From Chloroflexota bacterium (GTDB lineage: Bacteria > Chloroflexota > Anaerolineae > Anaerolineales > UBA11579): DNA of 63,928 nucleotides. The stretch covers positions 1-63,928 of the forward strand of contig JAMCZK010000004.1 in the NCBI GenBank assembly GCA_023485685.1. Direction: 5' to 3'. Below, piece after piece: positions 1 to 63,928 of this stretch; the first letter of the stretch is position 1; every line of letters starts with the position of its first letter. Position numbers and translations under genes: made by a program. The notes beneath the pieces are model-generated. The model searched no databases, was not told where the DNA came from, and was given only the letters and a program-made list of their open reading frames with translations.

Positions 1-60
1 CAAAGCCAAAGCCTCCAACTTGAACGCCTCCGGATACGTTCGATACTGTTTCTCATTCAT
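1..60 (-). CDS. IS3-family transposase OrfA, N-terminal fragment at window edge
   Basis: Read on the minus strand from the ATG at 60, the 20 codons begin MNEKQYRTYPEAFKLEAL, the typical start of the small helix-turn-helix OrfA (transposase_8 type) of IS3-family elements, which binds the element ends and is joined to OrfB by frameshifting. The gene runs off the left edge of the window, so only its start is seen. It points away from the truncated glycosidase at 119-1297, so the end of the element must lie between them. The family call rests on 20 residues only. Confidence 0.65.
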   Translation of the reverse strand, partial: MNEKQYRTYPEAFKLEALAL

Positions 61-118
61 CAACCTTCTCCTGCTTTAGTGTACGTATCAGGACATTTCC
101 TGTGTCCACTAATTCGGG
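61..118. mobile_element. Probable terminal region of the IS3-type element
   Basis: These 58 bases lie between the transposase start codon and the point where the neighbouring reading frame resumes. The outer part, ending in a run of Gs at 116-120, should contain the terminal inverted repeat. In the frame of the glycosidase there is a TAA at 110-112, and the frame is open from 113 onward, which places the junction at about 113-121. The exact end and any target duplication cannot be fixed without the other end of the element. Confidence 0.45.
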
Positions 119-1297
119 GGAAGACCACAAGGAGGAGATGCGGAATGGAAGTGGATCGAATGTACACCCGCCAAACTGTATTCATTAAATGACAGTTTTC
201 TCGAATCAATAGTAACCACATACATACTCGACACGAAGGGGGATACTGATCCTAATAATGATGAGTGGGTTTTTATGCTGGATAACCCTGGATACAAAAA
301 TTTGGTGCTGGAATCAGCCAACAGGCTTTTCATCAGTGGAGAACTCAATACCACATGGGTTTTTTCCGAATTTCGGAAAAGCGACTGGGACAGGATTTTA
401 TCGGATTGGGACAATATCAAAGCCCAGCTTGATAAACAGAAGCTGCCGACTGGTTTTAAATACAATTGGAAAGCATCCCAAGATTTGATTGACTTCGCGA
501 TTGATAATGGATTGCAAGTAAGAGGTGGGAATCTTATCTTTGATGATGATGTACCTCAGGGGTTTTGGGCTTACTCTCCCGACGAAGCTAAAAAACTTCT
601 TGAATTTATAGTGAAGACGAGGGTCATCAAATTTGGAGCCAGTGTTAATATTTGGAATATTGCGTCCGAAATGGTGGCGAGGGCCATGTATAATTCTGGT
701 TTTTATACCGGAGAGAAATTAGATGCCATTACAAGCACTCAATTAACAGCACAATTTGCAAAAGAGGTTGACCCCGAAATTCAGTTGGCGTACGTTGAAG
801 ATTTTGTTTTTGAAAATTTCCCCTCGCCCCCATTCCACAATGATTACTTTAAGTTTATAGATCGCCTTCAAGAGTTAGGAGTACCAGTTGACGTTCTTAT
901 AATAGAAAACAATTTGTGGGTGCGAAGCCCAATAGATAGAGAAAAAATAAATCTAGTATTCGGCGAGGCAAAGGAGAGAAACTTGAGCATTGAAGGTGGA
1001 GAAACCACGATAGCTCTATCGTCAATCTATCCAGGCTGGCCAAACCGTCCACCCGAAGAATACCCTGATGACCAAGACTTACTGTTTATCCAGGCTGACA
1101 TGGCTGCTGAACTAAAGCAAATTTATCGAGAAAATGGAGTTACATCTTTTGGTTTTGGTGCTATGGATGATATTACGGGATGGCAAGCTCGGATAGGGTA
1201 TCCGGATTCAAGATCAACGTTATCGCCAAATTATGCAGGGGAAAGAAAACCGATTTGGTATTCATTCATGGCTGCTTCACTTAATGACTTTAAATAG
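119..1297 (+). pseudogene. GH10-like glycoside hydrolase, 5' end cut off by IS insertion
   Basis: The frame is open from the IS junction to the TAG at 1295. An internal ATG at 275 gives 340 residues, but the frame also encodes a sensible stretch before it (EWKWIECTPAKLYSLNDSF and on), so the true start lies beyond the insertion. GH10 landmarks can be seen: a strand with VRGGNLIF like the VRGHTLVW of xylanases, SVNIWNIASE in the place of WDVVNE with the acid/base Glu kept but the preceding Asn replaced by Ser, an acidic EGGET near the nucleophile strand, and FGAMDDITGW near the end. Activity on xylan is uncertain because these motifs are divergent. It is likely inactive as it stands, having lost its start and export signal. 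Confidence 0.6.
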
Positions 1298-1329
1298 CAT
1301 TCAAATACCAGCAATTTTTCTTTTCAAAA

Positions 1330-1539
1330 TCAGGCAATCCGAACTATCTTGCTAGCTGGCTTCCGCGGCTTAGCCTCACCTTCCCTTGTTGGATAACCCA
1401 ATAAAATCAATCCTTTGCGCCTGCCATGACTCCTTCAGCCCGAGTGCTCGCGATACTTAAACGGGAACAAACAACGGCGAGCAGATCTACACACCGGCCA
1501 AGCTTTCGGCGTGGGCAGCAAGCAGCAGTTGGCCGCCAG
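1330..1539 (-). pseudogene. Decayed 3' fragment of a second nitroreductase copy
   Basis: The minus-strand translation matches the C-terminal third of the intact nitroreductase at 2021-2644: GGQLLLAA, ICSPLFVP, VSRALGL, SWQAQ and LILLGYP occur in the same order. It has two in-frame stops (one replacing the Trp before ICSPLF) and a frameshift after SWQAQ, so it is dead. Identity to the intact gene is clearly visible at the DNA level over about 150 bases. The fragment begins directly beside the hicBA relic, so the relic lies between the intact and decayed copies. Confidence 0.75.
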
Positions 1540-1763
1540 TTACCGCATAAATTCTTCAAATTCGCTTCTACTCATTGATGCTTGATTGAGAATACTTTGA
1601 AATGTGCCCATCGCCACCTCTTTGTGCTTCGGCACGATCACCGTGTGTAATTTCCCTCCTCGAAGCCCCTTTAGTTTTACGCGGCTCCCTTTTTGCGAAC
1701 CAAGAGAAACCCTGCTCTTTCTAAAGTCTTTATGACAGTGGAGCCGGAGTACAGCCTAGGCAT
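1540..1763 (-). pseudogene. hicA: hicA toxin relic, frameshifted
   Basis: From the ATG at 1763 the frame reads MPRLYSGSTVIKTLERAGFLLVRKKG and then stops. One base over it continues as GSRVKLKGLRGGKLHTVIVPKH, with the conserved His of the HicA RNase fold, then MGTFQSILNQASMSRSEFEEF to a stop at 1540. The span of 224 bases is not a multiple of three, which confirms the frameshift. HicA toxins are small double-stranded-RNA-binding-fold mRNA interferases. The product is probably inactive. The start overlaps the end of the hicB relic, the tight coupling usual for these pairs. Confidence 0.8.
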
Positions 1764-1965
1764 ATACCCGGTCAAGTTTCGGGTTTTTAGGAATCGAGGA
1801 ACTGGGGATTTTGACCCCCTCGTCCTCCAAGAGAAGGTCAAGAGCCTCTTGCAGGTTTTTAGTGCCTCTTCTCTAATTCGACCTTGGCTGGCAAGTTCCA
1901 AACTGAGTGTTTTGGCGACAAACAACTTGCCTTCTTTCCACACCAGGGCAGGAATTGCTTTCTTT
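1756..1965 (-). pseudogene. hicB: hicB antitoxin relic, frameshifted
   Basis: The minus strand encodes AKKAIPALVWKEGKLFVAKT, then ELASQGRIREEAL, the SQG-x-x-x-EAL signature of HicB RNase-H-like antitoxins. A one-base shift at the A-run then gives KNLQEALDLLLEDEG and a stop at 1756-1758 overlapping the hicA start. No clear start codon is seen upstream, and the reading abuts the nitroreductase stop at 2021. With hicA also broken, the whole module is a relic. Stretch 1298-2020 holds nothing beyond these three broken genes. Confidence 0.75.
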
Positions 1966-2020
1966 GCTATTTGAGATATCTTACCTGAGGTTGTTGATGT
2001 TGTACATGCTTCATCAGGAA

Positions 2021-2644
2021 TTAAAGTCTACGGGTAATCTGATCAACAGAATTCCGCGGGCGTTCTTCCGGAATTTTTACCGGATAGCCTAACAAAATCA
2101 ACCCCTGCGCCTGCCAGGATTCCGGCAGCCCTAGCGCTCGGGAAACCTCAGTGGGCACAAACAGCGGCGAGCAGATCCACACGCCGGCCAAGCCTTCGGC
2201 TTGGGCGGCGAGCAACAGCTGGCCGCCAGCCAGGGCGACGCTCTGCACGCCCATCAGGTATTCACCCTGAGTGCGGGCGGGGTCTTCGTATTTATCGAGC
2301 ACATCGATATCGAGGCAGAGCAAAATGGCTTCGGGCGCTTCCAAAATGCGGGCACGGGAACGCGCAAGCTGAACAGATATTTCCTCTGCGGTCAAACCAT
2401 CGGCTGTCAGCGTCTTTTGAAACTCGGCGCCCATTGCGCCCGCCAGCGCCTCGCGGCTTTCGCGGGACGCCAGTTGCACGAAGCGCCAGGGTTGCCGATT
2501 ATGTGCGTTGGGCGCCCAGGTGGCCGTTTCCAGTATGCGAGTGATGGTCTCGGCGGGAACGGGATCCGGGCGGAAGCGGCGCACGGAGCGGCGCGAGCGC
2601 AACCAGTCGTGCAAATCTTGAGGAGTCAGGTTTGGGGCAGACAT
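2021..2644 (-). CDS. Nitroreductase-fold FMN oxidoreductase, probably dehydro-F420 reductase-like
   Basis: This 207-residue protein has the nitroreductase fold: the Arg-rich FMN phosphate-binding segment RSRRSVRRFRPDPVP near residues 17-31, APNAHNRQPWRF near 44-55, and a C-terminal LILLGYP. It is the last gene of a minus-strand group with a PPOX protein, CofE and NADPH:F420 reductase. In actinobacterial FbiB the CofE ligase is fused to exactly such a domain, which reduces the dehydro-F420 precursor with FMNH2. I infer that this gene supplies that activity as a separate protein. A generic nitroreductase remains possible. A degraded copy of its 3' end lies at 1330-1539. Confidence 0.75.
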   Translation of the reverse strand: MSAPNLTPQDLHDWLRSRRSVRRFRPDPVPAETITRILETATWAPNAHNRQPWRFVQLASRESREALAGAMGAEFQKTLTADGLTAEEISVQLARSRARILEAPEAILLCLDIDVLDKYEDPARTQGEYLMGVQSVALAGGQLLLAAQAEGLAGVWICSPLFVPTEVSRALGLPESWQAQGLILLGYPVKIPEERPRNSVDQITRRL

Positions 2645-2650
2645 TCTGCC

Positions 2651-3046
2651 TTAATCTTCCGTGCTGACAAATTCCGGCAGGATCTTGTAGGTCACACGGA
2701 CCTGCCCCTTTGGAATATCGAAATCGTGGCCGCGGTATTTGCGCGACAGCTCACTGATGTGATCAGCGGCACCTTCTTCGGTGAATTCAACCACTTCACC
2801 ACGGATCTGTAAATAACGGTAGGGGAGCTTGGGATCTAAGATTGTCATAGCCACTTGGGGGCGGGCGCGCATGTTGCGATCTTTCTGGCGACCTTTGGCA
2901 GTGTTGATCAGGATATATTCACCTTCGACATTAAACCAAACCGGGGTTACTTGCGGCGAACCGTTGGGCATGAGCGTGCCGAGGATGGCGAAAGATTTGG
3001 TTTCGTCTTTGAGCAAATCGAGGAATTCTGCTGGGATTGATTTCAT
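2651..3046 (-). CDS. PPOX-class F420-dependent oxidoreductase-like protein
   Basis: A 131-residue split-barrel protein from the ATG at 3046, which has an AGGA six bases upstream; an in-frame start at 3088 lies inside a degenerate repeat and is less likely. It reads FAILGTLMPNGSPQVTPVWF then YILINTAKGRQKDRNMRARPQVAMTI, the pattern of PPOX-type F420 or flavin oxidoreductases in which the K-R-N-x-R segment contacts the cofactor phosphate. Next to CofE and the NADPH:F420 reductase, F420 as cofactor is the sensible reading. The substrate is unknown. The gene stops seven bases before the nitroreductase start. Confidence 0.8.
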   Translation of the reverse strand: MKSIPAEFLDLLKDETKSFAILGTLMPNGSPQVTPVWFNVEGEYILINTAKGRQKDRNMRARPQVAMTILDPKLPYRYLQIRGEVVEFTEEGAADHISELSRKYRGHDFDIPKGQVRVTYKILPEFVSTED

Positions 3047-3068
3047 GGATCGTCCTGATGTCTTGAGG

Positions 3069-3215
3069 TCATGAGGTCTTGAGGTCATCTTCGCTGAAAA
3101 TAAAATATTCGGCAGGCGCTTCGCGCAATGAACGGTTCTTGCCGCTTTTTACTAAATATGCAATAAAGCCATGCAAGTTATTTTTGGTTTCTTCAAAACG
3201 CTTTATGGTAGTCAT
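3069..3215 (-). CDS. Short ORF, possible internally deleted four-helix-bundle protein
   Basis: A 48-codon frame on the minus strand starts MTTIKRFEETKNNLHGF and runs through AYLVKSGKNRSLREAPAEYF. The start and the GFIAYL-KS segment resemble the two ends of the S23-type four-helix-bundle family (usually about 120 residues) with the middle missing. It lies in a spacer rich in GACCTC/GAGGTC tandem motifs between cofE and the PPOX gene. It is probably a relic; translation is not established. Confidence 0.3.
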   Translation of the reverse strand: MTTIKRFEETKNNLHGFIAYLVKSGKNRSLREAPAEYFIFSEDDLKTS

Positions 3216-3279
3216 CTGCCCAACCTTCCGCTTCAGATTTTAGACCTCCGGACCTCTCGACTTCCAGACCTCTTGACTA

Positions 3280-4056
3280 TTACCGGAACGTATCCATTTC
3301 TTTAGGCCGTAGCAGTTCGGACAAACGGCCCTGTCTCAGCGGGTACGGGAAGCCGCGCACATGCACGGCCGGGCAGCCTTCGCTCGCTTGACCCATTACT
3401 ATGGACGCGGCGGCCGCCAACTCGTCCGCGGCGCCGACGGTAGTGGCGCGCAGCTCGCGGCCGAAGAGGTCGCGGCGGCCGCGTAGGTCGACGACGCCAG
3501 GCAGCCCCGAGACGCCAATGGCCACGCCCACGGTGCCCTCGCGCCAGGCGCGACCGTGAGAATCGATGATTAGCACACCAAGCCGTGCTCGCACGCCAAG
3601 GCGCGCCCCACTAGCTTCTTCAAAGCGCGCCCGCATGGCGGCAGCCGAGGAGTCTGGGTCCTTGGGGAGCAGAAGCACCCAGCCTTCCCGCTCATCAACG
3701 TTGGAATGATCGATGCCAGCGTTGGCGCTGATGAAGCCCAGGCGGTGCTCCACAACGATAAGGCCGGGGCGGGAGCGAATGATCTCGGCGCTCTCATCCA
3801 GAATGAGTTGCACCAGGCGCGGGTCTTTATCCGTTTTCGAAGCCAGCTCCTTGGCTTCAGCGCTCGGTTTGACAGTTTCCAGGAAGACGCGCCGCCCTTC
3901 GGCCTTGGAAACGATCTTCTGCGCCAGCACCAAAATGTCGCCTTTGAGCAAGTCAAGTTTATGGCGCTGCAAAGCCTCCAGGATCAAGCGGACCAGGTCG
4001 TCGCCTTCCTGAACCAACGGAATGCCTTCGAGCGGTGTGAGAATTAGCGGCTTCAA
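3280..4056 (-). CDS. cofE: Coenzyme F420-0:L-glutamate ligase (CofE/FbiB N-terminal type)
   Basis: The 258-residue protein adds glutamate to F420-0 using GTP. It shows the family landmarks in order: ILTPLEGIPLVQEGDDL at the N-terminus, ILVLAQKIVSKAEGR near residues 41-55, ANAGIDHSNV near 111-120, and LIIDSHGRAWREGTVGVAIG with the metal-binding Asp-Ser-x-Gly-Arg. An odd near-duplication (ARLGVRARLGV) precedes this last motif. It starts with TTG at 4056, overlapping the TGA of the upstream reductase gene (TTGA), so the two are translationally coupled. The FMN domain found fused in FbiB is absent and probably encoded by the nitroreductase gene downstream. Confidence 0.9.
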   Translation of the reverse strand: MKPLILTPLEGIPLVQEGDDLVRLILEALQRHKLDLLKGDILVLAQKIVSKAEGRRVFLETVKPSAEAKELASKTDKDPRLVQLILDESAEIIRSRPGLIVVEHRLGFISANAGIDHSNVDEREGWVLLLPKDPDSSAAAMRARFEEASGARLGVRARLGVLIIDSHGRAWREGTVGVAIGVSGLPGVVDLRGRRDLFGRELRATTVGAADELAAAASIVMGQASEGCPAVHVRGFPYPLRQGRLSELLRPKEMDTFR

Positions 4057-4724
4057 GCGTGTTTCTTCGCGGGAATGCCGGCTACCTTGAAAGTGCCGTG
4101 GCGACTCTTGTAATATTTATTCATCGACACCAGGATCGAGGTCAGCCCTTCGACCACGATGGCTTTATCAAGGGCGCCGGCAAAATAAGCTTGCAGGCCT
4201 GCATCTTGTGCCAGCGTCATTACGGTTTCAGCGGCCGCGGCATCGTCGGCGCAGACCAGCACATCGGAATCCAGCGGCTGGTTGAAATTCTTGCGTAGCG
4301 AGGCGGCCGGCACCGTCTGGAAGGCGGCGACCACGCGGACTGAGGCGCCCACCAAATCTTGCGCAATCTTGGCGGCAGCCGGTGGCGCCGGGGGTATCAG
4401 ATCGGGGAAGCTGAGCCGGGCCGTGGTATCCACCAGGATCTTCCCCTGCAATTCAGACTTGACTGATTCGAGGGCAGGCAGATGCGCGGTTTGTTCGACG
4501 GTCAGCACGCAGAGATCCGCTAGGCGTGCCGCCTCTGCATTCTCTTTGCCCTCGATCAAATCCTGGCCAAATTCGGCATTCAGCTCAGCGGCCACGCCTT
4601 GAGCTTTGTCGGCCTGGCGCGAACCAATAATGACATGATGGCCAGCCTGAGCCCAACGCAGGGCCAGCCCCGGGCCCAATTGGCCGGTGCCACCTAGGAT
4701 CGCAATCGTCTTTTTTTCGTCCAC
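4053..4724 (-). CDS. npdG: NADPH-dependent F420 reductase
   Basis: A 223-residue Rossmann protein with the dinucleotide-binding loop ILGGTGQLGPGLA at residues 9-21 and IIGSRQADKAQ for the 2'-phosphate of NADP. The rest (LVDTTARL, VRVVAAFQTVPA, SDVLVCADD) follows the TIGR01915-type F420 reductases, which move hydride between NADPH and F420. The start is GTG at 4724. It is first in the F420 group, overlaps cofE by four bases and begins just below the palindrome at 4745-4792, where the group's promoter may lie. The location is cytoplasmic. Confidence 0.85.
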   Translation of the reverse strand: MDEKKTIAILGGTGQLGPGLALRWAQAGHHVIIGSRQADKAQGVAAELNAEFGQDLIEGKENAEAARLADLCVLTVEQTAHLPALESVKSELQGKILVDTTARLSFPDLIPPAPPAAAKIAQDLVGASVRVVAAFQTVPAASLRKNFNQPLDSDVLVCADDAAAAETVMTLAQDAGLQAYFAGALDKAIVVEGLTSILVSMNKYYKSRHGTFKVAGIPAKKHA

Positions 4725-4744
4725 ATCGCCTCATACTCACCTAA

Positions 4745-4792
4745 TACGCAACACGCAATACGTAATACGTATTACGTATTGCGTGTTGCGTA
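4745..4792. repeat. Perfect 48-bp palindrome over the ssnA stop codon
   Basis: The 24 bases from 4745 are exactly the reverse complement of the next 24; the unit is built from TACGCAA, CACGCAA and TACGTAA words. The last codons of the aminohydrolase (YATRNT) and its TAA at 4772-4774 are inside it. A related but imperfect copy is at 16261-16310. It lies between two minus-strand genes and could also act as a hairpin between their transcripts. Confidence 0.9.
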
Positions 4793-6130
4793 ATCGTTGT
4801 ATCGTTTCCAAACTTCAGGCGCCAGCTCGAGCGCCTTGGCGGCCATTTCAGCTTCGTCGATTTGGAGCAATCTGCGCTCGCGCATCAGAACTTTCCCATC
4901 CACCATGGTCATCGTGACCATGCGCTCCTGGAAACCAAAAACAATCTGCCAAGGGAGATTGCCGGCCGTCAAAGGAGTGAAGGGGTGATAGTCCACCAGG
5001 ATCAGGTCGGCGCGCGCCCCAACAGAGACCTCACCAATCGAGGCACCTGGGAAGGATTGGGCGGCCAGGGCGGCATTGTTTTGCGCGGCGATCTTTGCCA
5101 GATCGGTTCCGTTCATCTTGCGTGGATCGCGGTGCCAGACTTTATGCAATAAATAGGCGGCCTTCCATTCAGCCCACATGTCCTGCGTGAAGCCATCATT
5201 GCCCAGGCAGACCTGGATACCCGCGGTGGTCAGCGCGTCGATGTCGGCGGCCCCCACCCCGTTGTTCATGTTCGAGCGCGGCTGGTGGCTGACCCAGGCG
5301 CCGCTCGCTGCCAGCATCTCGATCTCGGCGGCGTCCACGTGCACGGCGTGGGCAGTGATGCTGCGCGGTCCCAGAATGCCATGCTTGACCAGGCGCGGCA
5401 CCACGCGCACGCTGCTCTTGGCAAGGCTGTCTTCCTGGTCGGCTTCGTGTTCGGCCACATGAATATGGAAGCCGGAATCTGCCGGCAAGGCATCGCGGCA
5501 AGCATCGAGCGTTCCATCGGACAGGGTCAAGCTCGCATGCAAGCCAAACAGCGCCGCCAGACGGCCCCCCGCAGGTTTTTCTCTGCGGACGCGCTCGATG
5601 AAGCGCACATTCTCGCGGATGCCGGCTTGCGTTTTCGCATTACCGTCGCGGTCGGTGACTTCGTAGCAGAGCACGGCACGCAGGCCCGTTTGCTCGACAG
5701 TTTCGGCAATAACGTCCAAGGAGCCATCGATGAAATTGGGCGAAGCGTGGTGGTCGAATAGCGTGGTGGTGCCGCATTTGATGGCATCAATCAGGTGAAC
5801 CAATGCGGATGCCCGAACAGACTTTTCGTCCAGCGCCTTATCCAGCGGCCACCACAAGCGCTTGAGGATTTCGGGGAAATCCTTGGGCGCCGGATCCGGT
5901 ATGGCCATGCCGCGCGCATAAGCGCCGTAGAAATGCGTATGCGCGCAGATGTTGCCCGGCATCAGGAGTTGGCCGCCGGCATCCAATTTTTCTTCCTGGG
6001 CGTATTCCTTTTCTAGCTGAGAATCCGGGCCGAGGGCTTCTATGCGCCCCTTTTTTATGTAGGCAGAGTGAGCAGGCAATACTGCGTTTTGTTTTCCCCA
6101 GGTGATGACGGTGGCGTTGTGGATGAGCAT
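4772..6130 (-). CDS. ssnA: SsnA-like aminohydrolase (amidohydrolase superfamily)
   Basis: A 452-residue metal-dependent hydrolase. From the ATG at 6130 it starts MLIHNATVITW; a longer frame to 6214 reads into the repeat element and is rejected. It has ICAHTHFYGAYARG (HxH metal ligands near residue 64), LWWPLDKALDE, GTTTLFDHHASP, GFHIHVAEHEAD, ITAHAVHVD, RSNMNNGVG and LGNDGF. LWW-LD-ALDE, DHHASP and RSNMNN are specific to SsnA, the putative aminohydrolase linked in other bacteria to selenium-dependent molybdenum hydroxylases and purine catabolism. None of those partners is nearby, so the substrate is unknown. The last six codons lie in the 48-bp palindrome. Confidence 0.85.
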   Translation of the reverse strand: MLIHNATVITWGKQNAVLPAHSAYIKKGRIEALGPDSQLEKEYAQEEKLDAGGQLLMPGNICAHTHFYGAYARGMAIPDPAPKDFPEILKRLWWPLDKALDEKSVRASALVHLIDAIKCGTTTLFDHHASPNFIDGSLDVIAETVEQTGLRAVLCYEVTDRDGNAKTQAGIRENVRFIERVRREKPAGGRLAALFGLHASLTLSDGTLDACRDALPADSGFHIHVAEHEADQEDSLAKSSVRVVPRLVKHGILGPRSITAHAVHVDAAEIEMLAASGAWVSHQPRSNMNNGVGAADIDALTTAGIQVCLGNDGFTQDMWAEWKAAYLLHKVWHRDPRKMNGTDLAKIAAQNNAALAAQSFPGASIGEVSVGARADLILVDYHPFTPLTAGNLPWQIVFGFQERMVTMTMVDGKVLMRERRLLQIDEAEMAAKALELAPEVWKRYNDYATRNT

Positions 6131-6170
6131 GTTCTTTGGATGGAATTCGCCTTCCTGAATAAAAAACCTT

Positions 6171-6273
6171 GTCCTTCCGAGGGAGCAAAGCGACCGAGGA
6201 ATCCCTCCGGGCAAAAACGAATTTGAAAAATTTTGTTCTGCCCCAAGGGATTCCTCGCTGCGCTCGGAATGAC
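6171..6273. repeat. MITE-like repeat with GTCATTCCGAG-type ends
   Basis: The unit begins GTCCTTCCGAG, reads into a GAGGAATCCC block, and ends with the inverted counterpart GGGATTCCTCGC then CTCGGAATGAC. The same ends bound copies at 20979-21096 and 63527-63711. It has no coding capacity and lies just upstream of the ssnA start. Confidence 0.8.
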
Positions 6274-6366
6274 AGACTAGGTTTTACTTAGGGCTCATCT
6301 GGCAAAGTAAGGATTCACCAAACGTCAAGCGATTCTAACATGATCACTTTCACGGACATCAAAGAC

Positions 6367-6372
6367 TATAAT
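6367..6372 (+). promoter_or_regulatory. TATAAT box 7 nt before the esterase start (leaderless)
   Basis: A consensus -10 hexamer ends seven bases before the ATG at 6380 and no ribosome-binding site fits between. No convincing -35 is seen. Transcription from this box would begin at or near the start codon. Confidence 0.6.
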
Positions 6373-6379
6373 CCCTTCA

Positions 6380-7375
6380 ATGTCTAGTTCTCAAGTCATC
6401 ATCGAAGAATTCCACAGCCGCGCCCTGGAAGGCAACCCACTCGGCGACCCGATCACCAGACGGGTGCCCGTATACCTGCCGCTTAGTTACCACTCCAAAC
6501 AACGCTACCCCACCCTTTACCTGCTGGCTGCTTTTGGCAACCGCGGCCTGAAATTCCTCAACGATGACCTGTGGGAAGAAAACATCCAGCAGCGGCTGGA
6601 CCGGTTGACCAATGAGGGCCGTATACGCCCTATGATCGTGGTGATGCCCGATGCAAGTACCCGCTATGGGGGTTCGCAATACATCAATTCCACCGCTACG
6701 GGCAACTACGAGGACCACATCCTCGAATTAGTCCGCTATATCGACGGCAAATATCCAACGATCGCAGAGGCAGCTCACCGCGCCGCAGCTGGGCACTCTT
6801 CGGGAGGCTTCGCCGCACTACGTTTTGGTATGCTGCACCCGGCCATCTTCGGTCTGGTGGCTGACCACAGCGGTGACAAGTGCTTCGAGCTTACCTACAA
6901 GCCGTTCATTGGGGATTTGCTTCGTTATTTCGAGCGCGCCGGCGAGGGCAGCCTGGAAGGCCTGGTGCGAAATCCCGGCGAGGCTCTCCGTCTGGGTGCG
7001 GCGCATGAAGCCCTCAATCAGTTAGCGATGGCATCGGTATACTCACCAAACCAGAATACTCATTTGGGTTTCGATCTTCCCTTTGATTTGCACACCGGCG
7101 CGCTGCGGCCGGATGTCTGGGCGCGATGGCTGGCTTTCGATCCATTGGAAATTGTGGAGCAACACGCGCAGTCACTCAAGTCACTGCGTCTGCTTTATCT
7201 CGATTGCGGCCGCTTCGACGAGTATAATTTGCTCTACGGCGCGCGGCTATTCACGAAAAAATTGAGCGCGCTGGGGATCCCATTTCGTTACGAAGAATAC
7301 GACGGCAGCCATCGTTATATGAGACATCGCTACGACGTTTCTTTCTCGGCCATCTCGGCCGCCATGCCCACCTGA
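6380..7375 (+). CDS. Esterase D-family alpha/beta hydrolase
   Basis: This 331-residue protein belongs to the PF00756-type esterases: RVPVYLPLSYHSKQRYPTLYLL at the N-terminus, then AAGHSSGGFAAL with the nucleophile Ser140 in G-H-S-S-G, an acid in LDCGRFDEYNL and the catalytic His in DGSHRYMRHR. No signal peptide is seen, so it is probably cytoplasmic. Substrate unknown; the family includes S-formylglutathione hydrolases and siderophore esterases, but neither context is present. It is followed after nine bases by the dipeptidase gene, which has its own ribosome-binding site, so the two are likely co-transcribed. Confidence 0.8.
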   Translation: MSSSQVIIEEFHSRALEGNPLGDPITRRVPVYLPLSYHSKQRYPTLYLLAAFGNRGLKFLNDDLWEENIQQRLDRLTNEGRIRPMIVVMPDASTRYGGSQYINSTATGNYEDHILELVRYIDGKYPTIAEAAHRAAAGHSSGGFAALRFGMLHPAIFGLVADHSGDKCFELTYKPFIGDLLRYFERAGEGSLEGLVRNPGEALRLGAAHEALNQLAMASVYSPNQNTHLGFDLPFDLHTGALRPDVWARWLAFDPLEIVEQHAQSLKSLRLLYLDCGRFDEYNLLYGARLFTKKLSALGIPFRYEEYDGSHRYMRHRYDVSFSAISAAMPT

Positions 7376-7384
7376 AAGGAAATC

Positions 7385-8767
7385 ATGACCGATCCACGTA
7401 ACAACGCTCTCAAGTTCGCCCACGACAACCGCCCCCGTTTCCTCGACGAACTCAAGGAACTGGTAGCTATCCCCTCGATTTCTGCCGATTCCGCTTACAG
7501 GCCGGATATCCAACGCGCCTCCGAATGGCTGGCAGCCAAGCTCAAAGCTTTGGGCTTCGAGAACGTCAAGACCCTCGATACAGGCGGTCATCCAATGGTT
7601 TACGCGGACCTGATGAAAGCGGGGCCCAAAGCACCAACCATGTTGGTTTACGGTCACTATGACGTGCAGCCCGCCGACCCAATGGAACTTTGGGAAACCA
7701 AACCATTTGAAGCGGTAAAGAAGGGTGACTATCTGGTCGGGCGCGGTACCTCTGATATGAAGGGACAAGTGATCGCCAGCTTGGCAGCCGTTGAGTCGGC
7801 ATTGAAAGCGGGCGATGTGTCGGTCAACATCAAATGGATGATCGAAGGCGAAGAAGAGATCGGTTCCGGGAGCATGGAGGATTTCATCAAAGCCAACGCA
7901 AAATTGTTCGCCTGCGACTTCGCAGTAAATCCGGACGCAGGAATGCTAGCCCCTGACCAGCCGACGCTGACCTATGGTTTGCGCGGCCTGGCCTATTTTG
8001 AGATCCATCTCACCGGACCGAATAAGGATCTGCATTCCGGCTACTTTGGCGGCACGGTGCGCAACCCCGGCAACGAACTGGCGCGCCTGATCAGCGGAAT
8101 GCACGACAAGAAGAACAGAGTCACACTGCCCGGCTTTTACGACAGCGTACGCAAGCTGGACGCGGAGGAGCGCGGCGAATTCGAGCGCATTCCTCATACC
8201 AGCGATGCAGATTACGCAAAAGCAGCCGGGGTCACTGGCCTATGGGGCGAAGAAGGCTTCACCGCATTCGAGCGCGCCACTTCGCGACCGACCCTCGAAG
8301 TGAACGGCATCCTCTGTGGTTACACCGGCGAAGGGCCCAAGACCGTGCTACCCGCCAAGGCAATGGCAAAAATCTCCTGCCGCCTTGTGGCCGACCAGTC
8401 ACCCAAGCAGGTTGAGCAACAGATGGTTGCTTACGTGAAAGAACATTGCCATCCCGCAGTGAAATGGGAAGTGAAGATGATCTCAGACGGGGAGCCGGTC
8501 ATTTCAGGGCGGGATTCGCGAGAAATGCTGGCCATGGCCAAAGCCTTTGATACCGTGTGGGGCAAAAAGACCATCTTCCGCCGCGAAGGTGGCACCATTT
8601 CAGCAGTGGCGTATATACAGAACGTACTGGGCGCTGAATGCGTGAACACCGGCTTCGGGCTGCCTGATGACCTTATTCATTCTCCCAACGAGCATTTGCA
8701 TATCCCCACATGGGAGAAGGGCGTCGATGCCCTGATTCATTTCATCTACAACCTAGGCGAAGCCTAA
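7385..8767 (+). CDS. M20-family dipeptidase/metallopeptidase
   Basis: A 460-residue di-zinc peptidase of the M20 family (carnosinase/PepV-like). The metal ligands are visible: YGHYDVQP (His91, Asp93), GRGTSDMKG (bridging Asp124), EGEEEIGS (catalytic Glu and ligand near 155-157), then NPDAGM and the late HSPNEH. A dimerisation lid lies near residues 190-370 (LHSGYFGG). It should hydrolyse small peptides in the cytoplasm. The start ATG at 7385 has GAAAGGAAATC ahead of it. It is followed two bases later by the DUF1385 gene. Confidence 0.9.
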   Translation: MTDPRNNALKFAHDNRPRFLDELKELVAIPSISADSAYRPDIQRASEWLAAKLKALGFENVKTLDTGGHPMVYADLMKAGPKAPTMLVYGHYDVQPADPMELWETKPFEAVKKGDYLVGRGTSDMKGQVIASLAAVESALKAGDVSVNIKWMIEGEEEIGSGSMEDFIKANAKLFACDFAVNPDAGMLAPDQPTLTYGLRGLAYFEIHLTGPNKDLHSGYFGGTVRNPGNELARLISGMHDKKNRVTLPGFYDSVRKLDAEERGEFERIPHTSDADYAKAAGVTGLWGEEGFTAFERATSRPTLEVNGILCGYTGEGPKTVLPAKAMAKISCRLVADQSPKQVEQQMVAYVKEHCHPAVKWEVKMISDGEPVISGRDSREMLAMAKAFDTVWGKKTIFRREGGTISAVAYIQNVLGAECVNTGFGLPDDLIHSPNEHLHIPTWEKGVDALIHFIYNLGEA

Positions 8768-8768
8768 C

Positions 8769-9725
8769 TTGGCAAAGCCAAGAACGAAACGAGCTCCCCG
8801 CAAGGTCGCCACAAAACCGGAGCAGAAGATTCCCCTGTATGGGGGGCAGGCTGTCCTCGAGGGCGTGATGATGCGCGGCCGACGCTACATGGCCATCGCC
8901 ATGCGCGCCCCCGATGGCAAGATCGTCTTGCACAGCGAACCACTCAGCCCCATCTACCAGAGCCCGGCAGCGCGCATCCCCTTTTTGCGCGGGCTGGTGC
9001 TGCTGTGGGACGCCCTGGCCCTTGGCGCGCGGGCGCTCACCATTTCAGCCAATACGCAAGCCGGCGAGGATGAAGAGAAACTGGAAGGCGCGCCATTGGC
9101 AATCACCATGATCATTTCGCTCGGGTTTGCCGTGGGTTTATTTTTTGTTGCGCCCGCCGGACTCAGCCATCTGATCGAAGGCTGGCTGGGGTTGCCACCC
9201 ATCTGGGGCTCCATCCTGGAAGGTGCGCTGCGATTAAGCGTGCTGATCGGCTATTTGGGGCTCATTGGCCGCGTGGGGGAAATCCGCCGTGTTTATGGCT
9301 ACCATGGCTCGGAGCACAAGACCATTCACGCCTTCGAAGCGGCCGCAAAATTGACGCCCAAAGAGGTGGACAAATTCCCGCGCGAGCATCCGCGTTGTGG
9401 CACAGCCTTTCTGCTCACCGTGATCGTTTTCTCGATATTGCTATTTGCCCTGATCGGCCCCATGCCGCTGCTGCCGCGCCTGGGGCTGCGCGTGCTTTTG
9501 ATCCCCGTGTTAGCCAGCATCGCCTATGAATATCTGCGCTGGTCGGCTGCGCATTTCAGCAATCCGTTGGTACGTATTCTGGTGGCTCCCAACCTGGCGC
9601 TGCAGCGGCTCACCACGCGCCCACCCGACAAAGGGATGCTGGAGGTGGGCATCGCCGCGTTCAAAGAAATGAAACGGCTCGAAGAAAAGGCGGAAACCCA
9701 AGACTTTAGCGCCCCAACGCCATAG
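8769..9725 (+). CDS. DUF1385 integral membrane protein
   Basis: A 318-residue protein from a TTG at 8769, two bases after the dipeptidase stop. It begins with a basic tail, then the family motif YGGQAVLEGVMMRGRRYMAIAMR, followed by membrane segments near residues 110-135, 150-170 and 215-250. GSEHKTIHAFE and REHPRCGTAFLL are the other conserved blocks of DUF1385, whose members are metal-dependent-looking membrane proteins of unknown function found next to peptide release factor and ribosomal genes in many bacteria. No function can be given from the sequence. Confidence 0.85.
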   Translation: MAKPRTKRAPRKVATKPEQKIPLYGGQAVLEGVMMRGRRYMAIAMRAPDGKIVLHSEPLSPIYQSPAARIPFLRGLVLLWDALALGARALTISANTQAGEDEEKLEGAPLAITMIISLGFAVGLFFVAPAGLSHLIEGWLGLPPIWGSILEGALRLSVLIGYLGLIGRVGEIRRVYGYHGSEHKTIHAFEAAAKLTPKEVDKFPREHPRCGTAFLLTVIVFSILLFALIGPMPLLPRLGLRVLLIPVLASIAYEYLRWSAAHFSNPLVRILVAPNLALQRLTTRPPDKGMLEVGIAAFKEMKRLEEKAETQDFSAPTP

Positions 9726-9819
9726 TTGACGGCACAACTCCATTTTGGCAATCCAAAGACTGCGGCGCAAAGACGAATCCTGCAGTTTAGCAAATTGGCG
9801 CGGGTAAAATCTCCCCAGT

Positions 9820-10719
9820 ATGCAAGCCCGGATAAAACGCTCGCCGAAGCATTGGCCCAAAACAGCCTTCCTGTTTTTTATTGTCATACTGACAAGCATC
9901 GCTTGCGACTTAAGCAGATTTAACCCTACCCGTGTTCAACTCGGTCAGCCAGAGCCCGAGAAACGGCAACTCTTCCAGGGCATCACTTATGAGCGCATCG
10001 TACGCCAAAGCCCGCGGCCCATGGTCATCCACGTGGTCACCGTGGATCTGAAGGCTTCTGGGATCAAGACCTTAGTCACGCAGGGCGATCCTAATCAGGC
10101 GCGCCCGCTTTCAGCAAAAACCACTTCGCAATTCCTCGAGGATAACAATTTGCAACTGGCCATCAACGGGGATGCCTTCACGCCCTGGCAAGACCTGGGA
10201 CCGTTAGGATATTCTCCCAAGCCGGGCGAGCGGGTCACACCTCAAGGGTTTGCCGCCTCTAAGGGCACGGTTTACTCACAAGATACGGATGAGCAGCCGA
10301 CCCTTTACATTTATAAGAACAACAAAACCAGTATGAACGCGCTGACGGGGAAGGTCTATAACGCCGTATCTGGTTTTGAGCTGATATTATGGAATGGAAA
10401 CATTAGGGATGGGTTGAACAATTCCGACACTGATCCCCGAACCGCTGTGGGTTTAAACCGTGCCGGTAATAAATTGATCATCGTAGTGGTCGACGGCCGC
10501 CAGCCCGGTTATAGTGAAGGCGCCACTCTGGCAGAGCTAGCCCAGATCCTTGCGGAACACAAAGCCTATTCAGCTATGAATTTGGATGGCGGCGGCTCCT
10601 CGACGCTGGTCATCGAGGGCGAGAACGGCGAGCCCCAGGTGTTGAATTCACCGGTTCATCAAGGCATTCCAGGTAACGAGCGACCAGTGGGCAACCACCT
10701 CGGGTTCAGCGCCAAATAG
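9820..10719 (+). CDS. Lipoprotein with phosphodiester glycosidase (NAGPA-like) domain
   Basis: This 299-residue protein has a basic start, a hydrophobic stretch and a lipobox LTSIAC with Cys29, so it is probably a lipid-anchored extracytoplasmic protein. The remainder is a NAGPA-type domain (PF09992): LAINGDAFTP, DPRTAVGLNR, LIIVVVDGRQPGYSEGATLAELAQIL and MNLDGGGSSTLVI, the last with the Asp-Gly-Gly-Gly-Ser of the active site. Homologues cleave phosphodiester-linked sugars, and bacterial ones are linked to cell-wall or exopolysaccharide metabolism. A TAAAAT box ends nine bases before the ATG, suggesting a leaderless mRNA. It precedes lplA by two bases. Confidence 0.85.
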   Translation: MQARIKRSPKHWPKTAFLFFIVILTSIACDLSRFNPTRVQLGQPEPEKRQLFQGITYERIVRQSPRPMVIHVVTVDLKASGIKTLVTQGDPNQARPLSAKTTSQFLEDNNLQLAINGDAFTPWQDLGPLGYSPKPGERVTPQGFAASKGTVYSQDTDEQPTLYIYKNNKTSMNALTGKVYNAVSGFELILWNGNIRDGLNNSDTDPRTAVGLNRAGNKLIIVVVDGRQPGYSEGATLAELAQILAEHKAYSAMNLDGGGSSTLVIEGENGEPQVLNSPVHQGIPGNERPVGNHLGFSAK

Positions 10720-10721
10720 TT

Positions 10722-11582
10722 ATGCTAACCCACCCTTCGCTGCTCTCAGGGCAGGCTCTGCCCTCCGCCCAATGGCGTTTGTTGCGTCATCCCGCCGAGC
10801 CCGGCGCCTGGAACATGGCGGTCGATGCCGCCATCCTGGAGAACGTCATCGCAGGCCAGTCGCCCCCCACCCTGCGTCTTTACGATTGGAACCCAGCCTG
10901 TCTGTCGCTCGGATTAGCCCAGCTCTTCGCCGATGTAGATGAAGAGGCCCTGACAGCTCATGGCTGGCATGTGGTGCGCCGGCCCACCGGCGGCCGCGCC
11001 ATCTTGCACACCGACGAGCTTACTTATTCAGTGATCGGGCCTTCTGATGAGCCGCGGCTCCTTGGCGGCGTGTTGGAATCCTACAAGCGACTTTCGGAAG
11101 GATTAATGCAATCGCTGTTGTTGCTTGGCTTACCGGTCGAGCGGCAGCCGATGCGCGGGGGAAACGGATTCGGCGCACTGGATAACCCAGTGTGCTTCGA
11201 AGTTCCTTCCGATTACGAGATTACATTGAAGGGCAAGAAGATCGTCGGCAGCGCGCAGGCGCGGCGCAAAGGCAGCGTCCTGCAACATGGCAGCCTGCCG
11301 CTGTTCGGCGACATCGCCCGCATTACCGAGGTCCTGCGTTATCCCAGCGAGGAAAGTCGCCAAGAGGCTGCGGGGCGCGTGCGCGCTCGGGCTGCCACTG
11401 TAGAAGCAGGCCTCGGACGGCGCGTCACCTGGGAGGAAGCCGGCGACGCCTTCGTGCGCGGCTTCAACGAGACTTTGAATATCGAATTCGTCGAAGGGGA
11501 GTTAAGCGAAGACGAGAGAATGGCTGCGGAACGCTGGATGGCAGAGCGCTATGCGGGCGCAGCCTGGACGCAACGCGCTTAA
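10722..11582 (+). CDS. lplA: Lipoate-protein ligase A family protein
   Basis: A 286-residue BPL/LPL-fold enzyme: NMAVDAAIL, RLYDWNPACLSLGLAQ, RRPTGGRAILHTDELTYSV (the RRxxGGxxV/I-type lipoyl-AMP loop), then ITLKGKKIVGSAQARRKGSVLQHGSLPL with the catalytic Lys in KIVGSAQ. It attaches lipoate or octanoate to the E2 and H proteins of oxidative decarboxylases. Without a separate C-terminal accessory domain it may work with free lipoate only weakly or transfer octanoyl groups (LipM-like). It ends four bases into the convergent DUF4230 gene. Confidence 0.85.
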   Translation: MLTHPSLLSGQALPSAQWRLLRHPAEPGAWNMAVDAAILENVIAGQSPPTLRLYDWNPACLSLGLAQLFADVDEEALTAHGWHVVRRPTGGRAILHTDELTYSVIGPSDEPRLLGGVLESYKRLSEGLMQSLLLLGLPVERQPMRGGNGFGALDNPVCFEVPSDYEITLKGKKIVGSAQARRKGSVLQHGSLPLFGDIARITEVLRYPSEESRQEAAGRVRARAATVEAGLGRRVTWEEAGDAFVRGFNETLNIEFVEGELSEDERMAAERWMAERYAGAAWTQRA

Positions 11583-12259
11583 TTGGTTTCGAAGATTACT
11601 TCCGGAAACCCTAAATTCAACAGCAAGCGCAGCATGTAGGATTCCGCGTTGGCCTGCGCCTGATCCAAAATGCCGTCTTCGAGAGCGGCCTTCAGGATCT
11701 CCTGCTCCGCTGCTTGACGAGTTTCGGTCTCAAGGTTTTGGTTGCCGCGCGTGAAAACGCCGGTTTCGCGATCGTAAACATAAGACTCTTCATTATCGAG
11801 TGAGTAACTTAAAACCTCTGCCTCAGGCAAGTTCACGTAAAGCACCCCGTCCTCAACGCGTAAATCGTCGGAGCTTAACTTTTCAAGATCAACACCAGCG
11901 ATTACTGTACCGTGAGCTACGAAGAGGATGCGATCGCCAAAAAGGGGCCCCAACAAACCTTGACCGCTTTCGGCCGTAATGATTTTTTCGACAGAGTATT
12001 GGATTGTCTCCAACCGGGCAAGGCTGCGCACCTGGTGAATGATAGTGACTGGATCCGGGATAATGGTTGGCGTGGGGTGGAGCACGTTGGCCACCTGCGT
12101 GCTGACCGAGTCAGCCATCTCGCCCACACGGTCGAGGCCACCGGTTGTCATATCACGGACCGCACCGAAAAACTGGTATGAAATGATGCAGGGAACGGCG
12201 ATGATGACCAGGAGGCCCGCAATCACTAAATATGGCAGCCACGGGCGAAGTCTTTCCAT
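11579..12259 (-). CDS. DUF4230 membrane-anchored protein
   Basis: The 226-residue protein has one membrane segment at residues 7-29, a short linker rich in Thr/Pro (HPTPTIIPDP) and a C-terminal domain typical of DUF4230 (LARLETIQYSVEKIITAE, LFVAHGTVIAGVDLEKL, VLYVNLPEAEVLSYSLD). The soluble part is probably outside the membrane. The biochemical role of the family is unknown. A TATAAT box reads toward it at 12266-12271, only six bases from the ATG. It overlaps the convergent lplA end by four bases. Confidence 0.8.
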   Translation of the reverse strand: MERLRPWLPYLVIAGLLVIIAVPCIISYQFFGAVRDMTTGGLDRVGEMADSVSTQVANVLHPTPTIIPDPVTIIHQVRSLARLETIQYSVEKIITAESGQGLLGPLFGDRILFVAHGTVIAGVDLEKLSSDDLRVEDGVLYVNLPEAEVLSYSLDNEESYVYDRETGVFTRGNQNLETETRQAAEQEILKAALEDGILDQAQANAESYMLRLLLNLGFPEVIFETN

Positions 12260-12265
12260 GGAGAG

Positions 12266-12271
12266 ATTATA
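12266..12271 (-). promoter_or_regulatory. TATAAT box 6 nt before the DUF4230 start (leaderless)
   Basis: On the minus strand a consensus -10 ends six bases from the ATG at 12259. No ribosome-binding site fits in that gap. Confidence 0.6.
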
Positions 12272-12280
12272 CTAAAATGA

Positions 12281-12421
12281 AACCTTGCGAAGGCGAGGAA
12301 AGCTTGCTTTCCGATGTTGCGAGGAGTGCATTGCGTAGCAATGCCGACGAAGCAATCCCCCATGACCTTTGGCAAATAATCTTGGGGATTGCCGCGCTAG
12401 CTAACGCTTCGCTCGCAATGG
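12281..12421. repeat. Interspersed repeat with CAATCCCC / GGGGATTGCC arms
   Basis: The stretch between the divergent DUF4230 and DUF503 genes holds GAAGCAATCCCC, then a short spacer and TTGGGGATTGCCGCG with a GCTCGCAATGG end. A half copy with TTGGGGATTGCCACG and GCTCGCAATGG is at 17007-17047. It differs from the GTCATTCCGAG repeats. Non-coding. Confidence 0.65.
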
Positions 12422-12434
12422 TTAACAGGATGGA

Positions 12435-12722
12435 ATGAAAGTCGCCATATTACGCATGCATGTCCAGTTCCCGGGATCTGATTCGCTCAAGGCCAAACGC
12501 CGCCGGCTCAAGCCGCTGCTGGCGCGCCTGCATCGCGAATTTAATGTGTCGGTGGCCGAGGTGGATTTCCAGGATCGCTGGCGTGATTCCCTGCTTTGCT
12601 GTGCCATTGTGAATACCGACAACGGTCATGCACAGCGCTCGCTGCAAGAAATCGCTAGTTGGGTCGACACTAACTGGCCGGATGCAACTCTAGTCGAGGA
12701 AAAGATCGAGGTGCTGCAATGA
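12435..12722 (+). CDS. DUF503 (YlxP-like) protein
   Basis: A 95-residue protein of the DUF503/YlxP family, recognised by MKVAILRMHVQFPGSDSLKAKRR (the SLKxKR core), FNVSVAEVDFQDRW and a C-terminal acidic helix. These small ferredoxin-like-fold proteins usually sit in the infB-rbfA translation operon; here the neighbour is a methyltransferase instead. Function unknown. The stop overlaps the next start as ATGA at 12719-12722. Confidence 0.8.
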   Translation: MKVAILRMHVQFPGSDSLKAKRRRLKPLLARLHREFNVSVAEVDFQDRWRDSLLCCAIVNTDNGHAQRSLQEIASWVDTNWPDATLVEEKIEVLQ

Positions 12723-13372
12723 GCCGCGCTCGCAATTGCTGCTCTCAGTGTGAAGGTATCGAGCAGATGTTTGACGATGAGCATGTAGACGAGGATCTGC
12801 GCTCGTACCGCGCCGAAGGGCCGGATGAGACTACGGGCTGGTTGCTGGATGAGTTGATAGCACGTGGAATCGATGGGCTCACCCTGCTGGATATTGGCGG
12901 TGGTGTGGGCGCCATTCAACATGAGTTGCTCACCCATGGCGCCGCCTCTGCGGTGCACGTGGACGCGTCCAGCGCGTACGTCGAAGCCGCCAAACGCGAA
13001 GCCAAACGACGCAAGTTAGCTGACAAGATCGAATGGCATTTCGGCAACTTCGTGGAACTGTCGTCCGATCTCAGCCCCGCCGACATTGTCACCCTGGATA
13101 AGGTGATCTGCTGCTACGACGACATGCCGTCCTTGGTTCGCAAGTCAGCCAGGCTGGCGCGGCGCTTCTATGGCATCATTGTGCCGCGCGATACCTGGTG
13201 GCTGCGCGTCGCTTTCCGGGTAATGGATTTTTTCCAGGGCTTGTTCAAAAACCCTTACCGGGCATTTGTCCACCCGCAAGACAAGATCGAAGGCATCATC
13301 AACCGGGCGGGGTTGAAGCGCGTTTTTGAGCGGCGCAACTGGCTGTGGCAGGTCGTGCTGTATTCGCGGTAG
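12719..13372 (+). CDS. Class I SAM-dependent methyltransferase
   Basis: A 217-residue Rossmann methyltransferase. The SAM-binding motif I LLDIGGGVGAIQ lies near residues 56-67, followed by AVHVDASSAYVEAA (motif post I), and VTLDKVICCYDD. An N-terminal CCSQC and the overall layout resemble BchM/UbiG-like small-molecule O-methyltransferases. The substrate is not evident. It is coupled to DUF503 by an ATGA overlap and ends before the hairpin at 13502-13540. Confidence 0.75.
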   Translation: MSRARNCCSQCEGIEQMFDDEHVDEDLRSYRAEGPDETTGWLLDELIARGIDGLTLLDIGGGVGAIQHELLTHGAASAVHVDASSAYVEAAKREAKRRKLADKIEWHFGNFVELSSDLSPADIVTLDKVICCYDDMPSLVRKSARLARRFYGIIVPRDTWWLRVAFRVMDFFQGLFKNPYRAFVHPQDKIEGIINRAGLKRVFERRNWLWQVVLYSR

Positions 13373-13501
13373 GCTTCGGGCTTTAGATCGTTAGTGGGTA
13401 CGTAGGGGATAAGCTAAAAGGTCATCTTTGGGGCGTGGCCAATAAGTAACGGCCGCAAAAGAACGAACTTCACCGCGCCAGGGAAGGATTGACCCTGATT
13501 G

Positions 13502-13540
13502 ACTTGCCCATATACTTTAGGCAAAAGTATATGGGCAAGT
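13502..13540. terminator. Strong hairpin between convergent genes
   Basis: A perfect 16-bp stem (ACTTGCCCATATACTT and its complement) with a short loop lies between the convergent methyltransferase and DoxX genes. It lacks a long T-run, so it may stop transcription from both sides only partly, or protect 3' ends. Confidence 0.6.
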
Positions 13541-13560
13541 TTAATCACTGCAGCGAAACG

Positions 13561-14001
13561 CTATAACCCAAGGCCAAAGTGGAGCGCCAAGTTTCCCGGC
13601 CCAAGGAGGAAAAGGGCCAATGAGGCGCCTAGAAGGGCAAAGTCAAATTCCCAACCTGTAGTGTCTTTTGCTATGAAGGGGGTTTTCATCATGCCGATCT
13701 TCGCTTGCTTGATTGCCACAACCATATTTATTGCCATAAGCAAAGCGATTAGACGCGTGGCAAAGCCAACGATCAAAAGGAATCCTCCAACAAACTCAAG
13801 AATGGCCACCGTCCACGCAAAAAAACCTGGAAAGGGAATGCCCATTTTGGCAAGTCCGGCTCCAAAACCCCTGGGACCGCCCGTGGGTGAATTGGGAAAT
13901 GGCATCTTGGGATACCCGTGTAAGATGAAGATAATTCCAACAGTGACGCGCAGGATCAATAATCCTATATCGGAAAATTGTGCAAGTACCGTGTCCAGCA
14001 T
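13561..14001 (-). CDS. DoxX-family membrane protein
   Basis: A 146-residue DoxX-type protein with four predicted membrane segments: LLILRVTVGIIFILHGYPKM at the start, FFAWTVAILEFVGGFLLIVGFATRLIAL in the middle and LLGASLALFLLGPG near the end. HGYPK and EFVGG are the family signatures. DoxX proteins are linked to redox or quinone stress functions in other bacteria; the role here is not shown. A TAGGAGG ribosome-binding site precedes the ATG. It is divergent from an HxlR regulator, which probably controls it. Confidence 0.85.
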   Translation of the reverse strand: MLDTVLAQFSDIGLLILRVTVGIIFILHGYPKMPFPNSPTGGPRGFGAGLAKMGIPFPGFFAWTVAILEFVGGFLLIVGFATRLIALLMAINMVVAIKQAKIGMMKTPFIAKDTTGWEFDFALLGASLALFLLGPGNLALHFGLGL

Positions 14002-14027
14002 TCTAGGCCTCCTAGCCTGTATATGAG

Positions 14028-14066
14028 ATAGTTGCTATAGTGTGTATAGTATAACCCGCTAACTAT
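14028..14066. promoter_or_regulatory. Operator/promoter region between DoxX and HxlR genes
   Basis: The divergent spacer holds ATAGTT and AACTAT as inverted half-sites (14028-14033 and 14061-14066) around direct TATAGT repeats. A minus-strand -10 for the DoxX gene (TATACT at 14048-14053) lies between them. A plus-strand TATACT at 14094-14099 is 15 nt before the regulator's GTG. Binding by the adjacent HxlR protein is inferred. Confidence 0.5.
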
Positions 14067-14114
14067 AAAATGTAAAGCTGCTTTCCGCTGTGCTATACTT
14101 ACCATCGAGTCGAC

Positions 14115-14444
14115 GTGAAAAAACTGGACGTGGGTAAAACTCCCCAATGCGGTCATGAAGTTGAGGGCACTGCTCGTTTGCTTAGTGGCAAGTGGACCTT
14201 ATTGATTTTGTATTATTTGGCAGATGCGACACAACGGTTCAGTGATTTGGAGAAACTGACAGGGATCAACCCACGAACACTCTCAAATCGCCTGAGCCAT
14301 CTCGAGGAAACGGGGGTTGTGAAACGTGAAGGTTACGCCGAAGTTCCCCCGCGAGTGGAGTACAGCTTAACCAAAAAAGGCCGAGGCCTAATTCCCATAA
14401 TCGAGGCGATGGATAAATACGCAAAAAAGTGGATGACAGCCTAA
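14115..14444 (+). CDS. HxlR-family winged-helix regulator
   Basis: A 109-residue winged-helix protein starting with GTG. LLSGKWTLLILYYLADATQRFSDLEKLTGINPRTLSNRLSHLEE is the classic HxlR DNA-binding segment, followed by PPRVEYSLTKKGRGLIPII for the wing and dimer helix. The N-terminal Cys (PQCGHEVEG) is where redox- or aldehyde-sensing members carry their reactive Cys, so it may sense electrophiles. It is transcribed divergently from the DoxX gene, its probable target. Confidence 0.85.
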   Translation: MKKLDVGKTPQCGHEVEGTARLLSGKWTLLILYYLADATQRFSDLEKLTGINPRTLSNRLSHLEETGVVKREGYAEVPPRVEYSLTKKGRGLIPIIEAMDKYAKKWMTA

Positions 14445-14516
14445 TACAACCTATAATAGTATTGACCTGGAGTTCACCCCTGAATACCTCAGCCTCTTCT
14501 TCTAATCTTATTAAGT

Positions 14517-14870
14517 TCACTTTCGCAGGCGTTTCTCCAAAAATGACTTGAGCACAAGGGCACTATTGTATTTTGTGTCGCGAGCGCTGTACAGCAGGGT
14601 CACGTCGCCGCGGCCGGCTGCCTCCACAATAGGTCCCCAGGCGTTCGGATTACCAGCCAATTCGGCCCGATACCGCTTCTGGAATTCACGCCATTTGCGC
14701 GGATCATGCCCGTACCAGCTCCGTAAACCGCCACTGGGGGCAACATCCTTCAGCCATTCCTCCATTTTTAGGCTTTCTTTCTTTATCCCACGCGGCCACA
14801 ACCTTTCGACCAGGAATCGAACCCCATCGCTGGCTTCCGCACTTTCGTAAACGCGTTTTATCTTCAGCAT
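14517..14870 (-). CDS. DUF488 (YeaO-like) protein
   Basis: A 117-residue protein of the DUF488/YeaO group: KRVYESAEASDGVRFLVERLWPRGIKKESL at the start, WLKDVAPSGGLRSWYGHDPRKWREFQKRYRAEL in the centre and VTLLYSARDTKYNSALVLKSFL at the end. Function unknown; the family is widespread as a single gene. It stands alone, with the tRNA-Glu upstream and the HxlR gene beyond its 3' end. Confidence 0.8.
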   Translation of the reverse strand: MLKIKRVYESAEASDGVRFLVERLWPRGIKKESLKMEEWLKDVAPSGGLRSWYGHDPRKWREFQKRYRAELAGNPNAWGPIVEAAGRGDVTLLYSARDTKYNSALVLKSFLEKRLRK

Positions 14871-15010
14871 GATTTTTATCTGTTTTTGAATAGATCGGAG
14901 CTAATTTTATCCGTATGGAAAATCTTCCCCCACTTTAAAAAGTCTTATTAAGGACTCTAAAAAAAGCAGCACCTTGGCGAAAGCCAGTTCCTGATGTCTT
15001 TTTGTAAGGT

Positions 15011-15082
15011 GCCCCCACGGGGATTCGAACCCCGGTTTTAGCCTTGAAAGGGCCACGTCCTGGGCCTCTAGACGATGGGGGC
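15011..15082 (-). tRNA. tRNA-Glu(TTC)
   Basis: On the minus strand 72 bases form a cloverleaf with acceptor GCCCCCA/TGGGGGC, anticodon stem GGCCC-TTTCAAG-GGCT with anticodon TTC, and T-arm CGGGGTTCGAATCCCCG. CCA is not encoded. The rest of 14871-15226 shows no gene. Confidence 0.93.
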
Positions 15083-15226
15083 GTGCGAGCGGAGTTGTAA
15101 CCTAATTTTCGTCGAGTGGTTTTTTCACCGCTCAACTTGGAGTTTCTAGCTTTGTTTTAATCCGCGATCCGCGATGATTATTTGCGAGCAAGCGGTGGAT
15201 TTTACCATGCAAGCGGTGATAAAAAT

Positions 15227-15841
15227 TTATGGGGAAGCGAGGGCAAGATCGGGATGTTCCACAATGCCCATCGTCGAAAATGGCCAGTAACGGAAGATGG
15301 CTTTGCCGAGGACATCCTCAATCTTTAAAGGTCCCCAGGAACGCGAATCCGAGGACTCGTTACGGTTATCGCCCATCACGTAAACGTAGCCTTCCGGGAC
15401 AATCAGCTCAGCCAGATCGGAGCGCGGCGCTTCCCTGATGTATGGCTCAATGAGAGGTTCACCGTTTACATACAGCACGCCGCCATAGATGGCAACCCGG
15501 TCACCAGGAAGCCCTATGACGCGCTTGATGTAATCGTCCTCGGGGTCCAATGGAAAGGGGAATACAATGACATCGCCGCGTTGGATGTCTCCCAGTTTAT
15601 AAGCTATGCGATTCACGATGACGTAATCGCCATCATGAAAGTTGGGTTCCATGCTGCTGCCATCCACGCGGATGCGCGCTGTAAGGAAATTGATGGCCAT
15701 GAACAAGACCAAGGCCAAAACGATGGTCTCGATGACTTCCAGCAAGACACGGCGCGCGGCCGAAGGTGGAACTTCTTCGAGCGCAACTACATTTTGCCGT
15801 TCGAGCGGGCTGAATTCAGGATCTGTGGGAGGGAGAGCCAT
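15227..15841 (-). CDS. lepB: Signal peptidase I
   Basis: A 204-residue membrane-bound peptidase that removes signal peptides from exported proteins. One N-terminal membrane segment covers residues 33-53. The active centre is visible: DGSSMEPNF with nucleophile Ser63, GDIQRGDVIVF, DYIKRVIGLPGD with general-base Lys106, and VMGDNRNESSDSRSWGP. It follows the microcompartment locus on the same strand after 130 bases, but has its own TATAAT box at 15868-15873, so it is probably independent. Confidence 0.95.
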   Translation of the reverse strand: MALPPTDPEFSPLERQNVVALEEVPPSAARRVLLEVIETIVLALVLFMAINFLTARIRVDGSSMEPNFHDGDYVIVNRIAYKLGDIQRGDVIVFPFPLDPEDDYIKRVIGLPGDRVAIYGGVLYVNGEPLIEPYIREAPRSDLAELIVPEGYVYVMGDNRNESSDSRSWGPLKIEDVLGKAIFRYWPFSTMGIVEHPDLALASP

Positions 15842-15974
15842 ATTTTTCTTCTTCAGAAGCGGGCGTGATTATACTTTGCGAAAGCGGCGTTGGGTTGTAA
15901 CAGGCCGCGGCGTAGCTACGCCGCGGCGGGGATTGCCGCCTTCCCAATACAATACGGGTCGGTTAAAGGCGGCA

Positions 15975-16253
15975 CTAATCAAAGGCTGGGATAGTTAACG
16001 AATCGATGATGCCGACAATCACGGAGATGACGCAGGCATCCGGGTTGCCCAAGGCTTGCCGGGCGCCGTTCCCCTCGCGGTTCACCAGCACAGTATCCCC
16101 CACCCCGGCATGGGAATTGTCCAGGGCCACAAAGTCCCCACTGGGTTGCTCTTCGGGCAAGAGCAGGGGCTGCACGACCAACAACCGCCGATTTTTGTAA
16201 TCCGGATGGCAGATGGTGGTAACAATGGTGCCGGTGACCTTGCCCAGGATCAT
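15975..16253 (-). CDS. BMC-P vertex protein (EutN/CcmL family), copy 3
   Basis: A 92-residue pentamer-type shell protein that caps microcompartment vertices. Markers are MILGKVTGTIVTT, the RRLLVVQPL strand, GVGDTVLVNREG and VISVIVGIID. I take the ATG at 16253; the longer TTG start at 16268 lies in the palindromic repeat 16261-16310. It is the last gene of the BMC run, separated from the second BMC-P gene by that repeat, so it may be expressed at a different level. Three different BMC-P genes occur in this locus. Confidence 0.88.
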   Translation of the reverse strand: MILGKVTGTIVTTICHPDYKNRRLLVVQPLLLPEEQPSGDFVALDNSHAGVGDTVLVNREGNGARQALGNPDACVISVIVGIIDSLTIPAFD

Positions 16254-16260
16254 AGTGTCT

Positions 16261-16310
16261 TTACGCAATACGCAATACGTAATACGTGTTGCGTATTGCG
16301 TAATGCGTAA
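16261..16310. repeat. Imperfect palindrome related to 4745-4792
   Basis: Built of the same TACGCAA/TACGTAA words as the 48-bp palindrome at 4745, here with outer arms TTACGCA and TGCGTAA. It occupies almost the whole gap between two BMC-P genes. Confidence 0.85.
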
Positions 16311-16322
16311 GAAAATTAGGGA

Positions 16323-16640
16323 TCATGAATAACGAGTGTTTCCGGCTTTCAAAGTGAAATCGAATTCCCCATCGGGGCGAACTTTGAGCTCGTCCACTAG
16401 ACCGATGAGCGCCAAATCCACGGGAACGAATTTATGAGGCAAAGCCAGCGCAGCTTCGCGGGAGCGGACCATGACACAGAGATCACCTAGGTTTGCCTCG
16501 ACCACGTCCACGGCCACCTGCAATGGACCCGTCCGTTCCAGTTTTTTGTTCAAAGGCTCGACCACCAGCAGACGGCATCCCTTGAGATCGGGATACTTCA
16601 GCGTGCTGATAGCCACGCCGCGCACGCGCCCGAACAACAT
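16323..16640 (-). CDS. BMC-P vertex protein (EutN/CcmL family), copy 2
   Basis: A 105-residue EutN/CcmL-type pentamer protein: MLFGRVRGVAISTLKYPDLKG, CRLLVVEPL, then LGDLCVMVRSREAALAL and the C-terminal LIGLVDEL. It is slightly longer at the C-terminus than the usual 90 residues. Its ATG overlaps the TGA of the 119-residue orphan (TGATG), so the two are translationally coupled. It should assemble as a pentamer at shell vertices, possibly mixed with the other two copies. Confidence 0.88.
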   Translation of the reverse strand: MLFGRVRGVAISTLKYPDLKGCRLLVVEPLNKKLERTGPLQVAVDVVEANLGDLCVMVRSREAALALPHKFVPVDLALIGLVDELKVRPDGEFDFTLKAGNTRYS

Positions 16641-16999
16641 CAGCCGCGTCCCAGGCTCTTCAATACACGCTTGACGATGGTGCGCAAGAGGGCGTCGTCC
16701 ACCTGGTCGCCCAGCTTGCCTTTGACTGCGGAGTACACGCGCGTCTCCAAGTCGCCGCTGCTCGCGGCTGGTTTCGGCGCCGGTTCACTGGCGGCGGGAG
16801 ATGGGAGCTCCGAAATATATGGCCGGGCGGGCGCGCTGGCCGGGCGACTATCGCGCTCGCTCAGCAACTCGACGCCCAGGCGGCGCGCTTTCTCGCGCGC
16901 CAGGTCGGTAACGACCACGTCCTCGCCGACGACCAGAGATTTCACACCCCGGCGGGCCAGGTCTTCGATATCGCGCTCGGTGTAAAAGACTTTTGCCAT
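16640..16999 (-). CDS. Orphan BMC-locus protein with C-terminal encapsulation-peptide-like helix
   Basis: 119 residues in three parts. Residues 1-47 form a small domain (FYTERDIEDLARRGVKSLVV, then VVVTDLAREKARRLGVEL) resembling the short N-terminal module of several BMC-locus proteins such as EutT-type sequences. Residues 48-83 are a Ser/Pro/Ala linker. Residues 86-119 are helical and end in VDDALLRTIVKRVLKSLG, which matches the pattern of the peptides on RpiB, DeoC and the aldehyde dehydrogenase here. I infer a small scaffold or adaptor tied to the lumen. No enzymatic motif is visible. It lies between the BMC-T gene and a BMC-P gene and is coupled to the latter. Confidence 0.75.
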   Translation of the reverse strand: MAKVFYTERDIEDLARRGVKSLVVGEDVVVTDLAREKARRLGVELLSERDSRPASAPARPYISELPSPAASEPAPKPAASSGDLETRVYSAVKGKLGDQVDDALLRTIVKRVLKSLGRG

Positions 17000-17006
17000 A
17001 ACTACT

Positions 17007-17047
17007 CCATCTTGGGGATTGCCACGCTCGCTGCGCTCGCTCGCAAT
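17007..17047. repeat. Half copy of the GGGGATTGCC repeat
   Basis: TTGGGGATTGCCACG followed by GCTCGCTCGCAATGG, as in the right half of 12281-12421. It lies between the BMC-T gene and the 119-residue gene. Confidence 0.6.
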
Positions 17048-17062
17048 GGTTTATCCCTCCAG

Positions 17063-17692
17063 CTAACCGTCAATTCCGTCAATGGCGCTCAGCGCCTGAG
17101 TGGCGGCTTCGTTGGCGGTGATGATCTCGGATTCGGAACCGCTCAACCACATGCGGCCATAGCGGCCCACGGAAGATACGTGCATGATCTTGATGCTGGC
17201 CGTCTTCTCGGCCTCATTGCAGGCCAGGTTGATGTAGGCTGCAGGCGCGCATTCGAGTACCAGCATGGTTTCGCCGGGAACCAGCATGCTGCCGCGGCGG
17301 AAACGGTTAAGCAACTGCGCCTGGTATGGATCGACATTGGTGATGATCTGCATCGAGGCGATCTTGGGCCGAATGCGGTCCTGCACCTTGAGACCTAAAC
17401 GATCGAGCACAGCTTTGCCGGCTTCTTTGACTGCGGCTTGATTGTGCGAATGCACTTCGAACATGCCGAATTCGCGTTCGACGAGTTGGGCGCCGGGCTT
17501 CGCCTCGGTGGCCTTCACGGCGATATCCACCATGCGGAAAGCTTCGTTGCCGGGCGCCATCTCCACGTAGAGCGAAGCCATACCCTCAGTGGGCAGGTCA
17601 CCTTGAGTGATGGTGCCCACAAAGGCCGCGTATTGCGGCTGCATGCGATCCAGGTAACAGTAACAACGCAACGAGAATTTCTCTTCTGCCAT
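17063..17692 (-). CDS. BMC-T tandem-domain shell protein (CsoS1D-like type)
   Basis: The 209-residue protein has two BMC folds in tandem and should form trimers that occupy hexagonal positions in the shell. The first half has LDRMQPQYAAFVGTITQGDLP, ASLYVEMAPGNEAFRMVDIA and EREFGMFEVH; the second repeats the pattern with MLVPGETMLVLECAPAAYINLACNEAEK and VGRYGRMWLSGSE. The PQ-AAF start and V-E-x-A-P-G are typical of the double-disk, gated class that passes larger metabolites or cofactors. The N-terminus carries two close Cys (RCYCYLD). It is the only BMC-T in the locus. Confidence 0.9.
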   Translation of the reverse strand: MAEEKFSLRCYCYLDRMQPQYAAFVGTITQGDLPTEGMASLYVEMAPGNEAFRMVDIAVKATEAKPGAQLVEREFGMFEVHSHNQAAVKEAGKAVLDRLGLKVQDRIRPKIASMQIITNVDPYQAQLLNRFRRGSMLVPGETMLVLECAPAAYINLACNEAEKTASIKIMHVSSVGRYGRMWLSGSESEIITANEAATQALSAIDGIDG

Positions 17693-17703
17693 AAAAATAG
17701 TCC

Positions 17704-18690
17704 TTAGTCCGAAGTCCGAGATTCGAGGCCCCGAGTCCCGATGTCGCGATGTCTGGAAGACATAAGCGACTGTGTGTCATGCAAGGCAATTCCAATCGGG
17801 GTCACAAACATCGGACGTTCAGGAACTTGTGCTTTGATGCCGGTGTATTCCTGCACCACTTCTGCCATCCCAGGGAAGGCCGAGGTGCCGCCTACCAGGG
17901 TAAGTTGTTGGACGGCCTTGCCGCTTTGCAACTCATATTCTGCGACATGCCGGGCAGTGATGCTGGCTACCTTCTCGATTACTGGACGCACCACGGGCAT
18001 CAGGCGCTGCTGTTGTGTGGGATCCAGTTTCATCTCCTCAGCTTGTTCAAACGAGATGTTATGTGCACCTGCGATCACCAAGCTGAAGTGCGTGCCTCCG
18101 GTGGCTTCGTCGGCAGTGTAGACCACCCTGCCATCTTCGATGATGGCAATGCCGGTCGTCCCGCCGCCCACATCGACCACTGCGCCCTGCCGCAGACCCA
18201 GCAACGCGTTAGCGGCGCTGGGTTCGTCGATCAGGGCCAGGCAATGCATACCAGCAGCTTCCACCACGTTGGCAGTCGCTTGAACTTCCGCGCGCGGTAC
18301 GCCTGGCGGGAAAGCGCTGGCGGCGTGGGTCAACTCGCGGCCTAGCCGCTTTTCCACTCGCGCTTTCATGGCGGTCAACCGATCTACTGCGCCCACGTAG
18401 TCCACCACCAAGCCGTCACGCACGACTTGAGCAAACTGGTATTCGCCAGCCAGGGGATTGCCCCGCGGGTCCAGCACCACGAGCACCAGATAAGCGGTGC
18501 CCAGGTCCACGCCCACTCGCAGAGGGCCTTGAGGGGACGATTGCAGCGGAGGCGGCTCCGGGTCGCCCACCCTGCGCAGCACCTGTTCGGCGCGAGCCAG
18601 TGTGGCGGTGGGGTCCAATGTGTGAGGCTGCGCAAGCGATCTGGCTCGCGTTGGCCTGGACCTGACTTTATGCAGGCGCGTTTTAGTCAT
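17704..18690 (-). CDS. eutJ: EutJ-like actin/Hsp70-fold ATPase
   Basis: A 328-residue protein from the ATG at 18690; the open frame continues to 18765 but that part lies in a repeat also present near 63560-63605. The ATPase fold is clear: VGVDLGTAYLVLVVLD (phosphate 1), VVDVGGGTTGIAII (phosphate 2) and LVGGTSAFPGM (adenosine), with EATGGTHF between. EutJ occurs in ethanolamine and other BMC operons and is presumed to be a chaperone or assembly ATPase; its function is unproven. It is 11 bases upstream of the BMC-T gene. About 60 basic, low-complexity residues precede the ATPase core. Confidence 0.85.
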   Translation of the reverse strand: MTKTRLHKVRSRPTRARSLAQPHTLDPTATLARAEQVLRRVGDPEPPPLQSSPQGPLRVGVDLGTAYLVLVVLDPRGNPLAGEYQFAQVVRDGLVVDYVGAVDRLTAMKARVEKRLGRELTHAASAFPPGVPRAEVQATANVVEAAGMHCLALIDEPSAANALLGLRQGAVVDVGGGTTGIAIIEDGRVVYTADEATGGTHFSLVIAGAHNISFEQAEEMKLDPTQQQRLMPVVRPVIEKVASITARHVAEYELQSGKAVQQLTLVGGTSAFPGMAEVVQEYTGIKAQVPERPMFVTPIGIALHDTQSLMSSRHRDIGTRGLESRTSD

Positions 18691-18780
18691 GGAGATTGCT
18701 TTCCCTCGTCGCCGCAGAGCGGCTCGCTCGGGACAGGCTCTGGAGCCTATGGCTCCTCCTCGCAACTAGGTCAAGCAAAA

Positions 18781-19113
18781 TCAGCTTGACTTGGCCCCGC
18801 CGCTGCGGCCGCCGATAGCACCGCGGCTGTTCTGCGGCAGGATCATCTCAACGTTTTCGTGCGGGCGCGGGATCACGTGCACGGAAACGAGCTCGCCGAT
18901 GCGCTTGGCAGCGGCAGCCCCGGCATCGGTGGCGGCTTTCACCGCGCCGACGTCGCCACGCACCATCACGGTGACGTAGCCTCCGCCGACATATTCCGAG
19001 CCGATGAGCACCACGTTGGCGGCTTTGACCATTGCATCAGCCGCCTCCACAGCGCCCACCAAGCCACGGGTCTCCACCATGCCCAGAGCGATCAAACCTA
19101 AGTCTTGTGCCAT
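18781..19113 (-). CDS. BMC-H major shell protein (PduA/EutM-like)
   Basis: A 110-residue single-domain BMC protein: [43 protein letters not shown] and [16 protein letters not shown]. It should form the hexagonal tiles of the shell. The central pore loop reads YVGGGYV where PduA has KIGSG, so the pore is lined by Gly and flanked by Tyr, and may pass different small molecules. A Gly/Ser-rich tail ends the protein. It is the only BMC-H gene in this window, hence probably the main facet protein, and it lies between the dehydrogenase and eutJ. Confidence 0.93.
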
Positions 19114-19170
19114 TTTTCTCTCCTTCTACTCAAGTAATTAATGAATAGTAAATAGGGATTAGGAAGCGCC

Positions 19171-20640
19171 TCATATGCGCATTATCTGTGTAACCACATC
19201 TTGAACGATCTTTTCCAGCTGTTGCGGATCGGGACCGAATAACGGACCAGCGGCAACCGAGCCCGGCCGCAATGCGGATTCGGGCGGGGCCACAGTTTCG
19301 TAAGCCAAACGCTTTACATTGAATAAGTGATACACGGTGATGTTGTCACCGGTGATGGAGCCGCCAATGCCTCCGGAACCCAGAGTCATCGAAGGCATCA
19401 GGCCCGTGGTAAGGCCAATAGCGCCAAGGGTAGCCATCGTGTTTACGGCAATACGGAAGACGGGCTTCTCCAATCCGAAGGCCATGATCACTTTTTCATC
19501 CGTTGCATAGATGATGATGGAGTGCCCCCGACCGCCAAATTGGATCAACTCGATGCAGCGATCGCAGCCTGCTTCCCAGCCATCCACTTCGTACCAACTT
19601 AGCACTGTGGTCAGCTTCTCGCGAGAGAGCGGCTCCTCGCGGCCCACTTTGCGCAGCCGGGCTACCAAAATGCGCGCCGATGTCGGAACGTTGATGCCGG
19701 CCATGCCGGCCAATATCTGAGGCGACTTGCCCACGGTCGCGGTGTTGATGCTGCCATCGGGATTGAACAGGGTCTGGCGCACGGCTTGGGCTTGCGCCTC
19801 GTCCATGAAATAAGCACCCTCGTTCTTCATTAGTTGTTCAAGGCGAGCAGCGATCGGGCGGTCGGCCACAACTGCCTGCTCAGTAGCGCAAATTACGGAA
19901 TAGTCGAAAGCTTTACTGGCAACAATATAACGGGCGGCTTTTTCCAGGTCGGCGCTGCGATCTACGTAGACCGGCACGTTACCGGGTCCGACGCCATAGG
20001 CGGGTTTACCCTGCGAGTGGGCGGCGCGCACCATGGGGCTGCCGCCGGTAGCCAAGATCACTGCGGTGTGGCGGTGGCTCATCAACTCGTTGGTGCCAGG
20101 CAAGCTCACTTCGGACATGCAATGGATCAGGCCAGCCGGGGCGCCGGCTTGTACGGCAGCTGCGGACATCAGCTTGGCTGTTTCGACGCAGCAATTCACC
20201 GCGGCCGGGTGCGGGGCTACCACTACCCCGTTGCGCGCCTTCACGGAAATGAGAATCTTGTTCATCACGGTGGAAGTGGGGTTGGTGCTTGGAATCAGCG
20301 CCGCCACCACGCCCATGGGCCAGGCGATTTCGTAGACACGGGTCTGGGGATCGTGGCGCACCACACCCACCGTCTTGATATTTCTGATGCTCTCCCATAC
20401 GTGCTTGGAGGCAAATTCATTCTTGAGCTTCTTGTGTTCGGGTACCCCATAGCCGGTCTCTTCACTGGCCATGCGGCCCAGGCGCTCGGCAGCCTGGAAA
20501 GCTGCGTTCACCATGGCTTCGCAGACGCGGTCCACCTGTTCCTGGGTGGCCTTGGCCCAGATCTTCTGGGCGGCATAGGCCGACTCCACCATGGAACGGG
20601 CCTGCTGCATCGAGGAAAGGTCTTTGTCGAACTCGGCCAT
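19171..20640 (-). CDS. Acylating aldehyde dehydrogenase of the microcompartment
   Basis: A 489-residue CoA-acylating aldehyde dehydrogenase (EutE/PduP class) converting acetaldehyde or a related aldehyde, NAD+ and CoA to acyl-CoA. Visible are IPSTNPTSTVMNK, VGPGNVPVYVD and the catalytic Cys251 in FDYSVICATEQAVV. The last 19 residues, DPQQLEKIVQDVVTQIMRI, follow a Gly/Pro/Ala linker and look like an encapsulation peptide, so here the tag is C-terminal rather than N-terminal as in PduP. It lies between BMC-P copy 1 and the BMC-H gene and is the expected consumer of the aldehyde made by DeoC. Confidence 0.93.
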   Translation of the reverse strand: MAEFDKDLSSMQQARSMVESAYAAQKIWAKATQEQVDRVCEAMVNAAFQAAERLGRMASEETGYGVPEHKKLKNEFASKHVWESIRNIKTVGVVRHDPQTRVYEIAWPMGVVAALIPSTNPTSTVMNKILISVKARNGVVVAPHPAAVNCCVETAKLMSAAAVQAGAPAGLIHCMSEVSLPGTNELMSHRHTAVILATGGSPMVRAAHSQGKPAYGVGPGNVPVYVDRSADLEKAARYIVASKAFDYSVICATEQAVVADRPIAARLEQLMKNEGAYFMDEAQAQAVRQTLFNPDGSINTATVGKSPQILAGMAGINVPTSARILVARLRKVGREEPLSREKLTTVLSWYEVDGWEAGCDRCIELIQFGGRGHSIIIYATDEKVIMAFGLEKPVFRIAVNTMATLGAIGLTTGLMPSMTLGSGGIGGSITGDNITVYHLFNVKRLAYETVAPPESALRPGSVAAGPLFGPDPQQLEKIVQDVVTQIMRI

Positions 20641-20649
20641 AGCGCCTCA

Positions 20650-20940
20650 CTAACTCTTGCGGAACACGACTTCACCGTCCACTTGAAGGGAATCAATCAC
20701 GGCCATGATCACTGCGTCCACCGGCGCATCCTTGGTCAGGTAAGTCTGGCGGCCGCTGGAGCCATGCGCGGTAAGCACCAGGTCGCCGACACCCGCGTCC
20801 ACCGTATCCACAGCCACATAGGGCTTACCGGTGGCCTTGCCGGTTTCATCCGCTTCGCGGCAGATAAGCAGTTTGCGGCCTTCCAGTTTCTGGTCTTTGA
20901 TGGTGGCTACAGTGGTGCCGATCACTTTCGCAATTAGCAT
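20650..20940 (-). CDS. BMC-P vertex protein (EutN/CcmL family), copy 1
   Basis: A 96-residue EutN/CcmL pentamer protein: MLIAKVIGTTVATIKDQKLEGRKLLIC, VAVDTVDAGVGDLVLTAHGSSGRQ and VIMAVIDSLQV. The GVGD and GSS-R blocks are the classical vertex-protein signature. It is the first shell gene of the run and precedes the dehydrogenase by nine bases. Between it and deoC lies a GTCATTCCGAG repeat. Confidence 0.92.
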   Translation of the reverse strand: MLIAKVIGTTVATIKDQKLEGRKLLICREADETGKATGKPYVAVDTVDAGVGDLVLTAHGSSGRQTYLTKDAPVDAVIMAVIDSLQVDGEVVFRKS

Positions 20941-20978
20941 GATTCCTCTGCGTGGTTTTCAAAATTACAATGTAGCGT

Positions 20979-21096
20979 GTCATTCCGAGGAGCAGTATTT
21001 GCCGATAGGCAAACTGGCGACCAGGAATCCCTACAGGCAAAGCAAGGCGCGCGGTTTCCTGTGCCCCAAGGGATTCCCCGCTGCGCTCGGAATGAC
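20979..21096. repeat. MITE-like GTCATTCCGAG repeat inside the BMC locus
   Basis: Begins GTCATTCCGAG and ends CTCGGAATGAC with GGGATTCCCCGC before it, as in the copy at 6171-6273. It fills the gap between deoC and the first BMC-P gene and may split the locus into an enzyme and a shell transcript. Confidence 0.85.
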
Positions 21097-21130
21097 AAAT
21101 TTATAGAAAGCGGCGCCGTTGAATGCATAC

Positions 21131-22049
<919 letters not shown>

Positions 22050-22066
<17 letters not shown>

Positions 22067-22616
22067 GACTCTCAATCGCCATAATCTTATCCACGCGTTT
22101 GGCATGGCGGCCGCCGCCGAATTCGGTACGCAGCCAGGCATCAACGATCTGCTTGGCCAACGCCAGGCCGATCAGTCCGGCGCCCAACGTCAGCACGTTG
22201 GCATCGTTGTGTTCGCGGCTGTTGACCGCGGTGGCATGATCGTAGCACATGGCGGCGCGCACGCCGGATACTTTGTTGGCGGCCATGCAGGATCCGATGC
22301 CGGCGCCGTCGATGATGATGCCGCGCCAGGCCTCGCCGCTGGCCACTTTGCGTGCAACGGTTTCGGCGAAATCGGGATAATCCACCGCTTCGGTGCCGTG
22401 CGTGCCGCAATCGAACACTTCGTACCCGGTGTCTTGTAAATACGGTATCAGCTCGCTTTTCAGCGCAAAGCCGCCGTGGTCAGAACCTATCGCCACTAAT
22501 TTGCCGGAAGATGTGAGCGAGTTAGAGGGTTGGGAAACCGGGGTTTCCTCTGCGCGCAGACGCGAGACCACCCGTTGAACGATCTGCTGGATTTCGGAGT
22601 CGGACACAGGGGTCAT
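22050..22616 (-). CDS. rpiB: RpiB-family sugar-phosphate isomerase with N-terminal encapsulation peptide
   Basis: 188 residues, about 40 more than usual. Residues 5-20 ([16 protein letters not shown]) form the tag-like helix, followed by a Ser/Pro linker. The RpiB core has [29 protein letters not shown] (ring-opening His136) and [12 protein letters not shown]. The position of the usual catalytic Cys in ICGTG is Asp103 here ([10 protein letters not shown]), with a Cys seven residues later, so substrate or mechanism may differ from ribose-5-phosphate/ribulose-5-phosphate exchange. It is the first enzyme gene and has its own promoter just upstream. Confidence 0.9.
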
Positions 22617-22624
22617 TGTCGAGG

Positions 22625-22653
22625 ATTATAGGTTCGGGCTAAAGGCCGCACAA
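22625..22653 (-). promoter_or_regulatory. Promoter of the rpiB-deoC BMC operon
   Basis: On the minus strand a TATAAT (22625-22630) lies 8 nt from the rpiB ATG, with TTGTGC (22648-22653) 17 bp upstream as a partial -35. It lies between the gntR stop and rpiB, so the enzyme genes can be transcribed separately from the regulator, without a leader. Confidence 0.6.
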
Positions 22654-22659
22654 CCTGTT

Positions 22660-23457
22660 TCAACTGCCAACTGGAGTTTTGATGGGCAGACGGCGGAAAC
22701 CAATGTCTTGCACAGGGGCATGCAACTTGAGATTCGTATAGAAACGGAACTGATCGGCGCGTACTTCGGAATCGACATACTCGATCACGCGTCCATCAAC
22801 CAGCCGCGTCTCGCGGTGGAAGACGAAGACCACCGCGGGCAGGGTGAGGCCCAGCAATTCGGCGACCTGCGGCGTCGCCAAGCTGGCTTCAATCTCCTGC
22901 TCGGCGTGGTCTGGCCGGCAACCATATTCGTCGGCCAGAACCTGATACAACGAAGTGGTTGAGAAATCCCGAGAAAGTATTCCGGGGCAGAATTCGTGAG
23001 GCAGATGAGCGCGTTCGATGGCTGTTGGCTGGCCGTCCATCAGGCGGACGCGGGAGAGATACACAACTTCCGCGCCTAGCTGGATTTGCAATCGCCGAGC
23101 GAGGAAAGGGTCGGCGGGTATGAGGCGGGCTTCCAGCACGCGGCTGCCCACCTGCCTACCCTGCATTTGCATTTCTTGAGTAAATCCCAGGAGGTATTCG
23201 GCGGTTTTGCTGACCCGCTCGCCAACAACGAAGGTGCCAACTCCCTGAACCGTCTTCAGGAGGCCCCGGGCGGTCAGGTCTGCCAGGGAATGGCGCACAG
23301 TATTGCGCCCCACCCCGTAAAGGGAGCAAAGCTCGCTTTCGGAGGGGATGAGCTGGTTTGCTTTCCACTCGCCGGCTTGGATTCGCTCCAATATGGAATC
23401 GGAAACAGCCTGATACAGAGGTTTTCCAGCCGAGGATTTTTCGAAGTCAGGGCTCAT
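22660..23457 (-). CDS. GntR-family regulator (GntR/UTRA) of the BMC locus
   Basis: A 265-residue repressor-type protein. The N-terminal winged helix (PLYQAVSDSILERIQAGEW, IPSESELCSLYGVGRNTVRHSLADLTARGLL) is that of the HutC subfamily, followed by a UTRA effector domain (LGAEVVYLSRVRLMDGQPTAIERAHLP, CPGILSRDF, ATPQVAELLGL, VFVFHRETRLVDGRVIEY). UTRA domains often bind sugar phosphates or similar metabolites, which suits a sugar-phosphate microcompartment. It is the first gene upstream of rpiB on the same strand. Confidence 0.88.
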   Translation of the reverse strand: MSPDFEKSSAGKPLYQAVSDSILERIQAGEWKANQLIPSESELCSLYGVGRNTVRHSLADLTARGLLKTVQGVGTFVVGERVSKTAEYLLGFTQEMQMQGRQVGSRVLEARLIPADPFLARRLQIQLGAEVVYLSRVRLMDGQPTAIERAHLPHEFCPGILSRDFSTTSLYQVLADEYGCRPDHAEQEIEASLATPQVAELLGLTLPAVVFVFHRETRLVDGRVIEYVDSEVRADQFRFYTNLKLHAPVQDIGFRRLPIKTPVGS

Positions 23458-23463
23458 TGTGAA

Positions 23464-23500
23464 AATTTGTACACATTCCTACATGTACCAACATGTTCTA
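23464..23500. promoter_or_regulatory. Candidate GntR operator upstream of the regulator
   Basis: Directly upstream of the gntR start lie TTGTACA, TACATGTA and AACATGTT within about 30 bases. The GTAC/CATG-centred dyads are the kind of site bound by HutC-type GntR repressors. Autoregulation is inferred. Confidence 0.45.
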
Positions 23501-23603
23501 TCGGCTATAGGATACTACGATTCAAGGCCCGGAGTCAAGCCCCGAATAACGACTAAAGCTTAGTTCCTTTGTCCGAAATAGAAACTCAAGTTCAGGAGGA
23601 TCG

Positions 23604-23981
23604 ATGAAAACCAAGGTCAAGGGCAAAGCAGCCAAATCCAGGGATGTGGAAGTGCACACCAACCGCCCCATCCACAGTAAGGACGGCAAGGAACTCGGGA
23701 AGATAGTAGAAGTCGTGTATATGCCGGATAGATCGAAAATCCGGTTTGCGGTTATCGATTTCGGAGAACCTTACTCCGGCGAAAAAAAGCTTTTTGCGGT
23801 TTCCTGGGATGCAATCGAATTCGACAGGACCGGTTTTGGCGTTCTCGACTTCGATGTGGATCCGGATATTCTCGCCAAGGCTATGCCCTTGGACGAGGAG
23901 AATGCCGAGGAAGTAAAGGCGCAGAAGCGCCTGAAGGACGTTTCTCTGCTTTTCTTACAACGAACAAAACCACTGGAATGA
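23604..23981 (+). CDS. PRC-barrel domain protein
   Basis: A 125-residue protein with a basic N-terminal tail (residues 1-15) and a PRC-barrel: HTNRPIHSKDGKELGKIVEVVYMPDRSKIRFAVIDFG, then KLFAVSWDAIEFD. PRC-barrels are small beta-barrel adaptor domains found in stress proteins, the photosynthetic reaction centre H subunit and RimM. A clear CAGGAGG precedes the ATG. It is followed after 12 bases by the DUF1328 gene, a pairing that suggests an envelope or osmotic stress role. Partner unknown. Confidence 0.75.
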   Translation: MKTKVKGKAAKSRDVEVHTNRPIHSKDGKELGKIVEVVYMPDRSKIRFAVIDFGEPYSGEKKLFAVSWDAIEFDRTGFGVLDFDVDPDILAKAMPLDEENAEEVKAQKRLKDVSLLFLQRTKPLE

Positions 23982-23993
23982 AAGGAGCTGACA

Positions 23994-24158
23994 ATGCTTA
24001 GTTGGGCGCTCACCTTTTTGATCATTGCCTTAATCGCAGGAATTCTGGGATTTGGAATGGTGGCGGGCGTTGCCGCCGAGATCGCCAAGATCTTATTTGT
24101 TCTGTTCCTGATCCTGTTCCTGCTATCGCCTTTTATCGGGCGGCGGACGGCAGCTTAA
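23994..24158 (+). CDS. DUF1328 small membrane protein
   Basis: A 54-residue protein: [20 protein letters not shown], a Gly/Ala turn, [15 protein letters not shown] and a basic end (GRRTAA). The two membrane segments and the LGFGMVAG motif are those of the DUF1328/YtjA family, often found with stress-induced PRC-barrel or CsbD proteins. The AAAGGAG ribosome-binding site is strong. Probably one operon with the PRC-barrel gene. Confidence 0.85.
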
Positions 24159-24170
24159 TCCACGCCGGTA

Positions 24171-24198
24171 AAAAACAAGAGCCCGCTTTTGCGGGCTC
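24171..24198 (-). terminator. Rho-independent terminator of the hemolysin III gene
   Basis: A GAGCCCGC stem with its complement (24179-24198); on the minus strand it is followed by TTGTTTTTT. It also ends the plus-strand PRC/DUF1328 genes, though without a T-run on that side. Confidence 0.8.
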
Positions 24199-24232
24199 TC
24201 GAGGTTTAATGAGAACTTCGTGACTGAATTTC

Positions 24233-24892
24233 CTAACTTGCCAACGGGATCACGTAAAAAAGAATGGCAAAGTAATGAAAAATACTGCCCAATAGAACGA
24301 AACCATGCCAAATAGCGTGATTGAAGGGCAGCCGTTTCCAAATATAAAAGATGCTGCCGAGGGTGTAGGCTAACCCACCGGCCAATAAGAGCAACAACCC
24401 ACCCAGTGCAACGGTGGAAAGCAGAGGTTTGATCGCTATTACTGCCAGCCAGCCCATGGCGATATAGGGGATGGCATTGATCCAGCGGCGCTGCTTGAGC
24501 ATAAAGCCTTGCAGGGCGATCCCGAGAATAGCCAACCCCCAAACCAGGCCAAATAAGGTCCATCCCCAAGGGCCGCGCAGACTCACCAAGGCGAAAGGCG
24601 TGTATGTCCCAGCGATCAATAGGTAGATAGCCGAATGATCCAACATGCGCAGCAATTTTTTGGCGCGATCGATTGGAATACTGTGATACAGGGTGGAGGC
24701 CGTGTAAAGCAGAATCTGCGAGGCGCTGTAGATGCTGGTGCTCACCACATGCCAGGCATTCCCAAACAGACTCGAGAAGCTGGCCATCACGGCCAACCCA
24801 ATAATGGACAGCAGAATCCCGACTCCATGAACGATGCTGCTGGCGATCTCTTCGGCACGACTATAGCGGTTTGCGTGGATGTTTGTGGTCAT
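24233..24892 (-). CDS. Hemolysin III / TrhA-family membrane protein
   Basis: A 219-residue protein with seven predicted membrane segments, of the PAQR/hemolysin III family. Conserved metal-site residues are seen: EEIASSIVHGVG near the start, STLYHS and RMLDHSAIYLLIAGTYTP in the middle, and HAIWHGFVLLGSIFHYFAI at the end, with the paired His of the zinc site. Bacterial TrhA proteins are linked to membrane energetics homeostasis rather than haemolysis. It stands alone, with a TATAAT about 22 nt upstream and a good terminator downstream. Confidence 0.9.
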   Translation of the reverse strand: MTTNIHANRYSRAEEIASSIVHGVGILLSIIGLAVMASFSSLFGNAWHVVSTSIYSASQILLYTASTLYHSIPIDRAKKLLRMLDHSAIYLLIAGTYTPFALVSLRGPWGWTLFGLVWGLAILGIALQGFMLKQRRWINAIPYIAMGWLAVIAIKPLLSTVALGGLLLLLAGGLAYTLGSIFYIWKRLPFNHAIWHGFVLLGSIFHYFAILFYVIPLAS

Positions 24893-25054
24893 AGCAATCC
24901 TGGATAGACAAGATTATATCGAATTAAGTGGAGGGAATAAGTCGGCTTCACAGTTAACCTGAGCTCAATTCGCCGTGATGGATAAAAAAATAGATGCGAT
25001 ACCCGGCAACTGGGTGGAGCGGGTCTGAGACCCGTCCACTGCAAAAAGAAAAAA

Positions 25055-26437
25055 TCAACTTCGGTTCTTAAACACGGTCCTAATGGGCGTCCCCAGGAAC
25101 CCGTGCGTTTCCCGAATCCGGTTTTGCAGAAAACGCTCATAGGTGAAATGCACTAGCTTATAGTCGTTCACGTATATCAAAAACGTGGGTGGGTCTGTGC
25201 GCACCTGGGTGCCATAATAGATCTTGAGCGCCCGGCCAGAGCGAGTCGGCGGGGGTTGGTGGTCCTGCGCTTCGCCCAATATACGGTTGAGCTGCGAGGT
25301 GCCCAATTGCACGATGCGTTCTTCACCGACGCGAGCTGCCGTGGGCAGCACTTCGGAAACTTTGTATCCCGATTTGGCTGAGATGAAAAGCAAAGGTGCA
25401 TAATCGATGAAATTCAAGTCACGGCGAACCTGTTGGGTAAATGTTTCCATAACGGAACGCTCTCTACTTACCGCATCCCACTTATTCACCACAATCACCG
25501 CGCTTTTCCAGGCCTCCTGAACGTATCCAGCGATGTGGGCATCTTGAGCAGACAACCCAGCCACCGCGTCTATCATCAGTAAAATCACATCGGCGCGCTC
25601 GATGGCTTTCAGCGTGCGAATGCTGCTGTATTTCTCGACGCCGGGTTCGATCTTGCCGCGCCGGCGCAAACCTGCCGTGTCGATCAGGCGCACTTTCAAG
25701 CCTTGCCAATCCAACATCGTATCCACCGCATCGCGCGTTGTTCCGGGTATGTCGCTGACAATGACGCGCTCTTCGCCGATCAATGCATTGAACAAAGTCG
25801 ACTTGCCCACATTAGGCTTTCCAAGGATGGCAATGGATAAATCTTGCACTTCTTCCTGCTCGGGTTCCATAGGCCTTGTTTTAAGGGCTTTGACCAATTC
25901 GTCCAGCAAGTCGCCGGTACCAGTTCCATGGACCGCCGATACTGGGAACGGCTCACCTATGCCCAATTCGTAAAAGGAAGGCACCTGGTCGCGACGCGCA
26001 TTCGAATCCACCTTGTTCACCACCAGCAAAATCGGCGGGTGCAAATTGCCATCCACCTTGCGCTGTTCTCGGCGAAGGATGTCGGCCACCTCAGAATCCG
26101 ATGGCGTGACGCCATCCTCGACGTCGACGACAAAGAGCACTGCGTCAGCTTGGCGAACGGCTTGCCGGGCCTGATCGCGAATCTGCTCGACAAACTCGGC
26201 AGAGCCGATCGAAAGCGGCTCGCGCCCATGACCATGCGCGACACTGGAAGGATCAATGCCGCCGGTGTCCACCACCACAAAATGCAACCCGTTCCACTCG
26301 GCTTCGGCATGCAAGCGATCGCGGGTGGTGCCAGCAATCTCATCCACCACCGCCAATCGTTCGCCGGCCAGGCGGTTAAACAAAGAACTCTTGCCAACAT
26401 TGGGCCGGCCAACGATGGCGACGATGGGCTTAGACAT
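25055..26437 (-). CDS. der: Ribosome-assembly GTPase Der (EngA)
   Basis: A 460-residue protein with two GTPase domains and a C-terminal KH-like domain. Domain 1 has GRPNVGKSSLFNRL, DTGG and NKVD; domain 2 has GKPNVGKSTLFNAL, DTAGLRRRG and NKWD. The KH part ends with RFLQNRIRETHGFLGTPIRTVFKNR. Der acts in late assembly of the 50S subunit. It is the last gene of a minus-strand run with the YbbR and diadenylate cyclase genes, two bases after the YbbR stop. The extra segment HGHGREPLSIGSAEF in domain 1 is unusual in length. Confidence 0.96.
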   Translation of the reverse strand: MSKPIVAIVGRPNVGKSSLFNRLAGERLAVVDEIAGTTRDRLHAEAEWNGLHFVVVDTGGIDPSSVAHGHGREPLSIGSAEFVEQIRDQARQAVRQADAVLFVVDVEDGVTPSDSEVADILRREQRKVDGNLHPPILLVVNKVDSNARRDQVPSFYELGIGEPFPVSAVHGTGTGDLLDELVKALKTRPMEPEQEEVQDLSIAILGKPNVGKSTLFNALIGEERVIVSDIPGTTRDAVDTMLDWQGLKVRLIDTAGLRRRGKIEPGVEKYSSIRTLKAIERADVILLMIDAVAGLSAQDAHIAGYVQEAWKSAVIVVNKWDAVSRERSVMETFTQQVRRDLNFIDYAPLLFISAKSGYKVSEVLPTAARVGEERIVQLGTSQLNRILGEAQDHQPPPTRSGRALKIYYGTQVRTDPPTFLIYVNDYKLVHFTYERFLQNRIRETHGFLGTPIRTVFKNRS

Positions 26438-26439
26438 GG

Positions 26440-27681
26440 TTAGGGGGTGGTACTGCGAGCGATGGTGACTTCGATAGAACTGGGGGTAGTGGTCAGCAAG
26501 TGCACATCTTCGGGCAGGATTTCCACTCGGGTTTCCAGCAGATGCGTACCGCTCTGCAATCCGCTCAAGTCCACAAAGACACGAACATCATCAGGGAGCA
26601 GACTTTGCAGAATGGACGACGGCCCGGACAGGAAAACATTCACGCTTTGCGGGGAGAGCTGAGCCTCATACCCATTCGCCAATCCAATGACTTCCACAGG
26701 AAGAATGAGGAGAGTGCTGCTTTCGATGGGAGCAATACCAATCAACACCTCGACATTTTGCTCCTCCCCAATCACAATCACACCCTGGGGCAAAGCCAGT
26801 GACAAACGAGTCTGCAGGTTTTCCTCGATGTTGGTAAGGTCCAGAGCGACCGTACTGACGAAGCCCGGCAAGCCAGCCACGATCTCAGGTTGGGCCGAAA
26901 ATAAGGTGACAATGGGCGGATTCACCGAAATATTCGTCACGCGGAATCCCGCTGCGGGTTGCCCAATGGTTTCGACTTTGACCGCTACTTCGCGGTATCC
27001 GCCGGCCTGGCGGATGGCCTGGTTGACGGTGGCTCGTTCGGGGTCGATGGTTACGCCGCCTAGCACTACTCCATTTTCGTCGACGGCTTGCAGGGATACC
27101 GAGGTACTGATCGACTCGCGTGCGTCGGTGATGTCGAGGATGGCTATAAGGGAGTCCACTTCGGCAATGAGGTCCGAGGGGCCCGAAACCGTTGCATTAA
27201 GCGGGTCAACATCAACTTCCTCAGCTTGGAAGCCCAAGGCCGGGGCCCCCTCGATCTGGGCTTTTACAGGAAATTCACGAACGGCCAACGGAGCGAGCTC
27301 GAGGGCTACTTCTGTGGGCGTGATCTGCACCACACGGAACGGCCGCAATTCAGATTCGATTTGGACAGGCAGGGTGTACTCACCCGGTCCGAGATTGCTT
27401 AAATCGACAAAGGCCTTCAAGGTGTCCACTCCACCGGTAAGCCGATCCCACAAGGAAACCGGCGCGCTGAGGCGCAACAAGACTTCGGTCGGTATATCCC
27501 CGACCAAGATTAGACCCGAGGATTGGTTACGCACTTGGAGCGGCAACGGCGCGGGGAAATCCTGCTCCTTACTGGGGTCGGCAGCCACCACTGCCGAAAC
27601 CCAGACGGCGAAGGCCAGCGCGAACGAGAGTAATAAGGTACCCAGGCTGGACCAGATCCGCGTCAACGAGTTTTTTAACAT
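26440..27681 (-). CDS. cdaR: YbbR-domain protein (CdaR-like regulator of diadenylate cyclase)
   Basis: A 413-residue protein with one N-terminal membrane segment (residues 10-33) and about four YbbR beta-domains outside the membrane, seen as repeats of a pattern like FPVKAQIEGAPALGFQ followed by VSGPSDLIAEVDSL. YbbR/CdaR binds and tunes the membrane cyclase CdaA in other bacteria. The gene starts one base after cdaA ends, the conserved cdaA-cdaR order, so c-di-AMP control is the likely role. Confidence 0.9.
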   Translation of the reverse strand: MLKNSLTRIWSSLGTLLLSFALAFAVWVSAVVAADPSKEQDFPAPLPLQVRNQSSGLILVGDIPTEVLLRLSAPVSLWDRLTGGVDTLKAFVDLSNLGPGEYTLPVQIESELRPFRVVQITPTEVALELAPLAVREFPVKAQIEGAPALGFQAEEVDVDPLNATVSGPSDLIAEVDSLIAILDITDARESISTSVSLQAVDENGVVLGGVTIDPERATVNQAIRQAGGYREVAVKVETIGQPAAGFRVTNISVNPPIVTLFSAQPEIVAGLPGFVSTVALDLTNIEENLQTRLSLALPQGVIVIGEEQNVEVLIGIAPIESSTLLILPVEVIGLANGYEAQLSPQSVNVFLSGPSSILQSLLPDDVRVFVDLSGLQSGTHLLETRVEILPEDVHLLTTTPSSIEVTIARSTTP

Positions 27682-28560
27682 CTATACCTCGGTGGAATCT
27701 TTCTGCCCGGGCAGCAGAAAGGGGAGGTAATGGCTGATAAAGTTCTCTATGGGGTTCTGCGGCTGTATGGGTTTATAGAAGGCGCGCAATACACCATCCA
27801 GACGCTCGCGGCCCAGGCGATGGATGATGCGTCCACCGAAGGCTACTGAAATGGCGCCAGTCTCCTCGGAGACGACCAGCGCCACCGAGTCGCTAACCTC
27901 AGAAGTGCCCAGCGCGGCACGGTGCCGCAAGCCCATCTGACGTTCGGCACCCGCCGCCAGCACTCCGCTGGAAGAAAGGGGCATCACGCATGCTGCACCA
28001 ATAATTTTGGTGTCGGCGATAATGACAGCGCCGTCGTGCAGAGGTGTATTGGGATAGAAGATCTGCAAGAGCAATTCCGGGGTTACTTCGGCGCCCAGTG
28101 GTACGCCAGTTTGCACATATTCTTCGAGGCTATCGAGGCGTTGCAGGATGATCAGCGCGCCGTGGCGGCGCTCGGAGAGGCGATTGGCCGCGTGGCTGAT
28201 GGCGGCGATCACATCCATCTCAGCGGGATTGCGGCGAGTCGTAGTAAGGAATTGGCTGGCGCGCCCCACCCTTTCCAGAGCGCGGCGGATCTCCGGGGCG
28301 AAAATAACCGGGATGGCAACCAGAATGGCTGGCAAGGAATTGCGCACCAGCCAGGAAAAGGCGGGCAAATTGAAAAGGACGACGAACAAACTGATCCCAA
28401 TGTACAAGAGCAGGATGCCGCGCAGGAGCACCATGGCGCGCGTATTACGCAGAAAAGAAAGCCCGGCATAAATGATGAGTGTGACCAAGATCAAGTCCAC
28501 TACGCCGGAAAAACTCAGGCGCTGGAGAATGAAAAGCAGCTCATCGTACAGTTGTCGCAT
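27682..28560 (-). CDS. cdaA: Diadenylate cyclase CdaA
   Basis: A 292-residue membrane cyclase that makes c-di-AMP from two ATP. Three hydrophobic segments cover about residues 18-85. The DAC domain follows, with LHDGAVII (Asp-Gly-Ala at 176-178) and the ATP-binding RHR at 212-214 in MGLRHRAALG, then VVSEETGAISVA. It is encoded between coaE and the YbbR gene; c-di-AMP typically controls K+ and osmolyte uptake and wall homeostasis. No effector riboswitch was recognised in this window. Confidence 0.95.
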   Translation of the reverse strand: MRQLYDELLFILQRLSFSGVVDLILVTLIIYAGLSFLRNTRAMVLLRGILLLYIGISLFVVLFNLPAFSWLVRNSLPAILVAIPVIFAPEIRRALERVGRASQFLTTTRRNPAEMDVIAAISHAANRLSERRHGALIILQRLDSLEEYVQTGVPLGAEVTPELLLQIFYPNTPLHDGAVIIADTKIIGAACVMPLSSSGVLAAGAERQMGLRHRAALGTSEVSDSVALVVSEETGAISVAFGGRIIHRLGRERLDGVLRAFYKPIQPQNPIENFISHYLPFLLPGQKDSTEV

Positions 28561-28562
28561 AG

Positions 28563-29702
28563 TTAGATTGGCCGCAGCACTCGGTCGGCGCGCAATTGCT
28601 TGAACAGCATAACCGTACCGGGCCGGTAGGATTCCAACGCGGCTTCCTGCCAGGCGCCCACGGTGAGCTCACTGGGTAGGCGTTCTTCATAGCCAAGCTG
28701 CTGCCAGAGGTCGCGATGGGCGGCCAGCCCAGGATACACGAAGATCAGGGCGATCTCGCATTGCAATTCTTTCGAGGCTTCCTCAACCTCGGTGACCAGG
28801 AAGGGGATGTGATCGGTCAGAGAAAGTCCTGAGGTGAGGTGGATGTCGTCCACTCGAGCTACCAGATTTTCGACCTTCCAACCCAACAATCCCTTCAAAC
28901 CGTCTTCTCCCTGCAAAAGGAGGAACGCTTTATCGCCGAAGGCGTTCACCACCGCCTGGCTTTCTATCCGGTTGCCGCCATTGCTGATGAACTCGGCAAT
29001 CTCGGCTGCCTGGCGAGGGCGGGCGCGCAGCACTTGCAGCGTCGCAGCCAATCCACCGGAAATTGGAGCGCGCAAACGCGTTGGCACAGTTTCGCCAGCC
29101 GCGGCCGGGAACAGCTTTTTCCATGCACGCTTTACCTGCTCCCAAGTCTCTATGATGGATCCACTGTTTTCGATAACGGTATCGGCAGCCGCAGCCTTTG
29201 TGGCCTGTGACGACTGGGCTGCCATGCGCTGCTTGGCGTGAATTGCATCCATGCCGCCCTGCTGCAGGCGACGTAATTGAGTCGTCTCGTCAGCAGTGAC
29301 TACCCAGATCACATCGCAGGCCTCGCGCAGAGGGGATTCGAGCAGCTTAACAGCCTCTAACACGATCACACGGTGCTTGCTCTTGCGCACCAGATGGTCG
29401 ACTGCCTGGTGCACCAACGGATGGATAATTGATTCCAGTATGGCTAACGCTTTGGGATCAGTAAATACAACCTGCCCCAGCTTTTTGCGATCGATTTCCC
29501 CATTTTGTTTTACCAAATATTTTCCGAAGGCCTCGAGAACAGGCTGGTAACCGGGCGCATCTGAAGAGATTGCGCGGTGAGAGAGGGCATCTGCGTCGAT
29601 GCCAAAAGCGCCAGCATGTTCCAGCATACGACGTACAACGCTCTTGCCGGAGGCAATGTTGCCGGTCAAACCGATGATGAACTTATCGGGCCAGCCGCTC
29701 AT
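28563..29702 (-). CDS. coaE: Dephospho-CoA kinase fused to a C-terminal GNAT-like domain
   Basis: 379 residues. The first 200 are CoaE, which phosphorylates dephospho-CoA in the last step of CoA synthesis: GLTGNIASGKS (P-loop, residues 11-21), GIDADALSHRA, IHPLVHQAVD and VIVLEAVKLLES with the DVIWVVTADE strand. The remaining 175 residues (ATLQVLRARPRQAAEIAEFI, GLLGWKVENLVARVDDIHL, LIFVYPGLAAHRDLWQQLGYE) have the shape of an acetyltransferase fold whose acyl-CoA loop is poorly conserved. CoaE alone has about 200 residues, so this is a fusion. It lies between kbl and cdaA. Confidence 0.85.
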   Translation of the reverse strand: MSGWPDKFIIGLTGNIASGKSVVRRMLEHAGAFGIDADALSHRAISSDAPGYQPVLEAFGKYLVKQNGEIDRKKLGQVVFTDPKALAILESIIHPLVHQAVDHLVRKSKHRVIVLEAVKLLESPLREACDVIWVVTADETTQLRRLQQGGMDAIHAKQRMAAQSSQATKAAAADTVIENSGSIIETWEQVKRAWKKLFPAAAGETVPTRLRAPISGGLAATLQVLRARPRQAAEIAEFISNGGNRIESQAVVNAFGDKAFLLLQGEDGLKGLLGWKVENLVARVDDIHLTSGLSLTDHIPFLVTEVEEASKELQCEIALIFVYPGLAAHRDLWQQLGYEERLPSELTVGAWQEAALESYRPGTVMLFKQLRADRVLRPI

Positions 29703-29703
29703 G

Positions 29704-30888
29704 TTAATGGATCACCCCGAGTTTCTTGCCGACCTCTTGGAAGGCATGCAGGCCTTGTTCCAAATCATCGGTGGAGTGTGCCGCGGAAATCATTACGCGG
29801 ATACGGGCCTTATCGCGCGCCACTGTCGGGAAAGCGATTGCCATGGCAAAAACGCCGGCTTCGAACAGGGCGCGGCTGAAATCCTGGGCTAGCTTAGCTT
29901 CGCCTAACATGACCGGGGTGATGGGTGTCACGCTGCGGCCCGTGTCAAAGCCGAGCTTCTTCATCTCGCCCTTAAAGAATTCCGTGTTGGACCACAAGCC
30001 CTCGACCAACTCGGTTGATTCCTCAAGCAGGTCGATTGCGGCCAGGCAAGCAGCCACGTCGGGCACAGTCATTGCCGAGGAAAAGAGAAAGGGCCGGCCG
30101 CGCTGGCGCAGCCATTCCACGATCTTGCCATCGCCAGCAGCCACGCCGCCGACAACACCGAAGGCCTTGGAAAACGTGCCAACCTCCACATCGACTTTCC
30201 CGTGCAATCCGAAATGATCTACGATGCCGCGCCCGCCCTTGCCCAGCACGCCTTCCCCGTGAGCATCGTCCACCATGAGCAAAGCTTTGCCCTTGCGAGC
30301 TTGCTCGTAAATTTCAGGAAGCAGCGCGACGTCGCCGTCCATGCTGAATACACCATCGGTCACCACCAAGGCGCGGCGGTATTTTCCGCGTTCGGCGGAG
30401 ATCACTTTATCGAGGGAAACAGGATCGCAATGCGCGTAGCGCACAATGGTGGCTCCGGATAGCCGGCTGCCGTCGATGATACTGGCATGGTTGAGCTCGT
30501 CAGAGAAAATGACATCTTCTTTCCCTACCAGAGCAGGGATCACACCCAGGTTGGCAGCAAATCCTGACTGGAAGGTCACCGCGGCTTCCACGCCCTTGAA
30601 GGCTGCCATGCGCTTGTCCAGCTCTACGTGCAAATCCATAGTGCCGGCGATGCTGCGCACCGCCGCAGGGCCCATGCCGTGAGTGTCCATGGCGTGCCGG
30701 GCGGCATCCTTCAAGCGAGGATGGTTGGCCAATCCCAGATAATTATTCGAACAGAAATTCAACACGCGGCGCCCATCTACTTGCAGCCAGGCGCCCTGCG
30801 GCGAGCCGATGGTGCGGATAGTGTTGTAGAGCCCTGCTTGTTTGAGATGATTGAGTTCTTCGCTCACCCAGGAAAGCACTTCAGACAT
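29704..30888 (-). CDS. kbl: Glycine C-acetyltransferase (2-amino-3-ketobutyrate CoA ligase)
   Basis: A 394-residue PLP enzyme of the alpha-oxoamine synthase family. From the ATG at 30888, with AAGGAG eight bases upstream, it starts [16 protein letters not shown]. Motifs are [39 protein letters not shown] and the PLP Lys in [12 protein letters not shown]. It condenses acetyl-CoA with glycine or does the reverse cleavage in threonine breakdown. The usual partner threonine dehydrogenase is not next to it. The gene heads the kbl-coaE-cdaA-cdaR-der run. Confidence 0.92.
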
Positions 30889-31029
30889 CAAAGACTCCTT
30901 ATATGATTCATCGACCAACACGGCTCTGTGACTCGGCACAGCCAAGTAAGAACCAAAGCAACGCCTCTTGAACGTTTCTATTATACGCTTGGGGACTTTT
31001 ATTTTGCTCTTGTGCGTTCACCCGACTTG

Positions 31030-31035
31030 TATAAT
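31030..31035 (+). promoter_or_regulatory. TATAAT box 7 nt before the flippase-like gene (leaderless)
   Basis: A consensus -10 ends seven bases before the ATG at 31043. No ribosome-binding site lies between. The upstream in-frame region (30968-31042) is therefore not coding. Confidence 0.6.
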
Positions 31036-31042
31036 CCGACGC

Positions 31043-32059
31043 ATGGGCAAGTTAGTGGCCAGCCTGATTTTGTTGCTTGGCGTACTCTTTGTCATCAACA
31101 ACTTTACTCATCCCGGCGAAGTCCTTCGGATTCTCACCAATGGAGAGTGGCTCTTCATATTATTGGCCCTAGTCCTGGAGTGCGCTTGGGTGGCCGCCAT
31201 CGCCGCTGTGTATTACGGAGTATTCAGCGCCCTGGGCGCCCAGAGAAACTATGGACGGCTGATACCGCTGGCGGTTGCAGCGAATTTCGTGAATACTGTG
31301 GCGCCAACAGCTGGCGTGAGCGGGCTGGCTTTCTTGGTCTCAAATGCCCGGCGGAGCCGGATCTCTTCAGCGCGAACCATGGTGGCAGGCGCATTGATCG
31401 TGGCATTCGACTATGCCGGATTCTTTATTTTTCTTCTACTGGGATTGTGGGCGCTCTTCCGGCGGGGTGGAGCGAATGCCGTTCATCTGTCCGCGGCAAT
31501 CATCCTGCTGGCAGTTGCCTTGGGCCTGGTGGTGTTGCTTTACCAGGGCATGCGTTCAGCACAGGCATTGGGTTTGGCGCTGCGCTGGCTGGCCGAATGG
31601 GCCAACCGGTTGGCCTGGCCGTTCGTCCATCGCAAAGTCGTTTCAGAAAACAGCGCCCAGCAGTTTGCGCGCGACGCGGCCCTGGGATTGGACCAGATCA
31701 AGCGGGAACCCCGCCGCCTGCTGCCACCTTTGCTTTATTCGTTTGTGGCCAAGAGCCTTCTGATCACAGTTCTCGTTCTCATGTTTCTGGCCTTCCATGT
31801 GCCTTTCTCGCCAGGGACGATTTTCTCCAGTTTCGCAATTGCTTATCTTTTCTTTATTGTGTCGCCCACCCCAGGAGGTCTCGGCGTTGTCGAGGGACTG
31901 CTTACAATCACCATTACAGCGATGTTCGTTCCGGTGGATGCGGCCGCTGTGATCGTGCTCAGCTATCGAGTGATTACATTCTGGTTCCCTTTTTTTCTGG
32001 GCATGCTGAGTTTCCAGTTGGTAAACCTTAAAAAGCCGGCTGCCGCGGCCGGCGCGTAG
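31043..32059 (+). CDS. LPG-synthase/flippase-like (UPF0104) membrane protein
   Basis: A 338-residue protein with about eight membrane segments (for example LVASLILLLGVLFVINNF, WLFILLALVLECAWVAAIAAVYYGVF, IVAFDYAGFFIFLLLGLWALF and LLITVLVLMFLAF). It belongs to the lysylphosphatidylglycerol-synthase transmembrane family: AVAANFVNTVAPTAGVSGLAFL and FIVSPTPGGLGVVEGLLT are the conserved loops. Without the soluble aminoacyl-transferase domain such proteins are thought to move lipids or lipid-linked sugars. Substrate unknown. Starts upstream are rejected because a TATAAT is seven bases before this ATG. Confidence 0.8.
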   Translation: MGKLVASLILLLGVLFVINNFTHPGEVLRILTNGEWLFILLALVLECAWVAAIAAVYYGVFSALGAQRNYGRLIPLAVAANFVNTVAPTAGVSGLAFLVSNARRSRISSARTMVAGALIVAFDYAGFFIFLLLGLWALFRRGGANAVHLSAAIILLAVALGLVVLLYQGMRSAQALGLALRWLAEWANRLAWPFVHRKVVSENSAQQFARDAALGLDQIKREPRRLLPPLLYSFVAKSLLITVLVLMFLAFHVPFSPGTIFSSFAIAYLFFIVSPTPGGLGVVEGLLTITITAMFVPVDAAAVIVLSYRVITFWFPFFLGMLSFQLVNLKKPAAAAGA

Positions 32060-32111
32060 AAATCGTCTTGTTAATGGTAGAATTTTTTGCTCTTTAAGAT
32101 TTCTATAACGT

Positions 32112-32202
<91 letters not shown>

Positions 32203-32216
32203 ATGACAACAGACCT

Positions 32217-32307
32217 GGGGAGGTCGCATAGCCTGGTCTAGTGCGCCCGCCTGCTAAGCGGGTTCCGGCGATTTAGTCGGACGAGGGTTCAAATCCCTCC
32301 CTCCCCG
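32217..32307 (+). tRNA. tRNA-Ser(GCT)
   Basis: A class II tRNA of 91 bases: acceptor GGGGAGG/CCTCCCC, anticodon loop CTGCTAA with anticodon GCT, a long variable arm and T-loop GGTTCAAATCC. It lies 16 bases after tRNA-Ser(TGA), so the two are probably one transcript. Confidence 0.94.
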
Positions 32308-32400
32308 CCTTGAATTTGTAACATCCGCTCGTTACAATATCAGCGGTTAGCTTTCAGCTGTAAGCTATAAGCTAGATGCAATCCAGAAATCCTCTAGCCT

Positions 32401-32515
32401 GGCGTTTTGCGTATTTTCTTTTTGCAAAACGCCATGGCAAACCGTTTAGCCGAGAAAAGGCTTGACGGAAATGCGAATCCAAACCGATTGACCCTTAAGT
32501 GGCTAAACGGTTTGC
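32401..32515. repeat. Two consecutive inverted repeats upstream of tRNA-Arg
   Basis: First GGCGTTTTGC and its complement (32401-32410, 32424-32433), a tight hairpin; then GCAAACCGTTTAGCC and its complement (32437-32451, 32501-32515) with a 49-base loop. The first may end the tRNA-Ser transcript. No gene is seen in 32308-32517. Confidence 0.7.
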
Positions 32516-32517
32516 AC

Positions 32518-32590
32518 GCTCTCGTAGCTCAGTGGATAGAGCACTTGCTTGCGGAGCAAGGGGTCGCGCGTTCGAGTCGCGCCGAGAGCG
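32518..32590 (+). tRNA. tRNA-Arg(GCG)
   Basis: A 73-base cloverleaf: acceptor GCTCTCG/CGAGAGC, D-arm GCTCAGTGGATAGAGC, anticodon stem CTTGC/GCAAG with loop TTGCGGA (anticodon GCG), and T-arm GCGCGTTCGAGTCGCGC. Bacteria usually have ACG (read as ICG) in this place. CCA is not encoded. Confidence 0.9.
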
Positions 32591-32596
32591 CTAAAT

Positions 32597-32638
32597 ACAA
32601 TTGCCGGCAAAAAAAGAAGCCGGCAATTGTATTTTTTT
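32597..32638 (+). terminator. Terminator after tRNA-Arg
   Basis: A 12-bp stem ACAATTGCCGGC with its complement (32597-32608, 32619-32630), then ATTTTTTT. The rest of the gap to the sigma factor gene shows nothing else. Confidence 0.85.
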
Positions 32639-32819
32639 GGCAATGGTCAGGACTTGGCTGTTCTCCTGTCATATTTCTGCCGAAAAACAAACGCGTTCTT
32701 TTTTTTAATTATCGGCAAAAGTGTTTATGCAAACTGCCGCTTATAATGCAGCCGTTATCTCTCGAAATAATGAAGCGAAGCTGGCTGAATCTCGTCTAAT
32801 CCACTAGAGAGCGGAAAAC

Positions 32820-33389
32820 TTGGACTCCGACCTCCTCGCCAGATGCAAATCAGGCGACCCGCAAGCAATCGAAGACCTGGTGCATGAGCACCAGGCCAAA
32901 ATTTATCGTTTGTGCTTGTCCATGCTGGATGATGCGGCAGACGCCGAGGACGCTACCCAGGAAAGCTTTATCGCCGCGCTGAAAGCCTTGAAGACCTACC
33001 GCGGCGACAGCGCATTCCATACCTGGCTGTTCTCCATAGCACTGAACGTTTGCCGTTCTTCGCTGCGCCAACGCAAGCGCAGGACGCAGCTTGGCACGAC
33101 CCTGGCCGACCCATCCATTGCGAGCGAAAGCTCCCCTACCCCTGAACAGCAAACTCTGCGCACGGAGGGTTCACAGGCATTGTGGGTGGCGCTCAACAAA
33201 TTGGATGAAAAACACCGGCTTCCGATCTTCCTGCGCTATTACCATGACCTGTCCACCGCCGAGATCGCTAAGGTGTTGCGTATCAATCAGGGAACAGTTC
33301 ATTCGCGCTTATCCATCGCAAGGACGCAGATTGCAGGTGAACTAAAACGCGCCCAACGCGCTGCGCGTACCTCGAGGCCAGCCAAATGA
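32820..33389 (+). CDS. ECF-type RNA polymerase sigma factor
   Basis: A 189-residue sigma-70 family ECF factor from a TTG at 32820. Region 2 (LVHEHQAKIYRLCLSMLDDAADAEDATQESFIAALKAL, then FHTWLFSIALNVCRSSLRQ) covers about residues 20-85, and region 4 (LNKLDEKHRLPIFLRYYHDLSTAEIAKVLRINQGTVHSRLSIAR) about 122-170. It overlaps the anti-sigma gene by ATGA, so the pair is co-translated. It may control the surface lipoprotein genes downstream. Confidence 0.92.
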   Translation: MDSDLLARCKSGDPQAIEDLVHEHQAKIYRLCLSMLDDAADAEDATQESFIAALKALKTYRGDSAFHTWLFSIALNVCRSSLRQRKRRTQLGTTLADPSIASESSPTPEQQTLRTEGSQALWVALNKLDEKHRLPIFLRYYHDLSTAEIAKVLRINQGTVHSRLSIARTQIAGELKRAQRAARTSRPAK

Positions 33390-34309
33390 GAGCGCTTAAC
33401 CATTCTGAGGCTCGACTGTTGATCGAGCAAGCAGCTGACAGTCAGCTGACCTCCACCGAACAGCGCTTGCTGGAAAGCCACCTGCAGGGCTGCGCCGAAT
33501 GCCGCGCCTACGCTGCCGAGTTTGCCGCCTTGGAAGCCGCATTCGGAAAGACGCTGCACGAGCGCTGGGGGCAGCCTAAGCTCTCCAAGGGAAGCGAAGC
33601 TAACCTGGTGAAGGCTCTGCAGGAAAAATTTCCGCCTGGACCCGGCAGCCCACCCAAACCTACAGGCGGATTCCCGGCTGTCCTCGCACTGCTGGGTATT
33701 GCCCTGATCGGCTTGCTCTCGCTGGGCCTATTTTGGATAGCTTCTGCAACCAGCAGAACATTGCCAACAGAGAAGCCAACGAAAACATCCACGGCAACCC
33801 CGACAACGACGGCGACACTAATTGCAGAAATCGTCGCTCTGCCAACTGATACTCCGACGCCAACTGTCTTAATGCTGTTTGCCATCCCGCAACAAAATGT
33901 GAATTGTCGCGAAGGCAATAGTTCTGCCTTCGAGATAGCGGATACTTTATTCGAAGGCGAAGAATACTCGCCCACCGGGCGCGGGTTCGATAACCAATGG
34001 GTGCGGTTCGTGGGCCCTGTGACGCAAGTGAATTGCTGGGTTTTCATCGACAACCTGGTTTTGGAAATCAACGAAGTGCCAACAAACATTGAAGGCGTTC
34101 CGGAGTTCCTCCTCCCATTCGTCAAATATCCACCCACGCCCACACCATCGCCCACGGTAACTTTCACCCCGGAGCGCGAGAGCACCGCCACTTTCACTCC
34201 CTTCGTGCCACAATGCAGCGATGGCATTGATAATGACCAGGATCGTCTAGTCGACTTAGCAGATAAGGAGTGCCGGAGCCCCAGCGACAACGACGAGGCC
34301 AAGCCATAA
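33386..34309 (+). CDS. Membrane anti-sigma factor with extracellular Cys-rich domain
   Basis: 307 residues. Residues 26-40 hold the zinc-binding ESHLQGCAECR (His32, Cys36, Cys39) of zf-HC2 anti-sigma factors. One membrane segment covers about 95-117. Outside follow a Thr/Pro-rich stalk, an SH3-like segment (QQNVNCREGNSSAFEIADTL, then WVRFVGPVTQVNCWVF), a second TP stalk and a terminal QCSDGIDNDQDRLVDL. The last two blocks recur in the 791-residue lipoprotein downstream, so sensor and surface protein share an external architecture. It probably binds the ECF factor and releases it on an envelope signal. Confidence 0.85.
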   Translation: MRALNHSEARLLIEQAADSQLTSTEQRLLESHLQGCAECRAYAAEFAALEAAFGKTLHERWGQPKLSKGSEANLVKALQEKFPPGPGSPPKPTGGFPAVLALLGIALIGLLSLGLFWIASATSRTLPTEKPTKTSTATPTTTATLIAEIVALPTDTPTPTVLMLFAIPQQNVNCREGNSSAFEIADTLFEGEEYSPTGRGFDNQWVRFVGPVTQVNCWVFIDNLVLEINEVPTNIEGVPEFLLPFVKYPPTPTPSPTVTFTPERESTATFTPFVPQCSDGIDNDQDRLVDLADKECRSPSDNDEAKP

Positions 34310-34418
34310 GCTCTGAGCCAGGTGGGGAAATTCACTGTTCAAAAATGAAGGTTTTTGCCCTACAATGCATCTAATTGTTATGTAATTCGCCTTAGCACAA
34401 GAAATAGTGAGGAGGAGT

Positions 34419-36794
34419 ATGAACAATCGAATAGCTAAGTTCGCCAACGCGCTATTCATCGTTGCCGTGCTGGCTGTAGCCTGCTCACCCGGCGGCGCCA
34501 CCGAGCCGGAAACAGCCAGTGGCAATCAGCCTGGAGAACCGGTCTACGCCCAACTGATCTTTGACTGCAACACTGGCGATGCCCTCCCCTCGGAAGGCAA
34601 TCTCATTGAGCCCGACGGGGGCTGCGACAGCTGGGAGATCAACCGTTACGAGCGCCCATTCAACGCGGAAAGCCAGGACACGTTCTTCCCGGACCTGGAC
34701 ATTCTTTCCGCCGAACTGGGCACTGATGGCACCTGGTTCTATGCTCGTTTATCCATTTTCAACGTAAACGAAGACAGTGGCTACCTGGATGGCACTTATG
34801 CTGTGGAACTCGACCTGGACCTCGACGGGCGCGGAGACGTACTCATCCTCGCTAACAAGCCCGGCCAGCAGGCCACGGAAGATTGGACTGTGGCCGGCGT
34901 CCAATTCTATGGTGACGGTAACAATGACGTGGGCAACGCGGTGCCGCTTTCCCCAGACCCACCCAGCCAATCGAATGGATATGACACGCTGGTCTTTGAT
35001 GAAGGTGAGGGAGAGGACCCAGGGTTGGCATGGATGCGGCTGCATCCTGGCAAACCCGCTGAACTTGAACTCGCCTTTAAGGCAAGCAGCATCTACTACT
35101 CTCCCAGCTTCAAATGGTGGGTATGGTCGGATCTGGGCGTGAATGACCCCACCGGCGCAGACTATCACGATACCTTCGATCACCCGGACGCAGGCGACCC
35201 CATCTTGGGGCAAACTTATTTTCCCTCCAAGGCCATCTTCGAATTGGACAACACCTGCGCGTCTATTTGGGGGGCTCAACCAGGGGATGACCCCGAATTG
35301 TGCGTGAATGACGATTCGGTGGAGCCGCCAGTCACCCTATCCACTCCCACTCAACCTACTGCGCCAGCCGAGACTATAACCTCAACGCCTGGTGATGAGA
35401 CCGCCACGTCCACTCCCACCGAACCGACGGTGACTCCATGTGTAGTCGCAGATCAGCAAGTGGGTGCAACCCCGGAAACATGTACCCCCACGCCAACTCC
35501 GACGAAAACCGAAACACCGACCTCAACACAGACACCGACTGATACTGCCACGCCAACTCAAACAGAAACACCGTGTGTATCATTCAATCCAAATCAGACG
35601 GCTGGCATTCCCCCCACCACCTGTACCCCCACTGCTACTCCAACCAACACATCGACGAGCACTTCCACACCAACAGCCACTCCGTGCGTACCATTTGCAG
35701 CTACAGCAAATATCCCAAACACTTGCACGCCAACCCCAACCCCGTCGGAGACCCCAACGACCACGCCAACAACTTGCTACAGTCTCTCCAACTATTTAGC
35801 CGCGGCGATTGTAGCTACATGCACTCCCTCACCCACTCCGACACCCAGCGCAACGTCCACTCAGTGCCCAGAGTTCAACCCCAATTCCACTGTCCCGCAA
35901 ACAGCGCCATGCACGCCAACGCCAACCGATTGTTATGCACCGGTCATTGCTGGCGCAGCCAACCAGATCGCAACCTGCACCCCCACTGCAACTCCATCAC
36001 CGACAGAGTGTGTAGTGCCCTACGCGTTTGCCGTGATCAACTGCACGCCTACACCCACCTTGACACCAAGCGCCACGCCAACTTTGTGCACTAGTCTCAG
36101 CAACAATACGACGGCTCCTTTGCCGGTACCATGCACGCCAACGCCCACTGACTGCGTAGCGATTAACTTCGCAGCGGTGGCTGTATCTAACTGCACGCCA
36201 ACACCCACGCCCACCTTGTGTGTAGTAGGAACAATCATCGGGTACGATGAAGCGGGCGCCCCCATCTACGCCTACGAGGAGTGCACGCCGACGCCGACCC
36301 CAACGGAATGCTTCGGCTATGCGAACGAAAAGTGCACCCCTACACCCGAAATTGCAGCGATGATGGTCTTCCCCGAGCAAGACACGAATTGCCGCCGCTC
36401 CACAGATTCCAATTCGCAAATTATCGACACTCTCAAGAAAAGCGTTGGCTACATCCCTCTCGGTCGCACGCCGGATAACCTCTTCATGCTGTTCCGCGGC
36501 CCGGTGACCAACCAGCGATGCTGGGCGCCCACTTTCCTGTTCTTTGTCCCATTTGGTCCTCTGAACCAGGTGCCTGGTGAGGAACTGCCGGACATCAGTT
36601 ACCCAACCCCGACGCCTATCCCAACGAATGTGCCCAGGCAGGCAACGTCTACTTCGGCTAGCCAGTCCCAGCAGCCAACTGCAACCCCGTCAACACCTCA
36701 GTGCAGTGATGGCAGAGATAACGATGGGGACGGCGCCATTGACGGTCGCGATAAGCAATGCTCCAGCGGCTCAGATAATAACGAATCGAATTAA
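34419..36794 (+). CDS. Large lipoprotein with Cys-loop/TPTPT repeat stalk
   Basis: 791 residues from the ATG at 34419, preceded by GAGGAGG. Lipobox LAVAC with Cys22. Residues about 35-285 form a beta-rich domain (VELDLDLDGRGDVLILANKP, LELAFKASSIYY) with the look of a carbohydrate- or DOMON-type binding domain. Residues about 320-650 contain some eleven units of the form Cys, 8-20 mixed residues, Cys, then TPTPT. Then come an SH3-like block (DTNCRRSTDSNSQIIDTL, MLFRGPVTNQRCW) and QCSDGRDNDGDGAIDG, both shared with the anti-sigma protein upstream. I infer a cell-surface protein on a rigid, disulfide-punctuated stalk; the ligand is unknown. Confidence 0.85.
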   Translation: MNNRIAKFANALFIVAVLAVACSPGGATEPETASGNQPGEPVYAQLIFDCNTGDALPSEGNLIEPDGGCDSWEINRYERPFNAESQDTFFPDLDILSAELGTDGTWFYARLSIFNVNEDSGYLDGTYAVELDLDLDGRGDVLILANKPGQQATEDWTVAGVQFYGDGNNDVGNAVPLSPDPPSQSNGYDTLVFDEGEGEDPGLAWMRLHPGKPAELELAFKASSIYYSPSFKWWVWSDLGVNDPTGADYHDTFDHPDAGDPILGQTYFPSKAIFELDNTCASIWGAQPGDDPELCVNDDSVEPPVTLSTPTQPTAPAETITSTPGDETATSTPTEPTVTPCVVADQQVGATPETCTPTPTPTKTETPTSTQTPTDTATPTQTETPCVSFNPNQTAGIPPTTCTPTATPTNTSTSTSTPTATPCVPFAATANIPNTCTPTPTPSETPTTTPTTCYSLSNYLAAAIVATCTPSPTPTPSATSTQCPEFNPNSTVPQTAPCTPTPTDCYAPVIAGAANQIATCTPTATPSPTECVVPYAFAVINCTPTPTLTPSATPTLCTSLSNNTTAPLPVPCTPTPTDCVAINFAAVAVSNCTPTPTPTLCVVGTIIGYDEAGAPIYAYEECTPTPTPTECFGYANEKCTPTPEIAAMMVFPEQDTNCRRSTDSNSQIIDTLKKSVGYIPLGRTPDNLFMLFRGPVTNQRCWAPTFLFFVPFGPLNQVPGEELPDISYPTPTPIPTNVPRQATSTSASQSQQPTATPSTPQCSDGRDNDGDGAIDGRDKQCSSGSDNNESN

Positions 36795-36816
36795 ATGAGA
36801 TTGGCAACCAGACTAA

Positions 36817-36846
36817 AAGAGGTGGGCGCAAGCGCCCACCTCTTTT
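36817..36846 (+). terminator. Terminator after the TPTPT lipoprotein
   Basis: AGAGGTGGGCGC and its complement around a two-base loop, followed by TTTTTCTTT. It closes the sigma/anti-sigma/lipoprotein run. Confidence 0.9.
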
Positions 36847-36912
36847 TCTTTGCTTTGTGCTCATGCAACCCGGTTTCAAAAACAGTAAAATACTTTGGTC
36901 CCTTTCTCCATT

Positions 36913-38214
36913 ATGTCGACGAATCTAAGCCCCACCCAGCCCCATCGGAGCCAACCCGAGAGTCTGCAAGTCACGCGGCCAACAGCTGCCGCACCGCGTC
37001 GCCCGAATCCGGCTGGCGCGGGCAGCGGCAAGAATCCGCCGCCGTCTCAGAACAATCGACCTGGCTGCATCCGCGGATTTTTTCGTTCCCCCGTTGTAAT
37101 TGCTATCTTCAGTGTGCTGCTGGCGCTGTTCCTGGTTACTGCGGCCAGCGCCGCAGTCGGCTGGACGGTGGGCTCAGGGGAATACAATGCCACGGCCACC
37201 ATGGAGGCTGGCTTTTACATGCTAGACCAGTACAACCTGGCTCTAGCAGATGTGGAAGCTGGCAACCTCTCCCTGGCTCGCCAGCGCCTCGAATACATTT
37301 ACGCCCAAGACCCCGAATTCCTCGATGTGCGCGAGCAACTGGTGCAAGTTTTGCTGGCGCTGGGGTCCAGCATACAGCCGACTATCGGCGGGTTGCCAAC
37401 GGAGACTCCCACCCCCACTCAAGACCCGCGCCCCAAAGAAGAATTGTTCACCGCGGCGAAATCCTTGATTGCCGCGCGTGACTGGACGGCCACCATAGAT
37501 ACCCTGCTGGCATTGCGCAAGGCCGACCCAAATTTTCACACCGCCGATGTGGACGGGCTGCTGTATGCCGCGTTGCGCAATCGCGGGGCGCAGAATATTC
37601 TGGAATTAGGTTTGTTCGAGCCGGGACTTTACGATTTCTCTTTGGCGGAGGCCTTCGGTCCGCTGGATGCACAGGCCGAAAACTATCGTACTTGGGCGCG
37701 TCTGTATCTATTCGGTAATGCCTTCTGGCTCGCCTATCCCCAAGACGCGGCTTATTACTACGGTCAGGTGGCCTCATTGGCGCCCAATCTCACCGACGCG
37801 TCCGGCATGTCGGCCTTCTCGCGCTACTGGCATTCACTAATCCATTGGGCAGATCAGTTGGCTGCGGACGAAGATTGGTGCGGCGCATACGAGCAATACC
37901 TGGTGGCGCTGGCGGCCCGATCTGACGGAGAGTTGCAAGCGCAGGCCAACCAGGCGCAGGAGATGTGCATCGGGCCGACGGATACGCCGGCTCCTTTTCC
38001 AAGCGCGACGATACCTCCGGCTGCTACATCCACGCCAACCTTCACCGGAGTGCCACCCAGTGACACGCCGGGGCCTACAGTGACGCCCAGTAATACACCG
38101 GGGCCCACCGAGGCGCCAACTAATACGCCTGAGCCCTCAACGGCGATAACTGAACCCGCAACAAATACACCCACCGATACGCCAACGGCTACGCCTACAA
38201 CCCAGTCACCCTAA
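36913..38214 (+). CDS. Membrane-anchored TPR-like protein with TP-rich tail
   Basis: 433 residues from the ATG at 36913. A Pro/Arg-rich cytoplasmic part is followed by one membrane segment (VVIAIFSVLLALFLVTAASAAVG) near residues 58-80. The outer part has TPR-like helix pairs (LALADVEAGNLSLARQRLEYIYAQDPEFLDVREQL, then LFTAAKSLIAARDWTATIDTLLALRKADPNF) and ends in about 80 residues of Thr/Pro/Ser repeat. No enzymatic motif. The TP tail is like that of the upstream surface proteins; it may be an envelope assembly or scaffold protein. It is followed after three bases by the LCP gene. Confidence 0.7.
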   Translation: MSTNLSPTQPHRSQPESLQVTRPTAAAPRRPNPAGAGSGKNPPPSQNNRPGCIRGFFRSPVVIAIFSVLLALFLVTAASAAVGWTVGSGEYNATATMEAGFYMLDQYNLALADVEAGNLSLARQRLEYIYAQDPEFLDVREQLVQVLLALGSSIQPTIGGLPTETPTPTQDPRPKEELFTAAKSLIAARDWTATIDTLLALRKADPNFHTADVDGLLYAALRNRGAQNILELGLFEPGLYDFSLAEAFGPLDAQAENYRTWARLYLFGNAFWLAYPQDAAYYYGQVASLAPNLTDASGMSAFSRYWHSLIHWADQLAADEDWCGAYEQYLVALAARSDGELQAQANQAQEMCIGPTDTPAPFPSATIPPAATSTPTFTGVPPSDTPGPTVTPSNTPGPTEAPTNTPEPSTAITEPATNTPTDTPTATPTTQSP

Positions 38215-38217
38215 AGA

Positions 38218-39621
38218 ATGGCTCGCTTCAAACTCCCCGCGTTCGTGCAGCGCAATCGCCGACTTTCGTGGATCGCCCTGGCGGTTTTCGTCGTGTCCGC
38301 GTTGGCAATAATTCCTCTGACTTTTTCCTTTGCCCACTATGCAGCCACCGCGCCGCGCGGCCTGTTTGGCTTTCCCGACCTTGCTGCCGGACAACAGGCT
38401 CAAGGCACTTTGAGCCTAGATACTCTTGCCACTCCCGGGGGATTCACGCTACCCGAACCCTGGAGCGGCGCCGAACGTGTCACGGTTCTTGTGATGGGAT
38501 TGGACTACCGAGATTGGAGCGCAGGCGAAGGAGAAGGGCCTTCGCGCACAGACACCATGATCCTGTTCACAATAGACCCGGTGACCAAGACAGCCGGCAT
38601 CCTCTCTATCCCGCGCGATTTGTGGGCAGTGATCCCCGGGTTTACCCCGAATAAGATCAACACGGCTCATTATTTTGGAGAGCTGTACAAAGTCCCCGGC
38701 GGCGGCCCGGAGCTAGCCATGCGCACCGTTGAACAGACCATCGGCGTCCCCATCGATTACTACGCCCGTATCGACTTCAACGCCTTCGTAAATTTCATTG
38801 ACTTGATTGACGGCGTGAAAATCAACGTACCCACTGCCATCACCGTGGATCCGCTGGGGGCCGATACCAAACCCAAGAACCTCAAGCCTGGCGTGCAATT
38901 GCTGCCCGGCGCCGTTGCGCTAGCCTATGCGCGCGAGCGCCATGTGGAAGGCGGCGATTTCTCCAGGGCCGAACGCCAACAGCAGATCGTGTTGGGTATC
39001 CGCGACCGTATCTTGGAATTCGATTTGCTGCCGGGACTCATCGCCAACGCCCCGCAGATCTATGCCGAGTTGTCATCAGGCATCACTACCAACCTCTCGC
39101 TTGATGATGCCATCCAATTGGCGGTGCTCGCCAGCCAGATCGAGGCCGCCGATATCAAGCGAGGCGTAATCGATGAGCAATACGTGATATTCGGGCGTTC
39201 CCCCGACGACCTTTCCATCCTGATCCCAATCCCAGATAAAATCCGCGAACTGCGCGATGAAATTTTCACCGGCAACACCAGCCTCGGTCCGCTCACACCC
39301 GGCAGCCCAGAAGAGCGCATGGCCGCAGAAGCCCCGCGCATCTCCATCCAAAACGGCACCTCGGACGGCAGCCTGGGCGCCCGCACGCAGGATTTCCTGG
39401 CCGGCCTCGGCGCGAATATTGTCGAAGTACGCAGCGCCGATGTTGCGTTGAGCCAGACGGTGGTGGTGGACCACACCGGCAACCCATACACGCTCGCTTA
39501 CCTCGCACAACTCATGGGGGTCAAAAACGCCCGCATCATCCACGAATTCGACCCCAATAGTTCGGTGGATGTGGAAGTACGCCTAGGCGCCGACTGGCTG
39601 AACAACAACTCTTTACCGTAA
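38218..39621 (+). CDS. LytR-CpsA-Psr (LCP) family protein
   Basis: A 467-residue protein with one membrane segment near residues 18-38 and an extracellular LCP domain: VTVLVMGLDYRD, SRTDTMILFTIDPVTKTAGILSIPRDLWAVIPG, KINTAHYFGE, FVNFIDLIDGVKINVP and LAYARERHVEGGDFSRAERQQQ, the last with the Arg residues that bind the polyprenyl pyrophosphate. A LytR_C domain follows from about residue 375 (ISIQNGTSDGSLGARTQDFLAGLG). LCP enzymes attach glycopolymers from lipid carriers to the cell wall or proteins. Confidence 0.9.
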   Translation: MARFKLPAFVQRNRRLSWIALAVFVVSALAIIPLTFSFAHYAATAPRGLFGFPDLAAGQQAQGTLSLDTLATPGGFTLPEPWSGAERVTVLVMGLDYRDWSAGEGEGPSRTDTMILFTIDPVTKTAGILSIPRDLWAVIPGFTPNKINTAHYFGELYKVPGGGPELAMRTVEQTIGVPIDYYARIDFNAFVNFIDLIDGVKINVPTAITVDPLGADTKPKNLKPGVQLLPGAVALAYARERHVEGGDFSRAERQQQIVLGIRDRILEFDLLPGLIANAPQIYAELSSGITTNLSLDDAIQLAVLASQIEAADIKRGVIDEQYVIFGRSPDDLSILIPIPDKIRELRDEIFTGNTSLGPLTPGSPEERMAAEAPRISIQNGTSDGSLGARTQDFLAGLGANIVEVRSADVALSQTVVVDHTGNPYTLAYLAQLMGVKNARIIHEFDPNSSVDVEVRLGADWLNNNSLP

Positions 39622-39640
39622 TTTATCGCCTAACAAGCAC

Positions 39641-39646
39641 TATAAT
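39641..39646 (+). promoter_or_regulatory. TATAAT box 9 nt before surE (leaderless)
   Basis: A consensus -10 ends nine bases before the surE ATG at 39656, with no ribosome-binding site in the gap. Confidence 0.6.
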
Positions 39647-39655
39647 TCGCTGCCC

Positions 39656-40471
39656 ATGGCCCAAAACGGAAGACCTCAGATCCTGCTTACCAATGACGAT
39701 GGCATCAATTCGCCAGGCCTGTGGGTGGCCGCCGAAGCCCTCTCCGGGCTTGGCTACGTTTGGGTTGCCGCGCCCCGCGAGCAGTCCTCCGGCATGGGGC
39801 GCAGTATGCCGCCCACCTCGGATGGCATTATCACCACCCAAACGATCACCATCCACGAAAAAGAATGGACCATTTATGCTGTTGGCGGTACCCCAGCGCA
39901 AACGGTGCAGCATGCCATCTTAGAGATCATGCCCTCCCCGCCAGACCTGGTGGTGGCGGGCATCAACTATGGCACCAACTTTGGCACGGGTGTCACCATC
40001 TCAGGAACAGTCGGCGCTGCCATGGAAGCAGCATCGCACAACATTCCTTCGCTGGCCATCTCGCTGGAGACAGAGCATAAGTACCACCTCAGTAATTCCA
40101 AAGAAGTCGATTTCAAGGCCGCCGCGCACTTTACAGCCTTCTTTGCCAGGAAGCTACTAAACAACGCGCTTTCCCCTGAAGTGCAAGTGTTGAAGGTTGA
40201 AGTTCCCTCTGATGCTACGCCCGAGACTCCCTGGATGCTGACTCGGCTCTCGAAGCTGCGCTTCTATCTGCCCACCGCGCCCAAGCGCAAATCCTGGGAC
40301 GAGCCTGGTTCCACCGGCTACGAGCAAGTGCCCGAGGCCAGCATCTTCGCCGAAGACACGGATGTGTATGCGGTCATCGTCAAACGCCAGGTGGCGGTGA
40401 CTCCCCTCACCCTGGATATGACTTCGGGAGTGCCGTTCGAGGAATTGAACAAACAACTGCGCGATCCCTAA
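39656..40471 (+). CDS. surE: 5'/3'-nucleotidase SurE
   Basis: A 271-residue metal-dependent phosphatase that removes phosphate from nucleoside monophosphates. ILLTNDDGINSPGLWVAAEAL holds the Asp14-Asp15 metal ligands, VAAPREQSSGMGRSM the Ser-Gly loop, GTPAQTVQHAIL and VVAGINYGTNFGTGVTISGTVGAAMEA the remaining active-site loops. It is monocistronic with a leaderless-type promoter, 34 bases after the LCP gene. Confidence 0.95.
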   Translation: MAQNGRPQILLTNDDGINSPGLWVAAEALSGLGYVWVAAPREQSSGMGRSMPPTSDGIITTQTITIHEKEWTIYAVGGTPAQTVQHAILEIMPSPPDLVVAGINYGTNFGTGVTISGTVGAAMEAASHNIPSLAISLETEHKYHLSNSKEVDFKAAAHFTAFFARKLLNNALSPEVQVLKVEVPSDATPETPWMLTRLSKLRFYLPTAPKRKSWDEPGSTGYEQVPEASIFAEDTDVYAVIVKRQVAVTPLTLDMTSGVPFEELNKQLRDP

Positions 40472-40499
40472 TCGCCCTTAACGCCTCTGGGGAATTCGA

Positions 40500-41616
40500 A
40501 TGAAATTCCACCTATCTCCGGTTGTTGTTAATATAAGCATTCTACTTATCCTGGTGTTAGCAACGCTTCTGCGCCTGATCAATGCGGAGAGCGATCCATT
40601 TTGGGTTGACGAGAGAGGGCATCTCGAAGTAGCGCTGTCTGCTGACATATCGGACTTGTTCACCGGCGTCCGCGAGCATGCGGCCGCGGCCCCCCTGGAC
40701 TATCTGCTACTAAGGTTTTACCAACGCCTAACTGGAGCCGAAACACGCTTTGAGTTAAGGCTGCCCTACGTTTTCTATGGCTTGCTAAGTGTGTATCTGA
40801 TCTATCAATTGGGACGGCTAATCTTTAATCCCATTATTGGCCTGATCGGCGCATATACAATGAGCATTTCTGCCTTTCATGTCTATTATTCTCAAGAAGT
40901 ACGGTTCTATTCCCTTTCTGCGTTGATTGGACTATTGAGCACGTTACTCTTTCTAACCGCTTGGAAAAGGCCTTCTTGGCTCAGATGGGTTCTATGGGGA
41001 TTCGTTTGCCTCCTTGGCCTATACACTCACTATTTTTTGGCCCTTGTTTTTTTCGTTCAATTGGGCTGGTTGCTGGCAAATGAATTCGGGAAACGACCCG
41101 ACCCCAAATCTAAACTTTTCAAAAGCCTTTTTTTGCCTTGTGTAGTTTTTACAATCTCATTATTGGCCTTTTTGCCATGGTTCCTGTGGGCCGCGAATGC
41201 GCCTCTAAATAATTTTCCTGAACTAGGTATTTCATTCGGCCAGGCATTGTTCATTTTTATCTCCGCCCTCGGACCGTCTCTGGCATTCCTGGTATTCAGT
41301 CCATTCGGTGTATTTTTCGAAAAAAGAAAGTTGGCTTCTGCTGAGTTTGTCATTCGCCCCTTTCCTCGGTGTTTATATTGCCGACAACTTAGCTGGGTAT
41401 TTCTTCAACGCCCGCCAGGTAATTTTTGCATTGCCGTTCTCGATCCTCCTGAGTTCGGCTAGCCTGATTTATTTTGCTTCAGCGGTTTCATCGGCTGCAG
41501 AGAAGCCAGACAAAGCACATTTGAAACCTTTGCTTGTAGCTACCGGCTTATTACTTATATTAGTGTTCACCTGGGCTAATAGCGTTCAAATTTGGGATTA
41601 TTTCACCCAAGCATAG
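40500..41616 (+). pseudogene. GT39-like membrane glycosyltransferase, frameshifted
   Basis: The N-terminal 280 residues are a GT-C mannosyltransferase-type protein: DPFWVDERGHLEVAL with the acidic loop-1 motif, APLDYLLLRFY, about eight membrane segments and ISAFHVYYSQEVRFYSL. At the six-A run 41320-41325 the frame is lost: the first frame ends at 41462, while the next frame continues LLLSLSFAPFLGVYIADNLAGYFFNARQVIFALPF to a stop at 41614. One A fewer would restore a single 371-residue product. Either a real mutation or a sequencing error in the homopolymer is possible. GC content is lower than in the neighbours, suggesting transfer. Confidence 0.75.
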
Positions 41617-41636
41617 CTACGCGAGAAATCAAAATA

Positions 41637-42377
41637 TCAGCCGGCATTGGGCCTGGCCTTCGCCATACCGCCATACCGCCACTTCACCTGCCAGACCCGC
41701 CAGGCAGCCTCCAACTGCACCCGGAAATTCATCTTCGACTCCCCCCACTTGCGGTCGGCGAAATAAATGGGCACTTCGCCAAAGCGGCAGCCCCTCAAGT
41801 GAGCCAGATAGAGCAACTCAACCAGGAACACATACCCGTTGGAGACCACTTGCCGGTATGGTATGCGCTCCAGCATCTCGCGGCGCCAGAGCCGGAAACC
41901 CCCGGTCACGTCGGCGACAGGGAGACCCAGCAGGCTGCGCGCGTAGAAATTGGCCCAGCGCGAGAGCGCCTTGCGCCAAAGCGGCCAGCGCTCGTCCACG
42001 CCGCCGCCGGGAATATAACGTGACCCCAGGGCCAGGTCGCAGGTTTCCAGTTTAGCGACTAAGGCAGGCAGTTTCTCTGGCGGATGCGAGAAATCGCAAT
42101 CCATTTGGCCGATGGCATCCGCGTCTCCTCGCAGTGCATGATCGAAGCCGAACAGGTAGGCGCGGCCCAGGCCGCGGGGACCCCTGCGATGTAGTACCTC
42201 GACACGTCCCGAAAATTGCTGGGCGAGATCTTCAGCAACTTCTCCTGTGCCATCGGGCGAATAATCATCGACAAAAAGTAAATGCAAATCAGGCAGCCCC
42301 AATTCGAAAAGAACTGGAACCAACCGCGGGAGATTCTCGGCCTCGTTGTAAGTAGGCAGGACTAAGGTAATTTTCAA
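41637..42377 (-). CDS. Polyprenol-phosphate mannosyl/glucosyltransferase (GT2)
   Basis: A 246-residue GT2 enzyme like dolichol-phosphate mannose synthase: LVLPTYNEAENLPRLV, LLFVDDYSPDGTGEVAEDLA, GLGRAYLFGFDHA, GQMDCDFSHPPEKLPAL (Asp-x-Asp metal motif) and VADVTGGFRLWRREML. It loads a sugar onto polyprenyl phosphate at the inner membrane face. No C-terminal membrane segments are present. The convergent GT39-like gene is the kind of enzyme that would use such a donor, so the two may once have been functional partners. Confidence 0.88.
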   Translation of the reverse strand: MKITLVLPTYNEAENLPRLVPVLFELGLPDLHLLFVDDYSPDGTGEVAEDLAQQFSGRVEVLHRRGPRGLGRAYLFGFDHALRGDADAIGQMDCDFSHPPEKLPALVAKLETCDLALGSRYIPGGGVDERWPLWRKALSRWANFYARSLLGLPVADVTGGFRLWRREMLERIPYRQVVSNGYVFLVELLYLAHLRGCRFGEVPIYFADRKWGESKMNFRVQLEAAWRVWQVKWRYGGMAKARPNAG

Positions 42378-42386
42378 ATCAACCAG

Positions 42387-43022
42387 CTAACTGATGGGCT
42401 CTTTTTGGATCACAAAGCGGCACACGTCGCCGCCCGCGGCCAGGCATTCGGCTTCATCCACACGGAATTCACGGCCGCTGGAAATCCGATTCAACGCTTC
42501 TTGCAAGATGCCAACCATCATGAAGCAGACGGGTCTTTTCTCCCCGGAACGACCCCAGCAGACTGCGTTCCGGTGAACAAGGTAATAAAATTCGTGTGCT
42601 TTCTCCTCAACGCTACTGCACTGGTCGCTCAGGTCAGAGAAAATGCGCGCAATGGCCAAAAGCCCGACCTTCAGCTTCAGATTCATCGGCAGCTTCTTGA
42701 AGGCCATCGCCTCTACGCCAGCCAGCGCGCCGAAATGGCTAAGCGCATTGGCGAAGACAGTGCGTCCGGCACGCAGCGCCAGGCCGCGCCCGCCGCGCGG
42801 GCCGTAGAGCTCCTCAAGGCCGAGGTTCAGCGCACCCATCTCGGCAAAATCGAATCCGCGCTCGAGATTAGGTGCTGGATAATTCCCTATAAGATATTGC
42901 AAATGCGCGAGAGCAAGCAAACTCTCCATCCCCTTTGGAGTCAGCAATTCTTCAACTGTTTCGAGCGTTATGCGGGCTAATCGATTCGGAAGCGTATACC
43001 CGCTCTGTGGAATGACTTCCAT
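42387..43022 (-). CDS. V4R-domain-like protein
   Basis: A 211-residue protein whose C-terminal half has the 4-vinyl-reductase (V4R) domain layout: RPVCFMMVGILQEALNRIS followed by VDEAECLAAGGDVCRFVI, where two Cys can bind metal. V4R domains bind small hydrophobic ligands and are common sensor modules. The N-terminal helical part (LITPKGMES-like LLTPKGMESLLALAHLQYL) resembles heme-NO-binding-like folds of archaeal and chloroflexal homologues. It is directly upstream of the polyprenol transferase and downstream of a roadblock protein; the roadblock/V4R pairing suggests a signalling pathway. Confidence 0.65.
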   Translation of the reverse strand: MEVIPQSGYTLPNRLARITLETVEELLTPKGMESLLALAHLQYLIGNYPAPNLERGFDFAEMGALNLGLEELYGPRGGRGLALRAGRTVFANALSHFGALAGVEAMAFKKLPMNLKLKVGLLAIARIFSDLSDQCSSVEEKAHEFYYLVHRNAVCWGRSGEKRPVCFMMVGILQEALNRISSGREFRVDEAECLAAGGDVCRFVIQKEPIS

Positions 43023-43031
43023 TCGCCCCCG

Positions 43032-43403
43032 CTAAAGCAAAGCTTGCAGGTCGGCCACCACGTGGCGCAATTCGAGCAACAACAAGCCGAGGCGCGCTTC
43101 CTTGCGCGCCATCACGGTTAGCACGGCATTTGGCCCGGCCGCGGTGAGCAGCGCGTAACCTTTCGACCCTTTAATGTAGACCTGTTCCATTTTCCCGCGG
43201 CCCAGTTCTTCGGCGATGCGTTCACCGAGCGAAAGCATGGCGGCAGACATGGCTGCCACGCGATCTTCCTCGATTGGAGGAACGAGGACTGCGGCGATGC
43301 TCAAGCCATCGGGACTCACGATGGCCGTCCCCTCGATTTCCGGTGTGGAGCTTTGCAACGCGCCCAAACGGTCAACGAGTTCCTGGGTTCGAGACGTATT
43401 CAC
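43032..43403 (-). CDS. Roadblock/LC7-domain protein (MglB-like)
   Basis: A 123-residue roadblock/LC7 protein: IEGTAIVSPDGLSIAAVLVPPIEEDRVAAMSAAMLSLGERIAEEL, VYIKGSKGYALLTAAGPNAVLTVMARK. These domains form dimers that act on Ras-like small GTPases (MglB-MglA). No such GTPase gene is in the window. It precedes the V4R gene by nine bases on the same strand, and a triple RTTAATC motif lies in front of it. Confidence 0.85.
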   Translation of the reverse strand: MNTSRTQELVDRLGALQSSTPEIEGTAIVSPDGLSIAAVLVPPIEEDRVAAMSAAMLSLGERIAEELGRGKMEQVYIKGSKGYALLTAAGPNAVLTVMARKEARLGLLLLELRHVVADLQALL

Positions 43404-43430
43404 AAGTTCTCTGCAATGGTGGATCTTTTT

Positions 43431-43456
43431 TGATTAATCGATTAATCAGTTAATCC
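43431..43456. promoter_or_regulatory. Triple RTTAATC motif with 8-bp period / 18-bp palindrome
   Basis: TGATTAATCGATTAATCA is a perfect palindrome (43431-43448); with the following GTTAATC it forms three RTTAATC words spaced eight bases. It lies between the divergent roadblock and hutI genes and looks like an operator. The binding protein is unknown. Confidence 0.55.
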
Positions 43457-43515
43457 GCGAGATAACTATATCAAAAAAGTACGTTTCATGGTCAAAAACC
43501 GACCTCCAAAGGAAC

Positions 43516-43521
43516 TATAAT
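43516..43521 (+). promoter_or_regulatory. TATAAT box 7 nt before hutI (leaderless)
   Basis: The hexamer ends seven bases before the ATG at 43529 and overlaps the alternative ATG at 43520, which argues for the downstream start. Confidence 0.55.
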
Positions 43522-43528
43522 GCCGCGC

Positions 43529-44803
43529 ATGTTGATCCATTCTGCCGGGCAACTATTGACTCTGAGTGGTGGGCCACAGCGCGGCCGTACCCTTGGCTCA
43601 CTGGGAATGATCGAAGACGGAGCTGTATTGATTCGCGAAGGTCGCATCGCCGCAGTTGGCTCCGATTCCGAACTGCGCCGTGCCCACCCGGATGAAGAGG
43701 GGCTGAACGCCGGTGGCCGTGTGGTAATGCCCGGCTTCGTGGACGCACACTCGCACCCTATCTGGGCAGGCGACCGCGCCGCGGAATTCGAGCAACGCCT
43801 GCAGGGCAAGACCTACCTCGAAATCCTAGAAGGAGGGGGCGGGATCCTCTCCACGGTCAAGGCCACGCGCGCAGCTTCCATGGAAGAACTGCTGGCGCAG
43901 ACCCGCCCGCGGCTGCAGAGAATGTTCAACCATGGCTCTACAACGATCGAAGCCAAGACCGGCTACGGGTTGGATTTCGAGACCGAACTGCGGCTGCTAC
44001 AAGCGCTGCTCCAGCTCGATTCCGAGGGCCCTTGGGACTTGGCTACTACGTACCTTGCTGCTCACGCGATACCCGCAGAGTTCGAGGATCGGGCCGGCGA
44101 TTACACTGACGAACTATGCGAGAATTGGCTGCCCGCGCTGAAAGAATGGTGGGCGCCGAACGCGGTTGACAAGGCCTTACCTTTCGTCGATGTGTTCTGC
44201 GAAACGGGCGCGTTCGACCTGGCGCAATCCCGCCAAATACTGGAAACAGCCAAGGGATTAGGTTTCCCGGTAAAAATCCACTCAGACGAGTTCGACAACC
44301 TTGGCGGTACGCGTATGGCGATTGAACTCGGCGCCGTCTCGGCGGACCACCTAATCAGCACCTCCACCGATGAAATCGCAGAACTGGCTGCCAGCGACAC
44401 AGTAGCAGTCGCCTTGCCGGCTACGCCGTTCGGTCTCGCCGAGGCACACAACATGCCCGCCAAGGCTATTCTCGATGCAGACGGCTTGCTGGCCGTTGGC
44501 GGCGACCTGAACCCGGGCACCGCCTGGTGTGAAAACCTGCAGCTCGCCCTGGCGCTGGCATGCCGTACCCTGAAACTCACCCCGGCTCAAGCCATTGCCG
44601 CTACAACCATAAATGGAGCGGCCGCTATCCAGCGCCAAAATGAGGTTGGCTCCATCGAAGTTGGGAAGCAAGCCGACCTCTTGATTCTGGATGCAAACGA
44701 CTACCGCCATCTTGGCTACCGCTTTGGCATCAATCTTGTACATACGGTAATCAAGAAAGGGACGCCACACCCGGTGGCAGCGTCGTTGCATGTCAGCACT
44801 TGA
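43529..44803 (+). CDS. hutI: Imidazolonepropionase
   Basis: A 424-residue amidohydrolase of histidine breakdown, which opens imidazolone-propionate to formiminoglutamate. VMPGFVDAHSHPIWAGDRAAEFEQRLQGKTYLEIL carries the HxH metal ligands and the HutI-specific R-x-x-E-F. GGGILSTVKATR, HSDEFDNLGG, SADHLI and ALPATPFGL follow. The usual hutH, hutU and hutG are not in the window, so histidine use must be encoded elsewhere or the enzyme acts on something related. A start at 43520 is three codons longer but overlaps the TATAAT box. Confidence 0.92.
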   Translation: MLIHSAGQLLTLSGGPQRGRTLGSLGMIEDGAVLIREGRIAAVGSDSELRRAHPDEEGLNAGGRVVMPGFVDAHSHPIWAGDRAAEFEQRLQGKTYLEILEGGGGILSTVKATRAASMEELLAQTRPRLQRMFNHGSTTIEAKTGYGLDFETELRLLQALLQLDSEGPWDLATTYLAAHAIPAEFEDRAGDYTDELCENWLPALKEWWAPNAVDKALPFVDVFCETGAFDLAQSRQILETAKGLGFPVKIHSDEFDNLGGTRMAIELGAVSADHLISTSTDEIAELAASDTVAVALPATPFGLAEAHNMPAKAILDADGLLAVGGDLNPGTAWCENLQLALALACRTLKLTPAQAIAATTINGAAAIQRQNEVGSIEVGKQADLLILDANDYRHLGYRFGINLVHTVIKKGTPHPVAASLHVST

Positions 44804-44990
44804 TACCTTCCTAAACACTCTCCCCGGTCAATGGGCCATCATTGCCCTTATCGCTGGAATTGGACTCTCTGTAGTATTTCTGCGCGGCCTGATCCGGCTG
44901 GCTGTGCGTGCTCTTCTCATCGGCACAGTCGGGTTTATACTGCTGGCCGCCGTGTATTACATCCTCAACTACACAAACTTTTCGCTGTAA
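44790..44990 (+). CDS. Small two-helix membrane protein
   Basis: A 66-residue hydrophobic protein: [23 protein letters not shown] and ALLIGTVGFILLAAVYYIL make two membrane segments joined by a basic turn. It starts inside the last codons of hutI and is followed without a gap by the HD-domain gene, so it is part of that plus-strand run. No family recognised. Confidence 0.6.
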   Translation: MSALDTFLNTLPGQWAIIALIAGIGLSVVFLRGLIRLAVRALLIGTVGFILLAAVYYILNYTNFSL

Positions 44991-45623
44991 ATGCCGACCG
45001 TGGAACAGGCTCGAGCCTGGTATCCGGACTACGATCCGGTGCACGGCTTCGACCATATTCTGCGCGTTCTGCGCATGGCTGAGCGGCTGGCGCAAGCCGA
45101 AGGTGGCGACCTGGAGATCGTGCGCGCCGCTGTTTTGCTTCACGATGCCAGCGGCGCGGAAACGGGCGGCGAGAAACGCTCCGAGCATCAATACCATTCT
45201 GCGGAGTTCGCCAAAAAAATCCTCGAAGCTGAAGGTTGGCCGCCCGAGCGCATTGCGGCGGTGCAGCATTGCATCCGCGCCCACCGCTTTCGCGGCGACG
45301 AAGCGCCGCAAACACTGGAAGCCAAGATCCTGTTCGACGCCGACAAACTGGACGTCATAGGCGCTTTTGGTGTGGCGCGCACCATCGCTTACGATGTGGT
45401 GATGGGGTGGCCTTTTTACGCCGAGGCGTCAGACCGATTCAGGCTAACGGGCGTTAAGGTAGAGGATGAAACGCACAGCTCCTACCACGAGTTCCTCTTC
45501 AAGCTTGGCAAAATCAAAGATCGCCTGCATACCCAGACAGCGCGACAATTGGCAGAGGGCCGGCAAAAGTTCCTGAATGCGTATTTCGAACAATTGGACG
45601 CCGAGGCAAGGGGCGAGATATAA
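44991..45623 (+). CDS. HD-domain phosphohydrolase
   Basis: A 210-residue HD-superfamily protein: HGFDHILRVLRMAERL supplies the first His, VRAAVLLHDAS the His-Asp pair, HCIRAHRF the distal His, and ILFDADKLDVIGAFGVAR the last Asp (the YedJ/uncharacterised-HD pattern). It is a metal-dependent phosphohydrolase, probably acting on a nucleotide; the substrate is unknown. It starts directly after the small membrane protein stop and is followed after eight bases by the inositol monophosphatase-like gene. Confidence 0.88.
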   Translation: MPTVEQARAWYPDYDPVHGFDHILRVLRMAERLAQAEGGDLEIVRAAVLLHDASGAETGGEKRSEHQYHSAEFAKKILEAEGWPPERIAAVQHCIRAHRFRGDEAPQTLEAKILFDADKLDVIGAFGVARTIAYDVVMGWPFYAEASDRFRLTGVKVEDETHSSYHEFLFKLGKIKDRLHTQTARQLAEGRQKFLNAYFEQLDAEARGEI

Positions 45624-45631
45624 CCTGACCC

Positions 45632-46423
45632 ATGCAGCCAACACTCAACGACCTCATCGAAATCGCACGACAGTCAGGCGAGATCTTGCGGGCGGGATTT
45701 GGAAAACAACACCAATTGGAGTTGAAAGGGGAAATAGACCTGGTCACCGAAATCGACCACCAATCCGAGGAATTCATCCTCGATGAAATCGGCAGACGGT
45801 TCCCAGGACACGCGGTGCTTAGCGAGGAGAGCGGTGGACGGGCAGGGTCGGCGGAACAGCTTTGGTACGTAGACCCACTGGACGGCACACTAAACTATTC
45901 TCACGGCCTAGCTATTTTCAGTGTTTCCATTGCTTACGCACAGAACGGAATCCTGACATTGGGCGCGGTTTACGACCCGATCAGCGAAGAGATATACGCC
46001 GCAGAACGCGGCAAGGGGGCGCAGCTAAATGGCAACCTCATCCTTGTTTCCTCTACTGCCGAACTCAAGAGCAGTCTGCTTGTCACCGGCTTTCCATACG
46101 ATGCTTGGACCAATCCCATCAACAACTTCGCTGAGTTCCAGCTTTTTTCCAGGCAGGCGCAAGGCGTGCGGCGCCTGGGCTCGGCAGCACTGGACTTGTG
46201 CTACGTTGCGGCTGGCCGCCTAGATGGCTTTTGGGAGATCCGGCTGAATGCATGGGACGTAGCCGCAGGCGGGCTGATCGCGCAGGAAGCCGGCGCCTTG
46301 GTAACCGACGTGCGCGGCGGCCCTGATTTCCTCCACAAGCCGCAATCGATACTGGCGGCCAATCCGATATTACACGCAAAGATGTTGGAAATCTTGAAGG
46401 AAAGTGACCTGACTAAAGCTTAA
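45632..46423 (+). CDS. Inositol monophosphatase-family protein
   Basis: A 263-residue Mg-dependent phosphatase: LSEESGGRAG (Glu metal ligand), WYVDPLDGTLNYSHGLAIFSVSIA (the DPLDGT signature), GSAALDLCYVAAGRLDGFWE and NAWDVAAGGLIAQEAGALVTD (second Asp-x-x-x-Gly). Substrates of the family include inositol-1-phosphate, fructose-1,6-bisphosphate and PAP. It ends the hutI-HD-IMPase plus-strand run and overlaps the convergent aminopeptidase end by eleven bases. Confidence 0.9.
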   Translation: MQPTLNDLIEIARQSGEILRAGFGKQHQLELKGEIDLVTEIDHQSEEFILDEIGRRFPGHAVLSEESGGRAGSAEQLWYVDPLDGTLNYSHGLAIFSVSIAYAQNGILTLGAVYDPISEEIYAAERGKGAQLNGNLILVSSTAELKSSLLVTGFPYDAWTNPINNFAEFQLFSRQAQGVRRLGSAALDLCYVAAGRLDGFWEIRLNAWDVAAGGLIAQEAGALVTDVRGGPDFLHKPQSILAANPILHAKMLEILKESDLTKA

Positions 46424-47504
46424 TCAGCCATTGTCCGTTCTTCTGCACTAACTCATCGTCCAACCATAGCTCCCCATTGGTACGCAGGTCTTTAATCATG
46501 TCCCAATGCAGGGTGGATTTATTTTCTGACTTGGTTTCCTCGTATCCCTGGCCCAGCGCTAAATGAATCGTTCCACCGATCTTCTCGTCGAAGAGAATAT
46601 TCTTGGCAAATTTCGTGATGGCGAAATTGTTGCCGATGCCGAATTCACCAATGCGCCGGGCCCCCTCATCCTGGTCGAGGATCTTGTTTAATTCCTCCTC
46701 GCCTTTGGAGGCGGTGGCTTTTACCACTTTGCCGTCTTCGAATTCCAGGGTGACACCGTGGAATTCCTTGCCGTAGTGGATGGCGGGGAAGGTGTATTGG
46801 ATGTGGCCATTGGCGCTATTTTCCACCACAGAGGTGAAAACTTCCCCATCGGGCATATTGACTTTGCCCGCCGCGGATTCCGCAGCCCGGCCGGAGATGG
46901 AAAAGATTAAGTCAGTTCCCTCCCCAAGGATGCGCACCTGTTTTGTGGCATCCACGCGCTTGCGCAAGGTTTCCTGTTGTTCGGCGAGGGCAGGCCAATC
47001 TACATCATTGATGGCGCTGAAGAGGAAATTTTCGTAATCGCTCAACGACATGTCGGCATCCTGGGCCAGTGCTTCGGTGGGGAATTGCGTGACCAGCCAG
47101 CGGGTGTGTCGTACGCGGTAATCGGTGATGGGCTTGAGCGTCTTGAAATACTCGGACATATGATCGGGATCCAAGCCACTGGCATAATGAGTATTGCGCG
47201 GCGTATCCAGGATGATGAAACAATCCACGTTGTGGATAGCAAAGTCATAGATCCTGGGCAAAGTTTGGCGCTGTTCAGATGTGGTGTTTCTCAGGAAGAT
47301 CTCAAGCAAATCTTCCTCGCCAAGCTCCGGTTGGAAAACCACTTCGGCCGCGCCCCGCTGTAGCAACAGGCGGTAGACTTCGTACAAGAGGGGCAAGCCC
47401 AGGAAGCCAAAGCGCAACATGGCGCGCTCGCCCTTCTGAAACTTGACGCAGTAATCTACGATGACTTCGGCTTGTTTGGAGACACGCGGATCGATGAGGG
47501 TCAT
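46413..47504 (-). CDS. M29-family aminopeptidase (thermophilic metalloprotease type)
   Basis: A 363-residue protein like aminopeptidase T/S of Thermus and Bacillus: VDYCVKFQKGERAML at the start, TLRKRVDATKQVRILGEGTDLIFSISGR, MPDGEVFTSVVENSANGHIQYTF, VTLEFEDGKVVKATASKGEEELNKILDQDEGARRIGEFGIGNN and TIHLALGQGYEET, then STLHWDMIKDL. The Glu, Glu and His of these blocks bind the two metal ions. Cytoplasmic. It stands alone on the minus strand. Confidence 0.9.
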   Translation of the reverse strand: MTLIDPRVSKQAEVIVDYCVKFQKGERAMLRFGFLGLPLLYEVYRLLLQRGAAEVVFQPELGEEDLLEIFLRNTTSEQRQTLPRIYDFAIHNVDCFIILDTPRNTHYASGLDPDHMSEYFKTLKPITDYRVRHTRWLVTQFPTEALAQDADMSLSDYENFLFSAINDVDWPALAEQQETLRKRVDATKQVRILGEGTDLIFSISGRAAESAAGKVNMPDGEVFTSVVENSANGHIQYTFPAIHYGKEFHGVTLEFEDGKVVKATASKGEEELNKILDQDEGARRIGEFGIGNNFAITKFAKNILFDEKIGGTIHLALGQGYEETKSENKSTLHWDMIKDLRTNGELWLDDELVQKNGQWLIKL

Positions 47505-47566
47505 TGGGTTGGCATTCTAAAACGGGAAAGGAGTTATAGCAAATTAAGGCCTGGCAGAAAACGCTT

Positions 47567-48397
47567 CTAAAGCAATCTCCCCCACTCTTCGAGAGTAAGA
47601 GTCTGCGGCCGCCGACGCGGATCGACGCCAGACGCCTCCAGCCTAGCAGCAGCTTGCTCTTTCGTCCAACCGGGCAGGGCAGCCAGCGAGTTCGCCAGGG
47701 TTTTCCGTTTCTGGGAAAAGGCTGCCTTGGCCAGCTTGAAGAATGCGCCTATTTTGGCAGTCGGCAATCTAGGCTCGGGATAGAGATCAACGAGCAGCAG
47801 TGCCGAATCCACCTTGGGCGAGGGGTAGAACGCTCCGGCTGGGATGTGATGGGCGATGCGTGGGGAACCGTAAAGTTGAACGCTGAGCGCCAGCAGCGAC
47901 ATCTCCGGTGGCATAGCACAGGCGCGCTCGGCCACTTCGCGCTGGATGGTGAGTGCCAGCCGTGCGGGTCGCGGGTCTTGGGCAAGCAGGTGGCGGATGA
48001 GATTGGAAGTCAGGTAATAGGGAATGTTTGCGACGACCAGATATCCAGGCGACTGGAAAAAATCAGCCAGCCGCAATTGCATAATATCTCCGTGCACAAC
48101 TTGGACATTGGGCTGCCCGGCGATAGTTTCGCGCAGAATTGGCAGTAGTTTGCCATCAAGCTCCACAGCCACCACGCGCTTAGCGATGGCAGCCACGTAG
48201 CGGGTCAGCGAGCCGAGGCCGGCCCCGACTTCGAGGACTTCTTCGGCGTTACCTGCGCCTGCGGCCTCGACGATGCGAGAGAGATGACCTTCATCGACGA
48301 GGAAGTTCTGGCCCATGGCCTTGTTGGGGCGCAGGCCATGCTGGCGCAGCAGCACGGGAACGTTGAGGAATTTGATGGCCGGCATTAAGGCGGCCAA
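47567..48397 (-). CDS. rsmA: 16S rRNA (adenine1518/1519-N6)-dimethyltransferase RsmA
   Basis: A 276-residue KsgA/RsmA enzyme that dimethylates two adenines in helix 45 during 30S maturation. Motifs: GQNFLVDEGHLSRIVEAAG, VLEVGAGLGSLTRYVA (SAM motif I), VAVELDGKLLPIL, VVANIPYYLTSNLIRHLL (the N-I-P-Y catalytic motif) and the C-terminal RRRPQTLTLEEW. Its start overlaps the end of the 3D-domain gene by 13 bases, the same gene order as rpfB/yabE-ksgA in Actinobacteria and Firmicutes. Confidence 0.95.
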   Translation of the reverse strand: MAALMPAIKFLNVPVLLRQHGLRPNKAMGQNFLVDEGHLSRIVEAAGAGNAEEVLEVGAGLGSLTRYVAAIAKRVVAVELDGKLLPILRETIAGQPNVQVVHGDIMQLRLADFFQSPGYLVVANIPYYLTSNLIRHLLAQDPRPARLALTIQREVAERACAMPPEMSLLALSVQLYGSPRIAHHIPAGAFYPSPKVDSALLLVDLYPEPRLPTAKIGAFFKLAKAAFSQKRKTLANSLAALPGWTKEQAAARLEASGVDPRRRPQTLTLEEWGRLL

Positions 48398-49785
48398 ATG
48401 AGCGGAACGTAGGATGGAACAGGTGTGGTGAAGTACATCGTCACGTACTTATTAGTCCAAGGAACGCCACCTAAAGCAGCAAGCTCTTCTTCACTAAACG
48501 CAAGGTCAATCCACGGTTCTCCTGTGGGATATGAACCCACATCACCGAAAGCGGCGTATCCATAGTCAGGAACATAAACCGTTGTTCCCTTCAAAGCCCG
48601 ATACCAAGACAGGTAGGTAGCCAGAGTTCCTCTTCGAACCGGCATCCCTGAAGATGTGCCATTGAGACACGTTCCGGTCCCGGAATTACATGGCGAATAC
48701 CAGGTGGTAAACACTGTGACGGCTCGATAATATTCGATGGTTACTCCGTCGACCGTGGTAGTTTTTAAGACTATTTGAGAGCCGTAACCATTGATTTGGT
48801 TCCTGGCTTCAACGAGCACACGTTCCCCCTCCTCAATTCGAGATACTTCTTGGCCGTCTTCATAACGCACGCGGACGCGGGATGCGGACACGCCCTCCTG
48901 GCCAGCCTGCACAACGGAAATTGTGTCCAGCTCGGCTTCCGGGTCCTCTTGCCACTCGGTCTTATGGGCTACAGTTTCCTGTTCCAGCAGGACTGTCTCG
49001 TTTATCCTAATAACGCGAATCCGGCGGTCTGTCGGAATGGGCTGGTCTTCATCCGGCTGGCTGCGATCGAGACCTTGCAGGGCGATACCCGCTTCCGCTA
49101 AGGCTTCGCCCACCGTGGAAGACGCGGTACGCGTTTCGAACACGAAATCCCCCATAACGATGAGCAAGGGTTCTGCGCGGATCAGCGTTACAGTCAGCGG
49201 ACCATCCAGCGGGGTTTCGGCGGCCGGTTCCAAACGATCGGAGGCGAACAGTTCAATATCTTGCTCGGACACCGCTTCCCCTAAAGTTAGAGCAGAACTA
49301 TGAAAATCAAGCAATGAGTCACCGTCCACAAGACTTATCTGCACTGGACGGCGCAGCTCCAGGCTGAGGGAAGTTGCCTGTGGCAACTGCTCGTCCTCTG
49401 CCAGCGTCCTGCCGGCGAACACCAATCGATCTCCTTCGTTGAGCTCGAGTCCCCAACGGTCCAGCAAAGAGAGCGGGTCCCGTTCAGCGGTAATCGCGGA
49501 ATACGTTTTACTATCTGCAACGAGCTGAACACGAGCTGCGCGCTCGACATTTATGACTAGTCCATTACTAAGGAGAGACCACCTAGACGGTTCTACCTTA
49601 TCCTCGGAATGGAGTTGCAGTCCGGCATCTTTCAGTGCACCCCCTACCGTGACGGCGCGAGTGGCTACTGTGGTCAATTCACCATCGGCCATGATGGTCA
49701 CAGCACGCGTGAGCGAAGCGTAGCCAAGGGCCAATGTCAGCAACGCGGCAGCCAACGCTATCCAGCGGATGCGGGTGAATTGCAT
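48385..49785 (-). CDS. RpfB/YabE-like protein: DUF348 repeats, G5 and 3D domains
   Basis: 466 residues with a membrane or signal segment at 7-30. Three DUF348 ubiquitin-like repeats follow (VTVGGALKDAGL, LTLGEAVSEQDIELF, STVGEALAEAGIAL), then a G5 domain (ETVAHKTEWQEDPEAELDTISVVQAGQEG) and a C-terminal 3D domain with its conserved Asp residues in VYVPDYGYAAFGDVGSY and PWIDLAF. Such proteins are cell-wall hydrolases or resuscitation factors; the 3D domain is a lytic-transglycosylase-like fold (MltA type). A TTWYSPCNSGTGTC loop carries two Cys that may form a disulfide. Coupled to rsmA downstream. Confidence 0.88.
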   Translation of the reverse strand: MQFTRIRWIALAAALLTLALGYASLTRAVTIMADGELTTVATRAVTVGGALKDAGLQLHSEDKVEPSRWSLLSNGLVINVERAARVQLVADSKTYSAITAERDPLSLLDRWGLELNEGDRLVFAGRTLAEDEQLPQATSLSLELRRPVQISLVDGDSLLDFHSSALTLGEAVSEQDIELFASDRLEPAAETPLDGPLTVTLIRAEPLLIVMGDFVFETRTASSTVGEALAEAGIALQGLDRSQPDEDQPIPTDRRIRVIRINETVLLEQETVAHKTEWQEDPEAELDTISVVQAGQEGVSASRVRVRYEDGQEVSRIEEGERVLVEARNQINGYGSQIVLKTTTVDGVTIEYYRAVTVFTTWYSPCNSGTGTCLNGTSSGMPVRRGTLATYLSWYRALKGTTVYVPDYGYAAFGDVGSYPTGEPWIDLAFSEEELAALGGVPWTNKYVTMYFTTPVPSYVPLIWPP

Positions 49786-49808
49786 GATGGGAATTTTACC
49801 CAGACGTA

Positions 49809-50753
49809 TTATTTGCGGCGCATTGATTTGCCAGGCTTCACTGGCGCTGGTTTGCGCTGTACGTATAAGTCCCAGCCCAGGCTGATAGCGACGACCAGCA
49901 GAATGGCAAAGGCCCCGTAGATGATAGGCTCGATTTGGCCTTGACCTTCGACGTCGATCACCGGACCCGTTCCCAGGATGGCAAAATCCGGGTTTCCGCG
50001 TGGCAGCGTTTGCGTATAAGCCAGGACATCAGCCATCATGCTCAACGACCAGTCTTCATCTTCGTAGGCGGGCATCCGCTCGCTGGTCGGTGTGCCGAAG
50101 CGAATCTTGTGCAAGGACTGCCAGGGATCAGCCACTGCTAGGTCGCCAAGATACAAGGGGTTTTGAGCGTTGCCGAAGTTGATCTGGTCCCCAGTGTCGC
50201 CATGGCAGGCAGCACAGGTGTCGTTGTATATATTCAAGCCAACACGGCGATCCCCGAAGGCAACACCTGTGTCAGGATCGATGATCAGGTCCGTATCGAT
50301 CTGGCGGGTGCGCAAGAAGGCAGCTAGATCATTCAGCGCAGGTGAATTCGTATAGCGCAGGAAATCATGGTCAAGATTCACGGTACCATCGAGCCAGGCA
50401 ACCACCTGCTCCTGGCTGGCGCCTACCGCGTCGCCGAGACCAGTGAAACCGGTGTAGTGATTGGAATACGGGCCATAAGCTCCGTCGACGCCTTTGTAAT
50501 CCCAGCCATGGCATTCTGCACAGCGCCAGGTAACCACGCCACTGCGCGTGTTCGAATCCTGGTTGTCCCAGAGGGGATGATTGCCCTCTGGCGGCAGCTT
50601 ATCCAGTGCCAGGATCCAATTGTCATAGATGCGTGCGCCGGCGATGGGGTCGCCCGGTATTTCGCCTTGCTCGGGCGGCAGGCCGCGGGCAGCGGCCAGC
50701 AACGTAGTGCCTGCCAATAAGGCAAAGAAGCATATGCCCACGATGCGTTTCAT
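49809..50753 (-). CDS. Diheme cytochrome c, membrane-anchored
   Basis: A 314-residue exported cytochrome with signal peptide (residues 1-20), two heme sites CAECH and CAACH, and a C-terminal membrane segment (IEPIIYGAFAILLVVAISLGW) ending in a basic tail. The PLWDNQDSNTRSGVVTWRCAECHGWDYKGVDG block resembles cytochromes of respiratory complexes. Another cytochrome c gene and cytochrome b precede it, but a terminator hairpin at 50824-50850 lies between, so it may be transcribed separately or at a lower level. Confidence 0.85.
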   Translation of the reverse strand: MKRIVGICFFALLAGTTLLAAARGLPPEQGEIPGDPIAGARIYDNWILALDKLPPEGNHPLWDNQDSNTRSGVVTWRCAECHGWDYKGVDGAYGPYSNHYTGFTGLGDAVGASQEQVVAWLDGTVNLDHDFLRYTNSPALNDLAAFLRTRQIDTDLIIDPDTGVAFGDRRVGLNIYNDTCAACHGDTGDQINFGNAQNPLYLGDLAVADPWQSLHKIRFGTPTSERMPAYEDEDWSLSMMADVLAYTQTLPRGNPDFAILGTGPVIDVEGQGQIEPIIYGAFAILLVVAISLGWDLYVQRKPAPVKPGKSMRRK

Positions 50754-50823
50754 GAATTCTGAGTCAGGAAAGAAGATCGCAATGAGAGGAAAAGTATATC
50801 ATCGGCTCATCCAAGGCTTTACA

Positions 50824-50850
50824 AAAACGCCCCTCGTTATGAGGGGCGTT
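50824..50850 (-). terminator. Hairpin terminator between the two cytochrome c genes
   Basis: An AACGCCCCTC stem with its complement around GTTAT; reading on the minus strand it ends in GTTTTTGT. It follows the stop of the cytochrome c gene at 50866. Confidence 0.75.
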
Positions 50851-50865
50851 AGGGTTCTCTCTTTT

Positions 50866-51666
50866 TTACTGCAAAGTTAGTAGGAAGGCCACCAGATCGT
50901 TGATCTGCTCATCGGTTAGCGTATCCCCAAATGTCTGCGGCATGATGCCATCCGCAAAGCCCTCGACCACATAGGCGCTTGGATCCAGGATCGACTGACG
51001 GATGTACTCCTCCGCAGTTAGGCCGCTGACGCGGTCGCCAGCGCGGCTGGCCAGCCCATCCAGCACAGGGCCGATGTTTCCAGTGCTGATACCGCTGATT
51101 GTGTGGCAGGCAGCACAACCAGCTTGCACGAAAACTGCTTGACCACGTCCTTCCGGTGTGGACTCGTCCACCGGCGGAAGCAAAGGCTCAAGGGTGGCGA
51201 CCTGGCCGAGGGCATAGGGTTCGAAGTTCATAATGAAGGCAGCTACAGCGCGGATTTGGTCATCGCGCAGGGGGCCGCCGAATTTCTCGGACCAGGTGGG
51301 CATAGCAGGAATGCCTCCGCCCGCGTATAGCTCGGGGCGTGTGGAAATCTGGCGCCCTGTAGTCACCACGGATACGATGTAATCCTCCAGGCTACCCTGC
51401 CAGCCGACCTCGGCCAGGCGCCTTGTGAAGAAATTTTCGTCGCGGAGGCTGGGAGCGACGCCGGTAATGCCCTGCGCCTGGGTTCCATGGCAACGGGTGC
51501 AATTGGTGACAAATACAGAGGCGCCGAATTCGATTAGCTCGGCTCGCTGCTGAACCTCATAATCAGCCAGGCGCTGTGGTTCCCGGGCACCCAGGATGAT
51601 CACGATAGCAGCGCTGAGCAGCACCAGGATAGTGCCGAGGACGATTTCGAGTTGAACGCGTTTCAT
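50866..51666 (-). CDS. Diheme cytochrome c of the bc complex
   Basis: A 266-residue protein with an N-terminal membrane anchor (LEIVLGTILVLLSAAIVIILGA) and two cytochrome c domains: CTRCHGTQAQGITGVAPSLRDENF, and GRGQAVFVQAGCAACHTISGISTGNIGPVLDGLASRAG, with axial Met candidates in GGIPAMPTW and GIMPQTFG. Each holds one heme. It follows cytochrome b by 27 bases and would carry electrons from the Rieske/cytochrome b core to a terminal acceptor outside the membrane. Confidence 0.9.
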   Translation of the reverse strand: MKRVQLEIVLGTILVLLSAAIVIILGAREPQRLADYEVQQRAELIEFGASVFVTNCTRCHGTQAQGITGVAPSLRDENFFTRRLAEVGWQGSLEDYIVSVVTTGRQISTRPELYAGGGIPAMPTWSEKFGGPLRDDQIRAVAAFIMNFEPYALGQVATLEPLLPPVDESTPEGRGQAVFVQAGCAACHTISGISTGNIGPVLDGLASRAGDRVSGLTAEEYIRQSILDPSAYVVEGFADGIMPQTFGDTLTDEQINDLVAFLLTLQ

Positions 51667-51693
51667 GCGCGGATAGTCTCCTGGTTGTCCCGC

Positions 51694-53427
51694 TTACTCT
51701 TCACGGGGCCTGTCTTGATGCAAGAAGTAGGTATGCTCGTAAGTCTTGGCGTCGCCCGTCTCCGGATCGGTCCACTCCACATGAGGGGTGACACGCGCCA
51801 GGTTGAACTGGAATTGCTCAACGATGAGGCTGGCATTCAAATCGGGTAAGAGGCCATCCGCTTCTGCGGCAAACAGTTTTTCACTGAACTCGCGGAACAC
51901 CGCCGTCAAATTGGGACAGCCTACCACGACATTGTTCACGTCCCCTTCGGGATCAGGCTGATACGCGAGAGTCGGGCAGAGATCTGGCCCATAATCCTCG
52001 CCAACAACATAAATGCCTTGTTGCAACTCCTCATAAGGGATCGCTCGGAGAGCTCCCTCCCCTTCTTCCGGCGCCAGATCCTGAATGATCCGCGTGGCAG
52101 GCGGGGTCTCAATGCCGAACTGGGGGGTGCCCATGAAACTGAGAGCAATAACAATGAAGACCCACGCAACGCCCCACATGATGGCAAAGGGGCGCTTACG
52201 CGCCAGACGGGAAGGATTGCGGTCGATGTAAGGGATGGCCATCAGGGTGAGCACCAATGCCGGTGGAACGATCAGACCCATGATGAATTTGCTGTTGAGC
52301 AACTTGCTCAGTTCGAGCCGGAACCCGAGTCCAAAGGTTTCGAAGACCGGGTTCACAAGATTTTCGATGATTGCGGCTGGATCAATCTTGAGCAGACCCT
52401 GCAACCACCAGAAATACCAGGGGGCTTTGGTGTCCAGCGGAGTTTGTTGAGGGTTGGCATGGGTCTCCAAGGGGGATGCAAAGCCGCGGAAAAACAAAAT
52501 GGCCAGCATGATGAAAATGCCCAGACTGACCAAGAAGACCTCGTGCGAAAGCAGATCAGGAATTAAATCGATACGGCGATTATCTTCTTTCTTCTGATCA
52601 GGGGTCCGTTGGGTTTCTTCGACCAGCGCGGGAAGGGAAATGCTATGTTCGCGCGAAACCTTATAGTAGTGAATACTAATGAATAGGATCGCTAACAATG
52701 GGAACAAGATCACGTGCTGTAGATAGAAGCGCAGCAAACCGCCAGTGCCGATGTCTGGCGCGCCGCGCATCAGCAGGTTCAGTGCGGGGCCAACCACAGG
52801 GCCGGACTCGGTGATGCTCGTGCCGACGGTCACCGCCCAATACGCCAACTGATCCCAGGGTAGCAGGTAACCCGTAAAGCTGAGCCAGGCGGTGATGAGC
52901 AGCAAGATGACCCCGGTAAGCCAGGTGAAGGTGCGAGGTCCCTTGTAGGAACCCGTAAAGTATGTGCGCAGCAAGTGAAGCCAGCTAAAGATCACCATCC
53001 CCTCGGCGCCCAGGCGGTGCAGGTCGCGCAAGAGTTCGCCAAAAAAAACATTACTCTCGATGGCCTTGATCGATTCGTAAGCCTGGTCCGGGAAGGGGAT
53101 GTAATACACCATCAGGATCACACCGGTGATCACTTCGACGATGAAGAGGAAAGTGGTGAAGAAACCCAGGCGATAGGTGTGGGTGAACCAGGTGGCGGCC
53201 TGCGGATAGTAGCGCGGGCGCAGGTGAGCGATGAAACTGGTCGTGATGACCTTATAGCGCGGATTCGGTTTCTCAGTGGGCGGATCACCGCGCATCACCG
53301 CGCGCAGTTCACGGATGCTGAGGCCCGCGGTGATGATACGCACGCGGTCGTCGATGATTTTGGCGATCGTGGCGCGCCACTGATCGCGCGGCGGGATATT
53401 CAGGCGTCGTCTCAGAACGTTAAGCAT
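51694..53427 (-). CDS. Cytochrome b of a bc1/b6f-type complex, with long C-terminal extension
   Basis: 577 residues. Residues about 60-300 are the N-terminal cytochrome b part with the four heme-ligand His in helices B and D (VIFSWLHLLRTYFTGSYKGPRTFTWLTGVILL, then LNLLMRGAPDIGTGGLLRFYLQHVILFPLLAILFISIHYY), and residues about 310-430 carry the C-terminal helices. Standard cytochrome b has about 400 residues; here about 140 more follow (ITPHVEW-like, with DLCPTLAYQ and VVGCPNL) as a soluble domain. It lies between the Rieske and cytochrome c genes and should be the quinol-oxidising core. Confidence 0.92.
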   Translation of the reverse strand: MLNVLRRRLNIPPRDQWRATIAKIIDDRVRIITAGLSIRELRAVMRGDPPTEKPNPRYKVITTSFIAHLRPRYYPQAATWFTHTYRLGFFTTFLFIVEVITGVILMVYYIPFPDQAYESIKAIESNVFFGELLRDLHRLGAEGMVIFSWLHLLRTYFTGSYKGPRTFTWLTGVILLLITAWLSFTGYLLPWDQLAYWAVTVGTSITESGPVVGPALNLLMRGAPDIGTGGLLRFYLQHVILFPLLAILFISIHYYKVSREHSISLPALVEETQRTPDQKKEDNRRIDLIPDLLSHEVFLVSLGIFIMLAILFFRGFASPLETHANPQQTPLDTKAPWYFWWLQGLLKIDPAAIIENLVNPVFETFGLGFRLELSKLLNSKFIMGLIVPPALVLTLMAIPYIDRNPSRLARKRPFAIMWGVAWVFIVIALSFMGTPQFGIETPPATRIIQDLAPEEGEGALRAIPYEELQQGIYVVGEDYGPDLCPTLAYQPDPEGDVNNVVVGCPNLTAVFREFSEKLFAAEADGLLPDLNASLIVEQFQFNLARVTPHVEWTDPETGDAKTYEHTYFLHQDRPREE

Positions 53428-53476
53428 CAGTTACTCCGCAAGGTTGGGAAGTTGGTGTTGGGTCGGCTCGGCATGC

Positions 53477-54076
53477 TTAGTCGTGAGCCTCACCAATGAT
53501 CTTGTCACCGGTGTCCACGCGGACGAAGGCCCCCTCGTCTGCAGGCACTGGCGCCGGGCCGCCATCTTCGGGCGTCTGGGCCAACACATTCCCGTTCTGA
53601 TCTTCGAAGCGGATCACAAAGTAATCTAGGCTACGCGGCGCCGGCCCGGAAATGTAAGTGCCATCGTGTTCGTATTGCGAACCGTGGCATGGGCAGATGA
53701 ACTTGAATTCCTGGTCATTCCAGCCGTAGAGGCAGCCGAGATGCGGGCAGACTTTATAGAGCGCCATCAGGCCGTTGGGCGTGTTGGATAACCAAAGCTT
53801 GACCTTGGGAAGATTCGCAGGTGCGGCGTCTACAGCGGGGAGGTCAGCTACAGTTCCGGCGGTGAACACACCGCCGAATTCGCCCTCCCGGAAACGCGGC
53901 AGGCTGAATAAAACGGTTAGTCCGCCGACGCTCAAAGTGAGAAAACCCAACGAGGCCAGCCAGGCTAGGTTGAGGAATTCGCGGCGGTTCAGCTTGATTT
54001 GTTCTTGCGCTTCGGCAGGGCTGGTTTCAGCTTGGCCGGCGGGTACGGCAGCTTCTGTCATGCGAAAAACCTCCAC
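53477..54076 (-). CDS. Rieske 2Fe-2S protein
   Basis: A 199-residue iron-sulfur subunit. The N-terminal anchor (EFLNLAWLASLGFLTLSVGGLTVLF) follows NRRE, a twin-Arg-like start suited to export in folded form. The cluster ligands are in CPHLGCLYGWND and CPCHGSQYEHDG, with SGPAPRSLDYF at the end. It passes an electron from quinol at cytochrome b to the cytochrome c subunit. It is encoded just upstream of cytochrome b. Confidence 0.94.
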   Translation of the reverse strand: MEVFRMTEAAVPAGQAETSPAEAQEQIKLNRREFLNLAWLASLGFLTLSVGGLTVLFSLPRFREGEFGGVFTAGTVADLPAVDAAPANLPKVKLWLSNTPNGLMALYKVCPHLGCLYGWNDQEFKFICPCHGSQYEHDGTYISGPAPRSLDYFVIRFEDQNGNVLAQTPEDGGPAPVPADEGAFVRVDTGDKIIGEAHD

Positions 54077-54145
54077 GGTTCGGGAAAAACCTTGCGCATT
54101 TTATCACTACAAAAAACTGCTGACAAGCAAAGGTAGCCAGATCAT

Positions 54146-54529
54146 TTACAAAAGCACTTGCGCCGTATAGATAGCCCTTAAGATCAGGCCTGCTGTAATG
54201 ATGGTAACTGTCCCGTACACAAGGATCTCTGAGCGTTCCGTGCGACCCCTGGTATAGAAATAGGCAAGCGGGATCATGGCTGGAATTAACGAGCCATAAA
54301 GGATATGGAGCCACCCGCGCGCGGGACGTAAACCGGAAATCCACAGATAGCCGCCCATCAGCGCTTCGCCCAGAACAAGAATCTCGGCAATGGCCAGCAT
54401 CCCCCAGTAACTGGAATCAATTCCTTGTTTTCGAAAAAAACGGAAGTAACCCCATAGTGAAACAATGAGAAAATAATAAAGCGCGGCCGCCGCAGCCTTG
54501 TCGTGAACTAGAACCAGCAAATCAGACAT
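54146..54529 (-). CDS. Four-helix membrane protein at the head of the bc operon
   Basis: A 127-residue protein with four membrane segments: ALYYFLIVSLWGYFRFF, YWGMLAIAEILVLGEALMGGYL, LHILYGSLIPAMIPLAYFY and ILVYGTVTIITAGLILRAI. I take the ATG at 54529 because the longer frame to 54622 lacks sensible coding. It is first in the minus-strand run before the Rieske gene and may be an accessory subunit of the complex. No family recognised with certainty. Confidence 0.65.
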   Translation of the reverse strand: MSDLLVLVHDKAAAAALYYFLIVSLWGYFRFFRKQGIDSSYWGMLAIAEILVLGEALMGGYLWISGLRPARGWLHILYGSLIPAMIPLAYFYTRGRTERSEILVYGTVTIITAGLILRAIYTAQVLL

Positions 54530-54681
54530 AGCACCTCGAATACCGTTTAGATTGCATTGCAGAATTCTAACAGAGGCTTGCGCGGCCAAAGGAGCTGCGC
54601 GGCAGTTAGCAAAAAGAAGCAAACTGCATCAGACCTGGCAAGATTTCAAGGGTTCCCCCATGTATAATCACGCGCATCAGC

Positions 54682-55713
54682 ATGAAAACAGTCTATTTCA
54701 ACGAACACGGCGGCCTGGATGTCCTGCAATATGGTGAGCTTCCAGATCCTCAACCCCACCCCGGCTGGGTGCTGGTTCGCTTGCGCGCCGCCGCGCTCAA
54801 CCACGTGGACGTCTTCGTGCGCCGCGGCTGGCTTAGCCTCAAACTGAACCTGCCGCACATCCCCGGGTGCGACGGCGCTGGCGAGATCGCCAAACTCGGC
54901 GAAGGCGTCACGAAATGGAAAGTCGGGCAGCGCGTAGTGATCGACGCCAGCATCTGCATGGAGGAAGACGAGTTCACCCTTTCTGGGCAGGACAATCTCT
55001 GCCGCCGTTGGGAGCTGCTGGGTGAAACCATAGCTGGCACGTACGCCGAATACGTTGCCGTGCCAGCAGTCAACCTGCTCGAAATCCCGCAGGGCTTTCC
55101 CGACGACAAGGCTGCGGCGGCCGCGCTGGTGTATCTCACCGCGTGGCATTCGCTGGTGACGCGCGGCAAGTTGCAAAAGGGGGAAACGGTGTTAGTCATC
55201 GGCGCGTCGGGCGGCGTGAACACAGCCGCCATCCAAATCGCGAAATACCTGGGCGCGCAACTCTTCGTGGTGGGGTCAGATGCCGGCAAATTAAAGCTGG
55301 CAGAATCCCTAGGCGCCGACCATCTGATTAATAGATCCAAAGATCCCGATTGGTCCAAGGCGGCGTACTTACTGACAAACAAGCGCGGCTTCGATGTTGC
55401 AGTGGACAACGTAGGCAGCACCATCCCTATGAGCCTGCGTGCCCTGCGCAAAGGCGGACGCTTGCTCACCGTAGGCAGCACGGCTGGCGCCGTCTTCGAG
55501 ATGGACAACCGCTATATCTTCCACAAACATCTCAGCATCCTGGGTTCCACGATGGGAACCCGCCAGGATTTCGCTAAGGTGATGGGTCTGGTGTTCGCCG
55601 GCAATCTGGCCCCCGTCATCGATCGCAGCTATCCGTTGCGAGAGGCGCGGGCAGCCCAAGAACGGCTGGAAACTGGCGAGCAGATGGGGAAGATCGTTTT
55701 GGAAATCAACTGA
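54682..55713 (+). CDS. Zinc-type MDR oxidoreductase
   Basis: A 343-residue medium-chain dehydrogenase/reductase. GroES-like N-terminus with VLVRLRAAALNHVDVFVRRGW, IPGCDGAGEIAKLGEG and VGQRVVIDASICMEEDEF; the Rossmann part has VLVIGASGGVNTAAIQIAKYLGAQLFVVG and AVDNVGSTIPMSLRALRKGGRLLTVG. The structural-zinc Cys set is not complete, so it may be a quinone oxidoreductase or enoyl reductase rather than a zinc alcohol dehydrogenase. A TATAAT box ends 13 nt before the ATG. It is followed by the DinB gene. Confidence 0.85.
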   Translation: MKTVYFNEHGGLDVLQYGELPDPQPHPGWVLVRLRAAALNHVDVFVRRGWLSLKLNLPHIPGCDGAGEIAKLGEGVTKWKVGQRVVIDASICMEEDEFTLSGQDNLCRRWELLGETIAGTYAEYVAVPAVNLLEIPQGFPDDKAAAAALVYLTAWHSLVTRGKLQKGETVLVIGASGGVNTAAIQIAKYLGAQLFVVGSDAGKLKLAESLGADHLINRSKDPDWSKAAYLLTNKRGFDVAVDNVGSTIPMSLRALRKGGRLLTVGSTAGAVFEMDNRYIFHKHLSILGSTMGTRQDFAKVMGLVFAGNLAPVIDRSYPLREARAAQERLETGEQMGKIVLEIN

Positions 55714-55722
55714 GAATTGATT

Positions 55723-56223
55723 ATGAATTCGCCCTACCCTGAAACCATGACTAAGCAGGAATTATTGGATCGCATCCGCAAGAGCCGCGCGGCATACAAA
55801 GCCCTCTGGCAGGGCCTGACCGAAGAGCAGATGACCCGCGTCCCGGGTCCCACGCCAGAATGGTCCGTCAAGGATTTGATCGCCCACACCGTTTGGTGGG
55901 AGACCTTCACCATTGCCCGCGTGACCCTAATGCTAGCCGGCCAGGAAGTGCTGCCCATCGAGGAGTTCGACCACATCAACGCGCTGATTCATGGACATGT
56001 CAAAGACCTAAGCCTGGCCCACATCCTCCAGGATTTCGAGAGCAACCTGCCCCGTCTGGAAGCCCTGATCGCCAGCATGACCGAAGGACAGCTCAATGAC
56101 ACTGATGGATTCAATGTGCACGGACGTTCTCCGCTGCGGCTACTGGGTGGCAATACCTTCGGCCATTATGGAGAACACGGCCCCGACCTGGCACGCTATG
56201 TCTCCTCGCTGAAACCTAAATGA
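55723..56223 (+). CDS. DinB/maleylpyruvate isomerase-like protein
   Basis: A 166-residue four-helix-bundle protein of the DinB-like class: LLDRIRKSRAAYKALWQGLTEEQMTRVPGPTPEWSVKDLIAHTVWWE with a metal His in the last helix, and FGHYGEHGPDLARYV with two more His. Such proteins are thiol-dependent transferases (bacillithiol or mycothiol) or of unknown role. The start could also be the ATG at 55747. It overlaps the following membrane protein by ATGA. Confidence 0.75.
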   Translation: MNSPYPETMTKQELLDRIRKSRAAYKALWQGLTEEQMTRVPGPTPEWSVKDLIAHTVWWETFTIARVTLMLAGQEVLPIEEFDHINALIHGHVKDLSLAHILQDFESNLPRLEALIASMTEGQLNDTDGFNVHGRSPLRLLGGNTFGHYGEHGPDLARYVSSLKPK

Positions 56224-56639
56224 CCGTCCCGAAGCGCCCTTTCGCCGTAACGTGCCTGATAGGGCTAGTGTTAACGCTGACAGGATTGCAAGCCTTGAGA
56301 TTATGGGGGGTCCTATCTTCATGGGACTATCTCAGCAGCCTGCCCCTCACAGTTACCCCAGCTTATTTGGGACTGAGCGCCGCCGGATGGATTGCGCTCG
56401 GCGCCACGCTCGCTTGGGGGCTATGGCGCGCGAAGGCCTGGGTTCCTCATGCCATTCGTTGGGCAGCCCTCGCTTTCGCCGCGGTGCTTTGGCTGGATAG
56501 ATCGTTTTTGCAAGCCAAGGGACCACAAAGCAGCAATTGGCTATTTGATTTACTATTCACTTTACTGTTGATGGCATCCGTGATTGGAGTGCTGGCTTTC
56601 CCCAAGGTGCGTCACTATTTTGGAGAACCACATGAGTGA
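56220..56639 (+). CDS. Four-helix membrane protein of unknown function
   Basis: A 139-residue hydrophobic protein with about four membrane segments: [59 protein letters not shown] and [17 protein letters not shown]. It overlaps the DinB stop (ATGA) and its own end overlaps the carboxyltransferase start by eight bases, so it is part of that run. No conserved family identified. Confidence 0.6.
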
Positions 56640-58194
56640 TCGTTCGGAAAACCGCTCAAAGATTGACGAACTGAAAAAAATGCGCGCCCAAAGCAAACAA
56701 GGCGGCGGGCCCGAACGTGTCAAGGCGCAGCACGCCCAGGGACGGCTGACGGCGCGCGAACGATTGGATCTCTTGCTCGACAAAGGCTCCTTTCGCGAGC
56801 TGGACGCCTTCGTCAAGCACCGCACCACTGCCTTCGGCCTGGAACAGCAACAGATATTGAGTGATTCTGTGGTGACCGGCTGGGGGACCATCGATGGTCG
56901 ACTAGTCTATGTTTTCTCGCAGGATTTCACCGTGTTTGGCGGCAGCCTCGGCGAAGTGCACGCCGAGAAGGTCGTCAAAGTCATGGAGATGGCGCTAAAG
57001 AACGGGGCTCCTATCATCGGACTTAACGACTCCGGCGGGGCACGCATACAGGAAGGCGTGGTATCTCTGGGTGGTTATGCAGACATCTTCCTGAAAAATA
57101 CGCTCGCCTCGGGAGTAATCCCGCAGATCAGCGCCATTATGGGACCCTGTGCGGGCGGTGCGGTCTATTCGCCAGCGCTCACCGATTTCATTTTCATGGT
57201 GCGCAACTCTTCTTACATGTTCGTCACCGGACCTGAAGTTGTAAAGAGCGTTACCCACGAGGAAGTCTCTTTTGAGGATTTGGGCGGCGCCAGCATTCAT
57301 TCGGCGCAGTCCGGCGTCTGCCATGTGGTGGCAGACACAGAAGCGGACACCCTGTTCCTGATCCGCAAGCTACTCTCTTATTTGCCGCAGAACAATCTGG
57401 AAGATGCGCCGTTCCGGCCTAGCAAGGACAACCCGTTGCGCCGCGAGGACGAACTGGACAGCGTGATCCCCGACGAACCCAACAAGCCCTATGACATCAA
57501 ACGAGTGATCCAACTTGTAGTGGACGAAGGCGCCTTCTTCGAAATCCACGAGCATTTTGCCCAGAACATCGTGGTGGGCTTTGCCCGCCTGGGCGGACAC
57601 GCGGTAGGCATTATCGCCAACCAGCCCATGGTGCTGGCCGGCGTCTTGGACATCGATGCCTCCGAGAAGGCCGCCCGCTTCGTGCGATTCTGCGATTCTT
57701 TCAATATCCCATTGATTACCCTGGTGGACGTGCCCGGCTTTATGCCCGGCACTGCGCAAGAGCACAATGGAATTATTCGCGCCGGCGCCAAGCTCCTTTA
57801 CGCTTATTGCGAAGCCACGGTTCCAAAGCTCACCGTCGTGACCCGCAAGGCTTACGGCGGCGCTTACGACGTAATGAGCAGCAAGCACATCCGCGGGGAC
57901 TTGAATCTAGCCTGGCCCACTGCGGAACTGGCAGTCATGGGGCCTGAAGGCGCAGTGAACATCATCTTCCGCAAAGAGTTGGCGAAATCGAAGAATCCTG
58001 AAAAGAAACGAGCCCAACTGGTGGCCGAGTATCGCGAACAGTTTGCCAACCCATACGTGGCGGCAAGCCGCGGTTACATAGACCACATCATCCGGCCGCG
58101 CGAAACACGCCCGCGCCTGATCAATGCATTAGAGATGCTCACCAACAAGCGCGACAGCAACCCTGCCAAGAAGCACGGAAATATTCCGTTATAG
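56632..58194 (+). CDS. Acyl-CoA carboxylase beta (carboxyltransferase) subunit
   Basis: A 520-residue propionyl/acetyl-CoA carboxyltransferase from the ATG at 56632. [26 protein letters not shown] starts the N domain; [23 protein letters not shown] and [16 protein letters not shown] form the acyl-CoA and oxyanion sites; [27 protein letters not shown] and [12 protein letters not shown] belong to the C domain. Residue patterns are of the PccB/AccD type with broad substrate use. It lies first of three genes with biotin carboxylase and the carrier protein. Confidence 0.93.
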
Positions 58195-58204
58195 ACGATG
58201 AGCC

Positions 58205-59719
58205 ATGTTCAATAAAGTCCTGATCGCTAACCGTGGAGAGATCGCAGTGCGTATCATCCGCGCCTGCCGTGAGTTGGGTATGCATACGGTGGCCGTTTTC
58301 TCCGAGGCGGATCGCCAGGCGTTGCACGTGCGCCTTTCCGATGAGGCTTATCCAATCGGCCCGGCCCCTTCACGCGATTCCTACTTGCGCATGGACAAAA
58401 TCCTTGATGTGGCTAAGAAATCGAATGCTGGCGCCATCCACCCGGGATACGGTTTCCTCGCCGAGCGCTCTGATTTTTCGCAGGCCTGCGAAGATGAAGG
58501 CATCACTTTCATCGGGCCGCGCGCCTCGGCGATTGCTGCTATGGGTGACAAGGCAGTTGCAAGAGCCACGGTTCTGGCTGCAGGTGTTCCCGTTGTGCCC
58601 GGCACAGAGGGCGAAGGCAGCCTGAGCGACGAGGACCTTCTGCGCCTGGCGCCGCACATCGGCTTCCCACTCTTGATCAAGGCTACGGCGGGCGGCGGCG
58701 GCAAGGGCATGCGCGAGGTGCGCAACCGGGATGAAATGCCGAGTCTTTTGAATGCTGCTCGCAGCGAGGCGCAAGCCGCCTTCGGCGACGGCAACGTGTA
58801 TTTGGAGAAGCTGGTTGAAGGGGCGCGCCACATTGAATTTCAGATCATGGCCGATATGGATGGGAACACGGTCCATCTAGGCGAGCGTGAATGTTCTTTG
58901 CAGCGCCGGCACCAGAAGCTGCTGGAGGAATCCCCCTCACCCTTCATCGACGACGATGAAGGCTTCCGGCAGGTGATGGGCGAGGTAGCCGTGAAGGCCG
59001 CCAAGTCGGTGAACTATGCTAACGCGGGCACTATTGAGTTCCTGGTGGATAAGGACAAGAATTTCTACTTCCTGGAGATGAACACCCGTTTGCAGGTGGA
59101 GCATCCGATTACCGAAGAGGTAACAGGTTTCGACATCGTCACCGAGCAACTGCGCATCGCCCGCGGACGTCAACTCGGCATCACGCAGGACCAGGTGAAG
59201 ATGAAGGGCTGGGCCATCGAGTGCCGCATAAACGCCGAGGATCCCTACAACAATTTCCTGCCATCCACAGGCCTGATCTCGCACCTCTCTGTGCCCACGG
59301 GCCCCGGTGTGCGCGTGGATACCGGCGTTTACGCCGGCTTCCAGATCTCACCCTACTACGATTCCCTGATTTCCAAGCTGGTGGTGCGCGGGGAATCGCG
59401 CGCCCAGGCTATTTTGCGTATGCGCCGCGCCCTCGAGGAATACCGCATCGTGGGCGTGAAGACCAATATTCCGTTCCATCAGCGGCTCGTCGAGCAGGCC
59501 CGTTTCATTGCCGGGAACTTCGATACCCGTTTCGTAGAAGAGCGTTTCTCTCTGGAAAAGGCCGAGGCAGGGAAAGAGGGATATCCAGAGATCGCTGCCA
59601 TCGCGGCTACCTTGGTAGCTCACGAACAGACCGAACGCTCGGCGCACATCATCGCGCGCGGCAAGCGCGACACCAGTAACTGGAAATGGGTGTCACGCTG
59701 GGAGCGCATGCACCGCTAG
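58205..59719 (+). CDS. accC: Biotin carboxylase subunit of acyl-CoA carboxylase
   Basis: A 504-residue ATP-grasp enzyme: FNKVLIANRGEIAVRIIRACRELGM at the N-terminus, GAIHPGYGFLAERSDFSQAC, HIGFPLLIKATAGGGGKGMREV for ATP binding, VHLGERECSLQRRHQKLLEESPSPF and FYFLEMNTRLQVEHPITEEVTGFDIV in the active site. It carboxylates biotin on the carrier protein with bicarbonate. Unlike PCC alpha it ends without a biotinyl domain, which is encoded separately in the next gene. It follows the beta subunit after ten bases. Confidence 0.95.
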   Translation: MFNKVLIANRGEIAVRIIRACRELGMHTVAVFSEADRQALHVRLSDEAYPIGPAPSRDSYLRMDKILDVAKKSNAGAIHPGYGFLAERSDFSQACEDEGITFIGPRASAIAAMGDKAVARATVLAAGVPVVPGTEGEGSLSDEDLLRLAPHIGFPLLIKATAGGGGKGMREVRNRDEMPSLLNAARSEAQAAFGDGNVYLEKLVEGARHIEFQIMADMDGNTVHLGERECSLQRRHQKLLEESPSPFIDDDEGFRQVMGEVAVKAAKSVNYANAGTIEFLVDKDKNFYFLEMNTRLQVEHPITEEVTGFDIVTEQLRIARGRQLGITQDQVKMKGWAIECRINAEDPYNNFLPSTGLISHLSVPTGPGVRVDTGVYAGFQISPYYDSLISKLVVRGESRAQAILRMRRALEEYRIVGVKTNIPFHQRLVEQARFIAGNFDTRFVEERFSLEKAEAGKEGYPEIAAIAATLVAHEQTERSAHIIARGKRDTSNWKWVSRWERMHR

Positions 59720-59728
59720 ACGGCGCCC

Positions 59729-60232
59729 ATGAAATACATCACCACGATAAGCGAACGGGAATACACGGTCGAAATCCTTGGCCCGCGCCAAGTAAGCGTG
59801 AATGGCAAGCTTTACGACGTGGACTTTCAATCGATATCCGGGCAGCCGGTATTCAGCTTACTAGTGGATGGGGGCTCATACCAGGCTGCTGTATTCCCTG
59901 GGGAAGAGGACACCTTACAAGTATTGATGCGCGGCGCTCTCTATGTAGCCACTGTAGAAGACGAGCGCGAGAGGCGGTTGAAATCGGCCGGGGGAGCGGG
60001 TGTAGCGATAAGCGGAGAATATATATTACGCGCACCAATGCCTGGGCTTATCGTAAGCTTGCCGGTAACCGATGGGCAGGAAGTCAAAAAGGGCGACGTG
60101 CTCATTATCTTAGAGTCGATGAAGATGCAGAACGAATTGAAATCCCCGCGCGACGGCAAGGTAACGCGCGTCCAGGTAAAAGCCGGCGACAGCGTGGAGC
60201 AGCGCCAAACGATATTGGGCGTGGAAACATAG
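59729..60232 (+). CDS. accB: Biotin carboxyl carrier protein
   Basis: A 167-residue carrier. Residues about 95-167 are the biotinyl domain: LRAPMPGLIVSLPVTDGQEVKKGDVLIILESMKMQNELKSP with the biotin-accepting Lys in SMKM, and VTRVQVKAGDSVEQRQTILG. The first 90 residues (VEILGPRQVSVNGKLYDVDFQSI) form a separate small domain that probably docks to the other subunits. It forms the complete three-subunit carboxylase with the two genes before it. The CYTH gene follows after four bases. Confidence 0.92.
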   Translation: MKYITTISEREYTVEILGPRQVSVNGKLYDVDFQSISGQPVFSLLVDGGSYQAAVFPGEEDTLQVLMRGALYVATVEDERERRLKSAGGAGVAISGEYILRAPMPGLIVSLPVTDGQEVKKGDVLIILESMKMQNELKSPRDGKVTRVQVKAGDSVEQRQTILGVET

Positions 60233-60236
60233 GAAG

Positions 60237-60881
60237 ATGGTTATTTCCGCAAGCGACAAGGAATTAGAAGTCAAATTCCATGTCAGCGATCTAGTGGAGA
60301 TCGAAAATCAACTGGTGAAACTGGGGGCCACACTAGTGCAGCCGCGCACCCACGAATACAACCTTCGCTTCGACACCCCGGGCGGCGATTTGGCCCAGGC
60401 GGAAAGCATGTTACGGCTGCGCCGGGATTCCGAAAGCCACGTAACCTTCAAAGGACCCAGTAGCACACTAGGCGGGGTGCTGGCACGGCAGGAAATCGAA
60501 TTCGAAGTCAGCAATTTCTCCGCTGCTCAAAAACTAATTGAAGCTCTAGGCTTTCGATCCAAATTTGTGTATGAAAAATACCGCACGACCTACGCGCTGG
60601 ATGGCTTAAAAGTCACGCTGGATGAAATGCCTTATGGTCCTTTTGTCGAAATCGAAGGCAGGCAAGCTGCAGGAATCCAAGCGGCTGCGGACCAACTCAA
60701 CCTTGACTGGCAGCAGCGCCTGCCTGAAACCTACATTAGTATTTTCCGGCGTCTGAAGGAATTATTCAGCCTGCATTTCACGGATTTGACATTTGCAAAC
60801 TTCGAGGAAGTGCAGGTAAGTATGCAAAGAGTGGGGATCAATGTGGCAGATAAGAGTGTAGCCGCGGATAAACGCGGATAA
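60237..60881 (+). CDS. cyaB: CYTH-domain protein (class IV adenylate cyclase/thiamine triphosphatase type)
   Basis: A 214-residue protein with the CYTH barrel signature ELEVKFHV (ExExK), then RLRRDSESHVTFKGP, QEIEFEV, FVYEKYRTTYALDGLKVTLDEMPYGPFVEIEG. The charged barrel binds triphosphates with Mg; members are adenylate cyclases or triphosphatases. The last residues (SVAADKRG and the stop) are the translation of a GGATAAACGCGGATAA repeat at 60861-60882, so the natural C-terminus was probably replaced by the repeat insertion. Residues after about 180 have no family match. Confidence 0.85.
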   Translation: MVISASDKELEVKFHVSDLVEIENQLVKLGATLVQPRTHEYNLRFDTPGGDLAQAESMLRLRRDSESHVTFKGPSSTLGGVLARQEIEFEVSNFSAAQKLIEALGFRSKFVYEKYRTTYALDGLKVTLDEMPYGPFVEIEGRQAAGIQAAADQLNLDWQQRLPETYISIFRRLKELFSLHFTDLTFANFEEVQVSMQRVGINVADKSVAADKRG

Positions 60882-60889
60882 AAAATATC

Positions 60890-60920
60890 AACCACAGATG
60901 AATACAGGTAAACACTGATT
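60890..60920. repeat. Left 31-bp inverted repeat around the GxxExxY relic
   Basis: It begins AACCACAGATGAATACAG and matches the reverse complement of 61285-61315 at 26 of 31 positions. It lies just after the CYTH gene and its further GGATAAACGCGGATAA repeat. Confidence 0.85.
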
Positions 60921-60951
60921 TTTTATTCATTAAGCTCGAGGTTAAATTAGG

Positions 60952-61285
60952 ATGCGAACTAAGAAGGGAATTCCTCTTTTTGAGGATTTAAATCCAATTA
61001 ACGAAAAAATCATTGGCTCTTGAATATAAGAAAAACGGGTCACTGGCAACCCAACAAAAATTGATCACAATTTATTACGACAGTTCAGTTGTTGGAGAAT
61101 ATTATGCAGATTTTGTTGTCGAAGACAAGATAATAATCGAAGTAAAAGCAATAAAAATACTTGACCAACTACATACTGCGCAATGTCTGACCTATACCAG
61201 GGCAACCAAACATCCATTGGCTCTCCTGATAAATTTTGGAACACCAAAGGCGCAAATCAAACGTATAGCCGGGGGGTTTGATTAA
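60952..61285 (+). pseudogene. GxxExxY-family protein relic with internal deletion
   Basis: The frame from the ATG at 60952 reads to NPINEKIIGS and stops. In another frame LALEYKKNGSLATQQKLITIYYDSSVVGEYYADFVVEDKIIIEVKAI continues to a stop at 61285, with an ATG at 61013. Normal GxxExxY proteins have about 125 residues with a helix carrying G-x-x-E-x-x-Y between these parts; about 20-25 residues including that signature motif are missing here. So it is a deletion derivative. The family is related to PD-(D/E)XK-like nuclease folds, and the catalytic-looking Asp-Glu-Lys part (ADFVVEDK, IEVKA) is kept. Confidence 0.75.
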
Positions 61286-61315
61286 ATCTGTGTTTATCCG
61301 TGTTTATCTGTGGTT
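61285..61315. repeat. Right 31-bp inverted repeat, forms the murI 3' end
   Basis: The reverse complement starts AACCACAGATAAACACGG and matches 60890-60920 at 26 of 31 positions. It supplies the last codons (TTDKHG) and the stop of murI on the minus strand. Confidence 0.85.
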
Positions 61316-62136
61316 AATTTGTGATTTGACCAGTAAATTTGTTCTACCTCAGCTTCCATCATCAACAATTCTTTCAATCGAGCCTTCATTACTTCCGGAT
61401 CACCAGTAGTCAAGTAGCGAGTTGTGCCCCCATCTGTCTGCGGATTACGCAGGCCGCCTTCATTCAGCAGTTGCTCCACTCGGCGAGCAATTGCAGGGGC
61501 GGGATCAATGAGGCGTACATTCTCGCCCACAATGTCACGGATGGTTTCGAACGCGAATGGATAATGGGTGCAACCCAGCACCACAGTGTCCAATCCCTGG
61601 GCCAACATAGGTACTAATGCCTGCCGAAGGATGCGCCGCGCTTCGGGACCCGAAGCGCGGCCGGCCTCGATTTCGCCGACCAGACCGGGGCATGCATCCT
61701 GCAGAAGGGTTACTCCTCCCCCAAATCGCTCAACCACCGATGCGTAGAGCTCACCCTCAAACGTGGTGGGGGTGGCAAGCACCCCAACCACCCCGGTCTC
61801 GGTATGCTCCGCGGCCGGTTTAACGGCTGGTTCCATGCCAACGAAAGGAAAACCCGGGTACTGGGCCCGCAGGGAGTGCAGGGCGGCCGCGGACGCCGTG
61901 TTGCATGGGATCACGATCAACTCAGCGCCTTGCTCCATCAAAAAGCGCACGATGCCTTCGGAGAGGCGGCGCACTTCGGCCAAGCCGCGGGGGCCATAGG
62001 GAACGTGCGCCTGGTCGGCGACATAGAGGAAGTCCTCACCCGGCAGCCGGGCGCGGATAGCGCGCAAAACCGACAGACCGCCTACTCCTGAGTCAAACGC
62101 GCCGATCGGCGCTGAGTTTCCGGATTTTTGAGCCAT
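61294..62136 (-). CDS. murI: Glutamate racemase
   Basis: A 280-residue racemase making D-glutamate for peptidoglycan, from the ATG at 62136; the longer frame to 62169 passes through the rplS terminator. GAFDSGVGGLSVLRAI, VADQAHVPYGPRG, IVIPCNTASAAAL (first catalytic Cys) and VVLGCTHYPFAFETI (second catalytic Cys) are seen. The last residues (TTDKHG) and the stop are encoded by the 31-bp inverted repeat 61285-61315, indicating that an insertion trimmed the natural end. Confidence 0.95.
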   Translation of the reverse strand: MAQKSGNSAPIGAFDSGVGGLSVLRAIRARLPGEDFLYVADQAHVPYGPRGLAEVRRLSEGIVRFLMEQGAELIVIPCNTASAAALHSLRAQYPGFPFVGMEPAVKPAAEHTETGVVGVLATPTTFEGELYASVVERFGGGVTLLQDACPGLVGEIEAGRASGPEARRILRQALVPMLAQGLDTVVLGCTHYPFAFETIRDIVGENVRLIDPAPAIARRVEQLLNEGGLRNPQTDGGTTRYLTTGDPEVMKARLKELLMMEAEVEQIYWSNHKLTTDKHG

Positions 62137-62146
62137 GATGGCAAAT

Positions 62147-62176
62147 AAAAAGGGTGCATTGCTGAGCAATGCACCC
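62147..62176 (-). terminator. Terminator after rplS
   Basis: A GGGTGCATTGCT stem with its complement around one base (62152-62176); on the minus strand it is followed by TTTTTATTT. It separates rplS from murI. Confidence 0.9.
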
Positions 62177-62202
62177 GCGGTTATACCAGATTGAGTCAGA
62201 CG

Positions 62203-62553
62203 TTATTCTTCGAATTTCTGCTTCAAGCGTCCGCTCTTGCCGCTGAGGCCACGCAAGTAGCTAAGATGCGCCCGGCGGACCCTAGCGCCGCGCTCGACTA
62301 CCACTTTGTCGATGAGGGGAGATCGCAGCAGGAAGGTTCGTTCTACACCGATGCCATTGGCAGCTAAGCGGCGCACGGTGAAGTTGCGGCTGTTTCCCGC
62401 TTTTCCGATGCGGATCACTGTACCTTTGAACTCCTGGATACGTTCGCGGTCGCCTTCTTTAATTTTGACGTGAACGCTAACCTGGTCGCCTGGGCGCAGG
62501 GCGGGAATATTTTCGTTCACCTTTGCTTCTACAGCTTTCAATAAATTCGACAT
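62203..62553 (-). CDS. rplS: 50S ribosomal protein L19
   Basis: A 116-residue L19, located at the interface of the 30S and 50S subunits. ALRPGDQVSVHVKIKEGDRERIQEFKGTVI, NFTVRRLAANGIGVERTFLLRSPLIDKVVVERGARVRRAHLSYLRGLSGK are the family blocks. A TACAAT -10 at 62592-62597 gives a leader of about 35 bases, unlike many genes in this window. It is not in the usual rpsP-trmD-rplS operon here. Confidence 0.97.
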   Translation of the reverse strand: MSNLLKAVEAKVNENIPALRPGDQVSVHVKIKEGDRERIQEFKGTVIRIGKAGNSRNFTVRRLAANGIGVERTFLLRSPLIDKVVVERGARVRRAHLSYLRGLSGKSGRLKQKFEE

Positions 62554-62619
62554 CTCTCACAATCCCTTAGGTTGTTCTAAAACAGCGCAGGATTGTACCA
62601 TATCAGAACTCACCTTCGT

Positions 62620-63474
62620 TCAATCCGCGAATAGATCCGCTCCACGGTAATCATCGGGGGTTACTGGAAAGGCCCGGGTGAATGTATCTCGCCGCCCCAT
62701 CAATCGCCAATACAGTTCCATCAGCGAGAACCGTGTAAAGCGCCCATCCAGCTGGCTGGCGTGGCAGGCATCTGCCTGGTGTTTGAGTTTTTCTACGCTG
62801 TGATAGTTGATGGACACATGGGGTGGTGTGTCTTTATCACTGGCCAGTACAGTGAGATCGATGTCTTTGTTGCGCCCTACCCGGCTGGGGTCCTGGCCGC
62901 TGAGCCGCATCAGACGCACGATCCACCGCAGCCGCCCCCGATTGAGCGCGTTGTAATAGAGCTTTTCCGGCTGGAATGGTTTGCCCGCCTTGGGGAAATG
63001 GTTGGCGTTACCAGCGGCATGGAATGCCTGAACGGTTGCCTTGTGAATGACGATATGGTCTGGGTGGTGGTAACCGCCCACAGGGTCAAAGGTGAGCACC
63101 ACCTGCGGCCGCAGGCGGCGAATCTCGGCCACGATCTTCTCTGCCACCTCTTCAATGGGCGTTGACACCAACGAGTTAGGACGCTTGTTGTCTTCGCTGC
63201 CCGCCATACCGGAGTCGCGGTAACCTAAAAACATTACCGAGGCCAAGCCCAGTGTTTTCGCGGCACAGCGAAGTTCCTCCTCGCGCAAGGCGGCGATATC
63301 TGTGTACGTCTGGAGGAATTCAGGATCTACCGTGCCGGCCTCACCACGGGTAGCGCATATCAGATGGACATCCACACCCTGAGCTGAGTAATAGGCCAGG
63401 GTCCCACCCATGCCGAACGACTCATCGTCTGGATGGGCAAGGACTGCAAGGATTGTTCTTCGTTCCGAAATCAT
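62620..63474 (-). CDS. PIG-L family deacetylase
   Basis: A 284-residue zinc-dependent LmbE/PIG-L deacetylase: ILAVLAHPDDESFGMGGTLAYY with the His-Pro-Asp-Asp metal motif near residue 13, LICATRGEAG, and the second metal site in FDPVGGYHHPDHIVIHKA. Members remove N-acetyl groups from GlcNAc conjugates, for example in mycothiol or bacillithiol synthesis (MshB/BshB). The substrate cannot be fixed here. A TATAAT lies at 63498-63503, 23 nt before the start. Confidence 0.9.
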   Translation of the reverse strand: MISERRTILAVLAHPDDESFGMGGTLAYYSAQGVDVHLICATRGEAGTVDPEFLQTYTDIAALREEELRCAAKTLGLASVMFLGYRDSGMAGSEDNKRPNSLVSTPIEEVAEKIVAEIRRLRPQVVLTFDPVGGYHHPDHIVIHKATVQAFHAAGNANHFPKAGKPFQPEKLYYNALNRGRLRWIVRLMRLSGQDPSRVGRNKDIDLTVLASDKDTPPHVSINYHSVEKLKHQADACHASQLDGRFTRFSLMELYWRLMGRRDTFTRAFPVTPDDYRGADLFAD

Positions 63475-63526
63475 TACGCAATTGAGGCGAAAATCACATT
63501 ATAGTCCCGCCCAAATAAATACCTTT

Positions 63527-63711
63527 GCCATTTCGAGCGAGCGCGTTTTGCGTCGCCTTTAGCGACGCAGCGCAGAGCTTGTCCCGAGTGAGCCGCTATG
63601 CGGCGACGAGGGAAGAAATCCCTTTTCGCAAACCAACTCAGATTTCAAAAGGGATTCCTCTTCGGCCGGAGCCTGCCCTGAGCGAAGCGAATGGGGCCTC
63701 ATCGGAATGAC
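63527..63711. repeat. Long copy of the GTCATTCCGAG repeat family
   Basis: It starts CATTTCGAGCGAG and ends TCATCGGAATGAC, with GGGATTCCTC within. Its left half (63560-63605) includes GAGCTTGTCCCGAGTGAGCC and GGCGACGAGGG, also found inverted at 18703-18745 upstream of eutJ. Non-coding; it fills 63475-63736 together with the PIG-L promoter. Confidence 0.7.
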
Positions 63712-63736
63712 AAATGATGATAGCTTCCTTTGGCAA

Positions 63737-63928
63737 TCAGTAAATCGGAAGGCTGGGGTCCACCTGCCGTGCCCAGTCATTGATGCCTCCTCTCAGACTC
63801 TTTACCTTGCGGAATCCGGCTGAGCGCATCAACTGCACCGCGCGACCTGAGCGGGAACCGGTACGGCAGAACACGACGAAGTCGTCCGCCGTATCCAGCT
63901 CGGAGAGATGGCCAGCCAACTGACCCAA
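63737..63928 (-). CDS. Rhodanese-like domain, C-terminal end (gene runs off the window)
   Basis: The visible 63 residues include DDFVVFCRTGSRSGRAVQLMRSAGF with the active-site Cys in C-R-T-G-S-R, and SLRGGINDWARQVDPSLPIY at the end. This ending is typical of rhodanese domains fused to MoeB/ThiF-type adenylyltransferases (MoeZ) or of stand-alone rhodaneses. The beginning lies beyond the right edge, so the full architecture is unknown. The internal Met given by the frame is unlikely to be the start. Confidence 0.8.
   Translation of the reverse strand: MGQLAGHLSELDTADDFVVFCRTGSRSGRAVQLMRSAGFRKVKSLRGGINDWARQVDPSLPIY

Follow-up and report, generated by a model that had tools for sequence, protein, structure and literature searches.

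An array of eleven Cys-loop units on Thr/Pro stalks in a Chloroflexota lipoprotein encoded beside an ECF sigma/anti-sigma pair

Thr/Pro linkers are generally regarded as featureless spacers. The lipoprotein described here, encoded in a stretch of 63,928 nucleotides from a Chloroflexota genome (the window), has a Thr/Pro-rich region that is divided by regularly placed pairs of cysteines, and its other parts and neighbours can each be compared with a described system. The two genes that adjoin it are a pair of the type formed by ZAS-type (zf-HC2) anti-sigma factors and ECF sigma factors; unlike in such pairs, a C-terminal SH3/acid module is common to the anti-sigma factor and the lipoprotein. 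For the N-terminal domain of the lipoprotein, the best whole-domain structural matches are CBM9/DOMON-like sandwiches (the CBM9 of Thermotoga Xyn10A, the gamma subunit of ethylbenzene dehydrogenase and the C-terminal region of glucodextranase, Z 7.8-10), from which it differs in sequence, with an identity of about 10% or less and no Pfam match. The fold predicted 3' of the array is alike to bacterial SH3 domains (SH3_3, SH3b). The 30-residue tail at the very end contains the pattern CSDGxDNDGDGxxDxxDxxCxxxxDNDE of NF033662 (acid_disulf_rpt), as a single occurrence that scores 26.9 bits and stays below the cut-off of 41; this family describes the tail, not the array. For the array itself, no description was found in the part of the literature that we covered. 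The array pattern is real, is kept in a sister species and is rare elsewhere.

Architecture of the lipoprotein and its array

The start codon of the lipoprotein (ATG) is immediately preceded by an AGGAGG-like Shine-Dalgarno sequence, and the protein has the signal peptide and lipobox of a bacterial lipoprotein (LAVA-C22, and LAAA-C22 in the ortholog, by sequence inspection), which bears out its initial annotation as exported (Table 1). The host MAG, of which the window is contig 1, belongs to the Chloroflexota and has 1.71 Mb, at 76% completeness. In the layout of the protein, the array connects the N-terminal beta-sandwich with the C-terminal SH3 domain and the acidic tail.

Table 1. Features of the lipoprotein locus, with positions in the window
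Feature	Position	Strand	Basis
ECF-type sigma factor, cassette gene 1	32820..33389	+	Pfam Sigma70_r2 1.6e-19, Sigma70_r4_2 2.2e-12
Anti-sigma factor: zf-HC2, membrane span, Thr/Pro linkers, SH3-like domain, acidic two-Cys tail	33386..34309	+	PF13490
Lipoprotein, 791 aa	34419..36794	+	ortholog in G183
Signal peptide and lipobox up to Cys22 (LAVA-C)	34419..34484	+	sequence; LAAAC at the same site in the ortholog
N-terminal domain, residues 39-305, predicted CBM9/DOMON-like beta-sandwich, invariant Cys pair 280/295	34533..35333	+	AlphaFold, structural matches, homologs
11-unit Cys-loop-Cys array on Thr/Pro stalks, residues 341-639	35439..36335	+	shuffle test; 8-unit array of the sister species
Unit 10, C601-C622, CVVGTIIGYDEAGAPIYAYEEC, predicted beta-hairpin, sole confidently modelled unit	36219..36284	+	AlphaFold
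Predicted bacterial SH3-like domain	36348..36620	+	pLDDT mostly >90, Foldseek; SH3_3 matches in relatives
Acidic two-Cys tail CSDGRDNDGDGAIDGRDKQCSSGSDNNESN	36702..36791	+	NF033662 below cut-off; common to the anti-sigma factor

The array consists of exactly 11 C-x(7-20)-C-TP units with no remainder; the initial annotation, which had counted about eleven units between residues 320 and 650, was correct within about 20 residues. The loops are, in order, 13, 15, 12, 14, 14, 14, 10, 14, 12, 20 and 7 residues long (8 of the 11 have 12-15 residues), have a high content of Ala, Val, Pro, Thr and Asn, carry almost no charge, and the stalks between them have 5-30 residues, 76% of which are Thr or Pro. 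All 22 cysteines of the array are used in units and alternate strictly. When residues 341-639 were shuffled 20,000 times at constant composition, the mean number of units was 0.22 and the maximum was 4, versus the 11 ordered units observed, and the proposed framework of Cys, loop, Cys and Thr/Pro repeats thus stands. This bears on the simplest alternative, namely that the region is a normal Thr/Pro linker of low complexity in which cysteines occur by chance: such linkers are frequent in the class, and C-TPTPT matches, mostly single ones, occur in 224 of 396 genomes, but the shuffles, the frame kept in the sister species and the rarity of tandem units elsewhere (see below) make it the least probable of all readings considered here.

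A tandem DNA repeat was sought across the array and none was found: the longest similar pair of DNA segments among the units is 35 nucleotides at 77% identity, and no two units are near-identical. The four Thr codons are evenly used (22/20/19/19). The absence of DNA repetition and the even Thr codons indicate that the regularity is kept at the protein level and has left no trace of a recent duplication; it is the frame of Cys, Pro and Thr, more than the loop sequence, on which constraint acts. The further idea that the loops are diversified by recombination is not supported, as near-identical DNA units and a tandem array are both absent and the loop differences between species have accumulated over a saturated synonymous distance.

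The array in the sister species and in the class

The repeat pattern, for which relatives were to be searched, is present in the ortholog of the sister species G183, which is a 712-codon open frame with 8 array units in the same frame. The N-domains of the two proteins are 71% identical and their SH3 domains 69%; in these folded domains dN is 0.22-0.27 and dS is saturated. The folded domains are under purifying selection while the loops turn over: in a comparison of two species with one genome each, most loop sequences are replaced, the only loop plainly common to both is VVPYAFAVIN/IAPYPFAVIN, and a few others are weakly similar. Judged by eye, G183 loops such as CFYYNQAGQFEDC and CYVPDNTGTFITC may resemble turn-centred hairpins.

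Variable loops on a constant frame could be displayed binding or antigen-like elements that are functionally diversified on their scaffold, and the loops do vary both within and between species. Against this, near-identical units and tandem DNA repeats are absent, and the conservation of the VVPYAFAVIN/IAPYPFAVIN loop is the opposite of diversification; moreover, as the two species are far apart (dS saturated), ordinary drift explains the loop change. We therefore consider display quite unlikely.

The window's own genome (G000) and G183, both array-bearing, are sisters on a tree of KBL and TPR proteins with a support of 0.987, which is best explained by one origin of the array in their ancestor or by an older state that was lost elsewhere. 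Two more distant N-domain homologs (G117, G124) have a few short-loop Cys pairs in Thr/Pro-rich or acid-rich tails, possibly a simpler form of the same design. A contig scan with the lipoprotein returned a single distant relative, from the MAG Chloroflexi bacterium CFX15; this is the G124 protein, of the same family-level group.

A strict DNA pattern of tandem units, searched for in 396 genomes of the class, gave five matches in the window's gene and one or two in each of nine other genomes; these counts are lower bounds, as the pattern needs TGC as first Cys codon and short loops, misses one locus described below (L109) and was run on a sample that does not contain G183. Four of the other loci were read and three encode Thr/Pro-rich proteins (L150, L148, L149). 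L150 has three real C-loop-C-TP units in a row, fewer than the lipoprotein and in an unrelated host protein. L109 (575-3034), also unrelated, has about three units whose loops are longer (about 28 residues), are near-copies of each other (CEPGLVAQTG...) and stand on TPTPTPT stalks; these loops plausibly stem from recent duplication. Given that L150 and L109 carry their Cys-pair arrays in unrelated proteins, patterning of this kind has probably had at least two further independent origins, with fewer units. The other two Thr/Pro-rich proteins, at L148:1098-2291 and L149:1104-2171, are LysM proteins whose linkers repeat the sequence TPTPAVVCV, that is, have regularly spaced single cysteines. A search of the class with the array protein itself found the window's own gene and 13 others, all weak (E from 1e-5 to 7e-7), that look like generic Thr/Pro matches.

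Cysteine pairing and the folded domains

Disulfides within the array units are plausible, judging from several indirect signs. Besides the lipid-bearing cysteine, the mature lipoprotein has 30 cysteines, an even number. In the N-domain, C280 and C295 are invariant in all 34 homologs and C50 and C69 co-occur in the same six of them, which is the behaviour expected of disulfides. DsbA-like proteins are encoded in all 11 genomes of the genus and VKOR in 10 of the 11; the only one with no VKOR match is the window's own MAG, which is 76% complete. AlphaFold models the array, from an alignment of 13 sequences, with block pLDDT values of 27-46 except for unit 10, which is predicted as a hairpin between its two cysteines (its strands span model residues 297-304 and 310-316, and block means of pLDDT reach 88). 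The other 10 of the 11 loops have no confident AlphaFold model, and the initial description of the stalk as rigid is not supported, since confidence within the array is limited to this one loop.

Cysteines could also pair between molecules and cross-link the lipoprotein into an envelope net that resembles keratin or a sheath. The even spread of 22 cysteines over a flexible Thr/Pro-rich region would suit such a net, as would the presence of export oxidation genes in the genus; however, the loops keep strictly to a short length (mostly 10-15 residues) and unit 10 is modelled as a hairpin, both of which point to pairing within units, and cysteines are again found as pairs in independent proteins. 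A net is thus unlikely, if the most credible of the alternatives considered here.

Of 201 genomes examined in the order, 99 have matches to the whole lipoprotein; most of these matches are to the N-domain, for which the AlphaFold model has a pLDDT of 90. Neither the N-domain nor the array matches a Pfam or NCBIfam family, nothing convincing was found when PDB sequences were searched with a profile of this domain, and none of its Foldseek matches, taken by themselves, was significant (E not below 0.05). In VIA-align the best matches along the entire model are CBM9/DOMON-like chains: glucodextranase (Z 10.0), Sas6 (9.4), the ethylbenzene dehydrogenase gamma subunit (9.1), a putative carbohydrate-binding protein (8.2) and the CBM9 of Thermotoga Xyn10A (7.8); those with Z 10.0, 9.1, 8.2 and 7.8, all with a Foldseek E not below 0.05, cover model residues 1-249. 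Antibody domains reach a score of about 7 and align to a part of the model only, versus the whole domain for the CBM9/DOMON-like proteins. For the predicted sandwich, these matches are a lead to a possible sugar or small ligand rather than an assignment to a family.

For the domain behind the array, the Foldseek matches listed are mostly SH3 or SH3-containing proteins (9ovi, TMt 0.75; 2krs, 0.67), none of which reaches an E of 0.001, and the predicted fold is that of an SH3 domain. The lipoprotein itself matches no Pfam SH3 model; 4 of 18 relatives match SH3_3 at E up to 0.01. Its last 150 or so residues, comprising the SH3-like domain and the 30-residue acidic tail, are homologous to the C-terminus of the anti-sigma factor. 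A full-length mixed alignment (A3) was left out, as its C-terminal pieces are probably misplaced. The SH3-like C-terminal module is also found on right-handed beta-helix-like lipoproteins at two loci of the genus (L044:4008-6314 and L043:3777-5585), one of which terminates in CTPQQIQNQQCP.

The sigma/anti-sigma/lipoprotein cassette and a proposed role of the array

The sigma factor has regions 2 and 4, and the adjoining anti-sigma gene encodes a zf-HC2 domain above cut-off (PF13490, 23.7 versus 22.2 bits) with the motif HLQGCAEC, a ZAS-type H-x3-C-x2-C; the two thus qualify as an ECF sigma/zf-HC2 anti-sigma pair. Downstream of the lipoprotein are genes for a TPR protein, a LytR-CpsA-Psr protein and SurE. 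The order sigma, anti-sigma, lipoprotein, TPR, LytR, SurE is found beside KBL in six genomes (G000, G183, G086, G048, G094, G172), and a GT2 (DPM1-like) gene follows SurE wherever the examined stretch extends so far. The cassette is therefore present in 6 of the 11 genomes of the genus and is missing as a block in the other five (G102, G008, G060, G035 and G022, at loci L180, L181, L182, L183 and L184), which have the conserved neighbours KBL and TPR and lack all three cassette genes between them. Its presence is patchy across the genus tree. In four of the six cassettes (G086, G048, G094, G172) the lipoprotein has a different N-terminal part and no array, indicating that the array is not required for the cassette.

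We favour the reading, at a probability of roughly 0.55, that the lipoprotein belongs to an ECF system which senses the envelope, and that its Thr/Pro tether is shortened by disulfides. It would be the lipid-anchored outer part of the sigma/anti-sigma system, in which a Thr/Pro tether of about 300 residues joins a membrane-near CBM9/DOMON-like domain to the SH3 domain with its acidic tail. After export, each of the eleven Cys pairs would shut one small local loop; roughly half of the tether would then no longer contribute to its extended length, and the result would be a compact, protease-resistant spacer through the cell wall. Selection would keep the frame of Cys pairs and Thr/Pro stalks, most loops would be drifting filler, and units would slowly be gained and lost. 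Because lipoprotein and anti-sigma factor have the SH3/acid module in common, the two may bind one and the same ligand in the wall, or one another, and the lipoprotein would in this way report the state of the envelope to the sigma factor. We infer pairing within units, the spacer role and the signalling link, the last of these from gene order and the common SH3/acid module.

An extension of this reading, which we regard as improbable, is that the array acts as a molecular ruler set by redox state and that the anti-sigma factor, which has the same module, reads the resulting shift of the SH3 domain. Eleven disulfides within units would withhold about 145 residues from the extended path, and their reduction or opening would roughly double the reach of the tether, from about 45 nm to 100 nm (lengths estimated from residue counts for a chain extended in the manner of polyproline).

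If the pairs are disulfides, the array would be a simple and reusable route to a compact extracellular tether. It is a Cys-patterned Thr/Pro linker whose pattern is kept while its loop sequences turn over, and similar three-unit versions exist in proteins of this class that are unrelated to the lipoprotein. As the lipoprotein ectodomain of the cassette is swapped between species, the envelope-sensing role becomes testable.

Glycosylation of the array, raised as a possibility in the initial annotation, is only suggested, by nearby GT2 and PMT_2 genes. The GT2 gene is conserved in synteny; the adjoining PMT_2 gene was found only in the window's own genome among those examined and is missing at the corresponding place in G183, G086 and G172. 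This PMT_2-type mannosyltransferase-like gene (window 40500-41616, + strand) looks split, with one frame to 41462 and then another from 41308 to 41616, which could be due to an error in the sequencing or to decay of the gene. Elsewhere in the window, a TACGTAT/TACGTAA-like 7-mer forms two short tandem arrays, at 4742-4792 and 16262-16310.
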